A DNA stretch of 52,352 nucleotides from positions 1-52,352 of the forward strand of contig JAFZPV010000036.1 in NCBI GenBank assembly GCA_017552535.1, written 5' to 3'. The notes beneath the pieces are model-generated. The model was not told the origin of the DNA, did not search any database, and saw only the letters and a list, made by a program, of their open reading frames with translations. Shown here piece after piece: positions 1 to 52,352 of the stretch (position 1 is the stretch's first letter; the number at the start of each line of letters is the position of its first letter). The translations under genes and the position numbers were made by a program. This DNA is from Clostridia bacterium (GTDB lineage: Bacteria; Bacillota; Clostridia; Christensenellales; Aristaeellaceae).

Positions 1-648
1 CACGGCTTCCTGGTCGTCCAGGGTGTTGGCGTAGATGAAGTTGGTGCTCATGATGGATTCCACTGGCACGTTCTCGTCTGCCAGGATCAGGCGGCGCAGC
101 GGCAGCGTGCCCCGCAGCTCATGGGACTGTCCCAGCACGTAGAGGGTATAGATGGTCTCCTTGTCGAGGCTGTTCTGCTTAAGGTACTTCATAGCCTCGG
201 CGGCGGTGAGCCCTTCCTTCAGCGAGCAGAACTCTATGGTCATAATGGAGCCTGCGCTGTTTTCGGGATAGTTCAGAAAGCGGTTTATGGTCTTGCGCTG
301 CTCTTCGTTCACGTTTTTGAGCAGGCGCGTAACGAGGTTCGCGGGCAGCTCTTCCAGAAAGTCCACCGCGTCGTCCACGAACATGTTGCTGATCAGCTCG
401 GCGGTCTCGCTGTCTCCGATGCACTCCATCAGGTGCTGCTTCTGCTCGTCGGAAAGGTAGGTGAACACCTCGGCAGAGATGTCCTTGGGCAGGATGCGGT
501 AGGTTTTCAGCATCCCGTCCTTCTCGAGGCCGTCCATATATTCGGCGATGTCCACGACGTTGAGCATCATCAGCGCGCCGCGCATCTCGCCCATTTTGTC
601 CGCTGCCAGAAGCTTATCGAGCCTGGCCTTGATCACTTCAAATTCCAT
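1..648 (-). CDS. mgtE: MgtE-family magnesium transporter, N-terminal part (runs off window edge)
   Basis: Only the first 216 codons lie in the window; the gene continues past position 1. The visible part is the cytoplasmic half of an MgtE channel: a helical MgtE_N domain (about residues 30-130) followed by the start of the CBS-domain pair. It aligns closely with the neighbouring MgtE, sharing for instance YPENSAGSIMTIEFC and LDKETI. MgtE dimers form Mg2+-gated Mg2+ channels in which the N and CBS domains sense cytosolic Mg2+ (family knowledge). The start is ATG at 648-646 behind GGAGG. Its ribosome site overlaps the stop codon of the upstream mgtE copy only 10 bases away, so the two are almost certainly cotranscribed. 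The transmembrane domain cannot be inspected. Confidence 0.93.
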   Translation of the reverse strand, partial: MEFEVIKARLDKLLAADKMGEMRGALMMLNVVDIAEYMDGLEKDGMLKTYRILPKDISAEVFTYLSDEQKQHLMECIGDSETAELISNMFVDDAVDFLEELPANLVTRLLKNVNEEQRKTINRFLNYPENSAGSIMTIEFCSLKEGLTAAEAMKYLKQNSLDKETIYTLYVLGQSHELRGTLPLRRLILADENVPVESIMSTNFIYANTLDDQEAV

Positions 649-658
649 GGGCGCCTCC

Positions 659-2029
659 TTACAGCAGCACTGCCGTCGCCAGTGCGAACAGGATCAGCAG
701 CGAGCAGGTATCCGCCACCGTGGTGATCATGGGGGAGGCGATCAGGGCGGGGTCCAGTTTCAGCGCCTTTACCCCCAGGGGCAGCAGCCCGCCCAGAATC
801 TTGGCGAACAGCACGCAGCACACCATGGATGCGGAAATGGTGAGGCAGATGGCAAGCCGGCTGTCCGGCGTGCCCACCCGGAAGATGAAATACTGTATCA
901 CGAAGCACACCGCCGCCAGCACCGAAGACACCAGCAGGGATACCCGCGCCTCCTTCCACAGCACCCTCACCGCGTCGCGCGGCTCCACCTCGCCGGTGGC
1001 AAGGCCGCGGATGATCAGCGTGGAAGACTGCTGGCCGCAGTTGCCGCCCGTGTCCATGATCATGGGAATGCAGCCGATCAGCGCAACGCCAACGGCGCTC
1101 AGGATCAGTTTGTCCTCGTAGTGGCTGATGATGAGGCCTGTAAAGATGGAGGCCACCAGCATCAGCACCAGCCAGGGCAGCCGGTTTTTGACCAGCTCGA
1201 AGACGCCCGTCTTCATATACGTATCGTCGGACGGCGTCAGGGCGCTCATGCGCTCGATGTCCTCCGTGGCCTCTTCCTGCATGACGTCCAGGATGTCGTC
1301 CGCGGTGATGATGCCCACAACCCGGCCTTCCTTGTCCAGCACGGGCACGGCCAGCAGGTCGTATTTCTTCACCGTTTCCGCCACGGTCTCCTGGTCGTCC
1401 AGCGTGCCCACGGAAACGAAGCTCGTTTCCATCAGGTTCTGCACCGGCACGTCGTCGTCAGCGGAGATCAGCTTTCTCAGCGCCAGCGTGCCCTGCAGGC
1501 GGCCTTCCGCGTCCAGGATATACAGGGTGTTGATGGTCTCTTTGTCAAGGCCCGTGCGCCGGATCTCCTTCATGGCCTGCGCCACGGTGTAGCCGCCGGG
1601 GAAGGCGCAGAATTCGATGGTCATAATGGAGCCCGCGCTGTTTTCCGGGTAGGACAAAAAGCGGTTGATCACCCTGCGGGTATCGGGGCTCACGTTTTCC
1701 AGCACCTTTTTTACCAGGTCGCTGGGCAGGTCGTCCAGAAAGTCCACGGCGTCGTCGATGAACATGTCGTCCACCAGACGGCAGATCTCCTGGTCGCCGA
1801 TGGTGGCGATCAGCTTTTCCTGCTGGTCGTCGTCCATGTAGCTGAACACGTCCGAGGAGATCTCCGTGGGCAAAAGCCGGAACACCTTAAGCATCTTGTC
1901 TGTGTCAAGCTCGCTTAAGTACTGCGCCACATCCACGCGGTTGAGCATCCTCAGCGCACCGCGCAGTTCTGCTTTTTTATCCGCCTCGAGCAGGGCGTCG
2001 AGACGGCTCTTTACGGTTTCCCAATCCAT
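659..2029 (-). CDS. mgtE: Magnesium transporter MgtE, full length
   Basis: 456 residues, the usual MgtE length. In order: MgtE_N helical domain (about 30-130), two CBS domains (about 135-255; the second includes AVPVLDKEGRVVGIITADD), a connecting helix, and five C-terminal membrane helices (about 285-456) with the family pore motif PMIMDTGGNCGQQSS. It should act as an Mg2+-gated magnesium channel in the cytoplasmic membrane. It is the first gene of a tandem pair; a second mgtE copy follows 10 bases downstream. Upstream lie a good promoter, a 21-bp palindrome at the predicted transcript start, and a mini-ORF with its own ribosome site, which together suggest leader-mediated control. No M-box (ykoK) riboswitch signature was found in the leader. 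Confidence 0.96.
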   Translation of the reverse strand: MDWETVKSRLDALLEADKKAELRGALRMLNRVDVAQYLSELDTDKMLKVFRLLPTEISSDVFSYMDDDQQEKLIATIGDQEICRLVDDMFIDDAVDFLDDLPSDLVKKVLENVSPDTRRVINRFLSYPENSAGSIMTIEFCAFPGGYTVAQAMKEIRRTGLDKETINTLYILDAEGRLQGTLALRKLISADDDVPVQNLMETSFVSVGTLDDQETVAETVKKYDLLAVPVLDKEGRVVGIITADDILDVMQEEATEDIERMSALTPSDDTYMKTGVFELVKNRLPWLVLMLVASIFTGLIISHYEDKLILSAVGVALIGCIPMIMDTGGNCGQQSSTLIIRGLATGEVEPRDAVRVLWKEARVSLLVSSVLAAVCFVIQYFIFRVGTPDSRLAICLTISASMVCCVLFAKILGGLLPLGVKALKLDPALIASPMITTVADTCSLLILFALATAVLL

Positions 2030-2115
2030 GGATATGCACCGCCTTCACAATGAAATACGCGCAGACGCAAACCCTGCGCTGCTTAAAAAGCGTTTGTGAG
2101 GGCGTACCGGGAATA

Positions 2116-2196
2116 TCAGACAGTGCCGCAGAAATCAGCGGCATCGCATGATCGGGGCACGCCGTCGCCGGGCATACTTCTTCCGCCGTCTTCCAA
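2116..2196 (-). CDS. Candidate 26-residue leader peptide upstream of tandem mgtE
   Basis: Starts with TTG at 2196 behind a strong GGGAGGTGA site (9-base spacing) and ends at TGA 2118-2116. The peptide begins MEDGGRS-MPGDGVPRS and ends DAADFCGTV. It sits in the transcribed leader between the mgtE promoter and the mgtE start. A GC-rich hairpin (2124-2143, arms TGCCGC/GCGGCA) covers its last codons. Acidic and proline codons near the start of a short ORF are the features known to destabilise ribosomes at low Mg2+ in enterobacterial mgtL and mgtA control, so a Mg2+-sensing leader is a reasonable inference. No homologue is recognised with certainty and coding status is unproven. Confidence 0.45.
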   Translation of the reverse strand: MEDGGRSMPGDGVPRSCDAADFCGTV

Positions 2197-2224
2197 GACC
2201 TGTCACCTCCCGATGCAAGAATGA

Positions 2225-2245
2225 ATAGGATACGATTTATCCTAT
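2225..2245. promoter_or_regulatory. 21-bp palindrome at the mgtE transcription start
   Basis: Perfect 8-bp arms ATAGGATA and TATCCTAT separated by CGATT. It lies just downstream of the mgtE -10, at the expected transcript start, so it is either an operator for a dimeric repressor or a 5'-terminal RNA hairpin. It is not a close match to DtxR or MntR boxes. Confidence 0.6.
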
Positions 2246-2249
2246 AATA

Positions 2250-2278
2250 ATGATACCGCGCCGGTTGCCCTGCGTCAA
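2250..2278 (-). promoter_or_regulatory. Promoter of the leader-mgtE-mgtE transcript
   Basis: -35 TTGACG (2278-2273), 17-base spacer, -10 TATCAT (2255-2250), reading leftwards. It leaves a leader of about 210 bases before the mgtE ATG. Confidence 0.7.
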
Positions 2279-2427
2279 GTGGATAAATGTTTCACATGTT
2301 TGAAATTTCTGGGGCTCTGCTGCAGGCGCGAAGAAATGAAACACTTTTGATATATATCTGACATGCCTTCGCATCATAATAGACGCAATCTTATGCTAAT
2401 ATTCTGAGCGAATACGGAGGTAGAGAT
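2279..2427. other. AT-rich spacer upstream of the DUF4160 gene
   Basis: Presumably holds the rightward promoter of the DUF4160 gene, but no hexamer pair with acceptable spacing stands out (CATAAT at 2375-2380 is the best -10). The 14-mer ATATATCTGACATG at 2352-2365 recurs with one mismatch at 39714-39727. The remainder of the 2030-2427 gap, to the left, is the mgtE leader and promoter. Confidence 0.4.
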
Positions 2428-2694
2428 ATGACACCCATCAGCCTTTTCTACGGCATCATCATATACATGTATACGGACAAATCCCGCGATCTCAAAGTGC
2501 CCCATATCCACGCAGTTTTCAAAGAAGAAGAAGTGATCATGGCCCTCACGGGCGAGACCCTGGACGGACACATGAGCTTTAAAAAGCAGGTGCTCGTGCA
2601 GGCCTGGCTCGCCATCCATTTTGACGACCTCATGGCCAACTGGCATCTGATGATGAACGGCAACGAGGTCTTCCGTATCGACCCGCTCCGCTAA
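2428..2694 (+). CDS. DUF4160 domain protein
   Basis: 88 residues, full length for DUF4160. Family features seen: SLFYGIIIYMY near the start, PHIHAVF (about 27-33), an acidic LTGETLDGHMS segment, and the C-terminal LMANWHLMMNGNEVFRIDPL. DUF4160 proteins are small cytoplasmic proteins often encoded next to DUF2442 partners in suspected toxin-antitoxin or regulatory pairs. No DUF2442 gene is present here, so this copy is an orphan. The start follows GGAGG with seven-base spacing. It is followed by a compact hairpin (2702-2728) and then a strong terminator, so it is probably monocistronic. Molecular function unknown. Confidence 0.85.
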   Translation: MTPISLFYGIIIYMYTDKSRDLKVPHIHAVFKEEEVIMALTGETLDGHMSFKKQVLVQAWLAIHFDDLMANWHLMMNGNEVFRIDPLR

Positions 2695-2751
2695 AAAATT
2701 CCCCCTGCGCGCCAAGGCGTGGCAGGGGATATGACGCAAAACATATAAAAA

Positions 2752-2790
2752 CCGCCCGGTGCAGGCCGATTGCATGCCTGCGCCGGGCGG
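2752..2790. terminator. Bidirectional terminator between DUF4160 and MarR genes
   Basis: Arms CCGCCCGG-TGCAGGC and GCCTGC-GCCGGGCGG around a loop of about nine bases. T-rich tracts follow on both strands (CGTTTTGGTTTT rightward, TTTTTATA leftward), which suits the convergent genes on either side. Confidence 0.85.
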
Positions 2791-2851
2791 CGTTTTGGTT
2801 TTCTGTCGGTATCAGGCGATATATCGCACTATGCTGGCAAAGAACTAATGA

Positions 2852-3529
2852 TCAGATCTTTTCAGACGGCTCGTCGCCCCGCACCGGTATGCCGCGCATG
2901 GGAGGAACGGGCTCTCCGTCCGGGCGATGGAACACGTTGGGCAGGCGATGGGGCCGCGGGCGGTCGATGAGATCTCCCGGCATCCTGCGGGGGCAGGGCG
3001 GCTCGGGCCTGCCGGGAATGCCGAATTCTCCGCCGCGGGGCAGCGTGCCGTGCGCTGCAGGCGGGAAGGGGCGCGGGGGATGCAGGCTGAGTCCGGCGTT
3101 TGCGCAGGCCTTTTCGGCGGAGTCGATCAGCTTCTGCAGGACCCTGTCCAGGCTGTCCAATTCCTCGTCGCTGAGCGCGTCGAAGGGCAGCAGGTATTCC
3201 TCCCGGTCGTTCACATGCTCCAGATAGCGCCTGCCCGTTTCGCTCATGAACAGGTTCACCTGCCGGCGGTCTTCGGGACTCGTGCGGCGCTCGATCATGC
3301 CGCCGTCCTCCAGCTTGCTCACCAGCTCGCTCATGGAGGAGGGCTGCACGCCCAGCTTTTCCATCAGTTCCCGCTGGGAGATGCCGTCCCGCAGGGCGAT
3401 CTGGGTCAGCGCCCGCTCCTGGCTGCGGCCGCGGGGGCCTTCCCGCATGCCCCTGGGACTTGACAGGCGGTGCATCAGCATCTGAAAGCGCATGAATTTT
3501 TCCATAATTTCTCTTTTATTCGTTTCCAT
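2852..3529 (-). CDS. MarR-family transcriptional regulator with Pro/Arg-rich tail
   Basis: 225 residues. A winged-helix MarR core spans about residues 15-130: ISQRELMEKLGVQPSSMSEL is the recognition helix region and RRTSPEDRRQVNLFMSETG is the wing (the typical DxR motif). After about residue 140 comes an unusual tail of some 80 residues rich in Pro, Arg, Gly and His with no recognisable fold. The start at 3529 was chosen because it has GGAGG at the right distance. A longer in-frame start at 3598 would lie inside the promoter. Two half-palindromic sites flank the promoter, which points to autorepression released by a small ligand. No efflux pump or other obvious target gene is next to it. Confidence 0.92.
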   Translation of the reverse strand: METNKREIMEKFMRFQMLMHRLSSPRGMREGPRGRSQERALTQIALRDGISQRELMEKLGVQPSSMSELVSKLEDGGMIERRTSPEDRRQVNLFMSETGRRYLEHVNDREEYLLPFDALSDEELDSLDRVLQKLIDSAEKACANAGLSLHPPRPFPPAAHGTLPRGGEFGIPGRPEPPCPRRMPGDLIDRPRPHRLPNVFHRPDGEPVPPMRGIPVRGDEPSEKI

Positions 3530-3547
3530 ATCAAAACCTCCGTTCAT

Positions 3548-3568
3548 TTGTTCTGTACCGAACGATTG
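3548..3568. promoter_or_regulatory. MarR operator, proximal copy
   Basis: Contains GTTCTGTACCGAAC (3550-3563), a pseudo-palindrome with GTTC/GAAC arms. The 13-mer TTGTTCTGTACCG here is repeated in perfect inverted orientation at 3611-3623. It lies between the -10 and the ribosome site of the marR gene. Confidence 0.75.
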
Positions 3569-3569
3569 C

Positions 3570-3598
3570 ATTATATGACGGCGCTTCCGCTTTGTCAA
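3570..3598 (-). promoter_or_regulatory. marR promoter
   Basis: Perfect consensus: -35 TTGACA (3598-3593), 17-base spacer, -10 TATAAT (3575-3570). It is exactly bracketed by the two operator copies. Confidence 0.9.
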
Positions 3599-3607
3599 GA
3601 GAAATTA

Positions 3608-3623
3608 GTACGGTACAGAACAA
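3608..3623. promoter_or_regulatory. MarR operator, distal copy
   Basis: CGGTACAGAACAA (3611-3623) is the exact reverse complement of the 13-mer at 3548-3560. It sits just upstream of the -35. With the proximal copy it would let two dimers cover the promoter. Confidence 0.75.
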
Positions 3624-3680
3624 TTAACAAATTGCACAGACGTGACGTTTATTAAATTGCCGTCAAATTATGAAACAAAC

Positions 3681-3709
3681 TTGTAATATTTAGCGCGGCG
3701 TGGTATAAT
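3681..3709 (+). promoter_or_regulatory. Promoter of the Cys-repeat membrane protein gene
   Basis: -35 TTGTAA (3681-3686), 17-base spacer, -10 TATAAT (3704-3709). Confidence 0.75.
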
Positions 3710-3746
3710 CCGCTTATGCTGATAAATGCTTAAGGACGGATATGCC

Positions 3747-5132
3747 ATGCTGAGCAGTACATATAAAAGATACAAGCTTTCCAACTTCATGCCCAACCGC
3801 GGACCTTCCGGTACCGCGTCCGGTTACTTTGAGCGCACCAACAAGCGCTCTCCCTACGTGAAATCCGGCTATATGGAGGAGTATGAGGCGCGCGCTTCCG
3901 AGGGCGGCCTGGGCTATGCCCTGCTCACCTTCGTGTGCCTGGCGGTGCTGTATCCCATCGGCCTTGTGATGCTGTGGAGCCGCAGGCTGCGCTTTTCCAC
4001 AAGTCTCAAGCTTTTGGCTACCTTTGCGTCCGCGGTGATCTTTTGTATGCTTCTGGTGTTCGCCGCCAACGTAGAGACCGACGATCCCCGCATCGGCAGC
4101 CTGCAGAACCGGCTGAACGTGGCCTTTGACTGGATCTACGATCATACCAACGACGCACTCAACAACGCCGCCGCCGGCGCGGGAAGCCTTGCCGACCGCT
4201 ATGCCGAAAAGGCGGTTTACGTCTGGGACGGCGTAAAGGTGAACGCGGCCAAAGCCGGCGTGGAGCTGCTGGGCGATAAAGCGCAGTCGGTCGCGCAGGT
4301 AAAGCAGAAGCTGCCCGAAGCCCTGCTTGCGGTATTCAAGCATTATATGGGCTACACCGAGCCTCCAAAGCAGGAAGCACCCAAGACCCAGAACCCGCTG
4401 GCGGGCATCGTGGTGACCACGCCGGAGCCTTCCCCCGCGAAGATGCTCTCGGCCACGCCCATCCCCACGCTGGCGCCCACGCCCGAACCCACGCCTACGC
4501 CTGTGCCTGTCACCATGCCGGAGATACGCGACGTGGCGGAAGCGCCGGTGTATTACACCCCGGGCGGAACGTACTATCATCTTACCCGCAACTGCTCCGG
4601 CATGCTCAACGCCTCCAGCCACACGCTGAAGGAGGCGAAGGACGCCGGCAAGCAGATGTGCGCAAACTGCGGCGTGGTGCCCGTCACCATGATGGACCGC
4701 AAGGATAAGGACTATCTTTGGGTGGACGCGAAGAACGTGGCCCACACCTCCGACATCTGCCGCGACTTCTTCCAGGGCACCTACAAGGTGATCCCTTTCG
4801 AAGACGTGTACAAGGGCCATTACACCTACTGCCCCAAGTGCCGTGCGGACAGCGTGTTTGAGTACATGCGCCAGAAGGACGCCGCCTTCAACGTATCCGA
4901 CGGGGATATCGATCCCGCCACCAGGCTGGTGTACGAGTACGAAAAGACCGTAACGGTGTACTACTCCCAGACCAGCCGCTACTACCATTCCTCTCAGGAC
5001 TGCCAGCAGATGTACGACGAAAAGTACGTGCACTCCCTGTTCGAGGCGCTGCACCAGGACGGCAAGAATCCCTGCCCGGTGTGCGACCCCTTCAACGAGG
5101 CTGACGTGCGCGAGCGCTTCGCCAATAAGTAA
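3747..5132 (+). CDS. Membrane-anchored protein with three C-terminal Cys/CxxC repeats
   Basis: 461 residues, no named family recognised with confidence. A basic N-terminus is followed by two membrane helices (about 60-80 and 88-108), then a helical region to about 215, then a Pro/Thr-rich linker (about 225-265, repeats such as TPEPTPTPVPV). The rest is three related units of about 60 residues, each with a Tyr-rich start, a His, a single Cys and a closing CxxC: YHLTRNCSGM...CANC, AHTSDICRDF...CPKC, YHSSQDCQQM...CPVC. This resembles the small Cys modules found at the ends of some ComEC/nuclease-like and secreted Clostridia proteins, probably metal-binding or disulfide units; their side of the membrane is uncertain. 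ATG 3747 was preferred to 3726 because AAGGACGG lies upstream of it. Function unknown. Confidence 0.85.
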   Translation: MLSSTYKRYKLSNFMPNRGPSGTASGYFERTNKRSPYVKSGYMEEYEARASEGGLGYALLTFVCLAVLYPIGLVMLWSRRLRFSTSLKLLATFASAVIFCMLLVFAANVETDDPRIGSLQNRLNVAFDWIYDHTNDALNNAAAGAGSLADRYAEKAVYVWDGVKVNAAKAGVELLGDKAQSVAQVKQKLPEALLAVFKHYMGYTEPPKQEAPKTQNPLAGIVVTTPEPSPAKMLSATPIPTLAPTPEPTPTPVPVTMPEIRDVAEAPVYYTPGGTYYHLTRNCSGMLNASSHTLKEAKDAGKQMCANCGVVPVTMMDRKDKDYLWVDAKNVAHTSDICRDFFQGTYKVIPFEDVYKGHYTYCPKCRADSVFEYMRQKDAAFNVSDGDIDPATRLVYEYEKTVTVYYSQTSRYYHSSQDCQQMYDEKYVHSLFEALHQDGKNPCPVCDPFNEADVRERFANK

Positions 5133-5152
5133 CGGAACGCGAAACAGGTTTT

Positions 5153-5179
5153 AAAACGGAGGGCATCGCCCTCCGTTTT
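5153..5179. terminator. Bidirectional terminator
   Basis: Perfect 12-bp arms AAAACGGAGGGC and GCCCTCCGTTTT around ATC. It serves both converging genes; the stop codon of the leftward acyltransferase touches its right end. Confidence 0.9.
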
Positions 5180-6338
5180 ACGTTGCTTTATCGTCTGTTG
5201 CTTTCTTCTCCCTCCACTGCGCCGCGCAAGGTCTTTCCACAAGGTATGTGAGGGCGACGGCGATCAGAAACGCCGCGGCGAAGCACAATAGCGTATACCG
5301 GTGCTGCCATACCGTCTGGCCGTCCATGTTGGGCGCGTCGCCCGTATAGGCGGGGATCCGGCCCTGCTTCAAACGCACGGCAATGGCCTGATGCCAGATA
5401 TAAAAGTTATAGGAGATGCCGGACAGAAACGCGACGGCCGGATTGGAAAACGCCATGAGCACGGCGCGCCAGGTCAGGCTCCCGCACATCAGAAACACGC
5501 CGCCCAGCAAAGAAAACGGCAGCGCCGCCCACATCTGCGCCCTTCGCTGCTCCTCGTAGCCGCTCACATAAGACAGGCGGCGCAAAAGCATATACATGCC
5601 CGCGCAGGCCGCAAGCGCCAAAATCAGGTGCAACCATTTGAGCCGGCCCGCCTTCTTCAGACGCACGTATCCCCAGGCGGCCAGCATGCCGCAGGCGTAC
5701 ACGTCCAGCATCACGGGCAGGCGGTTGACGAAAAGCGTGGTGTCCGGCTGAAAGTGCTGAACGTACAGTTTGCAAAGAAGGCACACGCCCAGAATACCGG
5801 AAAAGGTAACGAGGGGCTTTTTGCGGAACAGGCGGAAAAGCAGGGGAAAGAGCAGATAGAACTGCACTTCCACCGCCAGCGTCCACAAAGCGCCGTTTAA
5901 GCGCGTGACGGAATAGGATTCATAAAACAGGTTCTGCGTGAACGTCAGGTGGGCGAAAACATCCGTCAGCATGTGCTTATTCGAATAATAGCTTTCGTTC
6001 GGCACGGCGTCAAAGAAAAAGAACACGATCAGGCACAGAAGATAGCTTGGAAGTATGCGCCTCGCGCGGCCCAGATAAAAGGCCTTCGCGGTGGGGTAGC
6101 GGCCTGAGTACATACCCAGCGTCAGCACAAAGCCGCTGATCAAAAGCATCAGATACACAAACATGTATCCCCTCGAAACGACGGGATACATGTTGATCTC
6201 AAGTCCGAACAGCGTAAAGTTGGGGTTCAGCCAGGACTGCTGCCAGATGTGATACCAGGCGATCATGAAAACGCTCGCCACCCGCAGGATGTCTGCGGCA
6301 GGTGCGCGGTATGAGCTGGCCTGCTTCTGCCCGTTCAT
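5178..6338 (-). CDS. Acyltransferase 3 family membrane protein
   Basis: 386 residues with about ten hydrophobic segments, the size and pattern of the OafA/YrhL-type Acyltransferase_3 family. These enzymes move acyl groups (often O-acetyl) onto cell-surface polysaccharide, peptidoglycan or lipids. Typical features seen: an early DILRVASVFMIAWYHIW segment containing the conserved histidine, LGRARRILPSYL after the second helix pair, and LNGALWTLAVEVQFYLLFPL, the family's Trp/Glu motif. No SGNH domain is attached. The ATG overlaps the argH stop as ATGA, so translation is probably coupled to argH, an unexpected partner. Acceptor unknown. Confidence 0.9.
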   Translation of the reverse strand: MNGQKQASSYRAPAADILRVASVFMIAWYHIWQQSWLNPNFTLFGLEINMYPVVSRGYMFVYLMLLISGFVLTLGMYSGRYPTAKAFYLGRARRILPSYLLCLIVFFFFDAVPNESYYSNKHMLTDVFAHLTFTQNLFYESYSVTRLNGALWTLAVEVQFYLLFPLLFRLFRKKPLVTFSGILGVCLLCKLYVQHFQPDTTLFVNRLPVMLDVYACGMLAAWGYVRLKKAGRLKWLHLILALAACAGMYMLLRRLSYVSGYEEQRRAQMWAALPFSLLGGVFLMCGSLTWRAVLMAFSNPAVAFLSGISYNFYIWHQAIAVRLKQGRIPAYTGDAPNMDGQTVWQHRYTLLCFAAAFLIAVALTYLVERPCAAQWREKKATDDKAT

Positions 6339-7708
6339 AAGCGCGAAAGCGCCTCTTCGATCTGTTGTTTTACCAGCACCGGGCTCGTGGCGCCTTTGCT
6401 CAGCCGCTTCTTAACGCAGTTTTCCAGTCGGATCGCCTCGTACACGTCCTGGGCGAACAGGTCGCTGAAGCGGCGGTATTCCTCCAAACTTGCCTCCTCC
6501 AGCGTCTTGCCTTCGGCGATCAGATACGCCACCAGCTCGCCCACGATCTTGTAGGCGCTGCGGAAGGGCAGGCCCTTGGCGCACAGGTAATCCGCGCAGT
6601 CCGTGGCGTTGATAAAGCCCTTCGCCGCCGCGGCGCGCATGTTATCGGTGCGCACGCGCATGGTCTCGAGCATGGGCGAAAACACGGTGAGCGCCATGAC
6701 GGCGGTATCGAAGGAGTCAAAAATGGCTTCCTTGTCTTCCTGCAGGTCCTTGTTGTAGGCAAGCGGCAGGCCCTTGAGCATGGTAAGCAGCGTCACCAGG
6801 TTTCCGATGGCGCGCCCGGCCTTGCCGCGGGTGAGCTCCGCGATGTCCGGGTTCTTCTTCTGGGGCATGATGGAGGAGCCGGTGGAGAACGCGTCGTCCA
6901 ACTCGACGAATTTGAACTCCCAGCTGCACCACAGGATGATCTCCTCGCTGAAGCGGCTCAGGTGCGTCATGATCAGCGCCAGGGCGCCTGCCAGCTCTAC
7001 GCAGAAATCCCGGTCGCTCACGCCGTCCAGGGAATTGGGGCACGCGCCGTCAAAACCGAGGCTCTTCGCGGTCATATCCCGGTCGATGGGAAAGGTGGTG
7101 CCGGCCAGCGCGCCGCTGCCCAGGGGACACAGGTTCATCCTGCCGCGGGCGTCCTGAAGGCGTCCAAGGTCCCTTAAGAACATCCAGGCGTACGCCATCA
7201 GGTGATGGCCCAGGGTGACGGGCTGCGCCCTCTGCAGGTGGGTGTAACCGGGCATGATGGCGTCTGCGTATGCCAGCGCCTTTTCGCAGATCACGCGTAT
7301 CAGCCTTTTGAGAAGCTCTGCCGTTTCGTCCGTGCGCGCGCGGAGATTCAGTCTCAGGTCCACCGCCACCTGGTCGTTGCGGCTGCGGGCGGTGTGCAGG
7401 CGCTTGCCGGTGTCGCCGATGCGGCGGGTGAGCTCCTGCTCCACGAAGGTGTGGATGTCCTCGCAGGACAGGTCGATCTGTAGCGCGCCGCTTTCCAGGT
7501 CGCTCAGGATGCCCTCCAGACCGGCCTGAATGGCGTTTCCGTCTTCGGCGGAAATGATCCCGGTCGCGGAAAGCATGGCCGCGTGGGCCATGCTTCCGGT
7601 GATGTCCTCTTTGTACATGCGCTGGTCAAAGCGTATGGAGGCGTTATAGTCGTTGGCGCTGTCGTCCAGGGCTTTTGAAAAGCGCCCCGCCCAGAGTTTT
7701 TCGTTCAT
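6335..7708 (-). CDS. argH: Argininosuccinate lyase
   Basis: 457 residues, normal length. Splits argininosuccinate into arginine and fumarate, the last step of arginine synthesis, in the cytoplasm as a tetramer. The fumarase/aspartase superfamily signature GSSIMPQKKNPD is intact (about residue 275), as are RSRNDQVAVDLRL (about 108) and TPYTHLQ-type residues as PGYTHLQRAQPVTLGH (about 155). An in-frame extension reaching 7978 exists but runs through argG and lacks a ribosome site; MNEKLWAGRFSK at 7708 matches the family start. It follows argG by 8 bases and overlaps the acyltransferase gene by 4. Confidence 0.98.
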   Translation of the reverse strand: MNEKLWAGRFSKALDDSANDYNASIRFDQRMYKEDITGSMAHAAMLSATGIISAEDGNAIQAGLEGILSDLESGALQIDLSCEDIHTFVEQELTRRIGDTGKRLHTARSRNDQVAVDLRLNLRARTDETAELLKRLIRVICEKALAYADAIMPGYTHLQRAQPVTLGHHLMAYAWMFLRDLGRLQDARGRMNLCPLGSGALAGTTFPIDRDMTAKSLGFDGACPNSLDGVSDRDFCVELAGALALIMTHLSRFSEEIILWCSWEFKFVELDDAFSTGSSIMPQKKNPDIAELTRGKAGRAIGNLVTLLTMLKGLPLAYNKDLQEDKEAIFDSFDTAVMALTVFSPMLETMRVRTDNMRAAAAKGFINATDCADYLCAKGLPFRSAYKIVGELVAYLIAEGKTLEEASLEEYRRFSDLFAQDVYEAIRLENCVKKRLSKGATSPVLVKQQIEEALSRL

Positions 7709-7716
7709 GTATCTTT

Positions 7717-8940
7717 CTATCCCTTGCGTTTGGCGTCCACCATCGCCTTGACCTTGATGGGCAGGCCGAAGAGGGTGATAAAGCCCTTGGAGTCCGCCTG
7801 GTCGTATACGTGATCCTCGTCGAAGGTGGCGATCTCCGGATCGTACAGGCTGTAGGGGGAGGTGACGGAGGCGTTGATCATGTTGCCCTTGTAGAGCTTG
7901 AGCTTCACGTCGCCGGTCACGTTTTCCTGCGTCTTGTCCACAAACGCGCTCAGGGCCTCCCGCAGGGGCGTGAACCACTGGCCGAAGTATACCAGCTCCG
8001 CGAAGCGGTTGGCCACGATCTCTTTATAGTGCATCGTGTCGCGGTCCAGGCACAGGGTCTCCAGCACCTCGTGGGCTTTGTACAGGATGGTGCCGCCGGG
8101 GGTCTCGTATACGCCGCGGCTCTTCATGCCTACCAGGCGGTTCTCTACCAGATCCAGCAGGCCGATGCCGTGCTTGCCGCCCAGCTTGTTCAGCGTCTCT
8201 ACGATCTCCACGCCGGTCATTTTCTGCCCGTTCACGGCCACCGGTACGCCCTTTTCAAAAGAGATGGTCACGTACTCGGCTTCATCCGGGGCCTGCTCGG
8301 GGCTCACACCCATCTCCAGGAAGCCGGGCTTGTTATACATGGGTTCGTTGGCGGGATCTTCCAGGTCCAGGCCCTCGTGGGAAAGATGCCACAGGTTCTT
8401 GTCCTTGGAATAGTTGGTCTCGCGGCTGATCTTCAGGGGGATGTCGTGGGCTTCGGCGTAGTCGATCTCTTCCTCGCGGCTCTTGATGCTCCACTCGCGC
8501 CAGGGGGCGATCACGCCCATCTGCGGGGCGAAGGCCTTGATCGTCAGCTCGAAACGCACCTGATCGTTGCCCTTGCCGGTGCAGCCGTGGCAGATGGCGT
8601 CCGCGCCTTCCTTGAGGGCGATCTCCACGATGCGCTTGGCGATAATGGGACGTGCAAAGGAGGTGCCCAGCAGATACTGGCCCTCGTACTTGGCTCCCGC
8701 CTTCAGCGTGGGGAAGATGTAGTCCTGCACAAACTCTTCTTTCAGGTCTTCGATGTACAGCTTGCTGGCTCCGGTCTTCAGGGCTTTTTCCTCCAGACCG
8801 TCCAACTCGGTGCCCTGTCCCACGTCGCCGGATACGGCGATGATCTCGGGGTTATCATAATTCTCCTTGAGCCAGGGGATGATAACGGATGTATCCAGAC
8901 CGCCCGAATAGGCCAGAACGATTTTTTTGAACTTCTTCAT
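7717..8940 (-). CDS. argG: Argininosuccinate synthase
   Basis: 407 residues. Joins citrulline and aspartate using ATP to give argininosuccinate. The N-terminal PP-loop AYSGGLDTS (residues 10-18), [13 protein letters not shown] (about 117) and the tetramer-forming C-terminus are as expected. First gene of argG-argH-acyltransferase, spacing 8 bases to argH. A promoter with an ARG box across its -10 lies 30-60 bases upstream, implying repression by an ArgR/AhrC protein with arginine; no argR lies in the window, and neither do the genes that make citrulline. Confidence 0.98.
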
Positions 8941-8964
8941 AATGACGCCTCCGATTCAAGTATA

Positions 8965-8978
8965 TGAATAATTATGCA
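8965..8978. promoter_or_regulatory. ARG box (ArgR/AhrC operator) at argG
   Basis: TGAATAATTATGCA matches the consensus TGAAT-WWWW-ATTCA at all but one position and overlaps the -10 hexamer. A weaker second box (12 of 14) is at 9050-9063, over the 3' end of the glutamine synthetase gene, about 85 bases away, allowing cooperative hexamer binding. Confidence 0.75.
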
Positions 8979-8999
8979 TCATATACCCGGATATGTCAA
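8971..8999 (-). promoter_or_regulatory. argGH promoter
   Basis: -35 TTGACA (8999-8994), 17-base spacer, -10 CATAAT (8976-8971). Confidence 0.85.
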
Positions 9000-9056
9000 G
9001 TATAATTCCGGTTAAATGCGTATAAACGAATGGAAGTCGATTAAATAAACGTATAA

Positions 9057-11138
9057 TTATTCATGCACGCTGCTGAGAAGCTCGCCGTATCCGGGGTAGG
9101 GCCAGGTCTTTTCGTCCGTGAGGCCTTCCGCCTCGTCCACCCGCAGGCGCAGCTTTTCCATGGCCGGCAGGACGCAGTCGGCATACGCCCTGGCGCTTTG
9201 AGAGGTGACGCCCTCGCGGGACGCGTGTAGGATGGCGGCGTTCAGATCGCCGCTCAGGGTCCATATCTCGTCCGTGAGGGAGGACAGGGAGGAGCCAAGA
9301 TCGTATTCGGCCTGCGCCTTCAAGCCGATGGCCCGCTTCTTCGCGGCGGCGTCCGCCAGCTCGCCCGTGTAGCGGATCAGCGCGGGCAGCACGTCCCGGT
9401 TCACCATGTCCAGCAGGGTGTGCGCCTCGATGTTCACCACCTTGGCGTAGTTCTCCAGCATCACTTCGCGGCGGGAGAACATCTCCGTTTCCGAGAAGAT
9501 GCCGTGGCGCGTGAACAGGCTGACGTTTTTTTGGGTGGTAAACTGCTCCAGCGCGTCCACCGTATTGTTCAGGATCATCAGCCCCCGGCGGCGGGCTTCC
9601 TCCGCCCACTCGGCGGAGTAATTGTTGCCGTTGAACAGGATGCGGTCGTGGTCCTTCACGGTCTCGCGCACCAGGGCGTACACGGCAGAGCGCAGGTCGG
9701 CCTGCCCCTCCAGGCGGCGGGCAAAGCGTTCCAGCCGGTCAGCCACGGCGGTGTTCAGCACCACGTTGGCGTCAGAGATGGAGAAGGAGGAGCCCACGGA
9801 GCGGAACTCGAATTTGTTGCCCGTGAACGCGAGGGGAGAGGTGCGGTTGCGGTCGGTGTTGTCGCGGTACACGCGGGAAAGCGTGCCCACGCCGCTGTTG
9901 ATGTATTCCCGGTTCAGGCTGTCCAGGGGCGTGCCGCCGGCGATGGAGTCGATGAGGGCCGAGATGTCGTCACCCAGATACATGCTCATGATGGCGGGCG
10001 GCGCCTCGTTGCCGCCAAGACGGTGGTCGTTGCCGGCGCTGGCGATGGAGATGCGCAGCAGGTCCTGGTTATCGTCCACTGCCTGGATCACCGCGCAGAG
10101 CATCAGCAAAAACGGCAGGTTCTCCGCCGGATGCTCGCCGGGGTCCAAAAGATTCCGGCCGGTATCCGTCTGCAGGGACCAGTTGTTGTGCTTGCCGCTG
10201 CCGTTCACGCCTTCAAAGGGCTTTTCGTGCAGCAGGCACACCATGCCGTGGCGGGTAGCTACTTTCTTCATGATCTCCATGGTCAGCTGGTTGTGGTCCA
10301 CTGCCACGTTCACGCTCTCGTAAACGCAGGCCAGCTCGTGCTGCGCGGGCGCAGCTTCGTTGTGGCAGGTCTTGGCGGGGATGCCCAGCTTCCACAGTTC
10401 CTCGTCCAGGTCGCGCATAAAGGCGGACACGCGGGTCTTGAGCGCGCCAAAAAAGTGGTCGTCCAGCTCCTGTCCCTTGCTGGGTCTGTGCCCCAGAAGC
10501 GTGCGGCCCGTGTAGATGAGGTCCGGGCGCTTCTCGTACAGCGCGCGGTCGATCAGAAAGTATTCCTGCTCCGCGCCTACCATGGGCACCACGCGGCGTG
10601 CGTTCACGCCCAGAATGGAAAGCACCTTCAGGGCATGGCGGTTCAAAAGCTCCATGGAGCGCAGAAGCGGTGTCTTTTTGTCCAGAGCCTCGCCGGTATA
10701 GGAGCAGAACGCAGTGGGAATGCACAGCGTTTTGTCTTTTATGAAAGCGTAAGAGGTGGGGTCCCAGGCGGTGTAGCCGCGGGCTTCGAAGGTGGCGCGC
10801 AGTCCGCCGGAGGGGAAAGAGGAGGCGTCGTTTTCGCCCTTGATGAGCTCCTTGCCGCTGAACTCCATGATCACCCGGTCGCCCATGGGGCGTATGAAGG
10901 AATCGTGCTTTTCGGCGGTGATGCCCGTCATGGGCTGGAACCAGTGGGTGAAATGCGTGGCACCCTTTTCCAGTGCCCAGTCCTTCATGGCATTGGCCAC
11001 GATGTCGGCGATGGAACGGTCCAGCGCGCCGCCCTCCTCGAGGATGCGCTTGAGCTGCTTGTAGGTGTCATGCGGAAGCCGCTGCTGCATGACGTCGTCG
11101 TTGAATACCATCGTTCCGTACATTTCGCCCGGTGCCAT
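9057..11138 (-). CDS. glnN: Glutamine synthetase type III
   Basis: 693 residues, the length of GSIII dodecamers and far longer than GSI. Makes glutamine from glutamate, ammonia and ATP. GSIII hallmarks: THWFQPMTG (about 80), GAEQEYFLID (about 190), KTCHNEAAPAQHELA (about 260) and GVNGSGKHNNWS (about 315) for ATP and glutamate binding. The start MAPGEMYGTMVF at 11138 has GAGGTGAT upstream; an alternative 20 codons earlier lacks one. It has its own promoter, embedded in the end of the lgt gene, so it need not be read with the upstream operon. No GlnR-like operator was recognised. Confidence 0.97.
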   Translation of the reverse strand: MAPGEMYGTMVFNDDVMQQRLPHDTYKQLKRILEEGGALDRSIADIVANAMKDWALEKGATHFTHWFQPMTGITAEKHDSFIRPMGDRVIMEFSGKELIKGENDASSFPSGGLRATFEARGYTAWDPTSYAFIKDKTLCIPTAFCSYTGEALDKKTPLLRSMELLNRHALKVLSILGVNARRVVPMVGAEQEYFLIDRALYEKRPDLIYTGRTLLGHRPSKGQELDDHFFGALKTRVSAFMRDLDEELWKLGIPAKTCHNEAAPAQHELACVYESVNVAVDHNQLTMEIMKKVATRHGMVCLLHEKPFEGVNGSGKHNNWSLQTDTGRNLLDPGEHPAENLPFLLMLCAVIQAVDDNQDLLRISIASAGNDHRLGGNEAPPAIMSMYLGDDISALIDSIAGGTPLDSLNREYINSGVGTLSRVYRDNTDRNRTSPLAFTGNKFEFRSVGSSFSISDANVVLNTAVADRLERFARRLEGQADLRSAVYALVRETVKDHDRILFNGNNYSAEWAEEARRRGLMILNNTVDALEQFTTQKNVSLFTRHGIFSETEMFSRREVMLENYAKVVNIEAHTLLDMVNRDVLPALIRYTGELADAAAKKRAIGLKAQAEYDLGSSLSSLTDEIWTLSGDLNAAILHASREGVTSQSARAYADCVLPAMEKLRLRVDEAEGLTDEKTWPYPGYGELLSSVHE

Positions 11139-11168
11139 ACGCATCACCTCAAGATGAAAATATGTTGC

Positions 11169-11198
11169 ATTATATGCCATGCGCCGAAAGCGTGTCAA
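11169..11198 (-). promoter_or_regulatory. Glutamine synthetase promoter
   Basis: -35 TTGACA (11198-11193), 18-base spacer, -10 TATAAT (11174-11169). The TGA stop of lgt is part of the -35 hexamer. Confidence 0.8.
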
Positions 11199-11923
11199 GC
11201 TTTCCGCGCGTTTTTAACCAGATACAGCGCCCAGCATAACAAAAGAAGCAGGCTGATCCACTGGGATGTGGAAAGCGGCCCCAGCGCGCCGCGTACCTCA
11301 TCGCCCCGGAGGAACTCCAGCCCGAAGCGCATGGGGGCGTACATGAGGATATACGCCCCGAGCAGATGCTTTTTGTTTTTCAGGGACATCAGCGACAACA
11401 CGGCGCACATTCCAACCAGATACGCCGCTTCGAACAGCTGCACCGGCAGCGCGGCGCGGGGCAGGGCGGGAAAGCGCACGGCGAGAAAAGAGTCGGAAAA
11501 CCGCCCGTAGCAGCAGCCTGCCAGAAAGCAGCCCACCCGGCCTAAGGCATGCCCCAGGGGCAGGGCGGGAACGAGGGCCTTTTCGTATTCCTCAAGCTTC
11601 CATCCGCTTTTTCTGCCCAGCAGGAGCACACCCAGTATGCCCGCGATCAGCCCGCCGTAAAACACGAAACCGGGTTCGAAGCTTCCGTTTTTGATCTGTG
11701 CGATCAGCTCCGAAGGCGTATAGCTTACCAGCAGGTACAGCAAAAACGCCCCCGCAAAACCACACAGGCAGCCGGCGAGAAGGAAAAGCAGCACCCGGTA
11801 CGCCGTAAGGCCGTGTGCCTTGCCGAGGATAAGCGCAAGACATGCGGCCAGAAGTACGCCCAGCCCGGCCATGAGCCCGTAAGAGGCGAAGGCGCGGCCA
11901 AACAGGATCACTTCCGGATGCAT
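11195..11923 (-). CDS. lgt: Prolipoprotein diacylglyceryl transferase-like protein
   Basis: 242 residues with about seven membrane helices. Lgt transfers diacylglycerol from phosphatidylglycerol to the lipobox cysteine of prolipoproteins. The Lgt pattern is recognisable: FVFYGGLIAG (about 85), HALGRVGCFLAGCCYGR (about 125; the usual motif is GRxGNFxNGE) and FGLEFLRGDE near the end with the conserved Arg. The Asn residues of the classical signature are replaced by Cys, as in a divergent Lgt-like branch, so activity is likely but not certain. ATG 11923 lies one base after the GH127 stop (TAAGATG), suggesting reinitiation; there is no good separate ribosome site. Confidence 0.82.
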   Translation of the reverse strand: MHPEVILFGRAFASYGLMAGLGVLLAACLALILGKAHGLTAYRVLLFLLAGCLCGFAGAFLLYLLVSYTPSELIAQIKNGSFEPGFVFYGGLIAGILGVLLLGRKSGWKLEEYEKALVPALPLGHALGRVGCFLAGCCYGRFSDSFLAVRFPALPRAALPVQLFEAAYLVGMCAVLSLMSLKNKKHLLGAYILMYAPMRFGLEFLRGDEVRGALGPLSTSQWISLLLLLCWALYLVKNARKA

Positions 11924-11924
11924 C

Positions 11925-13844
11925 TTAAGAAAGCGCACGCACCCACACGCGCATCTCACCTTCGCCCCGGTTGTTCCAGAGGTAATAGGGGATGAAGCGC
12001 GCGGTGACGTCCTCGTACACGGGAACGCGGTCGGAAGCGTACAGCTCGTATTCGTCCCAGCCTTCTTCGCTCAGGCGCTTGGCCGGTGCCGAAATGCATA
12101 CTGCGCCCATGCGCTCCTCACACCTGAACTCCGCCTGCCTGGACAGGGCCAGGGCGCTTAGGTTCTTGCCATTGTCGGCCTCCTCCAGGCAGTATACCAC
12201 CGGGCCGCGCCTTACGGCGATGAGGCCAGCGTCCTGTGTGACCCTGGGATGGGCGCTCACAGCCTGTACGGGCATGTGCAGATCGTATACGATCTCGTCG
12301 CCGGAGGCCAGGCCTTCCAGATACACGAAGCCTTCGTCCATCACGGTCTCGGGCGTTTTGCCGTTCACCGTGAGCTCGTAGGTCTTCACCCAGCGGGGCA
12401 GGCGCAGCGCCAGGCGGAAGCCGGGAAAGCTTTCTTTTATGCGCAGCGCGATCTTTCCGTCCCAGGGGTACTTCGTCTCGCACGCCAGGCGGACGCAGCC
12501 GCCTTCCAGGGGGATCTCCGCCTCGCAGGAAGAAAACAGGTTCATGTACGCGGTGCTGCCCTCGTGCAAAAACAGGCACGCGGGCAGGTTCGCGATCATG
12601 CGGGCGAGGTTGGGCGGACAGCAGGCGCAGCCGAACCACTTTTGCCTGGAAGGCCGGATGTGCCGGTGGGGCTGGCTCTTTTCGCTGCGCTCCGGCACGC
12701 ACTCCAGGGGATTGACATAGAAGAAGCGGTCGCCGCTTTCGTTCATGCCGCTGATGGTGCCGTTGTACAAAAGCGTATCGCATATGTCGCCGTATTCGCC
12801 CAGGGGCTTTGCTTTCATCATGCGCAGGGCAAAAAAGAACAGGGCGATGGAAGCGCAGGTCTCGCCGTACACGGAGTCGTTGGGCAGGTCGTAATCGAAG
12901 GTGAAGGCCTCGCCGTATGCGCTCTGGCCCACCGCGCCGGTGATGTACATCTGGCGGCGGGTGACGTCTTTCCACATTTCGCGGCAGACTTTGAGGAGCG
13001 CTTCGTCCTGCGTCTCCCTCGCCACGTCCGCCATGCCGCACAGCAGATACAATTGACGCACTGCGTGGCCCAGGGCCTTGTTTTGCTGCCTTACAGGCGT
13101 ATGCGCCTGATAGTAGCGGTTGCCGGAATACACGCTCCGGTCCCAGGCGGTGCTTTCGCCCCGGCGGACAGCCTCTTCGTTAAAGTAGCCTTCGCCCTGC
13201 CCGCGCTGGTCGATAAAGAATTTTGCCAGCTTCAGGTGCTTTTCATTTTGGGTGATCGAATACAGCTTCACCAGCGCCAGCTCGATCTCCTCGTGGCCGG
13301 GGTATCCGGGCAGCTTGCCGTCTTCAGACCCGAAGGTACGGTCGATCAGGTCCACGTACCGCTCCATCACGTCCAGAAAGCGCCTTTTGCCCGTGACCTC
13401 ATAGTACGCGCACGCCGCCTCCAGCAGATGCCCCGCGCAGTACAGTTCGTGATGGTCCCGCAGGTTGGTGAACCGCTTCGTTATGTCTGTGAGCTGGTAG
13501 TAGGTGTTCAGGTAACCGTCCGGCAGCTGCGCCTTTTCCATCAGGCGCACTGCTTCGTTTATCTCCTCTTCCAGCTTTGGGTCTGGCTTCCAGGCGAGGG
13601 TATAGCTGGCCGCTTCGATCCACTTGGCCAGGTCGCTGTCCTGAAACACGCAGCCGCCGTGCGGGGCCTTGATCTCGCCCGCCGCCGCGCGCAGATTGCG
13701 CATGCAGTAGCTGGGCGCGGCGTCCGGCACCAGGTCGTTGAGCGCCTGCCACTGGTAGGGGATCATCCCGTCCGCCACCTTATCCATCAGGTCGGACAGG
13801 AAGGAGGGCTTCATATGAACGTTTTTTATCTTGACAAAATCCAT
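11925..13844 (-). CDS. GH127 family beta-L-arabinofuranosidase-like protein
   Basis: 639 residues, matching glycoside hydrolase family 127 (formerly DUF1680). Characterised members such as HypBA1 remove beta-L-arabinofuranose from plant hydroxyproline-rich glycans using a Zn-coordinating cysteine site. The matching elements are VYGETCAS (about 325: Glu and Cys ligands) and FGCACCPPNLAR (about 405: paired Cys). An alpha/alpha barrel is followed by C-terminal beta-sandwich domains. There is no signal peptide, so it acts on imported oligosaccharide; no transporter is nearby. Start ATG follows GGAGG. It lies between YhhN and Lgt genes in a minus-strand run, a mixed operon. Exact sugar specificity cannot be read from sequence. 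Confidence 0.93.
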   Translation of the reverse strand: MDFVKIKNVHMKPSFLSDLMDKVADGMIPYQWQALNDLVPDAAPSYCMRNLRAAAGEIKAPHGGCVFQDSDLAKWIEAASYTLAWKPDPKLEEEINEAVRLMEKAQLPDGYLNTYYQLTDITKRFTNLRDHHELYCAGHLLEAACAYYEVTGKRRFLDVMERYVDLIDRTFGSEDGKLPGYPGHEEIELALVKLYSITQNEKHLKLAKFFIDQRGQGEGYFNEEAVRRGESTAWDRSVYSGNRYYQAHTPVRQQNKALGHAVRQLYLLCGMADVARETQDEALLKVCREMWKDVTRRQMYITGAVGQSAYGEAFTFDYDLPNDSVYGETCASIALFFFALRMMKAKPLGEYGDICDTLLYNGTISGMNESGDRFFYVNPLECVPERSEKSQPHRHIRPSRQKWFGCACCPPNLARMIANLPACLFLHEGSTAYMNLFSSCEAEIPLEGGCVRLACETKYPWDGKIALRIKESFPGFRLALRLPRWVKTYELTVNGKTPETVMDEGFVYLEGLASGDEIVYDLHMPVQAVSAHPRVTQDAGLIAVRRGPVVYCLEEADNGKNLSALALSRQAEFRCEERMGAVCISAPAKRLSEEGWDEYELYASDRVPVYEDVTARFIPYYLWNNRGEGEMRVWVRALS

Positions 13845-13886
13845 GCGTACCTCCGGTGGATCGGATCGTGTCCGGTTTCGGGTATG

Positions 13887-14525
13887 TTACCTGAGCGCCA
13901 GGCTTCCCAGGGCGAACAGGTACAAAGCGAGATAATAGCTGACCATCACGGCTGTGCCGCTGTGGGGAAAGGAGATCTTGCCGAACAGGCGCAGGCCAAG
14001 CAGCGTATCGGACGCCACAAACAAAAGCGCGCCTAAACCAAACAGCGCGCCGCATTTTACCGCCAGCGCCGCCATCAGGCAGATGAGGGCGATGTACGCC
14101 GCGAACGGCGCGGCGGGAAGGGAGGACTTTCCCTTTTTCTGCGCGTACAGGAACAGCCCCGTCAGCGCGCCCGCCAGCAGGATAAGGCACGTCCAGCTGG
14201 CTGCGCCTTCGCACTTCAGGGCGAACGCTGCGATAAAGCACAGATGTGCGCAGCCGAACAGCGCCGCGCCGGGCATCAGCTTGAACTCGATCACCCAGTC
14301 GGCGAAAACGCAAACCAGCAGCCCTGCGCACATTAGGCCCTGAAACAGCGCGTTCACGCCGCCGGAGCCCAGCGCGTACAGGGCCAAAAGAAAGCATCCC
14401 GCCGTGGGCGCGCATTTTATCGCCGCCCGGGCTCGGCTTTTGCCCTGGCCGCTCAGATAGAGCCGGCAAAACCACGCGCCCAGCAGAAAGACCGCGGCGG
14501 CCAGGATGAAGTCTGCTGTCTTCAC
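13887..14525 (-). CDS. YhhN-family (lysoplasmalogenase-like) membrane protein
   Basis: 212 residues, about eight membrane helices. Matches the YhhN family, whose animal member TMEM86B hydrolyses the vinyl-ether bond of lysoplasmalogens. Conserved Asp-rich elements are present: FADWVIEF (about 76) and LLFVASDTLLGLRLF (about 170). Plasmalogens occur in anaerobic Clostridia, so a role in ether-lipid turnover is plausible. The start is GTG at 14525, overlapping the amidohydrolase stop as GTGA, so translation is coupled. Confidence 0.85.
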   Translation of the reverse strand: MKTADFILAAAVFLLGAWFCRLYLSGQGKSRARAAIKCAPTAGCFLLALYALGSGGVNALFQGLMCAGLLVCVFADWVIEFKLMPGAALFGCAHLCFIAAFALKCEGAASWTCLILLAGALTGLFLYAQKKGKSSLPAAPFAAYIALICLMAALAVKCGALFGLGALLFVASDTLLGLRLFGKISFPHSGTAVMVSYYLALYLFALGSLALR

Positions 14526-15661
14526 AGCACGTTCCTGCCGTTGATGAACACGTATCGGTTCACGCAGCTGATCTCAAAGGGATCGCCTTCGCACACCACG
14601 ATGTCGGCGTCCTTGCCGGCTTCCAGGGAGCCTACGCGGTCCTCGACGCCGATGTGCCTGGCGGGGTTGATGGTCATGGCCTTCAGCGCGTCAAAGGGCT
14701 TCATGCCGTTCTTTACGGCAAGGCCCGCGCATACGGGCAGGTATTTCTGGGGGATCACAGGGGAGTCCGTGATGATGGAAACGTGGCAGCCCGCGTTGGC
14801 CAGTACGCCCGGCGTGATCCAGCTTTTGTCCTTGAGCTCGAACTTTGTGGCGTGGCCAAGCGTGGGCCCTACGGCCAGCATGTAGCCTTCCTTTGCCAGG
14901 TCCGACGCGATCAGATGGCCTTCCGTCACGTGCTCCAGCGTCAGCTTCACGCCGAACTCCTTGGCGATGCGGATGGCGGTAAACAGGTCGTCCGCCTGGT
15001 GGGCGTGGGCCTTGAGCGGAAGTTCGCCCCGGATCACCGGCAAAAGCGCGTTCAGCTTCATGTCGAAGGCAGGCTTTTTGGACGGATCGTCTTTTGCGGC
15101 GTCCAGCTTCGCAGCGTACTCACGGGCCTTGAACAGCATCTCCCTGAGCTTGGCCGCCGTGCTCATGCGGCTGGAATTGCCTTTGTCGCGGTAGCAGCGC
15201 TTGGGGTTTTCGCCGAAGGCACACTTCATGGCGGTGGGCTGCTTTACGATCATGTCGTCCACGCGGATGCCCACGGGCTTGATGGCTGCAAAGGTGCCGC
15301 CCAGCACGTTGGCGCTGCCGGGGCCTACGTTGAGGGTGGTCACGCCGGCTTCGCGGGCTTCCTTCAGCGCGTAGTCGCGGGGCTGGATGGCGTCGATGGC
15401 GCGCAGCTGGGGAGACAGGATATCGCCCATCTCGTTGTAATCCTGACCCTCGTAGCCGATGCCCCAGCCGTCCAGGCCGATGTGGCCGTGGGCTTCCACG
15501 AAGCCCGGGTATACGTTGAGCCCGGCGATATCGATCACTTCATCGCCTTCAGCGGCAAGGTTCGTGCCGATGGCGGCGATCTTTGTTTCTTTGATCAGGA
15601 TGTCGGCGGTATAGGGCGCTTCATGCACCGCGTCGTGGATCAGACCGTTTTTGAGAAGCAT
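14522..15661 (-). CDS. Amidohydrolase family protein
   Basis: 379 residues. Metal-dependent amidohydrolase with a composite beta-sandwich and barrel. Seen: GFVEAHGHIG (HxH metal site, about 58), KAHAHQADD (about 220), LEHVTEGH (about 245), and TDSPV (catalytic Asp, about 300), plus the closing GSLEAGKDADIVVCEGDP typical of the imidazolonepropionase/N-acetylglucosamine-deacetylase-like branch. A bound Lys is absent, so it does not look like a dihydroorotase. Substrate unknown. Start ATG follows GGAGG; 13 bases downstream of the VanY-like gene, and overlapping the YhhN gene by 4 bases. Confidence 0.92.
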   Translation of the reverse strand: MLLKNGLIHDAVHEAPYTADILIKETKIAAIGTNLAAEGDEVIDIAGLNVYPGFVEAHGHIGLDGWGIGYEGQDYNEMGDILSPQLRAIDAIQPRDYALKEAREAGVTTLNVGPGSANVLGGTFAAIKPVGIRVDDMIVKQPTAMKCAFGENPKRCYRDKGNSSRMSTAAKLREMLFKAREYAAKLDAAKDDPSKKPAFDMKLNALLPVIRGELPLKAHAHQADDLFTAIRIAKEFGVKLTLEHVTEGHLIASDLAKEGYMLAVGPTLGHATKFELKDKSWITPGVLANAGCHVSIITDSPVIPQKYLPVCAGLAVKNGMKPFDALKAMTINPARHIGVEDRVGSLEAGKDADIVVCEGDPFEISCVNRYVFINGRNVL

Positions 15662-15674
15662 ATGCGTTCCTCCG

Positions 15675-16346
15675 TCAGTTCAGGTATTCTTCCAGGGTGA
15701 GGTTGTTTTTGTGCATGTATGCAGCGGCTTCCGTGCCCACGTAGCGGTAGTGCCAGGGCTCGTAGGATATGCCCGTGATGTGGGCCTTGTTGGCGGGATA
15801 GCGCTGGATAAAGCCGTATTTCCAGGCGTTCTGCCTGAGCCATGCGTACTGGGGCGTATTTTCGAAGCCGCCCACGTTTTCGGCGGTCACGTCGAAGCAC
15901 AGCCCGGTCTGGTGTTCGCTGCAGCCGGGCTTCTGGGCGTAGCCGTCCCGGCACTCGGCGTAGACCTCCTTCTGGCGCTCGTAGGAGCGGTATCCGCTGG
16001 TGATGTAAAAGCCGTTCACGTTCTCGCTCTCGGCGGCGGCGAACATCTCCTGCGCGGCCAGGTAGGTGCCGTAGGTCAGATAGATATCGGACCGGGACAG
16101 GCGGAAGGAGTGGCGCATCTCATACAGGTTCACCAGTTCGTCCGGCACGTAATCCGGGCTCAGGGGATGATCCGCGTTCACCAAAAGGATGTCGCTTGCG
16201 CGGCGCTTCTGTCCGGCGCCCTTTTCGTAGCCCAGATAAAACCCTGCCGCGAAGATAAGCGCCGCGGCCACCAGGAGCGCCAGCGCACCTGTCTGCGAAA
16301 TGCGCCTGCGCTTTTTGAGGACCTTTTTGCCTGTTTCCCTGTTCAT
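15675..16346 (-). CDS. VanY-type D-Ala-D-Ala carboxypeptidase (peptidase M15B)
   Basis: 223 residues: a basic N-terminus, one membrane anchor (about 19-40), then an extracellular M15 peptidase. The zinc site motifs are complete: TSGYRSYERQ (about 117), CSEHQTGLCFD (about 142, His and Asp ligands) and YEPWHYRYVG (about 195, catalytic Glu and His). It would trim the terminal D-Ala of peptidoglycan stem peptides. There are no vancomycin-resistance genes nearby, so housekeeping wall trimming is the likely role. The ribosome site is GGGAGGA, 11 bases from the ATG. It is 37 bases behind the Gfo/Idh gene, probably the same transcript. Confidence 0.94.
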   Translation of the reverse strand: MNRETGKKVLKKRRRISQTGALALLVAAALIFAAGFYLGYEKGAGQKRRASDILLVNADHPLSPDYVPDELVNLYEMRHSFRLSRSDIYLTYGTYLAAQEMFAAAESENVNGFYITSGYRSYERQKEVYAECRDGYAQKPGCSEHQTGLCFDVTAENVGGFENTPQYAWLRQNAWKYGFIQRYPANKAHITGISYEPWHYRYVGTEAAAYMHKNNLTLEEYLN

Positions 16347-16383
16347 GCCTTGGATGCTCCTCCCGTTTGGAACGCTGCGCGCG

Positions 16384-17493
16384 TCACGCGTCCAGGCAGC
16401 CCTTCAGCTCCGTTTTCACCATGGGCGGGCGGCGCTTGAACTTCGTGCTCATCTTCACCCAGCGTCCGCTCTGTGCGCTGCGCTCAAAGCCCGTCATGGC
16501 GTCCAGCACGTGGAAGGTCTGTTTGTAGTCCGCCCGCGCTTCGCGTCCGGTGCGGATGGCCACGGCCATGTCGTCCAGACCCAGCGCGCGGCTGTTTTCT
16601 TTATAATCGTACATCAGCGGCACTTCGCGCACCTCGCCGTCCTCGGGCCTGAACAGCTTCACGGGGCCGCCGAAGCCGTTGGGATCGGGCACGAACAGCG
16701 TGCCGCGGCTGCCGTACACTTCGAAGCGCGCCTGGTAGGGATAATATACGTCGAAGGTGGTGAACAGCGTGCCGATGGCGCCGGAATCGTATTTGATGGT
16801 GCCGGCTACATAGGTGTTCACGTTCACGTCTATGGGCGTGCCGGCGAAGGGCTGGCTGGTGATCATGCGCTTTTCAAAGCTCTTTTTGCTGGCGCTCATC
16901 ACGCTGTGTATGCCGCCGCAAAGATTGATCAGGGCGGTCAGGTAATACGGCCCCATGTCGAACATGGGCCCGCCGCCGTACTGATAGTAAAAGTCCGGAT
17001 CTGGATGCCAGGTCTCATGGCCGTGGCAGATCATGAAGGCTGCGCTGCCCACCACGTCGCCGATAAAGCCGTCGTCGATCAGCCGGCGGCAGGTCTGTAT
17101 TCCCGCGCCCATGAAGGTGTCCGGCGCGCCGCCCAGCATGAGGCCCTTTTCCTGCGCCAGCTTCACCAGCGCCTGGCCTTCCTCCAGCGACGCGCCCAGG
17201 GGCTTTTCGCTGTATACGTGCTTGCCGGCTTCCAGCGCGGCCTTGCTCACCTCGAAGTGCTCGTAGGGGCGGGTGAGGTTCAGCACCAATTCCACCTCGG
17301 GATCGCCGAAGGCGTCGTACATGGTATCGTAGATCTTCGGCACGCCGTATTTCTGCCGGGCGTTCTCGGCGCGCTCGCGCACCAGGTCGCAAACGCCGAT
17401 GAGCCGGATGTCCCTAAAAACCTTGGTGATGTTCTCCAGATAAATGCCGCTGATGCAGCCTACGCCGATCATGGCCACGTTTACAGGCTTCAT
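16384..17493 (-). CDS. Gfo/Idh/MocA-family oxidoreductase
   Basis: 369 residues. N-terminal Rossmann fold with VAMIGVGCISGIYLENI (about 5) binding NAD(P), then VYSEKPLGASLEEGQ (about 90) carrying the conserved Glu-Lys-Pro, and a C-terminal alpha/beta domain. These enzymes oxidise or reduce sugars and inositols. The start at 17493 has AAGGAGG; an upstream extension into the ThuA gene lacks one. It is 11 bases after the ThuA gene, a pairing that is very common in sugar-use clusters of Firmicutes, where ThuA proteins take part in conversion of keto-sugar glycosides. Substrate not determined. Confidence 0.95.
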   Translation of the reverse strand: MKPVNVAMIGVGCISGIYLENITKVFRDIRLIGVCDLVRERAENARQKYGVPKIYDTMYDAFGDPEVELVLNLTRPYEHFEVSKAALEAGKHVYSEKPLGASLEEGQALVKLAQEKGLMLGGAPDTFMGAGIQTCRRLIDDGFIGDVVGSAAFMICHGHETWHPDPDFYYQYGGGPMFDMGPYYLTALINLCGGIHSVMSASKKSFEKRMITSQPFAGTPIDVNVNTYVAGTIKYDSGAIGTLFTTFDVYYPYQARFEVYGSRGTLFVPDPNGFGGPVKLFRPEDGEVREVPLMYDYKENSRALGLDDMAVAIRTGREARADYKQTFHVLDAMTGFERSAQSGRWVKMSTKFKRRPPMVKTELKGCLDA

Positions 17494-17504
17494 GCGTATC
17501 CTCC

Positions 17505-18227
17505 TTAATACATCTTGGCGGTGTTTTCGAATCTCTCGGTGGTGAGGCCGTGGTCCAGGGCGTACTGCTTGCCTTCGCCTGCCCACACCATGCCGCGCTC
17601 CATCATGACGGCGGCGCTGGGGGACTTGTCGAACACGTCATCGTGGTGGCCCAGGGATGTATAGAATACCCGGCCGTTGCCCCAGAATTTCGTCCAGGTC
17701 ACGGGCATGTCCACGGGTTTGTTGGAAATGTGATAGTAGGGCACCAGGGGGAAACGGGTGGTGGCCAGTACTTCGATGGAGGGATCGACGTGCAGGTTAT
17801 AATGCTCGCTGCAAACCGGGAAATCCTCCAGGCCTTCCACGATGGGGCTGGAGCCGTGGCGGATGTTCACCGTGTAGTTGATGCCGTCTCCGCCGGGATG
17901 GGAGATCCACTGGCCGCCGGTCATGAACTGCCACTCCGTGTTTTCGCGGAAGCTGTCGCACATGCCGCCGTGGCAGCCCGCCAGGCCCACGCCCGAACCA
18001 ACGGCCTTGCAGATGTTTTTGCACTGCTCCCAGGAGATCTGGCCCATGGTCCAGCAGGCTACGATCAGGTCGAGGCCCATCAAGGCGTCCAGGTCCTCCG
18101 CGGGGGCCAGGGAATCGTGGATCGTCACTTCGTATCCGTGTTTTTCAAGCATTCCCTTAAAACGCTTGCTGGTGAGCTTGGGCTCGTGTCCGTCCCAGCC
18201 GCCCTGAAATATCCAGGCTTTTTTCAT
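17505..18227 (-). CDS. ThuA domain protein
   Basis: 240 residues covering one ThuA fold (class I glutamine-amidotransferase-like). Visible elements: WDGHEPKLTSKRFKGML at the start, LAGCHGGMCDSFRE (about 110), HPGGDGINYTV and the closing GRVFYTSLGHHDDVF (about 197). ThuA was named for trehalose use in rhizobia and is linked to 3-keto-glycoside metabolism together with Gfo/Idh oxidoreductases, its partner here. Start ATG 18227 follows GGAGGA; the longer open frame upstream crosses the promoter and a terminator and is not coding. First gene of a probable seven-gene minus-strand run down to lgt. Confidence 0.94.
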   Translation of the reverse strand: MKKAWIFQGGWDGHEPKLTSKRFKGMLEKHGYEVTIHDSLAPAEDLDALMGLDLIVACWTMGQISWEQCKNICKAVGSGVGLAGCHGGMCDSFRENTEWQFMTGGQWISHPGGDGINYTVNIRHGSSPIVEGLEDFPVCSEHYNLHVDPSIEVLATTRFPLVPYYHISNKPVDMPVTWTKFWGNGRVFYTSLGHHDDVFDKSPSAAVMMERGMVWAGEGKQYALDHGLTTERFENTAKMY

Positions 18228-18314
18228 CTTGGATTCCTCCTCGCTTGTTTTCGTGGGGCCGCGCCGCTTTTCCGGCAGACGCACAGGTGCATGCCGGCGG
18301 TGCTTTATGCAAGC

Positions 18315-18323
18315 ATTATACCA
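18315..18323 (-). promoter_or_regulatory. Extended -10 promoter of the ThuA operon
   Basis: TGG-TATAAT (18323-18315) gives an extended -10. No good -35 is present at 17 bases, so the TG element probably compensates. It leaves an 80-base leader. Confidence 0.6.
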
Positions 18324-18404
18324 CATACTTTGCCCGTTCGATATACCGTCCGGGGATTTCCGGAAAAGAAATTTTGCCTCCCCGAGCCCAAATGGCGGCA
18401 AAAG

Positions 18405-18428
18405 CAAAAAAGGGCTGTTCAGCAGCCC
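18405..18428 (-). terminator. Terminator after the GNAT gene
   Basis: Leftward hairpin with arms GGGCTG and CAGCCC around a five-base loop, followed by TTTTTT. It separates the HD-GNAT unit from the ThuA operon. Confidence 0.85.
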
Positions 18429-18437
18429 CAAGACGCT

Positions 18438-18953
18438 TTACGGATGATCTCCGATGAGCTTCTCCATCCAGATCATATTGTACCAGCGCCCGAATTTGTA
18501 TCCGCACAAATGAAACTCGCCGACCTTCGTGTATCCGAGATGCCGATGAAACTGTTCGCTGCTGCGCGTAAGGTATTCGTCCTCTTCCACCGGGTCCCCG
18601 ATGCATGCGTACAGGTTTCGTATACCCATGGTCTTCAGGCGCTCTTCCAGCGCCTCGTACAGCTTTCTGCCATAGCCGTGTCCTTTGGATGCATGGTCCA
18701 CATAGATCGTCACTTCGCTGGAATGCCTGTAGGCGGCTCTGCCCACGAATGGCCCGGCATAGGCGTACCCAAGGACCGTGCCGTCCTCTTCCAGCACCAG
18801 GTACGGGTATTTCCGGAGCGTCTTTTCGATGCGCTCCCGGAATTCGTCCGGGGAAGGCACGTCGTATTCAAACGTGATCGCGGTGTTTTTGACGTAATAG
18901 GCATATATCTCAAGCAGCCTTCCGGCGTCGTCTGTGGTTGCACTGCGTATCAT
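18438..18953 (-). CDS. GNAT N-acetyltransferase, phosphinothricin/MnaT-like
   Basis: 171 residues, one GNAT domain. It resembles the Pat/MnaT group that acetylates small amines such as phosphinothricin, methionine sulfoximine or other amino acids: TTDDAGRLLEIYAYYV at the start, NTAITFEYD (about 23), GYAYAGPFVGRAAYRHSSEV (about 63), then GHGYGRKLYEALEERL, the acetyl-CoA loop, and HRHLGYTKVGEF near the end. Start ATG 18953 follows GAGGTG. It sits 10 bases downstream of the HD gene and ends at a terminator. Real substrate not known. Confidence 0.92.
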   Translation of the reverse strand: MIRSATTDDAGRLLEIYAYYVKNTAITFEYDVPSPDEFRERIEKTLRKYPYLVLEEDGTVLGYAYAGPFVGRAAYRHSSEVTIYVDHASKGHGYGRKLYEALEERLKTMGIRNLYACIGDPVEEDEYLTRSSEQFHRHLGYTKVGEFHLCGYKFGRWYNMIWMEKLIGDHP

Positions 18954-18963
18954 AAGAAACACC

Positions 18964-19545
18964 TCATGCGTCCGGACCGCGCCGGCCTTCCGTATCGATC
19001 TTTTCAAGCGTGTCTTCCAGTATGGCCTTCCTGAGCTGCGTGAGCCAGGGCGAAAACGCCGCCGCGTCGAACGCGTAGGTCCGGTTCAGCTCGTATTCGT
19101 TTTCAGACCATGTGCCGATGGGGGACTCGTTGTGCTGGATCAGGGCTTCCAGCTTGTCCAGTGCCTTACAGATCCTGGCCTCTGTGGTCTTCTGTGCGTC
19201 CATCTCGGCATAGAGCGAACGCATTTCCGAAGATACTTCTTTGGGAAGGCCTGCCACCCACTTGCCGAGCAGAGAGTCTTCCGTTTCCCTGTCCCGGTCC
19301 GTTTTCACGAACGTGGGGATATCCCCGGTAAAGCACTCGCCCAGGTCGTGTATCAGGCACATCCTCATCACCCTGCCCATATCCGCCTGAGGGAACTCGC
19401 TTTGCAGAAGGAAGGCCATCAGAGACAGACGCCAGCTGTGCTCCGCGACGCTTTCCGTTCTGCCTTCCGATGTGGTGCAGTGCCGCGGCGTATCCTTCAG
19501 CTTTTCTGCTATATGCAGTATTTCAAGAAAATCCCGAACGTCCAT
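18964..19545 (-). CDS. HD-domain phosphohydrolase (YfbR/HDDC2-like)
   Basis: 193 residues. The HD metal site is made by SVAEHSWR (His, about 34), CLIHDLGE (His-Asp, about 63) and KALDKLEAL (Asp, about 131), the arrangement of YfbR/HDDC2-type 5'-deoxynucleotidases that hydrolyse dNMPs. Such enzymes act in nucleotide salvage and clean-up. The start at 19545 has GGGAGAG in front; an earlier in-frame start lacks one. First gene of a two-gene unit with the GNAT protein. Confidence 0.9.
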   Translation of the reverse strand: MDVRDFLEILHIAEKLKDTPRHCTTSEGRTESVAEHSWRLSLMAFLLQSEFPQADMGRVMRMCLIHDLGECFTGDIPTFVKTDRDRETEDSLLGKWVAGLPKEVSSEMRSLYAEMDAQKTTEARICKALDKLEALIQHNESPIGTWSENEYELNRTYAFDAAAFSPWLTQLRKAILEDTLEKIDTEGRRGPDA

Positions 19546-19609
19546 GTTTCTCTCCCAATACATTTCTTTCGAATCGTTTGTGCCGTTATGCCTGCATCCG
19601 GTTTTATCG

Positions 19610-19643
19610 AAAACGGCACAGCCGTCCGTAAACAGCTGTGCCG
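19610..19643 (-). terminator. Terminator after pta
   Basis: Arms CGGCACAG (19614-19621) and CTGTGCCG (19636-19643), with TTTTCG following on the leftward strand. It closes the buk-pta unit. Confidence 0.85.
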
Positions 19644-19656
19644 TCTTTTCAAAGCC

Positions 19657-20655
19657 TCACCCCTGCGCCTGCACCGCCGTGAGGGCCACGGTGGATACGA
19701 TGTCTTCCACCGAGCAGCCGCGGCTCAAGTCGTTGCAGGGCTTCGCAAGGCCCTGCAGCACCGCGCAGGCTTCTGCGCCGCCCAGGCGCTGGGTGATCTT
19801 GTAGCCGATGTTGCCCGCCTGCAGGTCCGGAAATACCAGCACGTTGGCCCGGCCTGCCACAGGGCTTCCCTTGGCCTTGGACGCGCCGATGTCAGGCACG
19901 ATGGCGGCGTCGAACTGCATCTCGCCGTCCAGCAGGAGGTCAGGCGCCATCTCGTGCGCCAGGGAGGTGGCCTGCTGCACCTTGCTCACCAGTTCGTGCT
20001 TCGCGCTGCCCTTGGTGGAGAAGGAGAGCATTGCCACCCGCGGTTCCTCTATGCCGCACAGCGTGCGCGCGGTATCGGCGGCAGATACGGCGATGCAGGC
20101 CAGCTCCTCTGCGGTGGGGCAGGGCATGACCACGCAGTCGGAATACACCAAAAGTCCGTGATGGCCGATGTTTTCATTCGGCAGTTCCATCAAAAAGCTT
20201 GAAGACACCACCTTGATGCCCGGCCTGGTCTTGATGATCTGCAGCGCGGGCCGGAGCATGTCGCCTGTGGTGTGCACGGCGCCGGACACGAGCCCGTCCG
20301 CGTCGCCCAGCTTCACCATCATGATGCCGAAATACATGTTGTCTTCCACAAGCCGCGCAGCGTCCTCTTCCGTTACGCCTTTCGCCTTGCGCAGTTCATA
20401 CAGCGCCTGGGCGTAGCGCGCCCTGTCGGGGCTCGTTTTGGGATCGACGGTCTGAATGCCGTCCAGGCACGCGCCCGTCTCTGCTGCGGCAGAGGCGATA
20501 GAATCTTTATCGCCCAGCAGCACCGGCTTTGCCAGGCCTTCCGCACAGAGGATCGCCGCCGCCTGCACCGTGCGCTTTTCGTCGCCCTCGGGCAGCACGA
20601 TGGTTTTCACATCGGCCTTCGCTTTGGCTTTTACCGTTTCCATCAGCCTTCCCAT
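19657..20655 (-). CDS. pta: Phosphate acetyltransferase
   Basis: 332 residues, the short Pta form. Interconverts acetyl-CoA and acetyl phosphate in the cytoplasm. Family motifs: DGLVSGAVHTTGDMLRPAL (about 120), MLSFSTKGSAKH (about 208), FPDLQAGNIGYK (about 277) and the C-terminal NDLSRGCSVEDIVST, all of acetate-type Pta rather than phosphotransbutyrylase. Start ATG follows AAGGAGA, 20 bases after the butyrate kinase gene. The partner kinase is Buk-type instead of acetate kinase, an unusual combination. Confidence 0.96.
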   Translation of the reverse strand: MGRLMETVKAKAKADVKTIVLPEGDEKRTVQAAAILCAEGLAKPVLLGDKDSIASAAAETGACLDGIQTVDPKTSPDRARYAQALYELRKAKGVTEEDAARLVEDNMYFGIMMVKLGDADGLVSGAVHTTGDMLRPALQIIKTRPGIKVVSSSFLMELPNENIGHHGLLVYSDCVVMPCPTAEELACIAVSAADTARTLCGIEEPRVAMLSFSTKGSAKHELVSKVQQATSLAHEMAPDLLLDGEMQFDAAIVPDIGASKAKGSPVAGRANVLVFPDLQAGNIGYKITQRLGGAEACAVLQGLAKPCNDLSRGCSVEDIVSTVALTAVQAQG

Positions 20656-20675
20656 GATGTCATCTCCTTTTTGCG

Positions 20676-21797
20676 TTACAGACCCAGGTTTTCAAATCCG
20701 TTCCATACGGGCTTTCCGGCGTAGCGCAGGATCGGCCTTTCGCCCCGCAGGGCCTTGAGCACCGACCATGCGAGAGCCTCCTGCTCCATCTCGCCGGGAT
20801 ACACGCTGATGGGCGCGATCCAGCCGCAGCGGCGGCGGATGCCCTCCTCGATGTCATAAAAGCGCATCAGCCCGCCGGTCAGCAGGATGCCGTCCACCTG
20901 CCCGCACAAGACCGCGCTCATCTCGCCGATCTGCTTGCACACCTGATAGATCAGCGTGTCCCACACCAGCGAGGCCTTGGGATCGCCTTCCTCCACCTTG
21001 CGGTGGATGGCGTCGGAATCCGCCGTGCCGAACAGGCTCACGAAGCCGCCGGCCCGGGAGCACATCAGGCGAACTTCCTTAACGCTGTGGGCCTCGATGT
21101 AGTCCAGCAGCTGCAGCACCGGCACGCTGCCGATGCGCGTGGGCGTGAACGCGCCTTCACCGTCGGCGCCCATGTTGCCGTCCACCATGCGCCCGCGCTC
21201 GTGGGCGCTCACGGTGATGCCGCCGTCGATGTGCGCCACGATGAAATTGCGCTCTTCGTAGCGCATGCCGTTTTTCTGCGCGTGGTATTCCGCCACGGCC
21301 TTCTGGTTGAGCACGTGGGAATGGCTCACGCGGTATACGCCCTTTATGCCCGTCAGCCGCGCCAGATCCGAATACTCGTCCACGTTCGTGGGATTGAGAG
21401 TATAGGCGGGTTTGCCGTATTCCTGCGCGAACGTCCAGGCCAGCATCACGCCGAGCTTGGCGGGGTGCTCGCTGCCGCCCACGGCCTTCACGGTGTCGTC
21501 AAACAGCCTTTCGTCCACTTTGGTCACGCCGCCGGGCTGGGAATACGCGCTTCCGCCTCGGCCCACGTACACGTCTATGCTCTCGGGCGCAATTCCGTGA
21601 CGCGAGAGCATATCCAGTATCACCTGATAGCGGAAGGGCAGCTGATCGTTCACGTGGGGGAAGCGCAGAAGCTCCGGCGCGTCGTGAAAAATGCTTTCTT
21701 CAAAAATGGAGGCTTCGTTTTCAAATAGGCTGACCTTCGTGGAGGTCGAACCCGGATTGATCACCAGGAGCCTCAGTTTTTGTGCGTTCATTTCCAT
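20676..21797 (-). CDS. buk: Butyrate kinase (acetate/butyrate kinase family)
   Basis: 373 residues, the butyrate kinase branch of the acetokinase family. Transfers phosphate between butyryl phosphate and ADP to make ATP. Motifs: LLVINPGSTSTKVSLF (about 8), VGRGG (about 75), the HIDGGITVSAHERGRMVDGN substitute for the acetate-kinase signature (about 200; not quoted in full) and LTGGLMRFYDI (about 315). Three in-frame ATGs lie close together; the one at 21797 has the best distance to GGAGG. It precedes pta, so the pair may serve acetate, butyrate or a branched acyl group. A separate promoter lies upstream. Confidence 0.94.
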   Translation of the reverse strand: MEMNAQKLRLLVINPGSTSTKVSLFENEASIFEESIFHDAPELLRFPHVNDQLPFRYQVILDMLSRHGIAPESIDVYVGRGGSAYSQPGGVTKVDERLFDDTVKAVGGSEHPAKLGVMLAWTFAQEYGKPAYTLNPTNVDEYSDLARLTGIKGVYRVSHSHVLNQKAVAEYHAQKNGMRYEERNFIVAHIDGGITVSAHERGRMVDGNMGADGEGAFTPTRIGSVPVLQLLDYIEAHSVKEVRLMCSRAGGFVSLFGTADSDAIHRKVEEGDPKASLVWDTLIYQVCKQIGEMSAVLCGQVDGILLTGGLMRFYDIEEGIRRRCGWIAPISVYPGEMEQEALAWSVLKALRGERPILRYAGKPVWNGFENLGL

Positions 21798-21830
21798 TTG
21801 CATTCCTCCGGGAACAGGATAACGCCGCCC

Positions 21831-21859
21831 ATTGTAAACCCGCGCGGTTAAGATTGCAA
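21831..21859 (-). promoter_or_regulatory. buk-pta promoter
   Basis: -35 TTGCAA (21859-21854), 17-base spacer, -10 TACAAT (21836-21831). Confidence 0.7.
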
Positions 21860-21863
21860 GAAC

Positions 21864-21892
21864 CCCGGACGCAGTTAACGTAAACGTCCGGG
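21864..21892 (-). terminator. Hairpin after the metallo-hydrolase gene
   Basis: Arms CCCGGACG and CGTCCGGG. The following tract is only GTTCTT, so it is a weak or partial terminator directly before the buk promoter. Confidence 0.55.
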
Positions 21893-21912
21893 ACTTGGTA
21901 TAAGAGGAAAGG

Positions 21913-22644
21913 TCAGACGCGCGCTTCCATGCCGTCAAAGCACACCCGAAGGGGCGAAACCGCGCTTCTTTCCAGTTCGGCCTGGGACGGATGGAGCGTG
22001 CGGGCGAAATGGGTGAGGAACACCGGCGCGCCTTCGCCCAGCCGCCCTGTTTTAAGCAGGGTCTTCACCATCAGGCGCACCATGTCCACGGAGTTGTGCT
22101 CAAATATCCGCCAGTCGCCCGGAAAAGCGTCCCCGATGGTGGCGTCGAACACGGCGGCGGAAAGCACCTTGTTTCCGATCATGCGGTGTTCTGAATTCAA
22201 AAGCCACGCGCCGTCCGTGGCGTACAGAAGGCAGCTGCCGCCGCCTTCGATCAGGTAGTGCAGCGTGGTCTCGTATTCGCGCGGGGTGGAGTGGTTGGAG
22301 GGCATGGGAAGAAAGGTATATCCGGCTGCTTCCGCGCTCACGCCCGTTTTCAGGGGGATCACGGTCAAACCGTCCCCGGAGATCTCGCCCGCCCAGCTCT
22401 CGTGGGCGTGCACGCGGCAGGGCGCGAGCGCCTTGAGGGCCTCCGGATCAAAGTGGTCCCGGTGGCTGTGGGTGAAAAACACGTCCGTCACTTTGCTTTT
22501 GTCCGGGATCATGTCCAGCACGGTCTTTGTTACGTCGATCAGCACCCGCCCGTCCAGCAGCGTGCTGGTGAAGCGGCGGCATTCGCCGTTTTCGTCCGGC
22601 CCGTTCCAGTCAGCCGCGCCGGTGCCCAGAAATCGTAAAAGCAT
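21913..22644 (-). CDS. MBL-fold metallo-hydrolase
   Basis: 243 residues, metallo-beta-lactamase fold of the PhnP/RNase Z-like type. Metal-binding motif THSHRDHFD (about 70) is complete; later ligands include the His in SNHSTPREYE (about 128), the Asp of LYATDGAW (about 152) and the His of VFLTHFARTLHP (about 215). PhnP-like enzymes open cyclic phosphodiesters; here the substrate is open. Start ATG 22644 follows AGGAGG. It lies 67 bases behind the UroD-like gene and is probably cotranscribed with it. Confidence 0.92.
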   Translation of the reverse strand: MLLRFLGTGAADWNGPDENGECRRFTSTLLDGRVLIDVTKTVLDMIPDKSKVTDVFFTHSHRDHFDPEALKALAPCRVHAHESWAGEISGDGLTVIPLKTGVSAEAAGYTFLPMPSNHSTPREYETTLHYLIEGGGSCLLYATDGAWLLNSEHRMIGNKVLSAAVFDATIGDAFPGDWRIFEHNSVDMVRLMVKTLLKTGRLGEGAPVFLTHFARTLHPSQAELERSAVSPLRVCFDGMEARV

Positions 22645-22711
22645 AAGTCCGCCTCCTGTACGATCTGCATTTGCATTCAAACTGTGAGTGTAGCCTCTTT
22701 TTGAGGGCCTG

Positions 22712-23854
22712 TCAGGCGTATCTTCCGTAGGTGCGCGCCGTTTCGATCATGGCAAAGATGTTTTCGTCCGGCGTGTCCCTGCCGCACTGGTCGCCGGTGG
22801 ACAGGATAAAGCGTCCTCCCGCCGCCCCGTCGTCTATGGCCTGGCGGCTGGCGCGGGCCACGTCTTCGGGCGTGCCCCGCAGCATCACGTTCGTGGTGTG
22901 CAGGTTGCCCTTCAAAACCAGCGTGTCCCCGTACAGCCGCTTGATCTGCTTTAAGTCGCAGTCGCCCATGGGCGGTATCTCCAGCGGGTCGATCACGGTG
23001 AGGGCGGTCTCGTCGTGGCAGATGCGGATCAGCTCCTTTTCCGGGCCGCAGGAGTGCACGTGGGAAGGGATGCCGTATTCCCGGCACAGCTCCGTGATGC
23101 GTTTCACCACCGGAAGCCCCAGGCGGCGGAACATCTCCACCGTCTGGTACACCAGCGTGCCGCTGCCGCCGGTACATATGAAATCCGGCCTGGTTTCAAG
23201 GCTCATCAGTTTCATAAAGCGCTTTTCCATGCGCTCAAGATAGGCGCGGCTGGCTTCCTCGAAGGGCTCAGGATCGTCGTAATAGTCGTAGACCTGTTCT
23301 TCGTTGGTCACGAAGGTGCTCCGTCCGCACCATACGCCCACCAGCCCGTGATCGCCCATTTCCTCCTTTACCAGCCGGAGCAGTTTTTCGCCTTCGATGC
23401 CCGCGTAGGGGCCGCTGTTTTCCACCGTTTCAAAGCTGGAGGGCTCAAAGTCCGCGCCTGCCTTTTTGAGGCCGATGTCCCGGACCGGAGGATTGTCGCG
23501 GAAGTAGACAGATGCCCTGTCCTCCCAGAACAGCCTTCCGTTGGCCTCGCGGTATTTGCGGGTGACGATCCTGTCTTCTGAGCGCAGCACCACCGCTTCC
23601 TTCAGGTCCCGGTCGATCTCGCCCAGTTCCTCAAACAGGATGGGTACGAAGCCGTCCATGAGCGAATCGTAGCCGAAATGCTTCACGCAGTCGATGTATG
23701 CCTTCCACTGGGGGATCTTCCGGTACAGATAGATGTCCCAGAAGGGCAGACCGGTCAAACGGGCGGGGATCATATTGGACGTGTCGGGACTCACCGGTAC
23801 TGAGTCCGGTATCTCCCCGCGAAGCACCGTTTCGAGCCGCTGTCTCGAAGTCAT
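22712..23854 (-). CDS. Uroporphyrinogen decarboxylase-like protein (UroD/MtaA superfamily)
   Basis: 380 residues, UroD-type barrel. Unlike true HemE it lacks the RQAGR motif near the N-terminus (here SRQRLETVLRGEIPDSVP), and the surroundings have no haem genes. Proteins of this branch in anaerobes include cobamide methyltransferases of the MtaA/MtbA type and many uncharacterised members next to catabolic genes. Features seen: SHVHSCGPEKELIRI (about 255, His-x-Cys as in zinc-binding methyltransferases) and LKGNLHTTNVM (about 300). Start at 23854 follows GGAGGTG. No corrinoid protein gene is close by, so the reaction is unknown. A second superfamily member lies at 51104. Confidence 0.88.
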   Translation of the reverse strand: MTSRQRLETVLRGEIPDSVPVSPDTSNMIPARLTGLPFWDIYLYRKIPQWKAYIDCVKHFGYDSLMDGFVPILFEELGEIDRDLKEAVVLRSEDRIVTRKYREANGRLFWEDRASVYFRDNPPVRDIGLKKAGADFEPSSFETVENSGPYAGIEGEKLLRLVKEEMGDHGLVGVWCGRSTFVTNEEQVYDYYDDPEPFEEASRAYLERMEKRFMKLMSLETRPDFICTGGSGTLVYQTVEMFRRLGLPVVKRITELCREYGIPSHVHSCGPEKELIRICHDETALTVIDPLEIPPMGDCDLKQIKRLYGDTLVLKGNLHTTNVMLRGTPEDVARASRQAIDDGAAGGRFILSTGDQCGRDTPDENIFAMIETARTYGRYA

Positions 23855-23914
23855 TTCGCACCTCCGTACTGCCTGCACCCTTTTACCGGATGCGGACGCG
23901 CCTTGCCGTGCCTC

Positions 23915-23943
23915 AGAGTAGCAGAAGGCAGGGCGTTTGTCAA
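23915..23943 (-). promoter_or_regulatory. Promoter of the UroD-like/metallo-hydrolase unit
   Basis: -35 TTGACA (23943-23938), 17-base spacer, -10 TACTCT (23920-23915). Confidence 0.65.
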
Positions 23944-23984
23944 GGCAGAGAAGAAATTATCACCCTGCGCTGCTCCACAGCGTA

Positions 23985-24013
23985 TTGCCAAAAGACCGGC
24001 GCTCTGCTAAAAT
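23985..24013 (+). promoter_or_regulatory. Promoter of the DUF3592 gene
   Basis: -35 TTGCCA (23985-23990), 17-base spacer, -10 TAAAAT (24008-24013). Divergent from the promoter at 23915-23943. Confidence 0.7.
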
Positions 24014-24047
24014 ACCACCGTACAAAAAGAAAGAAAGAGGCATACAT

Positions 24048-25067
24048 ATGGGTTTTGAAAACAGGATCGCCAGGATCATGCGCAACACGGGTCCGGCCAG
24101 GTTTTTCGTTCCCCTCGGGATCATCCTGATTGTATTCGGCATCATCGTGATGGGCTTCAATACCGACGACTATACCCTGACGATGGGTACGATCACCGCT
24201 GTGACGGAATCCGTGACACAGGAGGGTCAGAAGGAATACGACGTACGCTTTACCTATGATGCAGACGGAAAAACCTACGAGGGCACGTTCGCGGGCCTTC
24301 CCGGTGATTTTTCTGTGGGAAACGGGATCAAGGTGTACTACGACCCGCAGGACCCGGAAAAGATCACCAACAGCAAGCTGGGCTTCCTGCCCCCGATCAT
24401 GATCGCCCTGGGTGCCGCGGCCACGGTTTTCGGCGTATGGAAGACGGTGCAGGCCTTCAAAAAGAGCATAGCGCTGGACCAGGCCGCCGGCGGGAAAACG
24501 GTAACCGAAGAGCAGAAAGCGCTCTTTAAGACCGCACCCGGCGTAAAAGAGATGTACTTCCGCTTTGACGGCAATTCCCTGAGGCCGGGATACCTGATCG
24601 AGGATGCAGACAAAAATGTGCTCTTCGAAGGCAAAATGCTCAAAAACGCCCTCGTGGGCAGCCGCAGCTACGAATTCGTCGATCACGTTTCCGGCCGCAG
24701 CGAAACGCACGAGGTGGGCCACACCGTGACCCAGACCTTCGACAACGAGTTCTTCTCCGCCCGATCCTGGTTCAAGATCGACGGCGAAAACGTGTGGGAC
24801 CTGCTGCATGACCGCGGCCTTCGCATGAACACAGACCTGCACAGCCGCTTTCCGAGTCCCATTTACGACGTGACCAAAGCCGGCGAAATGTACGCCAGGA
24901 TCGAATCTACCAGCAGATACGTCCACGAGGAAGACGAAAAAGCCCACAGGCTCGCCGTTCCCACCGGCAGGATGTACTACCGCTTCTGGACCGCGTCAGA
25001 CGACCTGGAAACGATGTTCATCACCATGTTCGCACTCTCCGAGACAGAGCAGGCCGTGGCCGAATAA
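24048..25067 (+). CDS. DUF3592-type membrane protein
   Basis: 339 residues. First membrane helix about 17-38 (FFVPLGIILIVFGIIVMG), then a DUF3592-like beta domain (GTITAVTESVTQEGQKEYDV through VYYDPQDPEKI, about 48-103), a second helix (about 112-130), and a cytoplasmic C-terminal part of about 200 residues with no family recognised. DUF3592 domains are widespread and of unknown function. Start ATG 24048 follows AAAGAGG; an upstream in-frame start lies within the promoter. Monocistronic, closed by a terminator. Confidence 0.85.
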   Translation: MGFENRIARIMRNTGPARFFVPLGIILIVFGIIVMGFNTDDYTLTMGTITAVTESVTQEGQKEYDVRFTYDADGKTYEGTFAGLPGDFSVGNGIKVYYDPQDPEKITNSKLGFLPPIMIALGAAATVFGVWKTVQAFKKSIALDQAAGGKTVTEEQKALFKTAPGVKEMYFRFDGNSLRPGYLIEDADKNVLFEGKMLKNALVGSRSYEFVDHVSGRSETHEVGHTVTQTFDNEFFSARSWFKIDGENVWDLLHDRGLRMNTDLHSRFPSPIYDVTKAGEMYARIESTSRYVHEEDEKAHRLAVPTGRMYYRFWTASDDLETMFITMFALSETEQAVAE

Positions 25068-25096
25068 GACGACAGATATCAGCACACATACAAACA

Positions 25097-25125
25097 GAAA
25101 CCTGCGGGGCTTTCCTGCAGGTTTC
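25097..25125. terminator. Bidirectional terminator
   Basis: Arms GAAACCTGC and GCAGGTTTC around an 11-base loop, between two converging genes. Confidence 0.75.
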
Positions 25126-25160
25126 GTGCTTCTGTGCCTGATCCGTACGGCAGGCCGGAC

Positions 25161-26516
25161 TTATACCCGGATCTGCCCGTGTAAGACCGTTTCGCGCACG
25201 AGCGTCCGCCAGTCCTGATCCCAGTTCCAGGCAAGCGCTGCGTACAGCGCTGCGGGCAGGGGGATCTCCCTTTCAAACAGCCCGTCCTCCACCAGGCAAT
25301 ACACCGCCGTATCTTCTTTCCGGGCGTACAGGCGCAGAACGTCCCGGCACATTTCGCCGTGGTCCAGCCATTCTGCCGAGATATACCGCCAGATGCGGCG
25401 AACGTCTTTGAAACGGGCCTGTATCGTTTTTTCGTCCGCGCAGCCCAGCCTTTCGGGCCCCGCCTGATGGGTAAAGGCGGGCCAGTTCAGCTGGATCATG
25501 CTTTTGAGCACCGCGCCCGTGGCGGCGCCCGGCCTCAGCGCGAGCAGCTTTTCGGTAAAAGCCTTCGTATTCACTGTGTCGCCGATCACGCCGGGAGACG
25601 CGTGGTAGGGGAAACCGCCGCAGTTTTCCCAGATGATCTCTATGCGGGGATCGACCTTGGCGATTGCCTCCAGGCGGTTTTTAACGGAATCCGCGTGCAG
25701 GCCGAACTGGAGCCTCAGGCCCGGATGCCTTTGAAGCAGTCTGGCCGCCGTGCGGTTCACAAACTCAGTCACCGCCTCGGCGATCAGCACGCCGCCCAGC
25801 GTCTCCCGGGAGGTCTCGGTAAAGCTCTGAAAGTAGATGCCGTCTCCGCCGAGATCGGAATACTCTCTCTCGTACTTGTCGATGATGCGCTGCGCGGCTT
25901 CCTCGGAGGTATCCAGCCGCATGGCGGTGTCCCAGCCCCAGGCGTAGCCCCAGATGACGCGTATGCCCAGTTCGTGGGCATAGGATACGATATCCTGCCC
26001 GTTGAGAGGCGCGAAATCGTTCCACAGGATCAATTCGTTCAGCCTGAGGCGCGCCATGTTTTCCAGATACCCGCGCCAGTCGTACACCGCGCGGCCCCAG
26101 GTCCACAGTCCGCGCTTTGGGATGCGCGGCGCGCTTTTAAATTCTTCCGGCGGCAGGAAGTCCTTTTCAAACAGCGCCCGGAAATAGTACGGGTCTGCCG
26201 TCGTGTGGCTCACGGCTGCCCGGGGCAGACAGCGATGGCAGAAGTCCATCACGCCGCAGGTGAGCGCTTCAGGATCGCTGCCGTCTATAAAGACCCTCTG
26301 CCGCCCGCCCGAGGGCTCCTCGATCTTAACGCGATATCCGTTTGCGGGAACGCTGTCTTTGCGCACGGACAGGCAGACGGCGTTCATGCCGTCTTCATAC
26401 GCTTTTGCCGAGGGCTGTCCGTGGGCATAGCTGCCCATCACGGCGTGCAGTTCCTTCAGGGCAAAGCGGATCTGCTCTTCCGAAACTCCGCTCAGCCGGA
26501 TGCACCAGTCCTTCAT
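25161..26516 (-). CDS. Glycoside hydrolase-like (beta/alpha)8-barrel protein
   Basis: 451 residues. An N-terminal alpha/beta domain of about 120 residues is followed by a barrel region from about residue 130 (RGLWTWGRAVYDW) with LNELILWNDFAPLNG, RVIWGYAWGWD and DGIYFQSFTET. This layout recalls GH20 and GH67/DUF4838-like proteins that have a small N-terminal domain before a catalytic barrel, but no family could be fixed and the catalytic pair is not identified. No signal peptide. Last gene of the glycan cluster, 15 bases after the preceding gene. It probably acts on a sugar released by the sulfatase and sialidase-like proteins (inference). Confidence 0.8.
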   Translation of the reverse strand: MKDWCIRLSGVSEEQIRFALKELHAVMGSYAHGQPSAKAYEDGMNAVCLSVRKDSVPANGYRVKIEEPSGGRQRVFIDGSDPEALTCGVMDFCHRCLPRAAVSHTTADPYYFRALFEKDFLPPEEFKSAPRIPKRGLWTWGRAVYDWRGYLENMARLRLNELILWNDFAPLNGQDIVSYAHELGIRVIWGYAWGWDTAMRLDTSEEAAQRIIDKYEREYSDLGGDGIYFQSFTETSRETLGGVLIAEAVTEFVNRTAARLLQRHPGLRLQFGLHADSVKNRLEAIAKVDPRIEIIWENCGGFPYHASPGVIGDTVNTKAFTEKLLALRPGAATGAVLKSMIQLNWPAFTHQAGPERLGCADEKTIQARFKDVRRIWRYISAEWLDHGEMCRDVLRLYARKEDTAVYCLVEDGLFEREIPLPAALYAALAWNWDQDWRTLVRETVLHGQIRV

Positions 26517-26531
26517 TTCACGTCACCTGCT

Positions 26532-27407
26532 TCAGCCCGGGAAATGCTGCCGTATCTCCCCGCCCAGGGCCGCCGTTTTGCTGGGAGTGGAGCGGCGCTG
26601 CATGTCCGGATAGCGGCGCTCAATGGCCGCCAGAGCGATTTCCGCGTCCTCGTCCACTTCCTCCGGCGTGTGGGCGCCCACGGTCACCATGTCGCAGGGA
26701 CGCAGCGTGGCGAAGGAGAAGGACAGGCCCACATAGGGCGAAACTCGGCCCGCAGCCATGGGCTTTATGGTCATCACGGGCTTTTTCGCGTTTTCGATGA
26801 TGGCGCGCACGCCCTCGATCTCGATCTGCATGAGGAAGCCCGCGCAGTTGTAGATCTGTATGTAGGTCTGCACATCGTACCCGTTTTCGTCGGAATACAG
26901 GATCAGCTCCGGCATATGGGCGGAAAGCCCCGGCACCATACCGTGCTGGCGGATCATGTCCAGATAATCCGGCAGGCGGTCCATGGTGCCTTTGAGCTTG
27001 TTTACCAGCTTTTCGGCGGAGGAGTGGTGGATCAGGCAGATCTCGCTGCCGTTTGAAGCACATTGGGAGATCACCTTTTCCGCGTCTAAACGGGCCTGGG
27101 GGCTGTCGGTCACGTCTATAACGGGCGTATCGATTTTGATGATGTGCCGGCCCAGGGCCTGCTCCGCTTCGCTTAAGCCGGTCAAAAGCGCATCGTGCCC
27201 GCCGAAGGGAGCCATCATGGCGTCGATCCCCCAGCGGAGGTAGGCTTCCGCCATCGCCCGGAAGGAGGACGGCGCCTGATAGCGGTTTTGGATCATATGG
27301 TCGGCGGAGACCGAGGTGTGGCTCCAGCCGAGCATCCAGTTGGTGCCCATCAGCATGCGGGGCAGAGAGATGTTTTCAACCATTGTCCTTGGAAACGTCT
27401 GAGACAT
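26532..27407 (-). CDS. Uncharacterised barrel-like protein of the glycan cluster
   Basis: 291 residues, soluble. Not assigned to a family. It has the rhythm of an alpha/beta barrel: WGIDAMMAPFGGHDALL (about 55), IIKIDTPVIDVTD (about 90), ICLIHHSSAEKL (about 122), GLSAHMPELILYSD (about 160), KKPVMTIKPMAAGRVSP (about 215) and a closing CDMVTVGAHTPEEVDED. The end-of-strand pattern resembles aldolase- or aldo-keto-reductase-like barrels. ATG 27407 with AGGAGG was taken; the long extension upstream runs antisense-like through the sialidase gene without a ribosome site. 35 bases after the sialidase gene. Confidence 0.85.
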   Translation of the reverse strand: MSQTFPRTMVENISLPRMLMGTNWMLGWSHTSVSADHMIQNRYQAPSSFRAMAEAYLRWGIDAMMAPFGGHDALLTGLSEAEQALGRHIIKIDTPVIDVTDSPQARLDAEKVISQCASNGSEICLIHHSSAEKLVNKLKGTMDRLPDYLDMIRQHGMVPGLSAHMPELILYSDENGYDVQTYIQIYNCAGFLMQIEIEGVRAIIENAKKPVMTIKPMAAGRVSPYVGLSFSFATLRPCDMVTVGAHTPEEVDEDAEIALAAIERRYPDMQRRSTPSKTAALGGEIRQHFPG

Positions 27408-27442
27408 GGCCGCGCCTCCTGTAAATGTTATGTCCGTTTGTT

Positions 27443-28681
27443 TCAGGCGAGTACCGGGGGTTTGAAGCGCACGGTGACGATATACTGCTTTTCGCCCGGC
27501 GTCCATGCGCCGTAGGTGGTGGCGGCCACGGTGCCGTCCGGCAGCACCAGCACGCCGGGATAGGCGCAGTCGCAGCCGTCGTGGTTTTTCATCAGTCGCA
27601 CGCGGTACTCGCCCTCGCGCCCGGAAACGATATCGTCGTACGTGCCGACCCAGGCGCACCAGTCTCCCCGGGTGGGCGATTCGTGGCACATGTCCCGGAA
27701 GGATACGATCAGCCGCCCGTCCTTCAGATACCGTATCGTGTGCCTGTCCCCGGTCAGTGCGCCGGGAAGCTCGCGGGGCTCTGACCAGCTGACGCCGTTG
27801 TCGTCCGAGAAGGTGACGAAGGAGTTGTATTTGCGGGAATTTTCCCTCAGCAGCATCGCCAGCTGCTTTCCGTCTGGCGAACGCACCACGCCGGGCTCGC
27901 ACAGGCTGGCTGTGTCGTGGGTGCATACGGGCCTGAGCTCTCCCCAGGTAAGCCCGCCGTCCCGGCTGCGCACGCTGTAAACCGTAAAGCGCCCGCGCCG
28001 CGCGGCAGCCCCTTCCACGTCCGAGACCGTGGTAAAACGCTTTTTCCACCTGCTGCCGGGAAGATCCTGAACGAGGCCAGTGGAGTTCCATATGCTGTAG
28101 GGCACCCAGCCGCCCTTTCCGTCCGCAGAGGAATACACGATGCGGGACGCGGCGTCGGGCCCTTCGCCCGTCACATAGACTTCGGTCAGGTCCGTGCCCG
28201 TGGGCGAGATGAACCGCCCGTCGTCGTGGAAGAAGGCGAGATACTCTCCTTTGCCCACTTGGGTCACGTCTGCCATGGCCACGATGCCGCCGAAATCCCC
28301 GATGGGCTCAAGCTCGCTCCAGCTTTCGCCCTCGTCTTCCGAATGGGCCATGCGGATGGGGTAGAGGCCGCTGAACATGATCAGGTGCTTTTTCCCGTCC
28401 GGACCTTCGGTGCGGTATATCGTGGGCACTTCGAGGGACGTGGCCCAGGAGGCGGGCACGGGCAGGCGCTCTGTCCAGATCACGCCGCCGTCAAAGCTCT
28501 TCTTCATAACGATGGGGCCCCTGCCGTGGCTCTTGGGGTACACGGTAATGATGGTCCTGCCGTCGTCCAGCAGCACGGTGGTGGGATGGCCAAGATACTG
28601 CCCTTTTTCCCAGTCTACCACGCTCTGGCGGAACGTGTCGTTGCTCAGGTCGATCAGGGGAATGGTATAACCTCTTTGCAT
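27443..28681 (-). CDS. Sialidase-like (BNR/Asp-box) six-bladed propeller protein
   Basis: 412 residues. Four Asp-boxes (S-x-D-x-G-x-x-W) are visible: SFDGGVIW (about 68), SEDEGESW (about 117), SRDGGLTW (about 240) and SDDNGVSW (about 290), which define a sialidase-type beta-propeller. Sialidases cleave terminal sialic acid from glycans; the propeller is also used for other uronic-type sugars, so substrate is open. LRENSRKY and TIRYLKDGRLIVSFRD provide candidate arginines. No signal peptide, so cytoplasmic. Start ATG follows GGGAGG. 108 bases after the sulfatase gene, same orientation. Confidence 0.9.
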   Translation of the reverse strand: MQRGYTIPLIDLSNDTFRQSVVDWEKGQYLGHPTTVLLDDGRTIITVYPKSHGRGPIVMKKSFDGGVIWTERLPVPASWATSLEVPTIYRTEGPDGKKHLIMFSGLYPIRMAHSEDEGESWSELEPIGDFGGIVAMADVTQVGKGEYLAFFHDDGRFISPTGTDLTEVYVTGEGPDAASRIVYSSADGKGGWVPYSIWNSTGLVQDLPGSRWKKRFTTVSDVEGAAARRGRFTVYSVRSRDGGLTWGELRPVCTHDTASLCEPGVVRSPDGKQLAMLLRENSRKYNSFVTFSDDNGVSWSEPRELPGALTGDRHTIRYLKDGRLIVSFRDMCHESPTRGDWCAWVGTYDDIVSGREGEYRVRLMKNHDGCDCAYPGVLVLPDGTVAATTYGAWTPGEKQYIVTVRFKPPVLA

Positions 28682-28789
28682 ACTGTGCCTCCCTGTATAA
28701 GTCTGTTCCTCAAACGCGCCATATCGGGCCGGCGGCGCAGGAGATCTTCGCACCCGGCCGGTTCTTTTTGCCCGGATCGGAAACGTCGT

Positions 28790-30127
28790 TCAGACTGCCG
28801 GACTTCCGGGTGCCGGCAGGATCTCGGCCTCTGGCTCGTGTGCGTAACGCATGAAGGCTTTGAGCCGCTGTTTTAGCTGCGCGCGCACCTTGGCATACGC
28901 CGGGTCGCTTACCAGATTCGTGTTCTCGTACGGGTCGTTTTCCAGGTCGTAGAGCTTTTCCTCGACGTACGTCTTCGGATAGGCTTCCTTCGGGTCGAAT
29001 ACCGGGGCGCACACGCAGTATTTCCACTTCTTTGTGCGCACCGTGCGCGCGTTCTCCGCTTCGCTGATCTGCGCGTATACAGTGTCCGGCCAGCCGGAAG
29101 CGTCGCCTCTTGCCAGCTGCAAAAGGGAATGCCCGCGGTAGTGGGCGGGTATGTCCAGCCCCGCCAGGTCCAGGATCGTGGGCGGAACGTCTATCAGGCT
29201 CACCAGCTCGTCCGTTTTCCCCGCGCTCGCAAACGGGCCGCCCCAGGCGATCAGCGGGATGTGCAGGCATCCGTCCTCGCAGCTGCGCTTGTATTCCGCG
29301 TTGCGCGTGCGGAAATGGCTGCCGTGGTCGGAGGAGTACAGGACGACCGTATCGTCCTTGAGCCCCGCCGCCTCCAGCGCGTCCATGAGCCTGCCTACGT
29401 TTTGGTCCAGCAGGTTGCACTGGCCCAGATAGTCGGGATAGTTCTCCCGCCAGTCCCCGCCCTTTCCAGCGAGGTCGCCCGGCACGTCGTAGTCTTTAAA
29501 GCGGGTCTTGCTGCCGTCGGGACCTTCGTAGCGGTTACGGTCGTTCTGATGGTGCGGGTCCAGCTGGCTCACGAACAGGAAGAACGGCTTCTCCCGCGTG
29601 CCCTCGGCATACTTGTGGATATAATCCACCGCGAAGGCGTTTATGCAGTCTATGCGGTGGCCTACGAAATCGTGCCGCCGCATATCGCCGTCAAACACAT
29701 AGCCGTTGTAGCCGTGGCTCGTCCACTCAAGCGCGTCGGCGGCCATCCAGTACTGATAGCCTCCGCGCCTCTTAGGCGGCACCGCCTCGGTGCGGTAGGA
29801 GCTGCCTTCGCAGCTGGCAAGGTGCCACTTGCCCACGTACGCAGTCTCGTAGCCGCCCGCGTTCAGGCGGCGGGCCAGCGTGTCCATGCCCTCCGGCAGG
29901 ATGCGGTGGTTCGTGTGGCAGCCTGCCTCCGCGGCGTACATGCCCGTCTGCAGACAGGCCCGGGCGGGCCCGCACACCGGCTGGCAGGTGAACGCGTTTT
30001 GAAACAGCATGCCTTCCCCGGCAAGCGCGTCCAAAACCGGCGTCACGTTCAGCCTCTGCCCGTAGCAGCCCATGGTGTCCCAGCGCTGCTGATCGGAAAA
30101 ATAAAAGATGATGTTGGGCCGTTTCAT
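28790..30127 (-). CDS. S1-family sulfatase
   Basis: 445 residues. The formylglycine signature C-x-P-x-R is present as VCGPARACLQTG, with Cys52 the residue that must be oxidised. The N-terminal metal ligands FYFSDQQRWDTMG (Asp-Gln, about 10) and the later YSSDHGSHFRTRN (Asp-His, about 265) complete the site. It removes sulfate esters from a sugar. There is no signal peptide, and no anSME or FGE maturase gene is in the window, so a maturase elsewhere in the genome is needed. Start ATG overlaps the ribosome site AGAGGT of the peroxiredoxin gene's end (spacing 5). Confidence 0.94.
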   Translation of the reverse strand: MKRPNIIFYFSDQQRWDTMGCYGQRLNVTPVLDALAGEGMLFQNAFTCQPVCGPARACLQTGMYAAEAGCHTNHRILPEGMDTLARRLNAGGYETAYVGKWHLASCEGSSYRTEAVPPKRRGGYQYWMAADALEWTSHGYNGYVFDGDMRRHDFVGHRIDCINAFAVDYIHKYAEGTREKPFFLFVSQLDPHHQNDRNRYEGPDGSKTRFKDYDVPGDLAGKGGDWRENYPDYLGQCNLLDQNVGRLMDALEAAGLKDDTVVLYSSDHGSHFRTRNAEYKRSCEDGCLHIPLIAWGGPFASAGKTDELVSLIDVPPTILDLAGLDIPAHYRGHSLLQLARGDASGWPDTVYAQISEAENARTVRTKKWKYCVCAPVFDPKEAYPKTYVEEKLYDLENDPYENTNLVSDPAYAKVRAQLKQRLKAFMRYAHEPEAEILPAPGSPAV

Positions 30128-30132
30128 GGGCT

Positions 30133-30585
30133 TTATACCTCTTGAAGCATGCAGGCCGGGTTGTCCGCCGCCTTCACGTTTTCAAACGCCTTCAGGATCA
30201 CGCCGTTTTCGTCTATCAGGTAAGTGCTGCGCACCACGCCCATGGTGACCTTGCCGTAGTTCTTCTTTTCCTGCCACACGCCGTAGGCCTGGATCACCTG
30301 CTTTTCCGGGTCGGACAGCAGGATGAAGGGCAGCGCATGCGCCTGTTCGAACCTCTTGTGGGAGGCGACGCTGTCCTTGCTGATGCCGATCACCTGCACG
30401 CCGCGGTTTTGAAACTCGGCGTTCAGCGCGGCAAAGCTCTGCGCCTGCTTCGTGCAGCCGGCGGTCATGTCCTTCGGGTAGAAATACAAAATCACCTTCT
30501 GCCCGCGAAAGTCTTTCAGCGAGCGCATGTCTCCGTTCTGGTCAGGCAGGGTGAAGTCCGGGGCTTTCGTTCCGGTCTCAAGCAT
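30133..30585 (-). CDS. bcp: Thioredoxin-dependent peroxiredoxin, BCP/PrxQ type
   Basis: 150 residues. Reduces hydroperoxides with electrons from thioredoxin. The peroxidatic Cys is in FYPKDMTAGCTKQAQSF (about 45); the residue five positions on, the resolving Cys in many BCPs, is not a Cys, so it is of the 1-Cys-like subgroup or uses the downstream Cys (about 145). The C-terminal GVVRSTYLIDENGVI is typical. Ribosome site AAGGAAGG. It lies between the macro-domain and sulfatase genes, on the same strand, only 5 bases before the latter. Confidence 0.95.
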   Translation of the reverse strand: MLETGTKAPDFTLPDQNGDMRSLKDFRGQKVILYFYPKDMTAGCTKQAQSFAALNAEFQNRGVQVIGISKDSVASHKRFEQAHALPFILLSDPEKQVIQAYGVWQEKKNYGKVTMGVVRSTYLIDENGVILKAFENVKAADNPACMLQEV

Positions 30586-30639
30586 GGTAACCTTCCTTTC
30601 CCGGCGGAAGATGTCCGCCGACCGCTTTTGTTCAGTACG

Positions 30640-31803
30640 CTATTCGCTTCGGCTGTTGCCAAGCAAAGGCAGGTCGAATTCGAACAGGATCTGGTTGATC
30701 TCGTTTATGTCGAAGTGCCTGGTCCCGATGCAGTATTCCAGGATGATGTCGAACTTGCTGCTGTGGGAGAGGGCGAAGCCCGCCTTGCCCAGCAGCTCCC
30801 GGGTTTCGTTTAGCGTAAGCTTCAGCGCTATGGCGAAGGCGAACACCGTGGGCTTGCTGGGCCGGTAATCCGGGTTGGAGCGGATCTTGCTGAACAGCTT
30901 TCTGTCCACGTTCGCCAGCTTGTAGCATTGGGTATCCGTCATGCCCTTTTCGTCGATCATGCGCATCAGCGCCTGGGAAAAGCTCTCGTCCGTCCTGCGG
31001 AGCAGGTCTTCCCAACCCGACCTGTCGGCGATGAACGCAAGGCCTTCTTTTTCGTCTTCCCGGGATTTTACGGAGCTGTAGGAAAACGCCTTATCGGCGG
31101 ACACAGGCGGGACCGCTTTCCTCCCGCGGAAGAAGGAAGGGCCGCGCTTCGGGGCCTCACATTCTTCTTCTTCAGGCGTGAACGGCGCAAGCTCCGTGTC
31201 CATGTCCAGCGCTTCGGATTCGTCTTCGCGCCACTGCCTCTCCCGGTACCGCTCGGTGTTTTCCCGAACGTGGGTTTTCGCGTAGACGTCGTCGATATAT
31301 TCCTGAATGTCCCGGAAGAGCTTTTTGCTGGTCATGAATTCGGTATGGCCGAAGACCACCAGATACACGGTCATCTCGTGATCCAGCAGAAAATGGGTGA
31401 TGGCGCTCACGGCCACGTCCATCGCCTGGTCCTTGGGATAGCCGTAGGCGCCCGCTGAGATCAGCGGGAACGCCACAGTCTCGCAGCCGTTTTGGTCCGC
31501 CAGTTCAAGGGAGTTCCGGTAGCATGCCGTGAGCAGTTCCTTTTCCCCCTGCTCTCCGCCGTGCCATATGGGGCCTACGGTATGGATCACGTATTTTGCC
31601 GGCAGCCGATAGCCCCGGGTGAGCTTTGCTTTTCCGGTCTCACAGCCGCCAAGCTGCCTGCATTCCTCAAGCAGAAGCGGTCCGGCGGCATGGTGGATGG
31701 CGCCGTCCACGCCGCCCCCGCCCAGCAGGGAACGGTTCGCGGCGTTCACGATGGCGTCCACTTTCATTTTCGTGATGTCGTTGCGTACGATCTCAAAGGG
31801 CAT
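30640..31803 (-). CDS. Macro-domain protein fused to a C-terminal helix-turn-helix-like domain
   Basis: 387 residues. The N-terminal macro domain (about 1-165) has [20 protein letters not shown] (about 15) and [14 protein letters not shown], the ADP-ribose-binding loops. Macro domains bind or remove ADP-ribose. An acidic linker (about 190-235) leads to a C-terminal all-alpha domain (about 275-385): [60 protein letters not shown], a pattern like an XRE-type helix-turn-helix. Such macro-helix-turn-helix fusions occur in Firmicutes, but their roles are not known. Possible SD-like AAGGCGG precedes the ATG. Confidence 0.88.
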
Positions 31804-31848
31804 TCGGTTTACCGCCTTTCATCAGTATAGGGTATGCTTCCGCCCGGG

Positions 31849-32628
31849 TCATTCGTCCCGCCCGATCACTTCCCACGCCCGCAGGGAGGGGAAGGCTGAG
31901 GGGTCGTCGCTCTTTTCCATGCGCTCCAGCCTGAGCCAGCGTATGCGCCTTCCGCCCAGGCCGATCCACTGCCTCTCCCCGGTCTTCTCAAGCTCAAAGG
32001 CGATGTCGTCTCCATTGGAATCCACCGCGTGTCCGCGCACCCAGTACGCGTCGTGGGGGAAGTCGGCCCGCAGGGTCAGCGCCATCTTTTCGGCGAAAAC
32101 GGTCCTGCCGAAATCCAGCAGGCACCAGGCGTCCTCCCGGGCGCCGATGCCCCAGCTCTCAAAAGGCCATTTGCCGTGGGAGGTATTGTGGCGCAGGCCG
32201 TCTATCACGTTCCGGGCGGCGAACACGGATTCGTTCCGGGTCTCCACGTTCGCCGTGCAGTGGGGAAAGAATCCGGTGTCTCCGCGAAGATCCAGCGGAT
32301 TTCGGGCAACGTCCCGCAGGGAGTGTATCTCGTCACTTGTCATAAGGCGGGCGGAAAGGATGTTCCGTTCTGCTTCAAAGGCCCCGGGCGCGTAGGCCAG
32401 GCGGTGTTCTTTGGCCGGAACGCGCCAGACCAGCCGCCCGTCCGGGCAGAACACCTCGCCCTGCGGGACCGAAGCACTCATCCTGAGCCAGAGATGGGAC
32501 TTGGGCGGGCAGGATACCTCTACCGTGTCTCCCTCCTCCCAGGGGCGGCTCAAACAGAGCAGGCATTCGTCGCCCGATTCGGTGCGGGCAAGTTCCTGCC
32601 CGAGCGCGTTTTTTACGGTCATCTTCAT
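31849..32628 (-). CDS. Discoidin-like/beta-sandwich protein of the glycan cluster
   Basis: 259 residues. No family is certain. The C-terminal half (about 125-255) resembles a galactose-binding (discoidin, F5/8-type) fold: NVIDGLRHNTSHGKWPFES, a common loop of such modules, then WCLLDFGRTVFAEKMAL and the terminal LRAWEVIG. The N-terminal half may be a second sandwich. No signal peptide. Two possible ATGs (codons 1 and 3); the first was taken, with GGAGGA ten bases upstream. 41 bases after the SGNH hydrolase gene. It may bind or present the substrate glycan (inference). Confidence 0.72.
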   Translation of the reverse strand: MKMTVKNALGQELARTESGDECLLCLSRPWEEGDTVEVSCPPKSHLWLRMSASVPQGEVFCPDGRLVWRVPAKEHRLAYAPGAFEAERNILSARLMTSDEIHSLRDVARNPLDLRGDTGFFPHCTANVETRNESVFAARNVIDGLRHNTSHGKWPFESWGIGAREDAWCLLDFGRTVFAEKMALTLRADFPHDAYWVRGHAVDSNGDDIAFELEKTGERQWIGLGGRRIRWLRLERMEKSDDPSAFPSLRAWEVIGRDE

Positions 32629-32669
32629 GGGGCTTTCGTCCTCCGTTGCGTGCGATTGAGAAACGTTTT

Positions 32670-33617
32670 TCAGAAACCGATCCTGCGTATGGCTTCCACA
32701 AGGTTCCTGCCGTAGGTCTCGGCGCCCAGGCAGTTGGGGTGCAGGTTGTCTATAAAGTATTCGGGCAGGTGCGGCACCAGCGTAAAGCCGTCGATCACGG
32801 ATACGGTGGGGTATTTCCCGGCGATGGCCTTCACGCCTTCGCAGAACCTTACCAGCGTGGGAAGGCCTTCCGGAGAATCGCCCCGCCACAGGGGAGAAAT
32901 GCACAGCACGGGCGTATCGCCGTATACCGACATGAGCTTTTCGTAGAATGCCTCCACGGCCTCCTTAGTGGGGGAACCGTACTGGTTGGTGCCCAGCGCC
33001 ACCACGATCTTGTCCGGCCTGTAGCCTTCCATCCTCATCACCGAGCCGCTGTCGTACACGTAGCCGCCGATGCCCTGGTTGATCAGGTCCCAGTTCAGCA
33101 GCCGGTTGGCCACGCTCACGTAAGTCAGGCCGGAGCGCAGGGGGCCGAAGCCTTGGGTGATGGAGTCTCCGAGCCACAGCGCCCGGCAGGCTTTTTTGGG
33201 CCTTTCCAACGGAGAGTCCGTTTCAAAGCTGCGGATCAGCACCGTGGCGTCGGCGGGCAGATAGACGGTCACGTTCTTCCTGCCGGCGGGCAGCGCGCAT
33301 TCGAGGCGGCCTTCCGGCGCAAGGTCCTTCACGTACCATATCCGGCTGATCAGCCCGTCCACCGCCAGCTCGAAGGAATCCTGTGAACCGGTCCAGGCGA
33401 AACGGTAATCGAAGGCGATCTTTTCAGCCTCTGTGATGAACTCCAGGGTCTTGGCGGTGGACGCCATGCAGCGGTCGTACCAGAATTCGGAGGCGTTGCG
33501 GAAATACTCCATCTGCTCTGACGAATACTGGAACGCCTGCAGGTACCCGTCTTTGGTCTCCTGAAAGGAATAGGCGCCGAAATACACTTTTTTCAGCTCT
33601 TCGTTGCTTAAAAACAT
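32670..33617 (-). CDS. SGNH/GDSL-family hydrolase
   Basis: 315 residues. An N-terminal beta domain of about 140 residues is followed by an SGNH esterase: block I LWLGDSITQGFG (about 150), block II Gly in GIGGYVYDSG (about 185), block III ALGTNQYG (about 208) and block V DNLHPN (about 290) with the catalytic Asp-His. It probably removes acyl groups from a glycan; the Asp-x-x-His pair and the Ser in GDS are intact. No signal peptide. Start ATG 33617 follows GGAGG; 66 bases after the DUF4838 gene. Confidence 0.92.
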   Translation of the reverse strand: MFLSNEELKKVYFGAYSFQETKDGYLQAFQYSSEQMEYFRNASEFWYDRCMASTAKTLEFITEAEKIAFDYRFAWTGSQDSFELAVDGLISRIWYVKDLAPEGRLECALPAGRKNVTVYLPADATVLIRSFETDSPLERPKKACRALWLGDSITQGFGPLRSGLTYVSVANRLLNWDLINQGIGGYVYDSGSVMRMEGYRPDKIVVALGTNQYGSPTKEAVEAFYEKLMSVYGDTPVLCISPLWRGDSPEGLPTLVRFCEGVKAIAGKYPTVSVIDGFTLVPHLPEYFIDNLHPNCLGAETYGRNLVEAIRRIGF

Positions 33618-33683
33618 GCTGTTTCCTCCGTTATCGTGCTGCGGGACAAAGCCTTGATCCTTTGCAAGCAAAGCAAACGCGCG

Positions 33684-35450
33684 CTAATACAGTTCCGGTC
33701 CCTCGGCCACCCAGTGGTCGTAGAACTGCACGCCGCGCCACACGCGCTTTACGAGGGCGCGGTGGGTGGTCTCGATGTTCACCCATTCGTCCAGCCGGCC
33801 CAGTCCGTAGGCCCGCCAGTCGGTAAAGAAGGAGCTGACCTCCTGGGGGTCCATTTCTTCTCCGCGCATGTTCTTGTTTTTGAGGCGCACCCAGCGCACG
33901 CACATGCGGGCCTTCTTCACGCGGAACAGGCGGATCACGTCGCCCTGCACGGCTTCTTCCGCCCTGCCCATGATTTCGTCCAGCTGCGCCAGCATCTTTT
34001 CGTCATACAGGGGCGTTTCCGTCTGGTCGTTGAAGCCCACGTGGATATCGTCCTTTTCCGCCCGATCGCACAGCGCGCCGATATACTCGCGCACATATTC
34101 GCCCGCCGCGCCGTAGTAGAAGTCGCTGAACTCGCGGATGTGCTTTTCGGCATCGCACCAGGGGTCCCACAAAAGCTTGCCGATCAGGTAGGCGCGCATT
34201 TCGTTGAAGTCCGCGCCGCCCCGCACGGAGCCGTTGGCTTGCTCGAACACGCCCTTCACGTGATTGTTTGCAAACGAGCGCATGTTGGGCGCCAGCGTGC
34301 GCCAGTTGGGGAAGGGCGCCGCGTAGTGGGCAAAGCAGGTGGTATAATCCCAGATATACAGCCGGTCGTGGTACTCGCCCCACTGCTTAAGGTCGTGTAT
34401 GAAGGATGACTTCGTGCCGTCCGGAAGCGTCACGCCCCTGTCGTCGTCGCAGGTCTCAAAGGGGTGGGAAAAGCAGCACTCTATGGAGCACAGCCGCACG
34501 CATACGTTGTGCCTGGGCCGCGTGATCTTCGGCACGGGCCGTGTATGGTTGTAGGCCAGGGTATCGAAGATCACGTCCGGGAATTCCGGCTCCAGCGCTT
34601 CGGCGATGGCGTTTACAAAGCGCAGCAGCGTGCCCGCGGGGCTGCCTTCCTCCCGGTCGGCGGCCAGGCAGTTTTCGCACTGGCAGCCGGGAGTCACGTC
34701 GTTTTGCGAGATCGAAATGATGCGCGTGCCCGGATGCTCCTTAAGGGCCCTGCGGGCGCTCTCTGTTGCGATGGAAAGCACTTCGGGATTGGTGAGGCAC
34801 AGCTGCGTCCTTCCCCGGTCGAGGGTGCGCCGCTTGCCGTCGTACATGGCAAAGTATTCGGGATGCTCCTGCCCGTACACCGTGGTGGGCACGAGGTTTT
34901 CAAAGGTATGCACGAACCAGGTATAGGCGTTGTGTCCGCCGAAGCGCTCCGGGATATTTGCGCTGTTGCCGTTCAGGCGCGTCTTCACCGCGAAGCGCGG
35001 GCAGGTTCTGAAATAATGGTAGTTGTGGTCGCGGTACTCGAAAACGGGGACCCTTCGCACGTCTGCGGGCTCAGCGGCCAGGCAGGAGATCACGGGCACC
35101 TTTTCACATTCGGGGGTAAAGAAGCGGCAGCCCAGCGCTTCCAGAAACTCGTACACGCCGTATATCACGCCGCGCTTTCCGCCGTCTATGGCGACGTATT
35201 CGTCCGTCACTTTCAGGCGAAAGCCGTCCTCGCCCAGGCCGTCGTCCGAGCCGAGCAGCTCCCGCGCGGCGGCGCCCACGCAGATGTTCTTCCCTTCCGC
35301 GGCTTGCTGGACCGCATCGAAGGCCGCGCCGCTGATCATCGTAAGGTAATTCCTCAGTTCCGTGGCCGCGTAGGCCTCCTGTTCCGAAGCGCCCTTCGCG
35401 GTCACGATGAGCGCCAGGGCTTTTCCGTCTTTCGCCAGTTGAAATGACAT
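33684..35450 (-). CDS. DUF4838 (GH67-like N-terminal) glycoside hydrolase-like protein
   Basis: 588 residues. N-terminal alpha-glucuronidase-like domain (about 1-110: EAYAATELRNYLTMISG, GVIYGVYEFLEALGCRFF) followed by the DUF4838 barrel (about 135-400), with RRALKEHPGTRIISISQNDV, CQCENC and TLAYNHTRP, and a C-terminal helical domain. DUF4838 proteins are found in polysaccharide-use loci of gut bacteria; no enzyme activity is settled. The Cys-x-Cys-x-x-Cys and Cys-Ser-x-Glu-Cys-Cys elements may bind a metal. First gene of the leftward cluster, directly behind a divergent promoter. Start ATG follows AGGAGG. Confidence 0.88.
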   Translation of the reverse strand: MSFQLAKDGKALALIVTAKGASEQEAYAATELRNYLTMISGAAFDAVQQAAEGKNICVGAAARELLGSDDGLGEDGFRLKVTDEYVAIDGGKRGVIYGVYEFLEALGCRFFTPECEKVPVISCLAAEPADVRRVPVFEYRDHNYHYFRTCPRFAVKTRLNGNSANIPERFGGHNAYTWFVHTFENLVPTTVYGQEHPEYFAMYDGKRRTLDRGRTQLCLTNPEVLSIATESARRALKEHPGTRIISISQNDVTPGCQCENCLAADREEGSPAGTLLRFVNAIAEALEPEFPDVIFDTLAYNHTRPVPKITRPRHNVCVRLCSIECCFSHPFETCDDDRGVTLPDGTKSSFIHDLKQWGEYHDRLYIWDYTTCFAHYAAPFPNWRTLAPNMRSFANNHVKGVFEQANGSVRGGADFNEMRAYLIGKLLWDPWCDAEKHIREFSDFYYGAAGEYVREYIGALCDRAEKDDIHVGFNDQTETPLYDEKMLAQLDEIMGRAEEAVQGDVIRLFRVKKARMCVRWVRLKNKNMRGEEMDPQEVSSFFTDWRAYGLGRLDEWVNIETTHRALVKRVWRGVQFYDHWVAEGPELY

Positions 35451-35523
35451 GCCTGCGTACCTCCTGTGCCGGTCGGTGTGAATGGGGGATTTGCTGCCAA
35501 ATAGTTTATGTTCCGCTTTACAA

Positions 35524-35552
35524 AGCATAAACCCAAGCGCCCGCAATGTCAA
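35524..35552 (-). promoter_or_regulatory. Promoter of the DUF4838-led glycan cluster
   Basis: -35 TTGACA (35552-35547), 17-base spacer, -10 TATGCT (35529-35524). Divergent from the promoter at 35624-35652. Confidence 0.75.
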
Positions 35553-35623
35553 GCAAAACCGGCCTGCCAGAGGGAAAAACCTGCGCGTGCACGAGATTTC
35601 GCCTGCTGCCTTCAGCCGGGAGC

Positions 35624-35652
35624 TTGACAGTGCGCGCCGCAAGGCGTATCAT
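35624..35652 (+). promoter_or_regulatory. Promoter of the LOR/SDH-like operon
   Basis: -35 TTGACA (35624-35629), 17-base spacer, -10 TATCAT (35647-35652). Confidence 0.75.
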
Positions 35653-35739
35653 GGTTTCACAGCGGGAAAGGCTGCGCCCTCTGCGTGGCCTGAGTTTTCC
35701 GGTTTTCCCGAATGAATACCGTTACAGGAGCTGTTGCGA

Positions 35740-36831
35740 ATGGCTTGGTCGCTCAGAAAATACACTGCGCCGGATCTTTCTTCAGACCGGTTTGTTCAGG
35801 CCCCGGACGCGGTCCTGTGCCCGGCGCCCGCGGACGGAACGGCCCCGGCAAACTTTCACGCCACCAGCATATTTCCGGAATACTTCAAGATCGGCGGCGT
35901 CTGGCGCCTGGCCGGGGAGAGCCGCATGGACTGCGCGGCCGTATGGCAGGACCAAACGATCATCGTAAAGGAATTCCGCCTGCTGAAAAAGGGCGACCTG
36001 GTGGTGACGGGCCGCACGGAGAACTGCGAAGAGGGCATCTTCGTGCATACGGACGGCTTTGCGGAGAAATCGGATTCCTCGCGCGACGCGTTCTCCTTCC
36101 GGCAGAACCGCTCGCGGGAGACGGCGTTTTCCCGGGATTATGACGAACTGTACAGCGTGCTCAGGCACGACCGGGACAAAGGCAAAATCGTGTGGGTGAT
36201 GGGCCCTGCCTTCGCCTTTGATTACGACGCCCGCAGCGCCTTTTCAAAGCTCATTTCCGCCGGATACGTTCACGCGGTGCTGGCGGGCAACGCCCTGGCC
36301 ACCCACGACCTGGAGGCCGCCTATCTGAAAACGGCGCTGGGGCAGGACATCTACACGCAGCGCAGCCAGCCCGGCGGCCACTACAACCATCTGACCACCA
36401 TCAACGAGGTGAAGCTGGCCGGCGGGATCAGGCCGTTTCTGGAAAGAGAAAAGATCGAAGACGGCATCATGTACAATCTGGAGCGTCACGGCGTGCCCTA
36501 TGTGCTGGCGGGGTCCATCCGGGACGACGGACCCCTGCCGCCCGTGATCGGGGACGTGTACAGGGCCCAGGACCGCATGCGGGACCAGCTGCGCGGCGCC
36601 ACCCTTGTGCTGTGCATGGCCACCATGCTGCACTCCATCGCCGTGGGCAACATGACGCCCAGCTACCGGGTGATGCCGGACGGCACGGTGCGTCAGGTGT
36701 ACTTCTACTGCGTGGACATCTCGGAGTTTGCCGTCAACAAGCTCACGGACCGGGGCAGCCTGTCCAGCCGGGGCATCATCACCAACGTGCAGGACTTTAT
36801 CGTCACCCTCAGCAAAGGGCTGGGACTGTGA
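35740..36831 (+). CDS. LOR/SDH-domain protein (archaeal-type ornithine cyclodeaminase-like)
   Basis: 363 residues matching the conserved LOR/SDH region family (TIGR00300-type), known from archaeal ornithine cyclodeaminase and the C-terminal half of cyanobacterial AgrE/ArgZ, which convert ornithine to proline with NAD. Seen: WRLAGESRMDCAAV (about 52), VWVMGPAFAFDYDA (about 150), AGYVHAVLAGNALATHDLEA (about 168), GGHYNHLTTINEVKLAGGI (about 208). The usual TTNHPT segment near the N-terminus is replaced by HATSIFPEY, so the substrate may differ. SD AGGAG. First of three co-directional genes with spacings of 27 and 25 bases; argGH lies 27 kb away. Confidence 0.82.
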   Translation: MAWSLRKYTAPDLSSDRFVQAPDAVLCPAPADGTAPANFHATSIFPEYFKIGGVWRLAGESRMDCAAVWQDQTIIVKEFRLLKKGDLVVTGRTENCEEGIFVHTDGFAEKSDSSRDAFSFRQNRSRETAFSRDYDELYSVLRHDRDKGKIVWVMGPAFAFDYDARSAFSKLISAGYVHAVLAGNALATHDLEAAYLKTALGQDIYTQRSQPGGHYNHLTTINEVKLAGGIRPFLEREKIEDGIMYNLERHGVPYVLAGSIRDDGPLPPVIGDVYRAQDRMRDQLRGATLVLCMATMLHSIAVGNMTPSYRVMPDGTVRQVYFYCVDISEFAVNKLTDRGSLSSRGIITNVQDFIVTLSKGLGL

Positions 36832-36858
36832 CTTAAAAAACGACGTCAGGAGAAAGCT

Positions 36859-37986
36859 ATGAAGGATATCAACATCGCCGTGATCGGCTGGGGCTTTATG
36901 GGCCGCATGCACACCTATTCTCTGAGGGCCATACCGCTCATGTACCGGGATCTGGACTTCAGGCCCGTCCTCAAGTGCCTGTGCTCTGGACATTTGGACA
37001 ACGCAAAGGCGGGCATGGAGGCCGCAGGCTTTGAAAGCTGCACAGACGACTGGAAGACGCTGCTTTCGCGGGACGACATCGACGCGGTGAGCGTGTGTAC
37101 GCCAAACTCCCTGCACGAGGAGATGGTGCTGGCGCTTCTGAAGGCCGGCAAGCACCTGTACATCGACAAGCCCCTCACCACCTCGCTTGAAAGCGCCAGG
37201 CGCATACAGGCGGCGGCGGAGCAAAGCGGCAGCACCGTCCAGATGGTGATGAACAACCGCTTTCTGCCCGCCACCCTGAGGGCAAAGCAGCTTGCAGACG
37301 AAGGCGCGATCGGCAGGATCATGTGCTTTGGCGCCCGTTACCTGCACTCGGGCAGCGTGGACCCGAACAAGCCCATGGGCTGGAAGCAGGGCGCCGAGGG
37401 CGGCGTGATCCTGGACCTGGCCAGCCACGCCCTGGACCTGCTGGGTGAGCTGGTGGGCTTTCCGGACGAGGTCATGTGCGCTTCCAACACCGTGTATGCA
37501 TCCCGCCCCACAAAGGACGGGGGAAAATGCGAAGACCTGGGGGAGGATCACGCGCTCATCACCATGCGCCTGCCTTCCGGCGCGCTGGGCTTCTGCGAAG
37601 CCGGAAAGATCTCCACCGGAGCCAACGATGAACTGTCTTTCGAGATATACGGGGACAAAGGCGCCCTGCGCTTTGACCTGATGGAGCCGGGCTGGCTGTG
37701 GTATTACGACAACACCCTGCCGGAAGCGCCCTACGGCGGAAAGCGCGGCTTTACCCGCATCGAATGCATGGCCCGCTATCCCGTGCCCGCCGGAAGCTTC
37801 CTGCCGCCCAAAAACGCCGTGGGCTGGGACAGGGGGCACATCCACTGCTATTATTCCTTCCTGGACTGCCTGGCCCACGGCAAAAAGCCTGCCTGCGGCA
37901 TAGACGAAGCCGTAAAGCTCCAGGCAGTGATGGAGGCCGCCGCAAGGTCGTCAAAGAGCCGCATGTGGGAGAAATGCGGCGCCTGA
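36859..37986 (+). CDS. Gfo/Idh/MocA-family oxidoreductase
   Basis: 375 residues. N-terminal NAD(P) Rossmann motif IAVIGWGFMGRMHTYSL (about 5), LYIDKPLTTSLESAR (about 95, the Lys-Pro catalytic element), then GGVILDLASHALDLLGELV (about 175, catalytic Asp-x-x-x-His) and a C-terminal beta-sheet domain. Acts on a sugar, inositol or related polyol. SD AGGAGAA. It lies between the LOR/SDH-like and transglutaminase-fold genes, and faces away from the glycan cluster with which it may share a purpose. Confidence 0.95.
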   Translation: MKDINIAVIGWGFMGRMHTYSLRAIPLMYRDLDFRPVLKCLCSGHLDNAKAGMEAAGFESCTDDWKTLLSRDDIDAVSVCTPNSLHEEMVLALLKAGKHLYIDKPLTTSLESARRIQAAAEQSGSTVQMVMNNRFLPATLRAKQLADEGAIGRIMCFGARYLHSGSVDPNKPMGWKQGAEGGVILDLASHALDLLGELVGFPDEVMCASNTVYASRPTKDGGKCEDLGEDHALITMRLPSGALGFCEAGKISTGANDELSFEIYGDKGALRFDLMEPGWLWYYDNTLPEAPYGGKRGFTRIECMARYPVPAGSFLPPKNAVGWDRGHIHCYYSFLDCLAHGKKPACGIDEAVKLQAVMEAAARSSKSRMWEKCGA

Positions 37987-38011
37987 CATCTTAAAGCCAA
38001 AGGAGACTTTT

Positions 38012-39085
38012 ATGAAAAAGCTCACCGCTTTTCTGACCGCCCTTATCCTTTTCTTGCAGATGGCAGGGTCCGCAGGGGCTTTGGCTGAAAGCGGAAGGAT
38101 CAGGAACTTTGAGGAGTTTGAGAGCCAGGCAAAGTCATACACAGACGTTTGCGCGGAGTCTTTTCGGCTCGATGTTTCCTATCCTTTTGCGATGCAGATC
38201 CCAAAAGAACAGGAGCGCTTGCGGGACACGGTCAGGCAGAACGGCATCATTCGGTGCTCTTTTGAGCTGTGTGAGACCGGGCCTTTGATCAGACTTACAC
38301 TGAGGGCCGAGTATTATCCCGGCAAAAGGTGCGCATATGCTTTTGCGTCGGGTGATACGAACATGCTGAACGGTGAAGAAAAGGAGCTGCTGGGCAGGGC
38401 GCTGGAGATCGTTTCGCCCATGAACGGCAGCGACGAAGAGATCGTAAAACAGATACACGACTATATCTGCAAAAACGTATCGCCCTGTGACGGTGCCTCC
38501 GAAACCCGTACGGATGGGTGCAACACCGCTGCCGGCGCTTTGCTGAGCGGCATGGCTCAGCCCGACGGCTACGCAGACGCGTTTTGCCTGCTGTGCAGCC
38601 TGAAGGGCATCGAGGCGATGTATGTGCCGGGCAAGATTAAAGCAAACGGGAATGGAAGCGCCGAGGGCACGGAAGAATTCGGAGAATACTTCTGGAACGC
38701 GGTGAAGCTGGACGGCCAGTGGTACATGCTGGACGTGGCTGGTGCGGACGGCGAAAGAGCAGTGAATTATCTGTTCTATCTCCTGGGCACGGACATGATG
38801 TCTGCGGACTTCTCCTGGTCAGCCGTATTCCCGGAAAAAATGAGCCGGGAAGCGTACGCAAGAACGGAAAACCCGTTCATCCCGGTAAACAGCTGGGACG
38901 AAGCGGGAGAAAAGATCATGGAAGCCTTGCGCCAGGGCAGCGGCAGGCTTTGCCTGACAGGGCTGGATTTTCAAGCCGGCCGTGAGAAACTCACAAGTAT
39001 CGTCAGAAAACTTGTACGCATGTCCGACTTGGATATCGGATACTTCATGGCGAACGACCGGTGTGAGATCGTATTCAAGCCTTAG
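38012..39085 (+). CDS. Secreted transglutaminase-fold protein without catalytic Cys and His
   Basis: 357 residues. A signal peptide (KKLTAFLTALILFLQMAGS, cleavage after about ALAE) is followed by an uncharacterised region and a transglutaminase-like domain (about 140-250): IHDYICKNV, GYADAFCLLCSLKGIEAMYV (about 188) and FWNAVKLDGQWYMLDVA (about 230). In active members the segment reads CxGYA and HxWN; here the Cys position is Pro (PDGYADAF) and the His is Tyr (YFWN), so it is probably a binding rather than catalytic protein. SD AAAGGAG. Last of the three-gene operon, closed by a terminator. Confidence 0.85.
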   Translation: MKKLTAFLTALILFLQMAGSAGALAESGRIRNFEEFESQAKSYTDVCAESFRLDVSYPFAMQIPKEQERLRDTVRQNGIIRCSFELCETGPLIRLTLRAEYYPGKRCAYAFASGDTNMLNGEEKELLGRALEIVSPMNGSDEEIVKQIHDYICKNVSPCDGASETRTDGCNTAAGALLSGMAQPDGYADAFCLLCSLKGIEAMYVPGKIKANGNGSAEGTEEFGEYFWNAVKLDGQWYMLDVAGADGERAVNYLFYLLGTDMMSADFSWSAVFPEKMSREAYARTENPFIPVNSWDEAGEKIMEALRQGSGRLCLTGLDFQAGREKLTSIVRKLVRMSDLDIGYFMANDRCEIVFKP

Positions 39086-39099
39086 AGAAAACACATACG

Positions 39100-39125
39100 A
39101 AAACGGGCCGGAGCGGCCCGTTTTT
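39100..39125 (+). terminator. Terminator after the transglutaminase-fold gene
   Basis: Arms AAAACGGGCCG and CGGCCCG-TTTT around GAG, followed by T5. It may also serve the converging ycxB-like gene. Confidence 0.9.
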
Positions 39126-39133
39126 GTATGGTC

Positions 39134-39670
39134 TTACATGATGCAGAAGCTTTTCGGCTTGAGTCCCGGCTTCTTCTCCGCCAGGAACGCGATCAGCCCT
39201 TCTGGGCCGCCCTGCGTAAAGCCCGATTTGCTTACGCAGACGGCGACGGCGGCCTTTTTGTTCAGCAGATACAGCGCGTCTTTAGTCTCCAGCAGGCGGA
39301 AGATGTCTGCGTAGGAGATGTGCACGACGCTGCCGGTGTTTTCGTCGCGGTATACGATATCGCTGTCGGTGAACTGGGCCGTTTTCTTCGGGTCGGCCTT
39401 GCACAGCGACCGGTAGGATTCAAACGTTTTGCGCACGTGCTGCCGCCGGCTGAAAACAAAGTATTTGAGCAGTATCGCGGCGATGAGCGCAACGTATAAC
39501 CAGAAGAATCCCCACAACTGCCGTTTTGCGCTGTCGGCAGCCATCCAGACCGAAAAAATCGCAAGCAGCGCATAAAACGCAAGATACCGGAGCTTATGCA
39601 CCCTGTTTTCGAAGGACAGCGCCAGCTTTTCGTCCATGACCGTCGTGACGGAAAAACGTACCTCTTCCAT
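39134..39670 (-). CDS. YcxB-like membrane protein
   Basis: 178 residues. Two membrane helices (about 29-45 and 51-70) are followed by a YcxB-like C-terminal domain (PF14317-type) with IVYRDENTGSVVHISYADI (about 105), FRLLETKDALYLLNKKAAV and a final GLIAFLAEKKPG. Function of YcxB proteins is unknown. ATG 39670 was chosen; a longer frame upstream crosses its own promoter. Upstream Shine-Dalgarno is weak (GGCGGGG). Monocistronic between two terminators/promoters. Confidence 0.85.
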   Translation of the reverse strand: MEEVRFSVTTVMDEKLALSFENRVHKLRYLAFYALLAIFSVWMAADSAKRQLWGFFWLYVALIAAILLKYFVFSRRQHVRKTFESYRSLCKADPKKTAQFTDSDIVYRDENTGSVVHISYADIFRLLETKDALYLLNKKAAVAVCVSKSGFTQGGPEGLIAFLAEKKPGLKPKSFCIM

Positions 39671-39701
39671 ACCGCGCACCCCGCCTGAAATTCTTTTTTG
39701 T

Positions 39702-39730
39702 ATTATATATGACATATATCTGAAATGCAA
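39702..39730 (-). promoter_or_regulatory. Promoter of the ycxB-like gene
   Basis: -35 TTGCAT (39730-39725), 17-base spacer, -10 TATAAT (39707-39702). A 14-mer shared with 2352-2365 overlaps its -35. Confidence 0.75.
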
Positions 39731-39741
39731 GCGTATCTTTT

Positions 39742-39770
39742 TTGTGATATAAACAAACTGAGATTATATA
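39742..39770 (+). promoter_or_regulatory. Promoter of the gyrB-gyrA-like operon
   Basis: -35 TTGTGA (39742-39747), 17-base spacer, -10 TATATA (39765-39770), divergent from the ycxB promoter. Confidence 0.6.
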
Positions 39771-39824
39771 GGATATCATACTATCACAGTCCGCACGGGC
39801 GGATACATCACGCGGAGGAAATGC

Positions 39825-41795
39825 ATGGCACAGGATTATACCGCAAAAGATATTACCGTACTGGAAGGCCTTGACGCAGTGCGCATGCGCCCGGGAATGT
39901 ATATAGGTTCCACCGGCAGCCGGGGCCTGCACCACCTGGTGTGGGAGATCGTGGACAACGCCATCGACGAGGCCTCGAACGGTTACGCCTCCGAGATCAG
40001 CGTCACCCTCAAAAAGGACGGCTCCTGCGAGGTGACCGACAACGGCCGCGGCCTGCCCGTGGACATCCACCCCAAGCTCGGCGTGAGCGCGGTGGAGGTC
40101 ATCTACACCCAGCTGCACGCGGGCGGAAAATTCGACAACAAGAACTACGCCTATTCCGGCGGCCTGCACGGCGTGGGTGCCAGCGTGGTGAACGCCCTGA
40201 GCGCCTGGTGCACCGTGGACGTATACCGGGACTTTACCCACTATTTCATGCGCTTTGAGAGCGTGGAAGACCCCAAGACCCACAAGATCATTTCCGGCCG
40301 CCCGGTGGCGCCGCTGGAAAAACTGGGCAACACCCGCAAGCGCGGCACCACCATATGCTTTTTGCCGGACGAGCGCGTGTTTGAGGACATCACTTTTAAC
40401 GGCGACACCGTGCGCCACCGCATACGGGAGCTGGCGTATTTAAACAAGGGCGTTCGGTTCATCTTTACCGACGAGCGCGTGAAGGACGAAAAGTACCGGC
40501 GCATCGAATACCTCTACGACGGCGGCCTTACCGACTTTGTGGGCTATCTGAACAAGGATAAGACCACCATCACCGAGCCCATCCTGCTGGAGGGCGACAC
40601 GGGGGACATGCGCATACGCGCCTGCATCCAGTATACGGATTCCTACACTGAGAGCATCTTTTCCTTCGTGAACAACATCCCCACTCCGGAGGGCGGCACC
40701 CACGAGACCGGCTTCAAGGCCGCGCTCACCAAGGTGTTCAACGATTACGCGCGCAAGTCCGGCGTGCTCAAGGAGAAGGACAACAACCTGCAGGGCGAGG
40801 ACTACCGGGAGGGCATCACGGCGGTGCTGGCCGTGAACGTGAAAAATCCCCAGTTCGAGGGTCAGACCAAGGGCCGCCTGGGCAATCCCGAGGTGAGGCC
40901 CATCGTGGAAGGCTGGATCGGGGAAAAGCTTTCCGTGCACCTGGAGGACCTCAAAAACCAGACCTCCGCCCGCCTGATCCTGGACAAAGCCGTGAAGGCG
41001 GCCAAGGTCAGGGAGGCCACCCGTAAGGCCAAGGAGGTGGCCCGCCAGAAAAACGAGCTGGAGGCCGCGCCCCTGGTGGGCAAGCTTTCCGCCTGCACGG
41101 GCAGGGACGCCAAGCTCAACGAATTGTTCATCGTGGAGGGCGATTCCGCCGGCGGCAGCGCCAAGCAGGGCCGCGACAGGCGCTTTCAGGCCATACTGCC
41201 CCTGCGCGGCAAGCCCCTGAACTCCGAAAAGAAGCGTTTGGACCAGGTGCTGGCCAACGAGGAGATCCGCTCCATGATCACGGCGCTGGGCACGGGCATC
41301 GGCGAGGACTTCGACCTGAGCCGCCTGAAGTACGACAAGGTCATCATCCTCTCGGACGCGGACCAGGACGGCGCGCACATCCGGGCCATCCTGCTCACCT
41401 TCTTCTACCGCTACATGAAGCCTCTGATCACCGAGGGCCACGTGTACATGGGCATGCCGCCGCTGTACAAGATCCAGAAGGGCGACACATCCATTTACTG
41501 CTACGACGACAAGGAACTGAACGAAGCCATGAAGGGCGTGGGCAAAGGCTATACCCTGCAGCGCTACAAGGGCCTTGGCGAGATGAATCCGGAGCAGCTT
41601 TGGGAGACCACCATGAATCCCGAGGGCCGCAAGCTCACCCAGGTATCCATCGAGGACGACACCGAAGCCGAGCGCATGGTGACGATCCTCATGGGCGACA
41701 AGGTGGAGCCCCGCAAGGACTACATCTTCATGTACGCCGATTTCAACAAAAAAGACGACTTCCAGCCCGTCGGCGAGGAAGGAGGCCGAGCCTAA
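39825..41795 (+). CDS. gyrB: Type IIA topoisomerase subunit B (GyrB/ParE)
   Basis: 656 residues. GHKL ATPase domain with EIVDNAIDEA (about 41), VTDNGRGLPV (about 69) and GGLHGVGASVVNALS (about 110); transducer; then the TOPRIM domain with FIVEGDSAGGSAKQGRDRRF (about 435, catalytic Glu) and ILSDADQDGAHI (about 506). PLRGKPLNSEKKR resembles GyrB more than ParE, but a second copy by the replication origin may exist elsewhere, so gyrase versus topoisomerase IV is unresolved. Start follows GGAGG. The gene ends directly at the gyrA start (no gap; GAAGGAGG within its last codons is the SD for gyrA). Confidence 0.95.
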   Translation: MAQDYTAKDITVLEGLDAVRMRPGMYIGSTGSRGLHHLVWEIVDNAIDEASNGYASEISVTLKKDGSCEVTDNGRGLPVDIHPKLGVSAVEVIYTQLHAGGKFDNKNYAYSGGLHGVGASVVNALSAWCTVDVYRDFTHYFMRFESVEDPKTHKIISGRPVAPLEKLGNTRKRGTTICFLPDERVFEDITFNGDTVRHRIRELAYLNKGVRFIFTDERVKDEKYRRIEYLYDGGLTDFVGYLNKDKTTITEPILLEGDTGDMRIRACIQYTDSYTESIFSFVNNIPTPEGGTHETGFKAALTKVFNDYARKSGVLKEKDNNLQGEDYREGITAVLAVNVKNPQFEGQTKGRLGNPEVRPIVEGWIGEKLSVHLEDLKNQTSARLILDKAVKAAKVREATRKAKEVARQKNELEAAPLVGKLSACTGRDAKLNELFIVEGDSAGGSAKQGRDRRFQAILPLRGKPLNSEKKRLDQVLANEEIRSMITALGTGIGEDFDLSRLKYDKVIILSDADQDGAHIRAILLTFFYRYMKPLITEGHVYMGMPPLYKIQKGDTSIYCYDDKELNEAMKGVGKGYTLQRYKGLGEMNPEQLWETTMNPEGRKLTQVSIEDDTEAERMVTILMGDKVEPRKDYIFMYADFNKKDDFQPVGEEGGRA

Positions 41796-44234
41796 ATGCC
41801 CAAAAAGACCCGAAACGAGCCCATGAAAGGCGTCAAGACCGAGGTCATCATGCAAAAGACCATGGAGAGCGTGATGCACGCCTCCATGATGCCCTACTCT
41901 GAGCACGTCATCCTGGACCGGGCATTGCCCCGGGTGGAGGACGGCTTAAAGCCCGTGCAGCGGCGCATCCTCTACACCATGCAGGAACTGGCGCTCACGC
42001 CGGACAAGCCTCACCGAAAATGCGCCCGCATCGTGGGCGACTGCCTGGGCAAATACCATCCCCACGGCGATTCTTCCGTGTACGGCGCGCTGGCGCGCAT
42101 GGCGCAGGATTTTGCCCTGCGCGCGCCTTTGGTGGACGGACACGGCAACTTCGGCTCCATCGACGGCGACAGCCCCGCCGCCATGCGATACACCGAAGCC
42201 CGCATGACCCCGCTGGCCGTGGAGATGCTCAAGGATATCGACAAGGACACCGTGGATTTCCACCTGAACTTTGACGATACCCAGCGCGAGCCGGACCTTC
42301 TGCCCGGCAGCTTTCCCAACATCCTCGTAAACGGCGCGGACGGCATTGCTGTGGGCCTTGCCACCAACATCCCGCCCCACAACCTGGGGGAGGCTATTGA
42401 TGGCGTGATCGCCGTGATGGACAGGCCGGACATCACCACGCGGGAGCTTATGCAGTTTATCCCCGGGCCGGACTTTCCCACCGGCGGCGTTCTGGCCTGC
42501 ACCGAGGAACTGTACCAGGCCTACGAGACCGGGCGCGGCAAGGTACAGCTGCGCGCCAAGGTGGATATCGAGAAAGGGCAGAACGGCCGCACCCTTCTGG
42601 TGATGACCGAGATGACCTACGGCAAAAACAAGGCAGCGCTGCTTGAAAAGATCCTGAGGCTCTCCGAGGAAAAGAAAGAGCTCTTCGCCGACATCTACGA
42701 TATCCGCGACGAGAGTGACCGCACGGGCATGCGCGCCGTAATCGAGCTTAAGCGCGACGCCGACCCCGAGCGCGTGCTGGCGGGCCTGTACAAATACAGC
42801 GAGCTGCAGGATACCGTGGGCGTGAACATGGTTTGCATCGCCGAGGGCAAGCCCATGCAGCTGGGCCTGAAGGCCATACTGCAGTATTACATCCGGCACC
42901 GCAAAAACGTGGTGCTGCGCCGCACGAAATACGATCTGGACAAGGCGAAGGCCCGCGCCCACATCCTGGAGGGCCTGATCATCGCCGTGGACAACCTGGA
43001 TGAGGTGATCGCCCTCATCCGTTCCAGCAAAAACCCCAAGGAAGCCCGTGAGCGCCTGATGAAGCGCTTTTCCCTCACGGAGATCCAGGCCCAGGCCATC
43101 CTGGACATGCGCCTGCAGAGGCTCACGAACCTGGAGATCCTTACCCTGCGGGAGGAATATGCCCAGGTACTCAAGCTCATCAAATACCTGGAGAGCATCT
43201 TAAAGAGCGAAAAAAAGCTCATGCAGGTGATCAAGGACGAGCTTCTGGAGGTCAAGAGCAAATACGCCGATCCCCGGCGCACCAGGCTGGTGGACGCCTT
43301 TGAGGAAAAGGAGCCCGAGCCCCTGCCGCGCGTGGCGGAGGAGGCGCTGGTATATGTAAGCCGCGCAGGCTTTATAAAGCGCGTTTCGCCCCGACTGTTC
43401 GACAAGGCAGTAGCTTCCGGCGAGGCGGCGGACGTGGGGGACCATCTCTTCCGCTGCGACACGGATACCAGGCTTTTGTTCTTCACCAACCGCGGCAACT
43501 GCTATCCGCTCACGGTGGACAAGCTGCCGGAGGTGCGCGTGAAAGACCGCGGCACGCCCCCGGGCGGCCTGCTGGCCGGCCTCGAGGCGGGAGAGGCGCC
43601 GGTGAGCGTGCTGGCGGTTTCGCCCGGCGCATTCGAAGGAACGCTTCTGTTCGTTTCCGAGGGCGGCGTGGTGAAGCGCACTGCATTCGGCGAGTACGAT
43701 ATCAACCGCGCCCGCTTCCAGGCCTGCGGTCTCAAGGCGGGGGACAGCCTGAAGCAGGTCGCGCTCCTCGGGGACGAAGAGAACCTGCTGATCCTCACGC
43801 AGAACGGCATGAGCGTGCACTTCCGCATGGAGGAGATCACGGTGATCGGCCGCACCGGCGCCGGCGTAAAGGGAATAAGCCTTGCCGCGGACGACAAGGT
43901 GTTTGCCGCCTTCCCCAACAGTGAGGAAGGGGAGACGCTGCTGGTGAGCGACAAGGGCTTCATGAAGCGCGTGCTTCTGATCGACTACGATCTGCAGGCC
44001 CGCGGGGGCAAGGGCGTCAAATGCTTTAACTTCCTTAAAAACGGCTCCAACGGCAGCCGCATCGCCGGCGCGCTCGTGGTAAAAGAACCCTTCGACTTCG
44101 AGTACCGCCAGAAGAGCGGCACCGCGCTCACCCTCAACACGGATACCGTGCGCATAGAACGCCGCGAGAGCAAAGGCACCATGTACGCCATGTGCGTGCT
44201 GGACGACGTGATCGAGGAAGTGCGCAGGGTCTGA
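41796..44234 (+). CDS. gyrA: Type IIA topoisomerase subunit A (GyrA/ParC)
   Basis: 812 residues. N-terminal breakage-reunion domain with [18 protein letters not shown] (about 43), catalytic Tyr132 in [10 protein letters not shown], and GyrA-like [16 protein letters not shown]-terminal beta-pinwheel repeats contain QARGGKG (734-740), a one-mismatch GyrA box, which supports a gyrase. At the position of E. coli GyrA Asp87 it has Gly97 (codon 42084-42086) while the Ser83 equivalent is Ser93; Asp87Gly is a known quinolone-resistance change in Enterobacteria. Translation is coupled to the B subunit. Dabb-family gene follows 28 bases later. Confidence 0.94.
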
Positions 44235-44262
44235 CACAAAAAGAATTTCAGGAGGAAAAACC

Positions 44263-44550
44263 ATGATCCGTCATATCGTCATGTTCAAGATCAAGGACGA
44301 GTACAAAAGCGAGCTGCCCTCTCTGGTGCAGGGCTTTTACGGCATGAAGGGGAAGATCGAGGGCATGCTGGACCTGGAGGCCGGGCAGGACATCCTGGGC
44401 AGCGAACGCTCCTACGACCTGGCGCTGATCACGCTGTTTGAAGACCGCGCCGCTTTCGATGCCTACCAGACGCATCCGGTGCATATGCCCGTCAAAAAGC
44501 GCATGCACGAGGTTCGCTCCGCCTCGGTGGCCTGCGATTTCGAGGTATAA
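44263..44550 (+). CDS. Dabb-family (stress-responsive alpha/beta barrel) protein
   Basis: 95 residues, one dimeric alpha-beta barrel (Dabb) domain: MIRHIVMFKIKD at the start, an LPSLVQGFYGM helix, DLALITLFEDRAAFDAYQ (about 52) and HPVHMPVKKRMHEV. Dabb proteins are small dimers with varied or unknown functions, some linked to stress. SD AGGAGG with six-base spacing. It follows gyrA closely and may be read with it by convenience rather than function. Confidence 0.93.
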   Translation: MIRHIVMFKIKDEYKSELPSLVQGFYGMKGKIEGMLDLEAGQDILGSERSYDLALITLFEDRAAFDAYQTHPVHMPVKKRMHEVRSASVACDFEV

Positions 44551-44600
44551 GGCCAAGACAGGCTCTCCACGGTCGCTCGGGAATGGCGGTCCTGCATTCC

Positions 44601-44698
44601 ACCTCATCACCGCCTGCGGCGGAGCTTCCCCTGAAGGGGAAGCCTGATTTGCCTTCTCCTGGAGGAGAAGGTGGGCCGCGAAGCGGATCGGATGAGGT
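44601..44698. repeat. 98-bp MITE-like interspersed repeat
   Basis: Ends are inverted, ACCTCATC and GATGAGGT. Inside are two palindromes, CTTCCCCTGAAGGGGAAG and CTTCTCCTGGAGGAGAAG, and a GCGAAGCGGATCG tail. Elements with the same boxes are frequent in Firmicutes genomes of the gut (from memory). Non-autonomous, no transposase inside. Confidence 0.75.
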
Positions 44699-44749
44699 GT
44701 GGGTCTGACAGAAGTCCCTGAGTTTGCGAAAAAGACCCCAAAACAGTAC

Positions 44750-44787
44750 ACGCCGGCGGTGCGGGAATGTTCCCGCACCGCCGGCGT
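44750..44787 (-). terminator. 18-bp perfect hairpin ending the DUF4956 transcript
   Basis: Perfect 18-bp arms (ACGCCGGCGGTGCGGGAA at 44750-44767) with only TG between. On the leftward strand a T-rich stretch (TGTACTGTTTTGG) follows, so it probably ends the CotH operon. Confidence 0.75.
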
Positions 44788-44803
44788 ATGTTATCCCTTG
44801 GTC

Positions 44804-45472
44804 TTACAGAGTATCCGCCTTGTAGCTCACCAGAGAGGCTTCCTTGATGCCCTGCAGGGAGAGCAGCTTATTCAGGAAGGCTTCGCTCTTTTCCACGCGC
44901 ACTTCGTAGGTCAGTTCAATGCCGCTGCCGGTCACGGTCTTGCTCTTGAGCTGCTGATAACGTACCCTCGTGAGCAGCTTCTGGGCGTTCGCCTCGCCTT
45001 CGGAGTCGGCGCGCACCACCAGCAGGTAGCTGTCTTCGCCCTTGTTCATGATCACGCTGCGCAGCACGAAGATCACCACCGCGATGCCCACCACGGCGAT
45101 GGCGGACAGAAGGAACTGGCCGGCGCCCAGCAGGATGCCCATGGTGAGGGCCCAGAACATGTAGGCGGTATCCAGCGGGTCCTTGACCGCCGTGCGGAAG
45201 CGGACGATGGACAGCGCGCCCACCATGCCCATGGACAGCGCCACGTTGTTGCGGATGCACAGCACCACCGGCGCGGTGATAGTGGTCATCAGGATCAGGG
45301 TCAGGGCGAAGTTCTGCGAGAACATCACGCCCCGGAAGGTCTTCTTGTATACCCAGTAGATGAACAGGCCAACGGCGAAGGCCATCAGCAGCGTAAAGAT
45401 CACCAGCGCGATGGAGTTGGCGCCGATGGACTGATTCTGAAAGATCTCCTGGAAGATTTTGCTGTTTTTCAC
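44804..45472 (-). CDS. DUF4956 membrane protein
   Basis: 222 residues. Four membrane helices (about 20-42, 58-76, 105-125, 130-148; hydrophobic segments such as ALVIFTLLMAFAVGLFIYWV) then a soluble ferredoxin-like C-terminal domain (about 150-220, ending with EASLVSY). Contains VGALSIVRFRTAVKDPLDTAYMFWAL (shortened here) with a conserved Arg-Phe-Arg. DUF4956 is typically encoded next to VTC-domain polyphosphate polymerases, as here. GTG start at 45472 with AAGGGGA upstream. 60 bases after the VTC gene. Role unknown; a membrane partner of VTC is inferred. Confidence 0.92.
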   Translation of the reverse strand: MKNSKIFQEIFQNQSIGANSIALVIFTLLMAFAVGLFIYWVYKKTFRGVMFSQNFALTLILMTTITAPVVLCIRNNVALSMGMVGALSIVRFRTAVKDPLDTAYMFWALTMGILLGAGQFLLSAIAVVGIAVVIFVLRSVIMNKGEDSYLLVVRADSEGEANAQKLLTRVRYQQLKSKTVTGSGIELTYEVRVEKSEAFLNKLLSLQGIKEASLVSYKADTL

Positions 45473-45532
45473 GAGGTCGGTCCCCTTTCGATTGGTATTA
45501 AAGTGTTTATGTTCAGCCTCGCGGCCAAATCG

Positions 45533-46240
45533 TCATGCGAGAGGTTCAAAGCGGCGGCACAGGACGTACTTGGAGATGGCGCAGTATTCGGTGGGCGTAT
45601 CGTACAGGATCGCCGCCACGAAGTCCGGAAGATACCGGTCGTATTTGACCTCCAGGATCTCGCGCCCGTCGTCCAGGGGGCTCAGCGTGAGCAGGCGGCT
45701 GCTGTACAGGTCTGTGCTGCCGGGGCAGGTGGCCAGATGCTTGTCGAAGGTCACGCGTACGTTTTCCACGCGGCCCACGAAGGCTTCGCGGGTATAGTCC
45801 ACGATGGTCTTTGCCCGCAGCAGGTGGTTTCGCATCTCGGCGTACATATCCAGCAGCAGCGGGTCGTCATACCTGAGCAGCGGAGAGGGGTTGCCTTCGA
45901 TCAGCTGCTGGGCGAGCTTTCGGCTGATGCGGCAGGCGGACTTCTGGATGAGGTTTCCTTCCTTGCGCTTGCGCTCCAGGTACGTCACGTCTTCCTTCAG
46001 GCTGTAGATGCGTATGCGGTACTTGTCGCGGTGGGCGACGCCGTCCATTTTGTCGTAATAGGCGCTGTTGAAGACGTCGTCAAAGTACAGGGAGCGGATA
46101 AAGTAGTTGCCGTCTTTGTCGGCGTGGCTGTCCCTGGAGAGCACGCGGCTCAGGCGGGAGCGCAGCACAGCCATGTCCTTCGGGTTGATCCAGTACTTTT
46201 TCTCGTGCCTTTCCGGAAGGCGGATGATCTTTTCTTCCAT
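45533..46240 (-). CDS. VTC-domain polyphosphate polymerase
   Basis: 235 residues, the stand-alone VTC (vacuolar transporter chaperone) fold. In yeast Vtc4 this tunnel-shaped domain makes polyphosphate from ATP, with basic residues lining the channel. Here the matching basic elements are RHEKKYWI (about 10), DKYRIRIYSL (about 72), YLERKRKEGN (about 87), VDYTREAFVG (about 147) and EVKYDRYLPD (about 198). Soluble, no anchor. Start follows GGGAGG that overlaps the CotH stop. Middle gene of the CotH-VTC-DUF4956 operon, 10 bases after CotH. Confidence 0.94.
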   Translation of the reverse strand: MEEKIIRLPERHEKKYWINPKDMAVLRSRLSRVLSRDSHADKDGNYFIRSLYFDDVFNSAYYDKMDGVAHRDKYRIRIYSLKEDVTYLERKRKEGNLIQKSACRISRKLAQQLIEGNPSPLLRYDDPLLLDMYAEMRNHLLRAKTIVDYTREAFVGRVENVRVTFDKHLATCPGSTDLYSSRLLTLSPLDDGREILEVKYDRYLPDFVAAILYDTPTEYCAISKYVLCRRFEPLA

Positions 46241-46250
46241 GGTGCCTCCC

Positions 46251-49200
46251 TTAATAGTACGAATAGCTCTTGCCCTTGTCGTCGATCAGGTCCACGCTGC
46301 GGGCGATCTCGCCGAAATAGTGCTCAAATTCGGTCTTGCCCAGGGCGTTGTAGAAGAAATACAGCAGGCGGCCCGGGCGGTTCTTGGCGTAATTGACGAA
46401 CTTCTTTAGGTGGTTGTTGTATTCCGTGCTTGAAACGCCCCAGCGGCTCAGGTGCTGACTGAGCTCCGGCTCCAGCTCGTTGTAGCGGTCTGAGATGCGC
46501 ACCAGCATTGCCTGGCTGGACCAGTCGCTCTTGAGCTTTTCGGCGAACAGCGACAGGAAATAGTCCCGGCAGCGGCGGTTCTTCATCAGGGCGATGAACA
46601 GGGAGTTGTCGCACTTGTTGCCGTCGCCCACGCCGCCGGGCTTGAGCCAGCGGCCTACGGAGTTGGTGTCGGTGTAGAAGGCCCAGTCAAAGTCGTACAG
46701 CACCCATCTCCACTTTCCGTCCACCGCGGCGCAGCGGTACTTTTTGCAGTTGAGCAGGTCGGTGTTGCCGGTGTAGATTTCCACGGCGCAGTAGTTGAGG
46801 TAGTTCCAAACGTCGATGTACTGCTCGGCGACGGCCAGCTCTTCGTCATTGTCGATGCCGTTCTTGGTGTACCAGTCCTTGAACTCCGTCCAGGTCTTCT
46901 TGGAGCCCTTCATCAGGTTGTCGTTTGCCTTGAGCAGGTCGATGCTGTCCTTGAGGCTCGTGTCCCAGCCTTCCCACTGGCAGATGGAATAGGTGTTCAC
47001 GCGCTCGCGCATATTGTAGTGGCCCCAGTATTCGCCGTTTAAATACACGATGGCCAGGCTGGTGTCCTGATACATCACGTCCAGCCCTTCGGCGAGGGAG
47101 GAGAGGATGCTGTCGCGCATGCGGGTATAGCGGGTATCCTGGCCGGACTGCCTGAGCAGGAAGGATTGGTATTCGGTATAGTCCCGGTTGGGGAAGAGTT
47201 TGGCGTAAAAGCGGTTCTGGCCGTATTTGGAGTTGGCGATCACCTTGAAGGACTTCTGGTTCTCCTGGCGGCTGTACTGGCCGTGCAGGCGCACGCCGCA
47301 GCCCTGGGAGAGGATCGTGCCGCTTTCTTCGTCAAACAGTTCCACGTTGGCCGTCTTTTCCCAGGTCATCCAGAAGTTGGCGCCCTTGTTGATGGAGCCG
47401 TAGGGGGCGGAGGCGGTGGCGTTCGGGCCTTTTACGTACAGGCCCTTGCTGTAGCCCCACAGGTCCTCGGGGTCCATCACCAGCGAAACCACCTGCATCG
47501 TGTGGTGTACGCCGAAAAAGTACGTCTGGGTGTTGATGAGGGAGGAGAGCTGCCCGTTCTTGGCGGCGATGGCCCGCACCACCGTGGTCTCGCTCAGATG
47601 GATGGGACCTTCGTATACATATGTGCGGGTGGTGCCGGAGCGCCTGGAGGCGTATTCCGGGTCCACGGTATAGCTGTAGCCGTTTACTTCGGTAGGATCG
47701 GGCTCGGAGGAATCCAGCGTATAGTAGATGGTGGCGCCGTCCTCGCAGTATATCTCCAGCGTCAGGTAGTCGCCTGCCTCAAACAGACCGCCCTGGGTGG
47801 AGAAGGTGGGGGAGAGCATGCGCTCTTCGTAGCCCGCGCCAGCGTTGGCACTGCCGGGGGTGGCGGAGGCCAGGTAGTAAAAACCGCTGTCCAGGCTCGT
47901 GCCCATGCGGCCATAGGACATATCCGTATACTGCTGGCCCATCGGGCAGCGGTCCAGGATCTTTCCCGTGGGGTCGCTGAGCACCAGCGTTTCGCCCTCG
48001 GTGGCGGACAGGGAAAAGCTGGTGTGCAGGTACGCGCCCACTTTGTCGTCAAGACCGCTTAAATAGACGCCAATCAGCGAGCCCGCCGGCACTACGGTAC
48101 CTTCCGGAAACTGCCACTTGCGGGGCTTTCCGGGGTCGTCGCTCAGGCCGTAGCCGGAGATGTCCACGTTCTGGTTCGTGGCGTTTCGCAGCTCCACCCA
48201 GTCGTAACTGGAGTTGTTCACGTTGGTCTTGGAGGTGGACGCCATGATTTCGTTGATAAATATCCCGCTTGTATTTTGCGCCGCGAACTGACCGGAGATC
48301 AGCGCGGCGCTTGCAAAGGTGTTGGCCATGCCCGGCGTTGGTGCTTTGGTTGTCACCCAAACCTCGTCGGACTGCCTTGAGAGGGACTGATCGGCTTTCA
48401 GCAGATCGTACTCCACCTTGTCTATGATGTAGCCGGAGGAGTCGGTAAGGTATACGCCTTCCTTCTCGGTGGCCAGCTTGAAGTTGGTGTGCAGCGGTTT
48501 GGAGGCGTCGCGCCGGTCGTAGCCGGAGCAGTACACGATCATGTACTGGCCCGCGTCAATGGATATGTTGGGGAAGGTCCATTTGCGCAGGTTGTCCTCG
48601 CTGTCGCTTAAGCAGTAGCCCTGCAGGCTGATGGAATAGGAGGAAGAATTGTAGATCTCCACCCAGTCCACGTATTCGCCGTTTTCGTCCGCGGCGTAGG
48701 AAACGTTCTTCGCCATCAGCTCGGTCAGGCGGATGGGGCTGTCCTTCACCTGGCGGTTGGAGCGCAGCGCGAGGTAGTTCTCGTGGGTGTTTTCCATCAG
48801 GGGCGTGGGCTCGTCGCAGATTTGGAAGCTGCCGTCTATCTCCGCGTAGGAGGTGTTGGCGGTAAGCTCCGGCACGTTCAGTGACTGTACGGCTGTGCCT
48901 ACGGAGCTGAACAGGATGATGGTGTCGCCGGAGGAAGAGATCTTGAACGGCGCGTGGTAGGTGTAGCCGTAGATGTCCCTGGTGGTGCTGGTGCAGAACA
49001 CCAGCACGCGTTCCCCGCTTTTGAGCACGTGGCTGGGGAACTCAAAGTATTTGAGCATCAGGCTCGCGTCCTTGGCAAGCTTCCAGCCCTTTAAGTTCAC
49101 GTCGGAACCGGAAACGTTGGTGATCTCGATCCAGTCGGAATAGGCGCCTGTGTCATCCTGGATGGAAGAGGCGTTGGAGCTCATGATCTCGGTGATGCGA

Positions 49201-49403
49201 ACGGAACTGGCTACGTCGATCTCGGGCACGGCGACGCTTTCGTCCTGCTGGCGGGGAAACACTTTGTCCTGCAAAAACCAGCAAAGCAGGATGAAGGCAA
49301 GGCCGCCTGCGATCACGAGAGGCAGGTAGCGGTTTGTTTTTCCGCTGTTCTTTTTCGCCGCGGCCTTCTTTGCGGGCCGGGCGGATGCATGTTTATTCTG
49401 CAC
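46251..49403 (-). CDS. CotH-kinase protein with three lamin-tail domains
   Basis: 1050 residues, extracellular by its single N-terminal membrane anchor (about 28-45). In order: three lamin-tail (LTD) domains (about 68-170, 225-340, 378-500; e.g. VRITEIMSSNASS, YDWVELRNA), a chitobiase-like C-terminal domain (about 535-650), and a CotH kinase domain (about 655-960) with GVRLHGQYSRQENQKSF and WRWVLYDFDWAF (about 905, DFD metal motif). CotH kinases phosphorylate spore-coat or surface proteins. GTG start with GGAGG. First gene of an operon with VTC and DUF4956. LTD plus CotH at this size is seen in Clostridia. Confidence 0.94.
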   Translation of the reverse strand: MQNKHASARPAKKAAAKKNSGKTNRYLPLVIAGGLAFILLCWFLQDKVFPRQQDESVAVPEIDVASSVRITEIMSSNASSIQDDTGAYSDWIEITNVSGSDVNLKGWKLAKDASLMLKYFEFPSHVLKSGERVLVFCTSTTRDIYGYTYHAPFKISSSGDTIILFSSVGTAVQSLNVPELTANTSYAEIDGSFQICDEPTPLMENTHENYLALRSNRQVKDSPIRLTELMAKNVSYAADENGEYVDWVEIYNSSSYSISLQGYCLSDSEDNLRKWTFPNISIDAGQYMIVYCSGYDRRDASKPLHTNFKLATEKEGVYLTDSSGYIIDKVEYDLLKADQSLSRQSDEVWVTTKAPTPGMANTFASAALISGQFAAQNTSGIFINEIMASTSKTNVNNSSYDWVELRNATNQNVDISGYGLSDDPGKPRKWQFPEGTVVPAGSLIGVYLSGLDDKVGAYLHTSFSLSATEGETLVLSDPTGKILDRCPMGQQYTDMSYGRMGTSLDSGFYYLASATPGSANAGAGYEERMLSPTFSTQGGLFEAGDYLTLEIYCEDGATIYYTLDSSEPDPTEVNGYSYTVDPEYASRRSGTTRTYVYEGPIHLSETTVVRAIAAKNGQLSSLINTQTYFFGVHHTMQVVSLVMDPEDLWGYSKGLYVKGPNATASAPYGSINKGANFWMTWEKTANVELFDEESGTILSQGCGVRLHGQYSRQENQKSFKVIANSKYGQNRFYAKLFPNRDYTEYQSFLLRQSGQDTRYTRMRDSILSSLAEGLDVMYQDTSLAIVYLNGEYWGHYNMRERVNTYSICQWEGWDTSLKDSIDLLKANDNLMKGSKKTWTEFKDWYTKNGIDNDEELAVAEQYIDVWNYLNYCAVEIYTGNTDLLNCKKYRCAAVDGKWRWVLYDFDWAFYTDTNSVGRWLKPGGVGDGNKCDNSLFIALMKNRRCRDYFLSLFAEKLKSDWSSQAMLVRISDRYNELEPELSQHLSRWGVSSTEYNNHLKKFVNYAKNRPGRLLYFFYNALGKTEFEHYFGEIARSVDLIDDKGKSYSYY

Positions 49404-49500
49404 GCAGTTTCCTCCGAATGTGGTATATATGAGGGCGTGCGCCCTTCGGGTAAGCGGCGGGCTGTGCGCCGCGCCGGTATTCTGAATGATAACAGTTTAT

Positions 49501-49528
49501 ATTATAGCGCCAAAGCGCTTTCTGCCAA
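49501..49528 (-). promoter_or_regulatory. CotH operon promoter
   Basis: -35 TTGGCA (49528-49523), 16-base spacer, -10 TATAAT (49506-49501). Confidence 0.75.
49510..49523. promoter_or_regulatory. Candidate cre-like/LacI-type operator in the CotH promoter
   Basis: AAAGCGCTTT core inside the spacer, matching the CcpA-type cre consensus at about 11 of 14 positions. If bound it would block the promoter. Alternative: an unrelated palindrome. Confidence 0.45.
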
Positions 49529-49547
49529 GAGCCATTGCGTTAATTAT

Positions 49548-50864
49548 TCAGTTCAGCGGCAAAAAGTCGTAGCCTTCAGATCGGGCGTAGCTTTCGGCCC
49601 AGCTTCCTTCCGGCGCCAGTATGAGGGTGCCCGCCGGGAACGCACCCGGGGCGATATAGCATATGCCTGCGGGCAGGGCCGCCGCCCTGAGCCTCGGGCA
49701 GTACGCAAACACCGACGCGTCCAGATCGGTCACGCGGGAAGCGGAAAGGTCCGCGCAGGTGATGAGCGTTCCCGAAAACGCCTCTTCCCCCAGGGCCGAC
49801 AGAAGCGTGCCCGCCGTGAAGGTGTTCGGGCCGAACACCACCAGGCAGCCAAAGCCGTTTTCAAGCGCCCAGCGGTGGGCATAGCTTCCGGGAAAAGCCG
49901 CCAGCATCGCGCCGGAGGGGAAGGCGCCGTCCTCGATATCCGTTACGGTCGCGGGCAGGTACACGGTGCCGGGGAAGGGCAGAAGACCGAACGCGCCGGC
50001 CTGCACCCGCTCCACCTTGATGCCGTCTATGCTGGCTGGCACCGTCACCTGCGCGCTTTGGCCGGTGTAGCCGGTGATCACGCACGCGCCGTCCTCCACG
50101 CGGTACAAAAGCTCCTCCGGCGTGTACAGAGACCATACGGCGTACAGTGTGACGCTGCGGTTCTCCGTATAGCTGTCTCCGGGGGCGTAATCCGGCACGA
50201 TTGCGTCCGGGTCCGGACTCCATCCGGTAAAAACGTGCCCCGGCTGAACGGGCACCTGGCTGCTCAGGGTGAGGGGCACGCCTTCGATCTTGCTCTGGTT
50301 GCCCGGTACTCCGCTGCCGCCCTGGGCGCTGAAGTGCACCGCATAAGTCTCGTACGTGCCGCCGTACATGGTAAAATACCTGGTCACTGCGGTCCTGCCG
50401 CGCTTGATGCCTTTTTCGTAGCGGTTGGCGGGGATCTCGAAATACACGCAGAAATACCAGCCCGCGTCGTATGCACCCTGGGGCGTGTCCGGTACCTGGG
50501 ACAGGAAGGCGCCCACCTTCTTTTTGTTGTTCACCAGCTCGTATCCCAGGTATCCCAGCTGACCGTATATATCCTGCCAGGACTCAAAGCCGTTGCGCTC
50601 ACAGTAGTTGATCAGCGACTGCCTGCGGCTGTTCCACTGGCAGATGCCGTAGGCGTTTCCGCCGTCGCCGACGGCGTTCGGGCGGAAGTTGCTTTCGTAC
50701 TGGATGTTCGACATGATCCCGCAGGCTGCTGCCCGGTTGTAGCCAAGGGTTTCGGTGATGTATTCGTATACGATCTGCATGTTTTCGGCGGTGTCTGCCC
50801 GGGCGGAGAGCGCAGCAAAGCCAAGCGCCAACAGCGCCAGCGCGCAGACGACGGCTTTTTTCAT
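49548..50864 (-). CDS. Secreted phage-type lysozyme with InlB-like and leucine-rich repeats
   Basis: 438 residues. Signal peptide (about 1-25, MKKAVVCALALLALGFAAL). Phage-tail lysozyme domain (PF18013-like, about 28-150): YNRAAACGIMSNIQYESNF carries the likely catalytic Glu, NAYGICQWNSRRQSL follows. Next an InlB-B-repeat-like domain (about 195-265, HVFTGWSPD and TLYAVWS), then BspA-like leucine-rich repeats (about 275-430, AFGLLPFPGTVYLPATVTDIE). It should cleave peptidoglycan at the cell surface; the repeats may bind the wall. Start 50864 follows GAGGAGG; own promoter. Ends just before the CotH promoter. Confidence 0.93.
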   Translation of the reverse strand: MKKAVVCALALLALGFAALSARADTAENMQIVYEYITETLGYNRAAACGIMSNIQYESNFRPNAVGDGGNAYGICQWNSRRQSLINYCERNGFESWQDIYGQLGYLGYELVNNKKKVGAFLSQVPDTPQGAYDAGWYFCVYFEIPANRYEKGIKRGRTAVTRYFTMYGGTYETYAVHFSAQGGSGVPGNQSKIEGVPLTLSSQVPVQPGHVFTGWSPDPDAIVPDYAPGDSYTENRSVTLYAVWSLYTPEELLYRVEDGACVITGYTGQSAQVTVPASIDGIKVERVQAGAFGLLPFPGTVYLPATVTDIEDGAFPSGAMLAAFPGSYAHRWALENGFGCLVVFGPNTFTAGTLLSALGEEAFSGTLITCADLSASRVTDLDASVFAYCPRLRAAALPAGICYIAPGAFPAGTLILAPEGSWAESYARSEGYDFLPLN

Positions 50865-50899
50865 GCGCTCCTCCTCGTGATAAATACTTCTGCAATCAT

Positions 50900-50928
50900 A
50901 TGATAACATTTACAACAGGATTTGTCAA
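50900..50928 (-). promoter_or_regulatory. Promoter of the lysozyme gene
   Basis: -35 TTGACA (50928-50923), 17-base spacer, -10 TATCAT (50905-50900). Confidence 0.85.
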
Positions 50929-51030
50929 ATAAAGTGCGGTATCTGAAATATATATGAAATGTTCCGCTGCGATCAGTCCGGCAGGAATACAACGGACCGT
51001 GTTGCGCCTGATTTGCATGTTTCGGCATAA

Positions 51031-51053
51031 ATGCCTATTGACTTGGTAGGCAT
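51031..51053. promoter_or_regulatory. Operator-like inverted repeat over the UroD-like gene -35
   Basis: Perfect 7-bp arms ATGCCTA and TAGGCAT separated by 9 bases that hold the -35 hexamer. A repressor dimer here would block the promoter. Confidence 0.65.
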
Positions 51054-51066
51054 ATGATTATATAAT
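51038..51066 (+). promoter_or_regulatory. Promoter of the second UroD-like gene
   Basis: -35 TTGACT (51038-51043), 17-base spacer, -10 TATAAT (51061-51066). Confidence 0.85.
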
Positions 51067-51103
51067 GTGCATGTCAATTCACAAAGAAGACAGGGGTGGA
51101 ACC

Positions 51104-52120
51104 ATGAATTCAAAGCAGAGACTCAGCGCTTACCTGAAAGGTGAAAAAGTCGACCGCCGTCCAAGCCTCATCGTCATCGGCAGCGCCGTGTGCCGCTTTG
51201 CCAATGACGGCCGGGGCATGGACATCGAGACGTACTGCAAGGACTGGAAAAAGATGGCCCAGGCAGCCGCTGCTGCAGCCAGAGAATTCAAGCTGGATTT
51301 TATACAAATCGCATCCGACCTGCTGCGTGAGGCCGAAGGCTACGGCTCCCAGGTGACGTTCTACAAAGACAAGCTGCCCACGATGACCAGGGCGGCGCTC
51401 AGCGATATTTCGGAAGTGGACCGTCTGCGTCCGCTCAAGGCAAAGGATATACCGCGCCTGTACGATCTGGTAGAGGCAGCCCAGTGGGCTTTGTCCGATC
51501 CGGACGTGGACCCCATGGTGCTGGCGGTAGGCCCGATGACCGTAGCGGGCAACGTGCGCGGTGTGGAAGACCTGATGGTGGACATGCTGGACGAGCCTGA
51601 AGCCTGCGAAAAACTGCTCGATATCGTAAGCGACACCACGCTTGATTTCATCAGCTGCCTTGCGGAAAAAGGCGTGAAATACGTTTACGTCGCCGATCCG
51701 GTCGCTTCGCTCGTTTCGCCCGCGGTGTATGGAAAGTTTGTTTTCCCCGTACACAAAAAGATCTACGATCACATGAAAAAGCTTGGCATCACGGGCCGGC
51801 TGCACGTCTGCGGCAACACGTCCGGCATCATCAAGTATACCTCGGCGCTCGGCGCCGCGATCGTCGACGTCGATCATCTGGTGGACTTCCGCCAGGCGCT
51901 TGAGATCGCGGACGGCAAGTGCCTGCTCAACGGGAACATCGATCCTGTCGCCGACGTTTACACCTGTGACGCAGCGCATACCAGGCAGGCCATACTCGAT
52001 GCGGCTTCATCAGTCAGCAATGCCAGAGCGCTGTTCATGCCGGGCTGCGAGCTGCCCACGGATACGAAGGCAGAGAACATCCTGGCCATACACGAGGCGC
52101 TTGTGGAGATCGGAGGATAA
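51104..52120 (+). CDS. Uroporphyrinogen decarboxylase-like protein (MtaA/UroD superfamily)
   Basis: 338 residues, a UroD-type barrel closer in length to methylcobamide:CoM methyltransferases than to HemE. Elements: SKQRLSAYLKGEKVDRRP at the start, MVLAVGPMTVAGN (about 145), GRLHVCGNTSGII (about 230, His-x-Cys ligand) and LLNGNIDPVADV (about 275), then MPGCELPTDTKAENI. The His-x-Cys and late Cys suit zinc binding for methyl transfer to a thiol. Start 51104 follows AGGGGTGG; an earlier ATG lies inside the promoter. No corrinoid protein gene is nearby. Reaction unknown. Confidence 0.9.
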   Translation: MNSKQRLSAYLKGEKVDRRPSLIVIGSAVCRFANDGRGMDIETYCKDWKKMAQAAAAAAREFKLDFIQIASDLLREAEGYGSQVTFYKDKLPTMTRAALSDISEVDRLRPLKAKDIPRLYDLVEAAQWALSDPDVDPMVLAVGPMTVAGNVRGVEDLMVDMLDEPEACEKLLDIVSDTTLDFISCLAEKGVKYVYVADPVASLVSPAVYGKFVFPVHKKIYDHMKKLGITGRLHVCGNTSGIIKYTSALGAAIVDVDHLVDFRQALEIADGKCLLNGNIDPVADVYTCDAAHTRQAILDAASSVSNARALFMPGCELPTDTKAENILAIHEALVEIGG

Positions 52121-52211
52121 TTTTTCCGCCTGACCGTTTATCGGAGACGGATCGCGTCCATACAGGCAGAATAACAGAAGACGGCACAAAACAGCCGAAA
52201 GCCATAGCAAA

Positions 52212-52232
52212 AGGGGCTGTTGCACAGCCCCT
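52212..52232 (-). terminator. Hairpin terminator for a leftward transcript
   Basis: Arms AGGGGCTGT and ACAGCCCCT around TGC; TTTTGC follows on the leftward strand. It would end a gene lying beyond the window edge. Confidence 0.6.
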
Positions 52233-52233
52233 C

Positions 52234-52264
52234 GTTGGAAATGAAATAAGATTTCATTTCCAAC
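52234..52264. repeat. Perfect 14-bp inverted repeat
   Basis: GTTGGAAATGAAAT and its complement around AAG. It lies next to the terminator hairpin between a gene end on the right and the UroD-like gene. It could be a mobile-element end or RNA hairpin; no transposase is visible in the window. Confidence 0.6.
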
Positions 52265-52305
52265 GGTTTAGTTTTGGACACATTTGAACCGTTTTATCCG
52301 AAACG

Positions 52306-52352
52306 TCAATCATTCACCAGCTTGTGCAACAGGTTTTCAGTTTTTTCTGAAA
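52306..52352 (-). CDS. Possible C-terminal end of a leftward gene beyond the window
   Basis: In one leftward frame the window edge reads SEKTENLLHKLVND then TGA (52308-52306), followed by two hairpins, the second with a T-tract. That is what a gene end would look like, but 14 residues are too few to identify a product or to exclude chance. Confidence 0.3.
   Translation of the reverse strand, partial: SEKTENLLHKLVND

What the first reader, a model, noticed from the sequence alone, without database searches (positions are those of the whole stretch)
44804..49403. CotH kinase, VTC polyphosphate polymerase and DUF4956 in one operon
Three genes read leftward with gaps of 10 and 60 bases, behind a promoter with a cre-like palindrome in its spacer. 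Seen: a surface-anchored 1050-residue protein with three lamin-tail domains and a CotH kinase domain, a soluble VTC domain with its basic tunnel residues, and a four-helix DUF4956 protein. Known: VTC makes polyphosphate from ATP; CotH is a protein kinase. Inference: polyphosphate made inside may be handled through DUF4956 and used with a phosphorylating surface protein, for instance in coat or envelope assembly. I know of no described mechanism linking all three.
Basis: partly seen in the sequence, partly recalled or inferred. Interest (0 to 1): 0.82.

Follow-up and report, generated by a model that had tools for sequence, protein, structure and literature searches.

The report
Polyphosphate maker paired with surface kinase
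Three neighbouring bacterial genes look like a built-in machine that makes long phosphate chains inside the cell, probably passes them out through a dedicated membrane protein, and serves a kinase-like protein on the cell surface; the first two genes are practically never found apart in the genomes surveyed.

Summary
In detail: CotH, VTC and DUF4956 lie on the minus strand with gaps of 10 and 60 bases, between a good promoter and a strong terminator. The gene set itself is in print, as accessory genes of Gram-positive Pel loci. Added here: (1) VTC and DUF4956 go together (same 46 of 60 relatives; same 16 of 119 genomes across the phylum; 81 of 83 VTC genes adjacent) and their trees agree; (2) 50 of 52 trios among relatives are not Pel-linked, contrary to a 2025 statement; (3) the third gene is CotH or, mainly in a separate VTC lineage, a Cthe_2159 surface protein, never both (0 of 82); (4) CotHs here are mostly exported and keep their catalytic aspartates; three short spore-type CotHs lack an export signal. 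Best reading: VTC-DUF4956 is a membrane-coupled polyphosphate synthase, probably a translocase with an MgtC-like partner, serving a surface protein. Boldest open reading: exported polyphosphate feeds an extracellular kinase. Against it: a published VTC deletion showed no reported phenotype. Spore-coat assembly is unsupported (SpoIVA not found in 7 of 7 congeners); the cre-like site is not conserved.

The parts
49501..49528 (-). promoter of the unit, TTGGCA-16-TATAAT
   Evidence: 11 of 12 letters; -10 aligned in the window and 4 congeners
46251..49403 (-). predicted exported CotH-family protein, 1050 aa: membrane anchor, three lamin-tail domains, Fn3-associated/CHB_HEX domain, C-terminal CotH kinase domain
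49272..49328 (-). N-terminal transmembrane anchor of CotH, residues 26-44
   Evidence: the Lys/Arg-rich stretch before it puts the rest outside (positive-inside rule, established knowledge)
46374..47294 (-). CotH kinase domain, residues 704-1010, with D882 and D904 kept
45533..46240 (-). VTC (triphosphate tunnel) domain protein, 235 aa, predicted cytosolic polyphosphate polymerase
44804..45472 (-). DUF4956 membrane protein, 222 aa, remote MgtC resemblance; invariant R91 and R93 at the predicted cytosolic face; near-constant VTC partner
44748..44789 (-). terminator-like hairpin closing the unit (19 pairs, 14 G-C)

Best explanation
The three genes form one transcription unit whose core is a two-protein polyphosphate synthase. 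VTC, in the cytosol, makes polyphosphate from ATP; DUF4956, a membrane protein with MgtC-like resemblance, holds it at the membrane and most likely takes the nascent chain across, doing in bacteria what the Vtc1-type membrane helices do in yeast. The product serves the co-encoded surface protein: here the exported CotH kinase, elsewhere a Cthe_2159 beta-helix protein. Shown by sequence: operon anatomy, near-constant VTC-DUF4956 pairing with matching trees, conserved catalytic residues, export signal of CotH. Inferred: polyphosphate as product (about 0.8), translocation by DUF4956 (about 0.5), use of polyphosphate by or on the surface protein (about 0.4), polyphosphate as phosphate donor of CotH (about 0.2).
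For: VTC-positive and DUF4956-positive genomes are the same 46 of 60 relatives, the same 16 of 119 across the phylum with equal copy numbers and the same 3 of 14 controls. 81 of 83 VTC genes have DUF4956 within 1.5 kb on the same strand; of the two others one lies at a contig edge and one is a VTC running into a stretch like the end of a CotH, apparently a decayed locus. VTC and DUF4956 distances correlate, r 0.917 over 79 loci; CotH follows both, r 0.856 and 0.85 over 51. VTC residues R11, K15, K73, R75, R77, E89, K91, K100, R162, E197, K199, S223, K224 are in 71 of 71; the profile finds yeast Vtc4 at 3.5e-20, with R75, R77, E197 and K224 falling on Vtc4 R264, R266, E426 and K458 if the chain is numbered by K458 (my count on the alignment; residue names). 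Two of the three glutamates of the second metal site of tripolyphosphatases (PMC4641920) are basic here by spacing (R11, K199). DUF4956: R91 and R93 invariant in 73; basic clusters on one predicted side. In yeast, basic residues line the VTC channel and are needed for vacuolar polyphosphate (PMC9911596, passages). CotH D882 and D904 are kept in 52 of 53, one gap; export signal in 47 of 50 VTC-linked CotHs with an intact start and in 7 of 7 of a further set, against 0 of 3 short spore-type CotHs.
Against: No product was measured and no structure predicted. In Streptococcus intermedius the VTC deletion still aggregated and no effect on Pel is reported for it, while DUF4956 and CotH deletions changed aggregation and Pel (PMC12345266): hard for a model in which both need VTC. 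E13, in 71 of 71, is acidic as in the phosphatases, where Vtc4 has Thr. The MgtC-like resemblance also fits a regulator. CotHs with a hydrophobic N-terminal segment occur in 3 relatives with no VTC found, G029, G046, G053, and CotHs away from VTC look exported just as often (52 of 54), so export does not by itself mark VTC-linked CotHs. VTC occurs without CotH in 2 of 60 relatives and 2 of 119 phylum genomes and in the control Bacteroides ihuae. The third gene is neither CotH nor Cthe_2159 in 16 of 82 loci, though only 4 of these have 3.5 kb of contig on both sides.
Confidence: 0.55

Rival explanations
1. Cytosolic phosphate storage with regulation: VTC makes intracellular polyphosphate and DUF4956 is an MgtC-like regulator with an ACT-like domain; nothing is exported, and the surface protein is only co-expressed.
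For: 50 of 73 DUF4956 members give weak MgtC matches at E up to 1, best 3.6e-4; PMC12345266 reads its DUF4956 homologue as MgtC plus ACT and links it to phosphate metabolism.
Against: Does not explain why VTC-DUF4956 pairs have a CotH or Cthe_2159 gene on the same strand beside them in 65 of 82 loci, nor why CotH distances follow VTC distances.
Confidence: 0.25
2. A surface-polysaccharide or adhesion module: the genes modify or anchor an exopolysaccharide, as suggested for Pel loci, and polyphosphate is a matrix component rather than a phosphate donor.
For: The trio is next to Pel genes in streptococci, clostridia and bifidobacteria (PMC7112168), in 2 of 52 trios here and in 3 of 80 wider loci; deletions of DUF4956 and CotH change aggregation and Pel; Pfam calls Cthe_2159 carbohydrate-binding.
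Against: 50 of 52 trios among relatives have no PelF match nearby, and PelF was found in 4 of 60 genomes only, not in the window's.
Confidence: 0.15
3. Spore-coat assembly: CotH phosphorylates coat proteins and polyphosphate serves the coat.
For: CotH of Bacillus subtilis phosphorylates coat proteins CotB and CotG (PMC7821199, passages).
Against: SpoIVA not found in 7 of 7 genomes of the genus; SpoIVA in 14 of 14 VTC-less relatives and 21 of 46 with VTC; the spore-type CotHs looked at are short and lack the export signal, 3 of 3.
Confidence: 0.03
4. Chance neighbourhood of three unrelated genes.
For: None found.
Confidence: 0.01

Closest known systems
cotH-PPP-DUF4956(-DUF4832) accessory genes of Gram-positive pel clusters (PMC7112168; SIR_1594-1592 in PMC12345266)
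   Same: Same three families side by side
   Different: No PelF found in this genome; here the kinase domain is C-terminal behind three lamin-tail domains, whereas SIR_1594 is described with an N-terminal CotH and a C-terminal FN3 domain; most trios surveyed here are not Pel-linked, and Cthe_2159 can stand in CotH's place
Yeast vacuolar transporter chaperone (VTC) complex
   Same: Homologous tunnel polymerase domain (Vtc4) with a membrane partner bearing conserved basic residues
   Different: Membrane partner is DUF4956, not the Vtc1-type domain (DUF202, name recalled); no SPX domain; the presumed destination is outside the cell, not a vacuole
Bacillus CotH spore-coat kinase (5jd9, 5jda)
   Same: Homologous kinase domain (profile E 1.7e-15), both catalytic aspartates
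   Different: Predicted exported and anchored, with lamin-tail domains, in a genus where SpoIVA was not found
Clostridium perfringens NELoc-2 region (PMC2879425, passages)
   Same: Two VTC genes, each followed by a membrane protein of 222-226 aa, beside CotH
   Different: Those membrane proteins are annotated there as tubulin/FtsZ GTPase; that they are DUF4956 is my inference

Membership tests
VTC-type polyphosphate polymerase (triphosphate tunnel family) | VTC domain with tunnel residues and catalytic lysine | tested here: met
   K224 aligns with the Lys of Vtc4's FSKF, K458 in PMC4641920's numbering; 71 of 71
VTC-type polyphosphate polymerase (triphosphate tunnel family) | basic residues in place of the acidic patch of tripolyphosphatases | tested here: inconclusive
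   R11 71 of 71, R151 70 Arg and 1 Lys, K199 71 of 71 basic, but E13 acidic in 71 of 71; residue roles from PMC4641920 passages; positions matched by spacing, that of R151 to Glu-90 partly recalled
VTC-type polyphosphate polymerase (triphosphate tunnel family) | makes polyphosphate from ATP | not testable with these tools
   needs the purified protein
CotH kinase | CotH domain and catalytic aspartates | tested here: met
   52 of 53 at D882 and at D904, one gap each
CotH kinase | kinase activity | not testable with these tools
   substrate and phosphate donor unknown
DUF4956 | match above Pfam's cut-off | tested here: met
   43.5 bits against 30.6
MgtC | match above Pfam's cut-off | tested here: not met
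   18 bits against 31.4: remote resemblance only
Pel-linked accessory gene set | adjacent pelDEADAFG genes | tested here: not met
   no PelF match in the window's genome, which is 76.7% complete
Eukaryotic VTC complex | Vtc1-type membrane domain and SPX domain | tested here: not met
   no such Pfam match at E 0.001 in the three proteins
Spore-coat system | sporulation genes in the organism | tested here: not met
   SpoIVA, the one gene tested, found in 0 of 7 genomes of the genus, 75-97% complete

The most novel reading that the evidence does not exclude
An extracytoplasmic phosphorylation system that carries its own energy supply: VTC makes polyphosphate inside, DUF4956 threads it out, and the anchored CotH kinase, where ATP is scarce, uses the exported chain as phosphate donor (or transfers the chain itself) to phosphorylate surface proteins; swapping CotH for a Cthe_2159 beta-helix turns the same exporter to another surface task.
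Probability: 0.18. Interest if true: 0.88.

Novelty: new variant of a known kind. Interest (0 to 1): 0.55.

Why it matters
It gives DUF4956 a testable job as the membrane half of a bacterial polyphosphate synthase, suggests that tunnel-type polymerases have two unrelated membrane partners in nature, corrects the impression that the CotH-VTC-DUF4956 set belongs to Pel loci, and raises the question of how kinases outside the cell get their phosphate. In this genus PPK1 was not found in 7 of 7 genomes, so VTC may be its main route to polyphosphate; PPK2 was not searched for.

Tried and rejected
Rejected: spore-coat role; cre control (palindrome only in the window among the regions compared); Pel membership; a repeated element at 44600-44637 (one copy in the window, and among 282 loci only in L002 and L004, which are copies of the window region). 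VTC as a plain substitute for PPK1: 23 relatives have both, 23 VTC only, 3 PPK1 only, 11 neither, so this was dropped except as a remark on the window's genus.

Strict form of the donor model (every exported CotH needs VTC): weakened by three relatives with CotH but no VTC found (G029, G046, G053), whose CotH ORFs carry a hydrophobic segment near the N-terminus; for G046 the segment lies about 99 residues into the ORF and the start is unsure.

Led nowhere: PDB searches with DUF4956 gave nothing or only noise, E 1.6 and above.

Rows dropped or merged: one search used 73 of 81 DUF4956 proteins (length 205-262 aa); one search used 71 of the 72 listed VTC rows (L060, with stops, left out) out of 82 extracted; one of 83 VTC matches (G008:C84, a stop inside) gave no ORF. 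One search used 79 loci, 51 of 52 CotH-type loci with one CotH each. CotH matches in pieces were merged by position: 118 CotHs, 70 unlinked pieces became 60 after merging and leaving out those under 600 bases. Some 'unlinked' CotHs may be the missing half of a locus broken at a contig end. Of 20 VTC copies outside the own genome in the phylum draw, 16 were fetched (not G146:C80, G150:C5:160364, G151:C13, G172), besides one lone DUF4956 and three short CotHs.
Full report
WHAT IS THERE. Three genes on the minus strand: CotH 46251-49403, VTC 45533-46240, DUF4956 44804-45472, gaps 10 and 60 bases. A promoter-like site (49528-49501, 11 of 12 letters) precedes them and a 19-pair terminator-like hairpin (44789-44748) follows. 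The -10 aligns in the window and four congeners; the palindrome in the spacer does not. The window is contig C47 of a 2.39 Mb draft genome, 62 contigs, 76.7% complete.

THE GENOME HAS THREE SUCH UNITS. Besides the window's CotH-VTC-DUF4956 there is VTC-DUF4956-CotH on C60 (CotH 756 aa, with an insert rich in Gly, Ser, Met) and VTC-DUF4956-Cthe_2159 on C34; a lone CotH lies on C51.

VTC AND DUF4956 GO TOGETHER. Of 60 relatives, 46 have VTC and the same 46 have DUF4956. 81 of 83 VTC genes have DUF4956 within 1.5 kb on the same strand; 81 of 85 DUF4956 matches have VTC nearby. The two VTC exceptions are one at a contig edge (L108) and one (L093) in which VTC runs in frame into a stretch like the end of CotH (28.6 bits with my own profile; Pfam CotH E 0.0083, below cut-off), which looks like a decayed VTC-DUF4956-CotH locus. 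In a draw of 119 genomes across the phylum VTC is in 16 and DUF4956 in the same 16, with equal copy numbers; outside the own genome 20 against 20, of which 18 pairs lie within 1.5 kb, one has CotH between, and one is split over two contig ends. The 14 control genomes agree, 3 and the same 3; one of these, Bacteroides ihuae, has no CotH match.

CotH IS THE USUAL THIRD GENE. In the 60 relatives 44 have VTC and CotH, 2 VTC only, 3 CotH only, 11 neither; in the 119 of the phylum 14 have both, 2 VTC only (G080, G120), 2 CotH only (G164, G177). 52 of 83 VTC loci have CotH within 2.6 kb; 54 of 118 CotHs are so linked. With my own profiles on 82 loci: CotH 52, Cthe_2159 13 on the same strand and 1 on the other, neither 16, both 0; only 4 of the 16 have 3.5 kb of contig on both sides. 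Of 11 CotH-less third genes that I gave to Pfam, 10 are Cthe_2159 (1; 9 of 10, chosen by eye; the other was an Ig-like protein). In 16 of the 20 phylum copies, also with my profiles: CotH 7, Cthe_2159 5, neither 4. The VTC tree of the 82 splits 17 against 65 with SH-aLRT 100; the CotH and Cthe_2159 labels need one change and the five gene orders four, the least possible, rows without either gene not counted. DUF4956 gives the same. These are quick trees without bootstrap. Distances correlate: VTC-DUF4956 r 0.917 over 79 loci; CotH-VTC 0.856, CotH-DUF4956 0.85 over 51; no permutation of 2000 reached any of them. That does not correct for shared ancestry, but the nearest CotH has the same gene order in 50 of 51 and comes from the same genome in 0 of 51, although 13 genomes hold two or more trios.

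WIDER. Nine of the 80 are probably contigs of the relatives' set.

NOT A PEL APPENDAGE. PelF is in 4 of 60 relatives and beside the trio in two loci, G001:C59 and G017:C3. [quoted passage not shown] 50 of 52 trios here have no PelF match nearby. Their scope may have been their own species, and draft contigs can hide neighbours. PMC7112168 (passages) describes the set and suggests that CotH may regulate Pel by phosphorylation.

NOT SPORE COAT. SpoIVA was found in 0 of 7 genomes of the genus, in 14 of 14 VTC-less relatives and in 21 of 46 with VTC.

IS VTC A POLYMERASE. Central residues are invariant in 71 of 71 and the profile finds yeast Vtc4 at 3.5e-20. Tripolyphosphatases of this fold hold a second metal with glutamates that Vtc4 lacks (PMC4641920, passages). 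Here, by spacing, R11 and K199 are basic and E13 is acidic: mostly polymerase-like, not clean. PPK1 was not found in 7 of 7 genomes of the genus.

DUF4956. Three hydrophobic regions that can hold four to five helices; basic clusters at 41-50, 91-100 and after 140 fall on one side, so the N-terminus is predicted outside and the C-terminal domain inside, next to VTC. R91 and R93 are invariant in 73. MgtC matches are weak but recur, 50 of 73 at E up to 1. In yeast the VTC channel is lined with basic residues needed for vacuolar polyphosphate (PMC9911596, passages). That DUF4956 does this job is inference.

CotH. The profile finds CotH structures 5jd9/5jda at 1.7e-15. D882 and D904 are kept in 52 of 53; D228Q and D251A inactivate B. 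subtilis CotH (PMC7821199, passages), and the alignment places our two aspartates at the matching NxD and WDxD motifs (my reading). Export signals by a crude hydropathy rule: 47 of 50 linked and 52 of 54 unlinked CotHs with intact starts in relatives; 7 of 7 linked in the phylum set; 0 of 3 short CotHs of 353-365 codons, two of them from genomes with no VTC match. So export is general among the long CotHs of these bacteria, and the contrast is with the short spore type.

AGAINST. The S. intermedius VTC mutant aggregated, and the paper reports changed Pel for the DUF4956 mutant (more) and the CotH mutant (less) only. Either VTC is redundant there, or DUF4956 and CotH act partly without it.

NOT IN PRINT, AS FAR AS SEARCHED. 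Ten searches of the held open-access library listed no paper that, by its title, abstract start or the passages I read, proposes DUF4956 as a polyphosphate transporter or polyphosphate as CotH's donor; listings were capped, and only ten papers were opened, in passages (PMC7112168, PMC2879425, PMC6848847, PMC10434189, PMC12345266 with one section, PMC10657179, PMC7821199, PMC9911596, PMC4641920; one more, by DOI, is not held). Subscription journals are mostly missing and preprints are not held.

Noticed in passing
window 49548-50909 (-): 453-aa protein with a phage tail lysozyme domain and a Listeria-Bacteroides repeat just upstream; genes of 446, 437 and 457 aa on the same strand precede CotH in three congeners (L045, L046, L050). 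Homology of those was not checked.
   Followed up: partly
L093:7965-9305 (G031): VTC running in frame into a stretch like the C-terminal part of CotH, with no DUF4956 nearby: probably a decayed VTC-DUF4956-CotH locus.
   Followed up: partly
window 51065-52120 (+): URO-D family protein resembling MtaA/CmuA corrinoid methyltransferases, below those curated cut-offs.
   Followed up: no
window 39825-44234 (+): Two adjoining large genes that look like the B and A subunits of a type II topoisomerase, followed by a Dabb-domain protein (44263-44550) that converges on the DUF4956 terminator. The subunit names are recalled from the sequence, not from a search.
   Followed up: no
L105:7179-8675 and L117:4136-5497: VTC proteins with long charged N-terminal extensions of well over 200 residues, rich in Lys and Glu.
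   Followed up: no
L127: Two long CotH genes in tandem before VTC and DUF4956.
   Followed up: no
L012:14733-17003 (G000:C60): CotH whose two halves are parted by a long insert rich in Gly, Ser, Met and Pro; Pfam matches it in two pieces.
   Followed up: no
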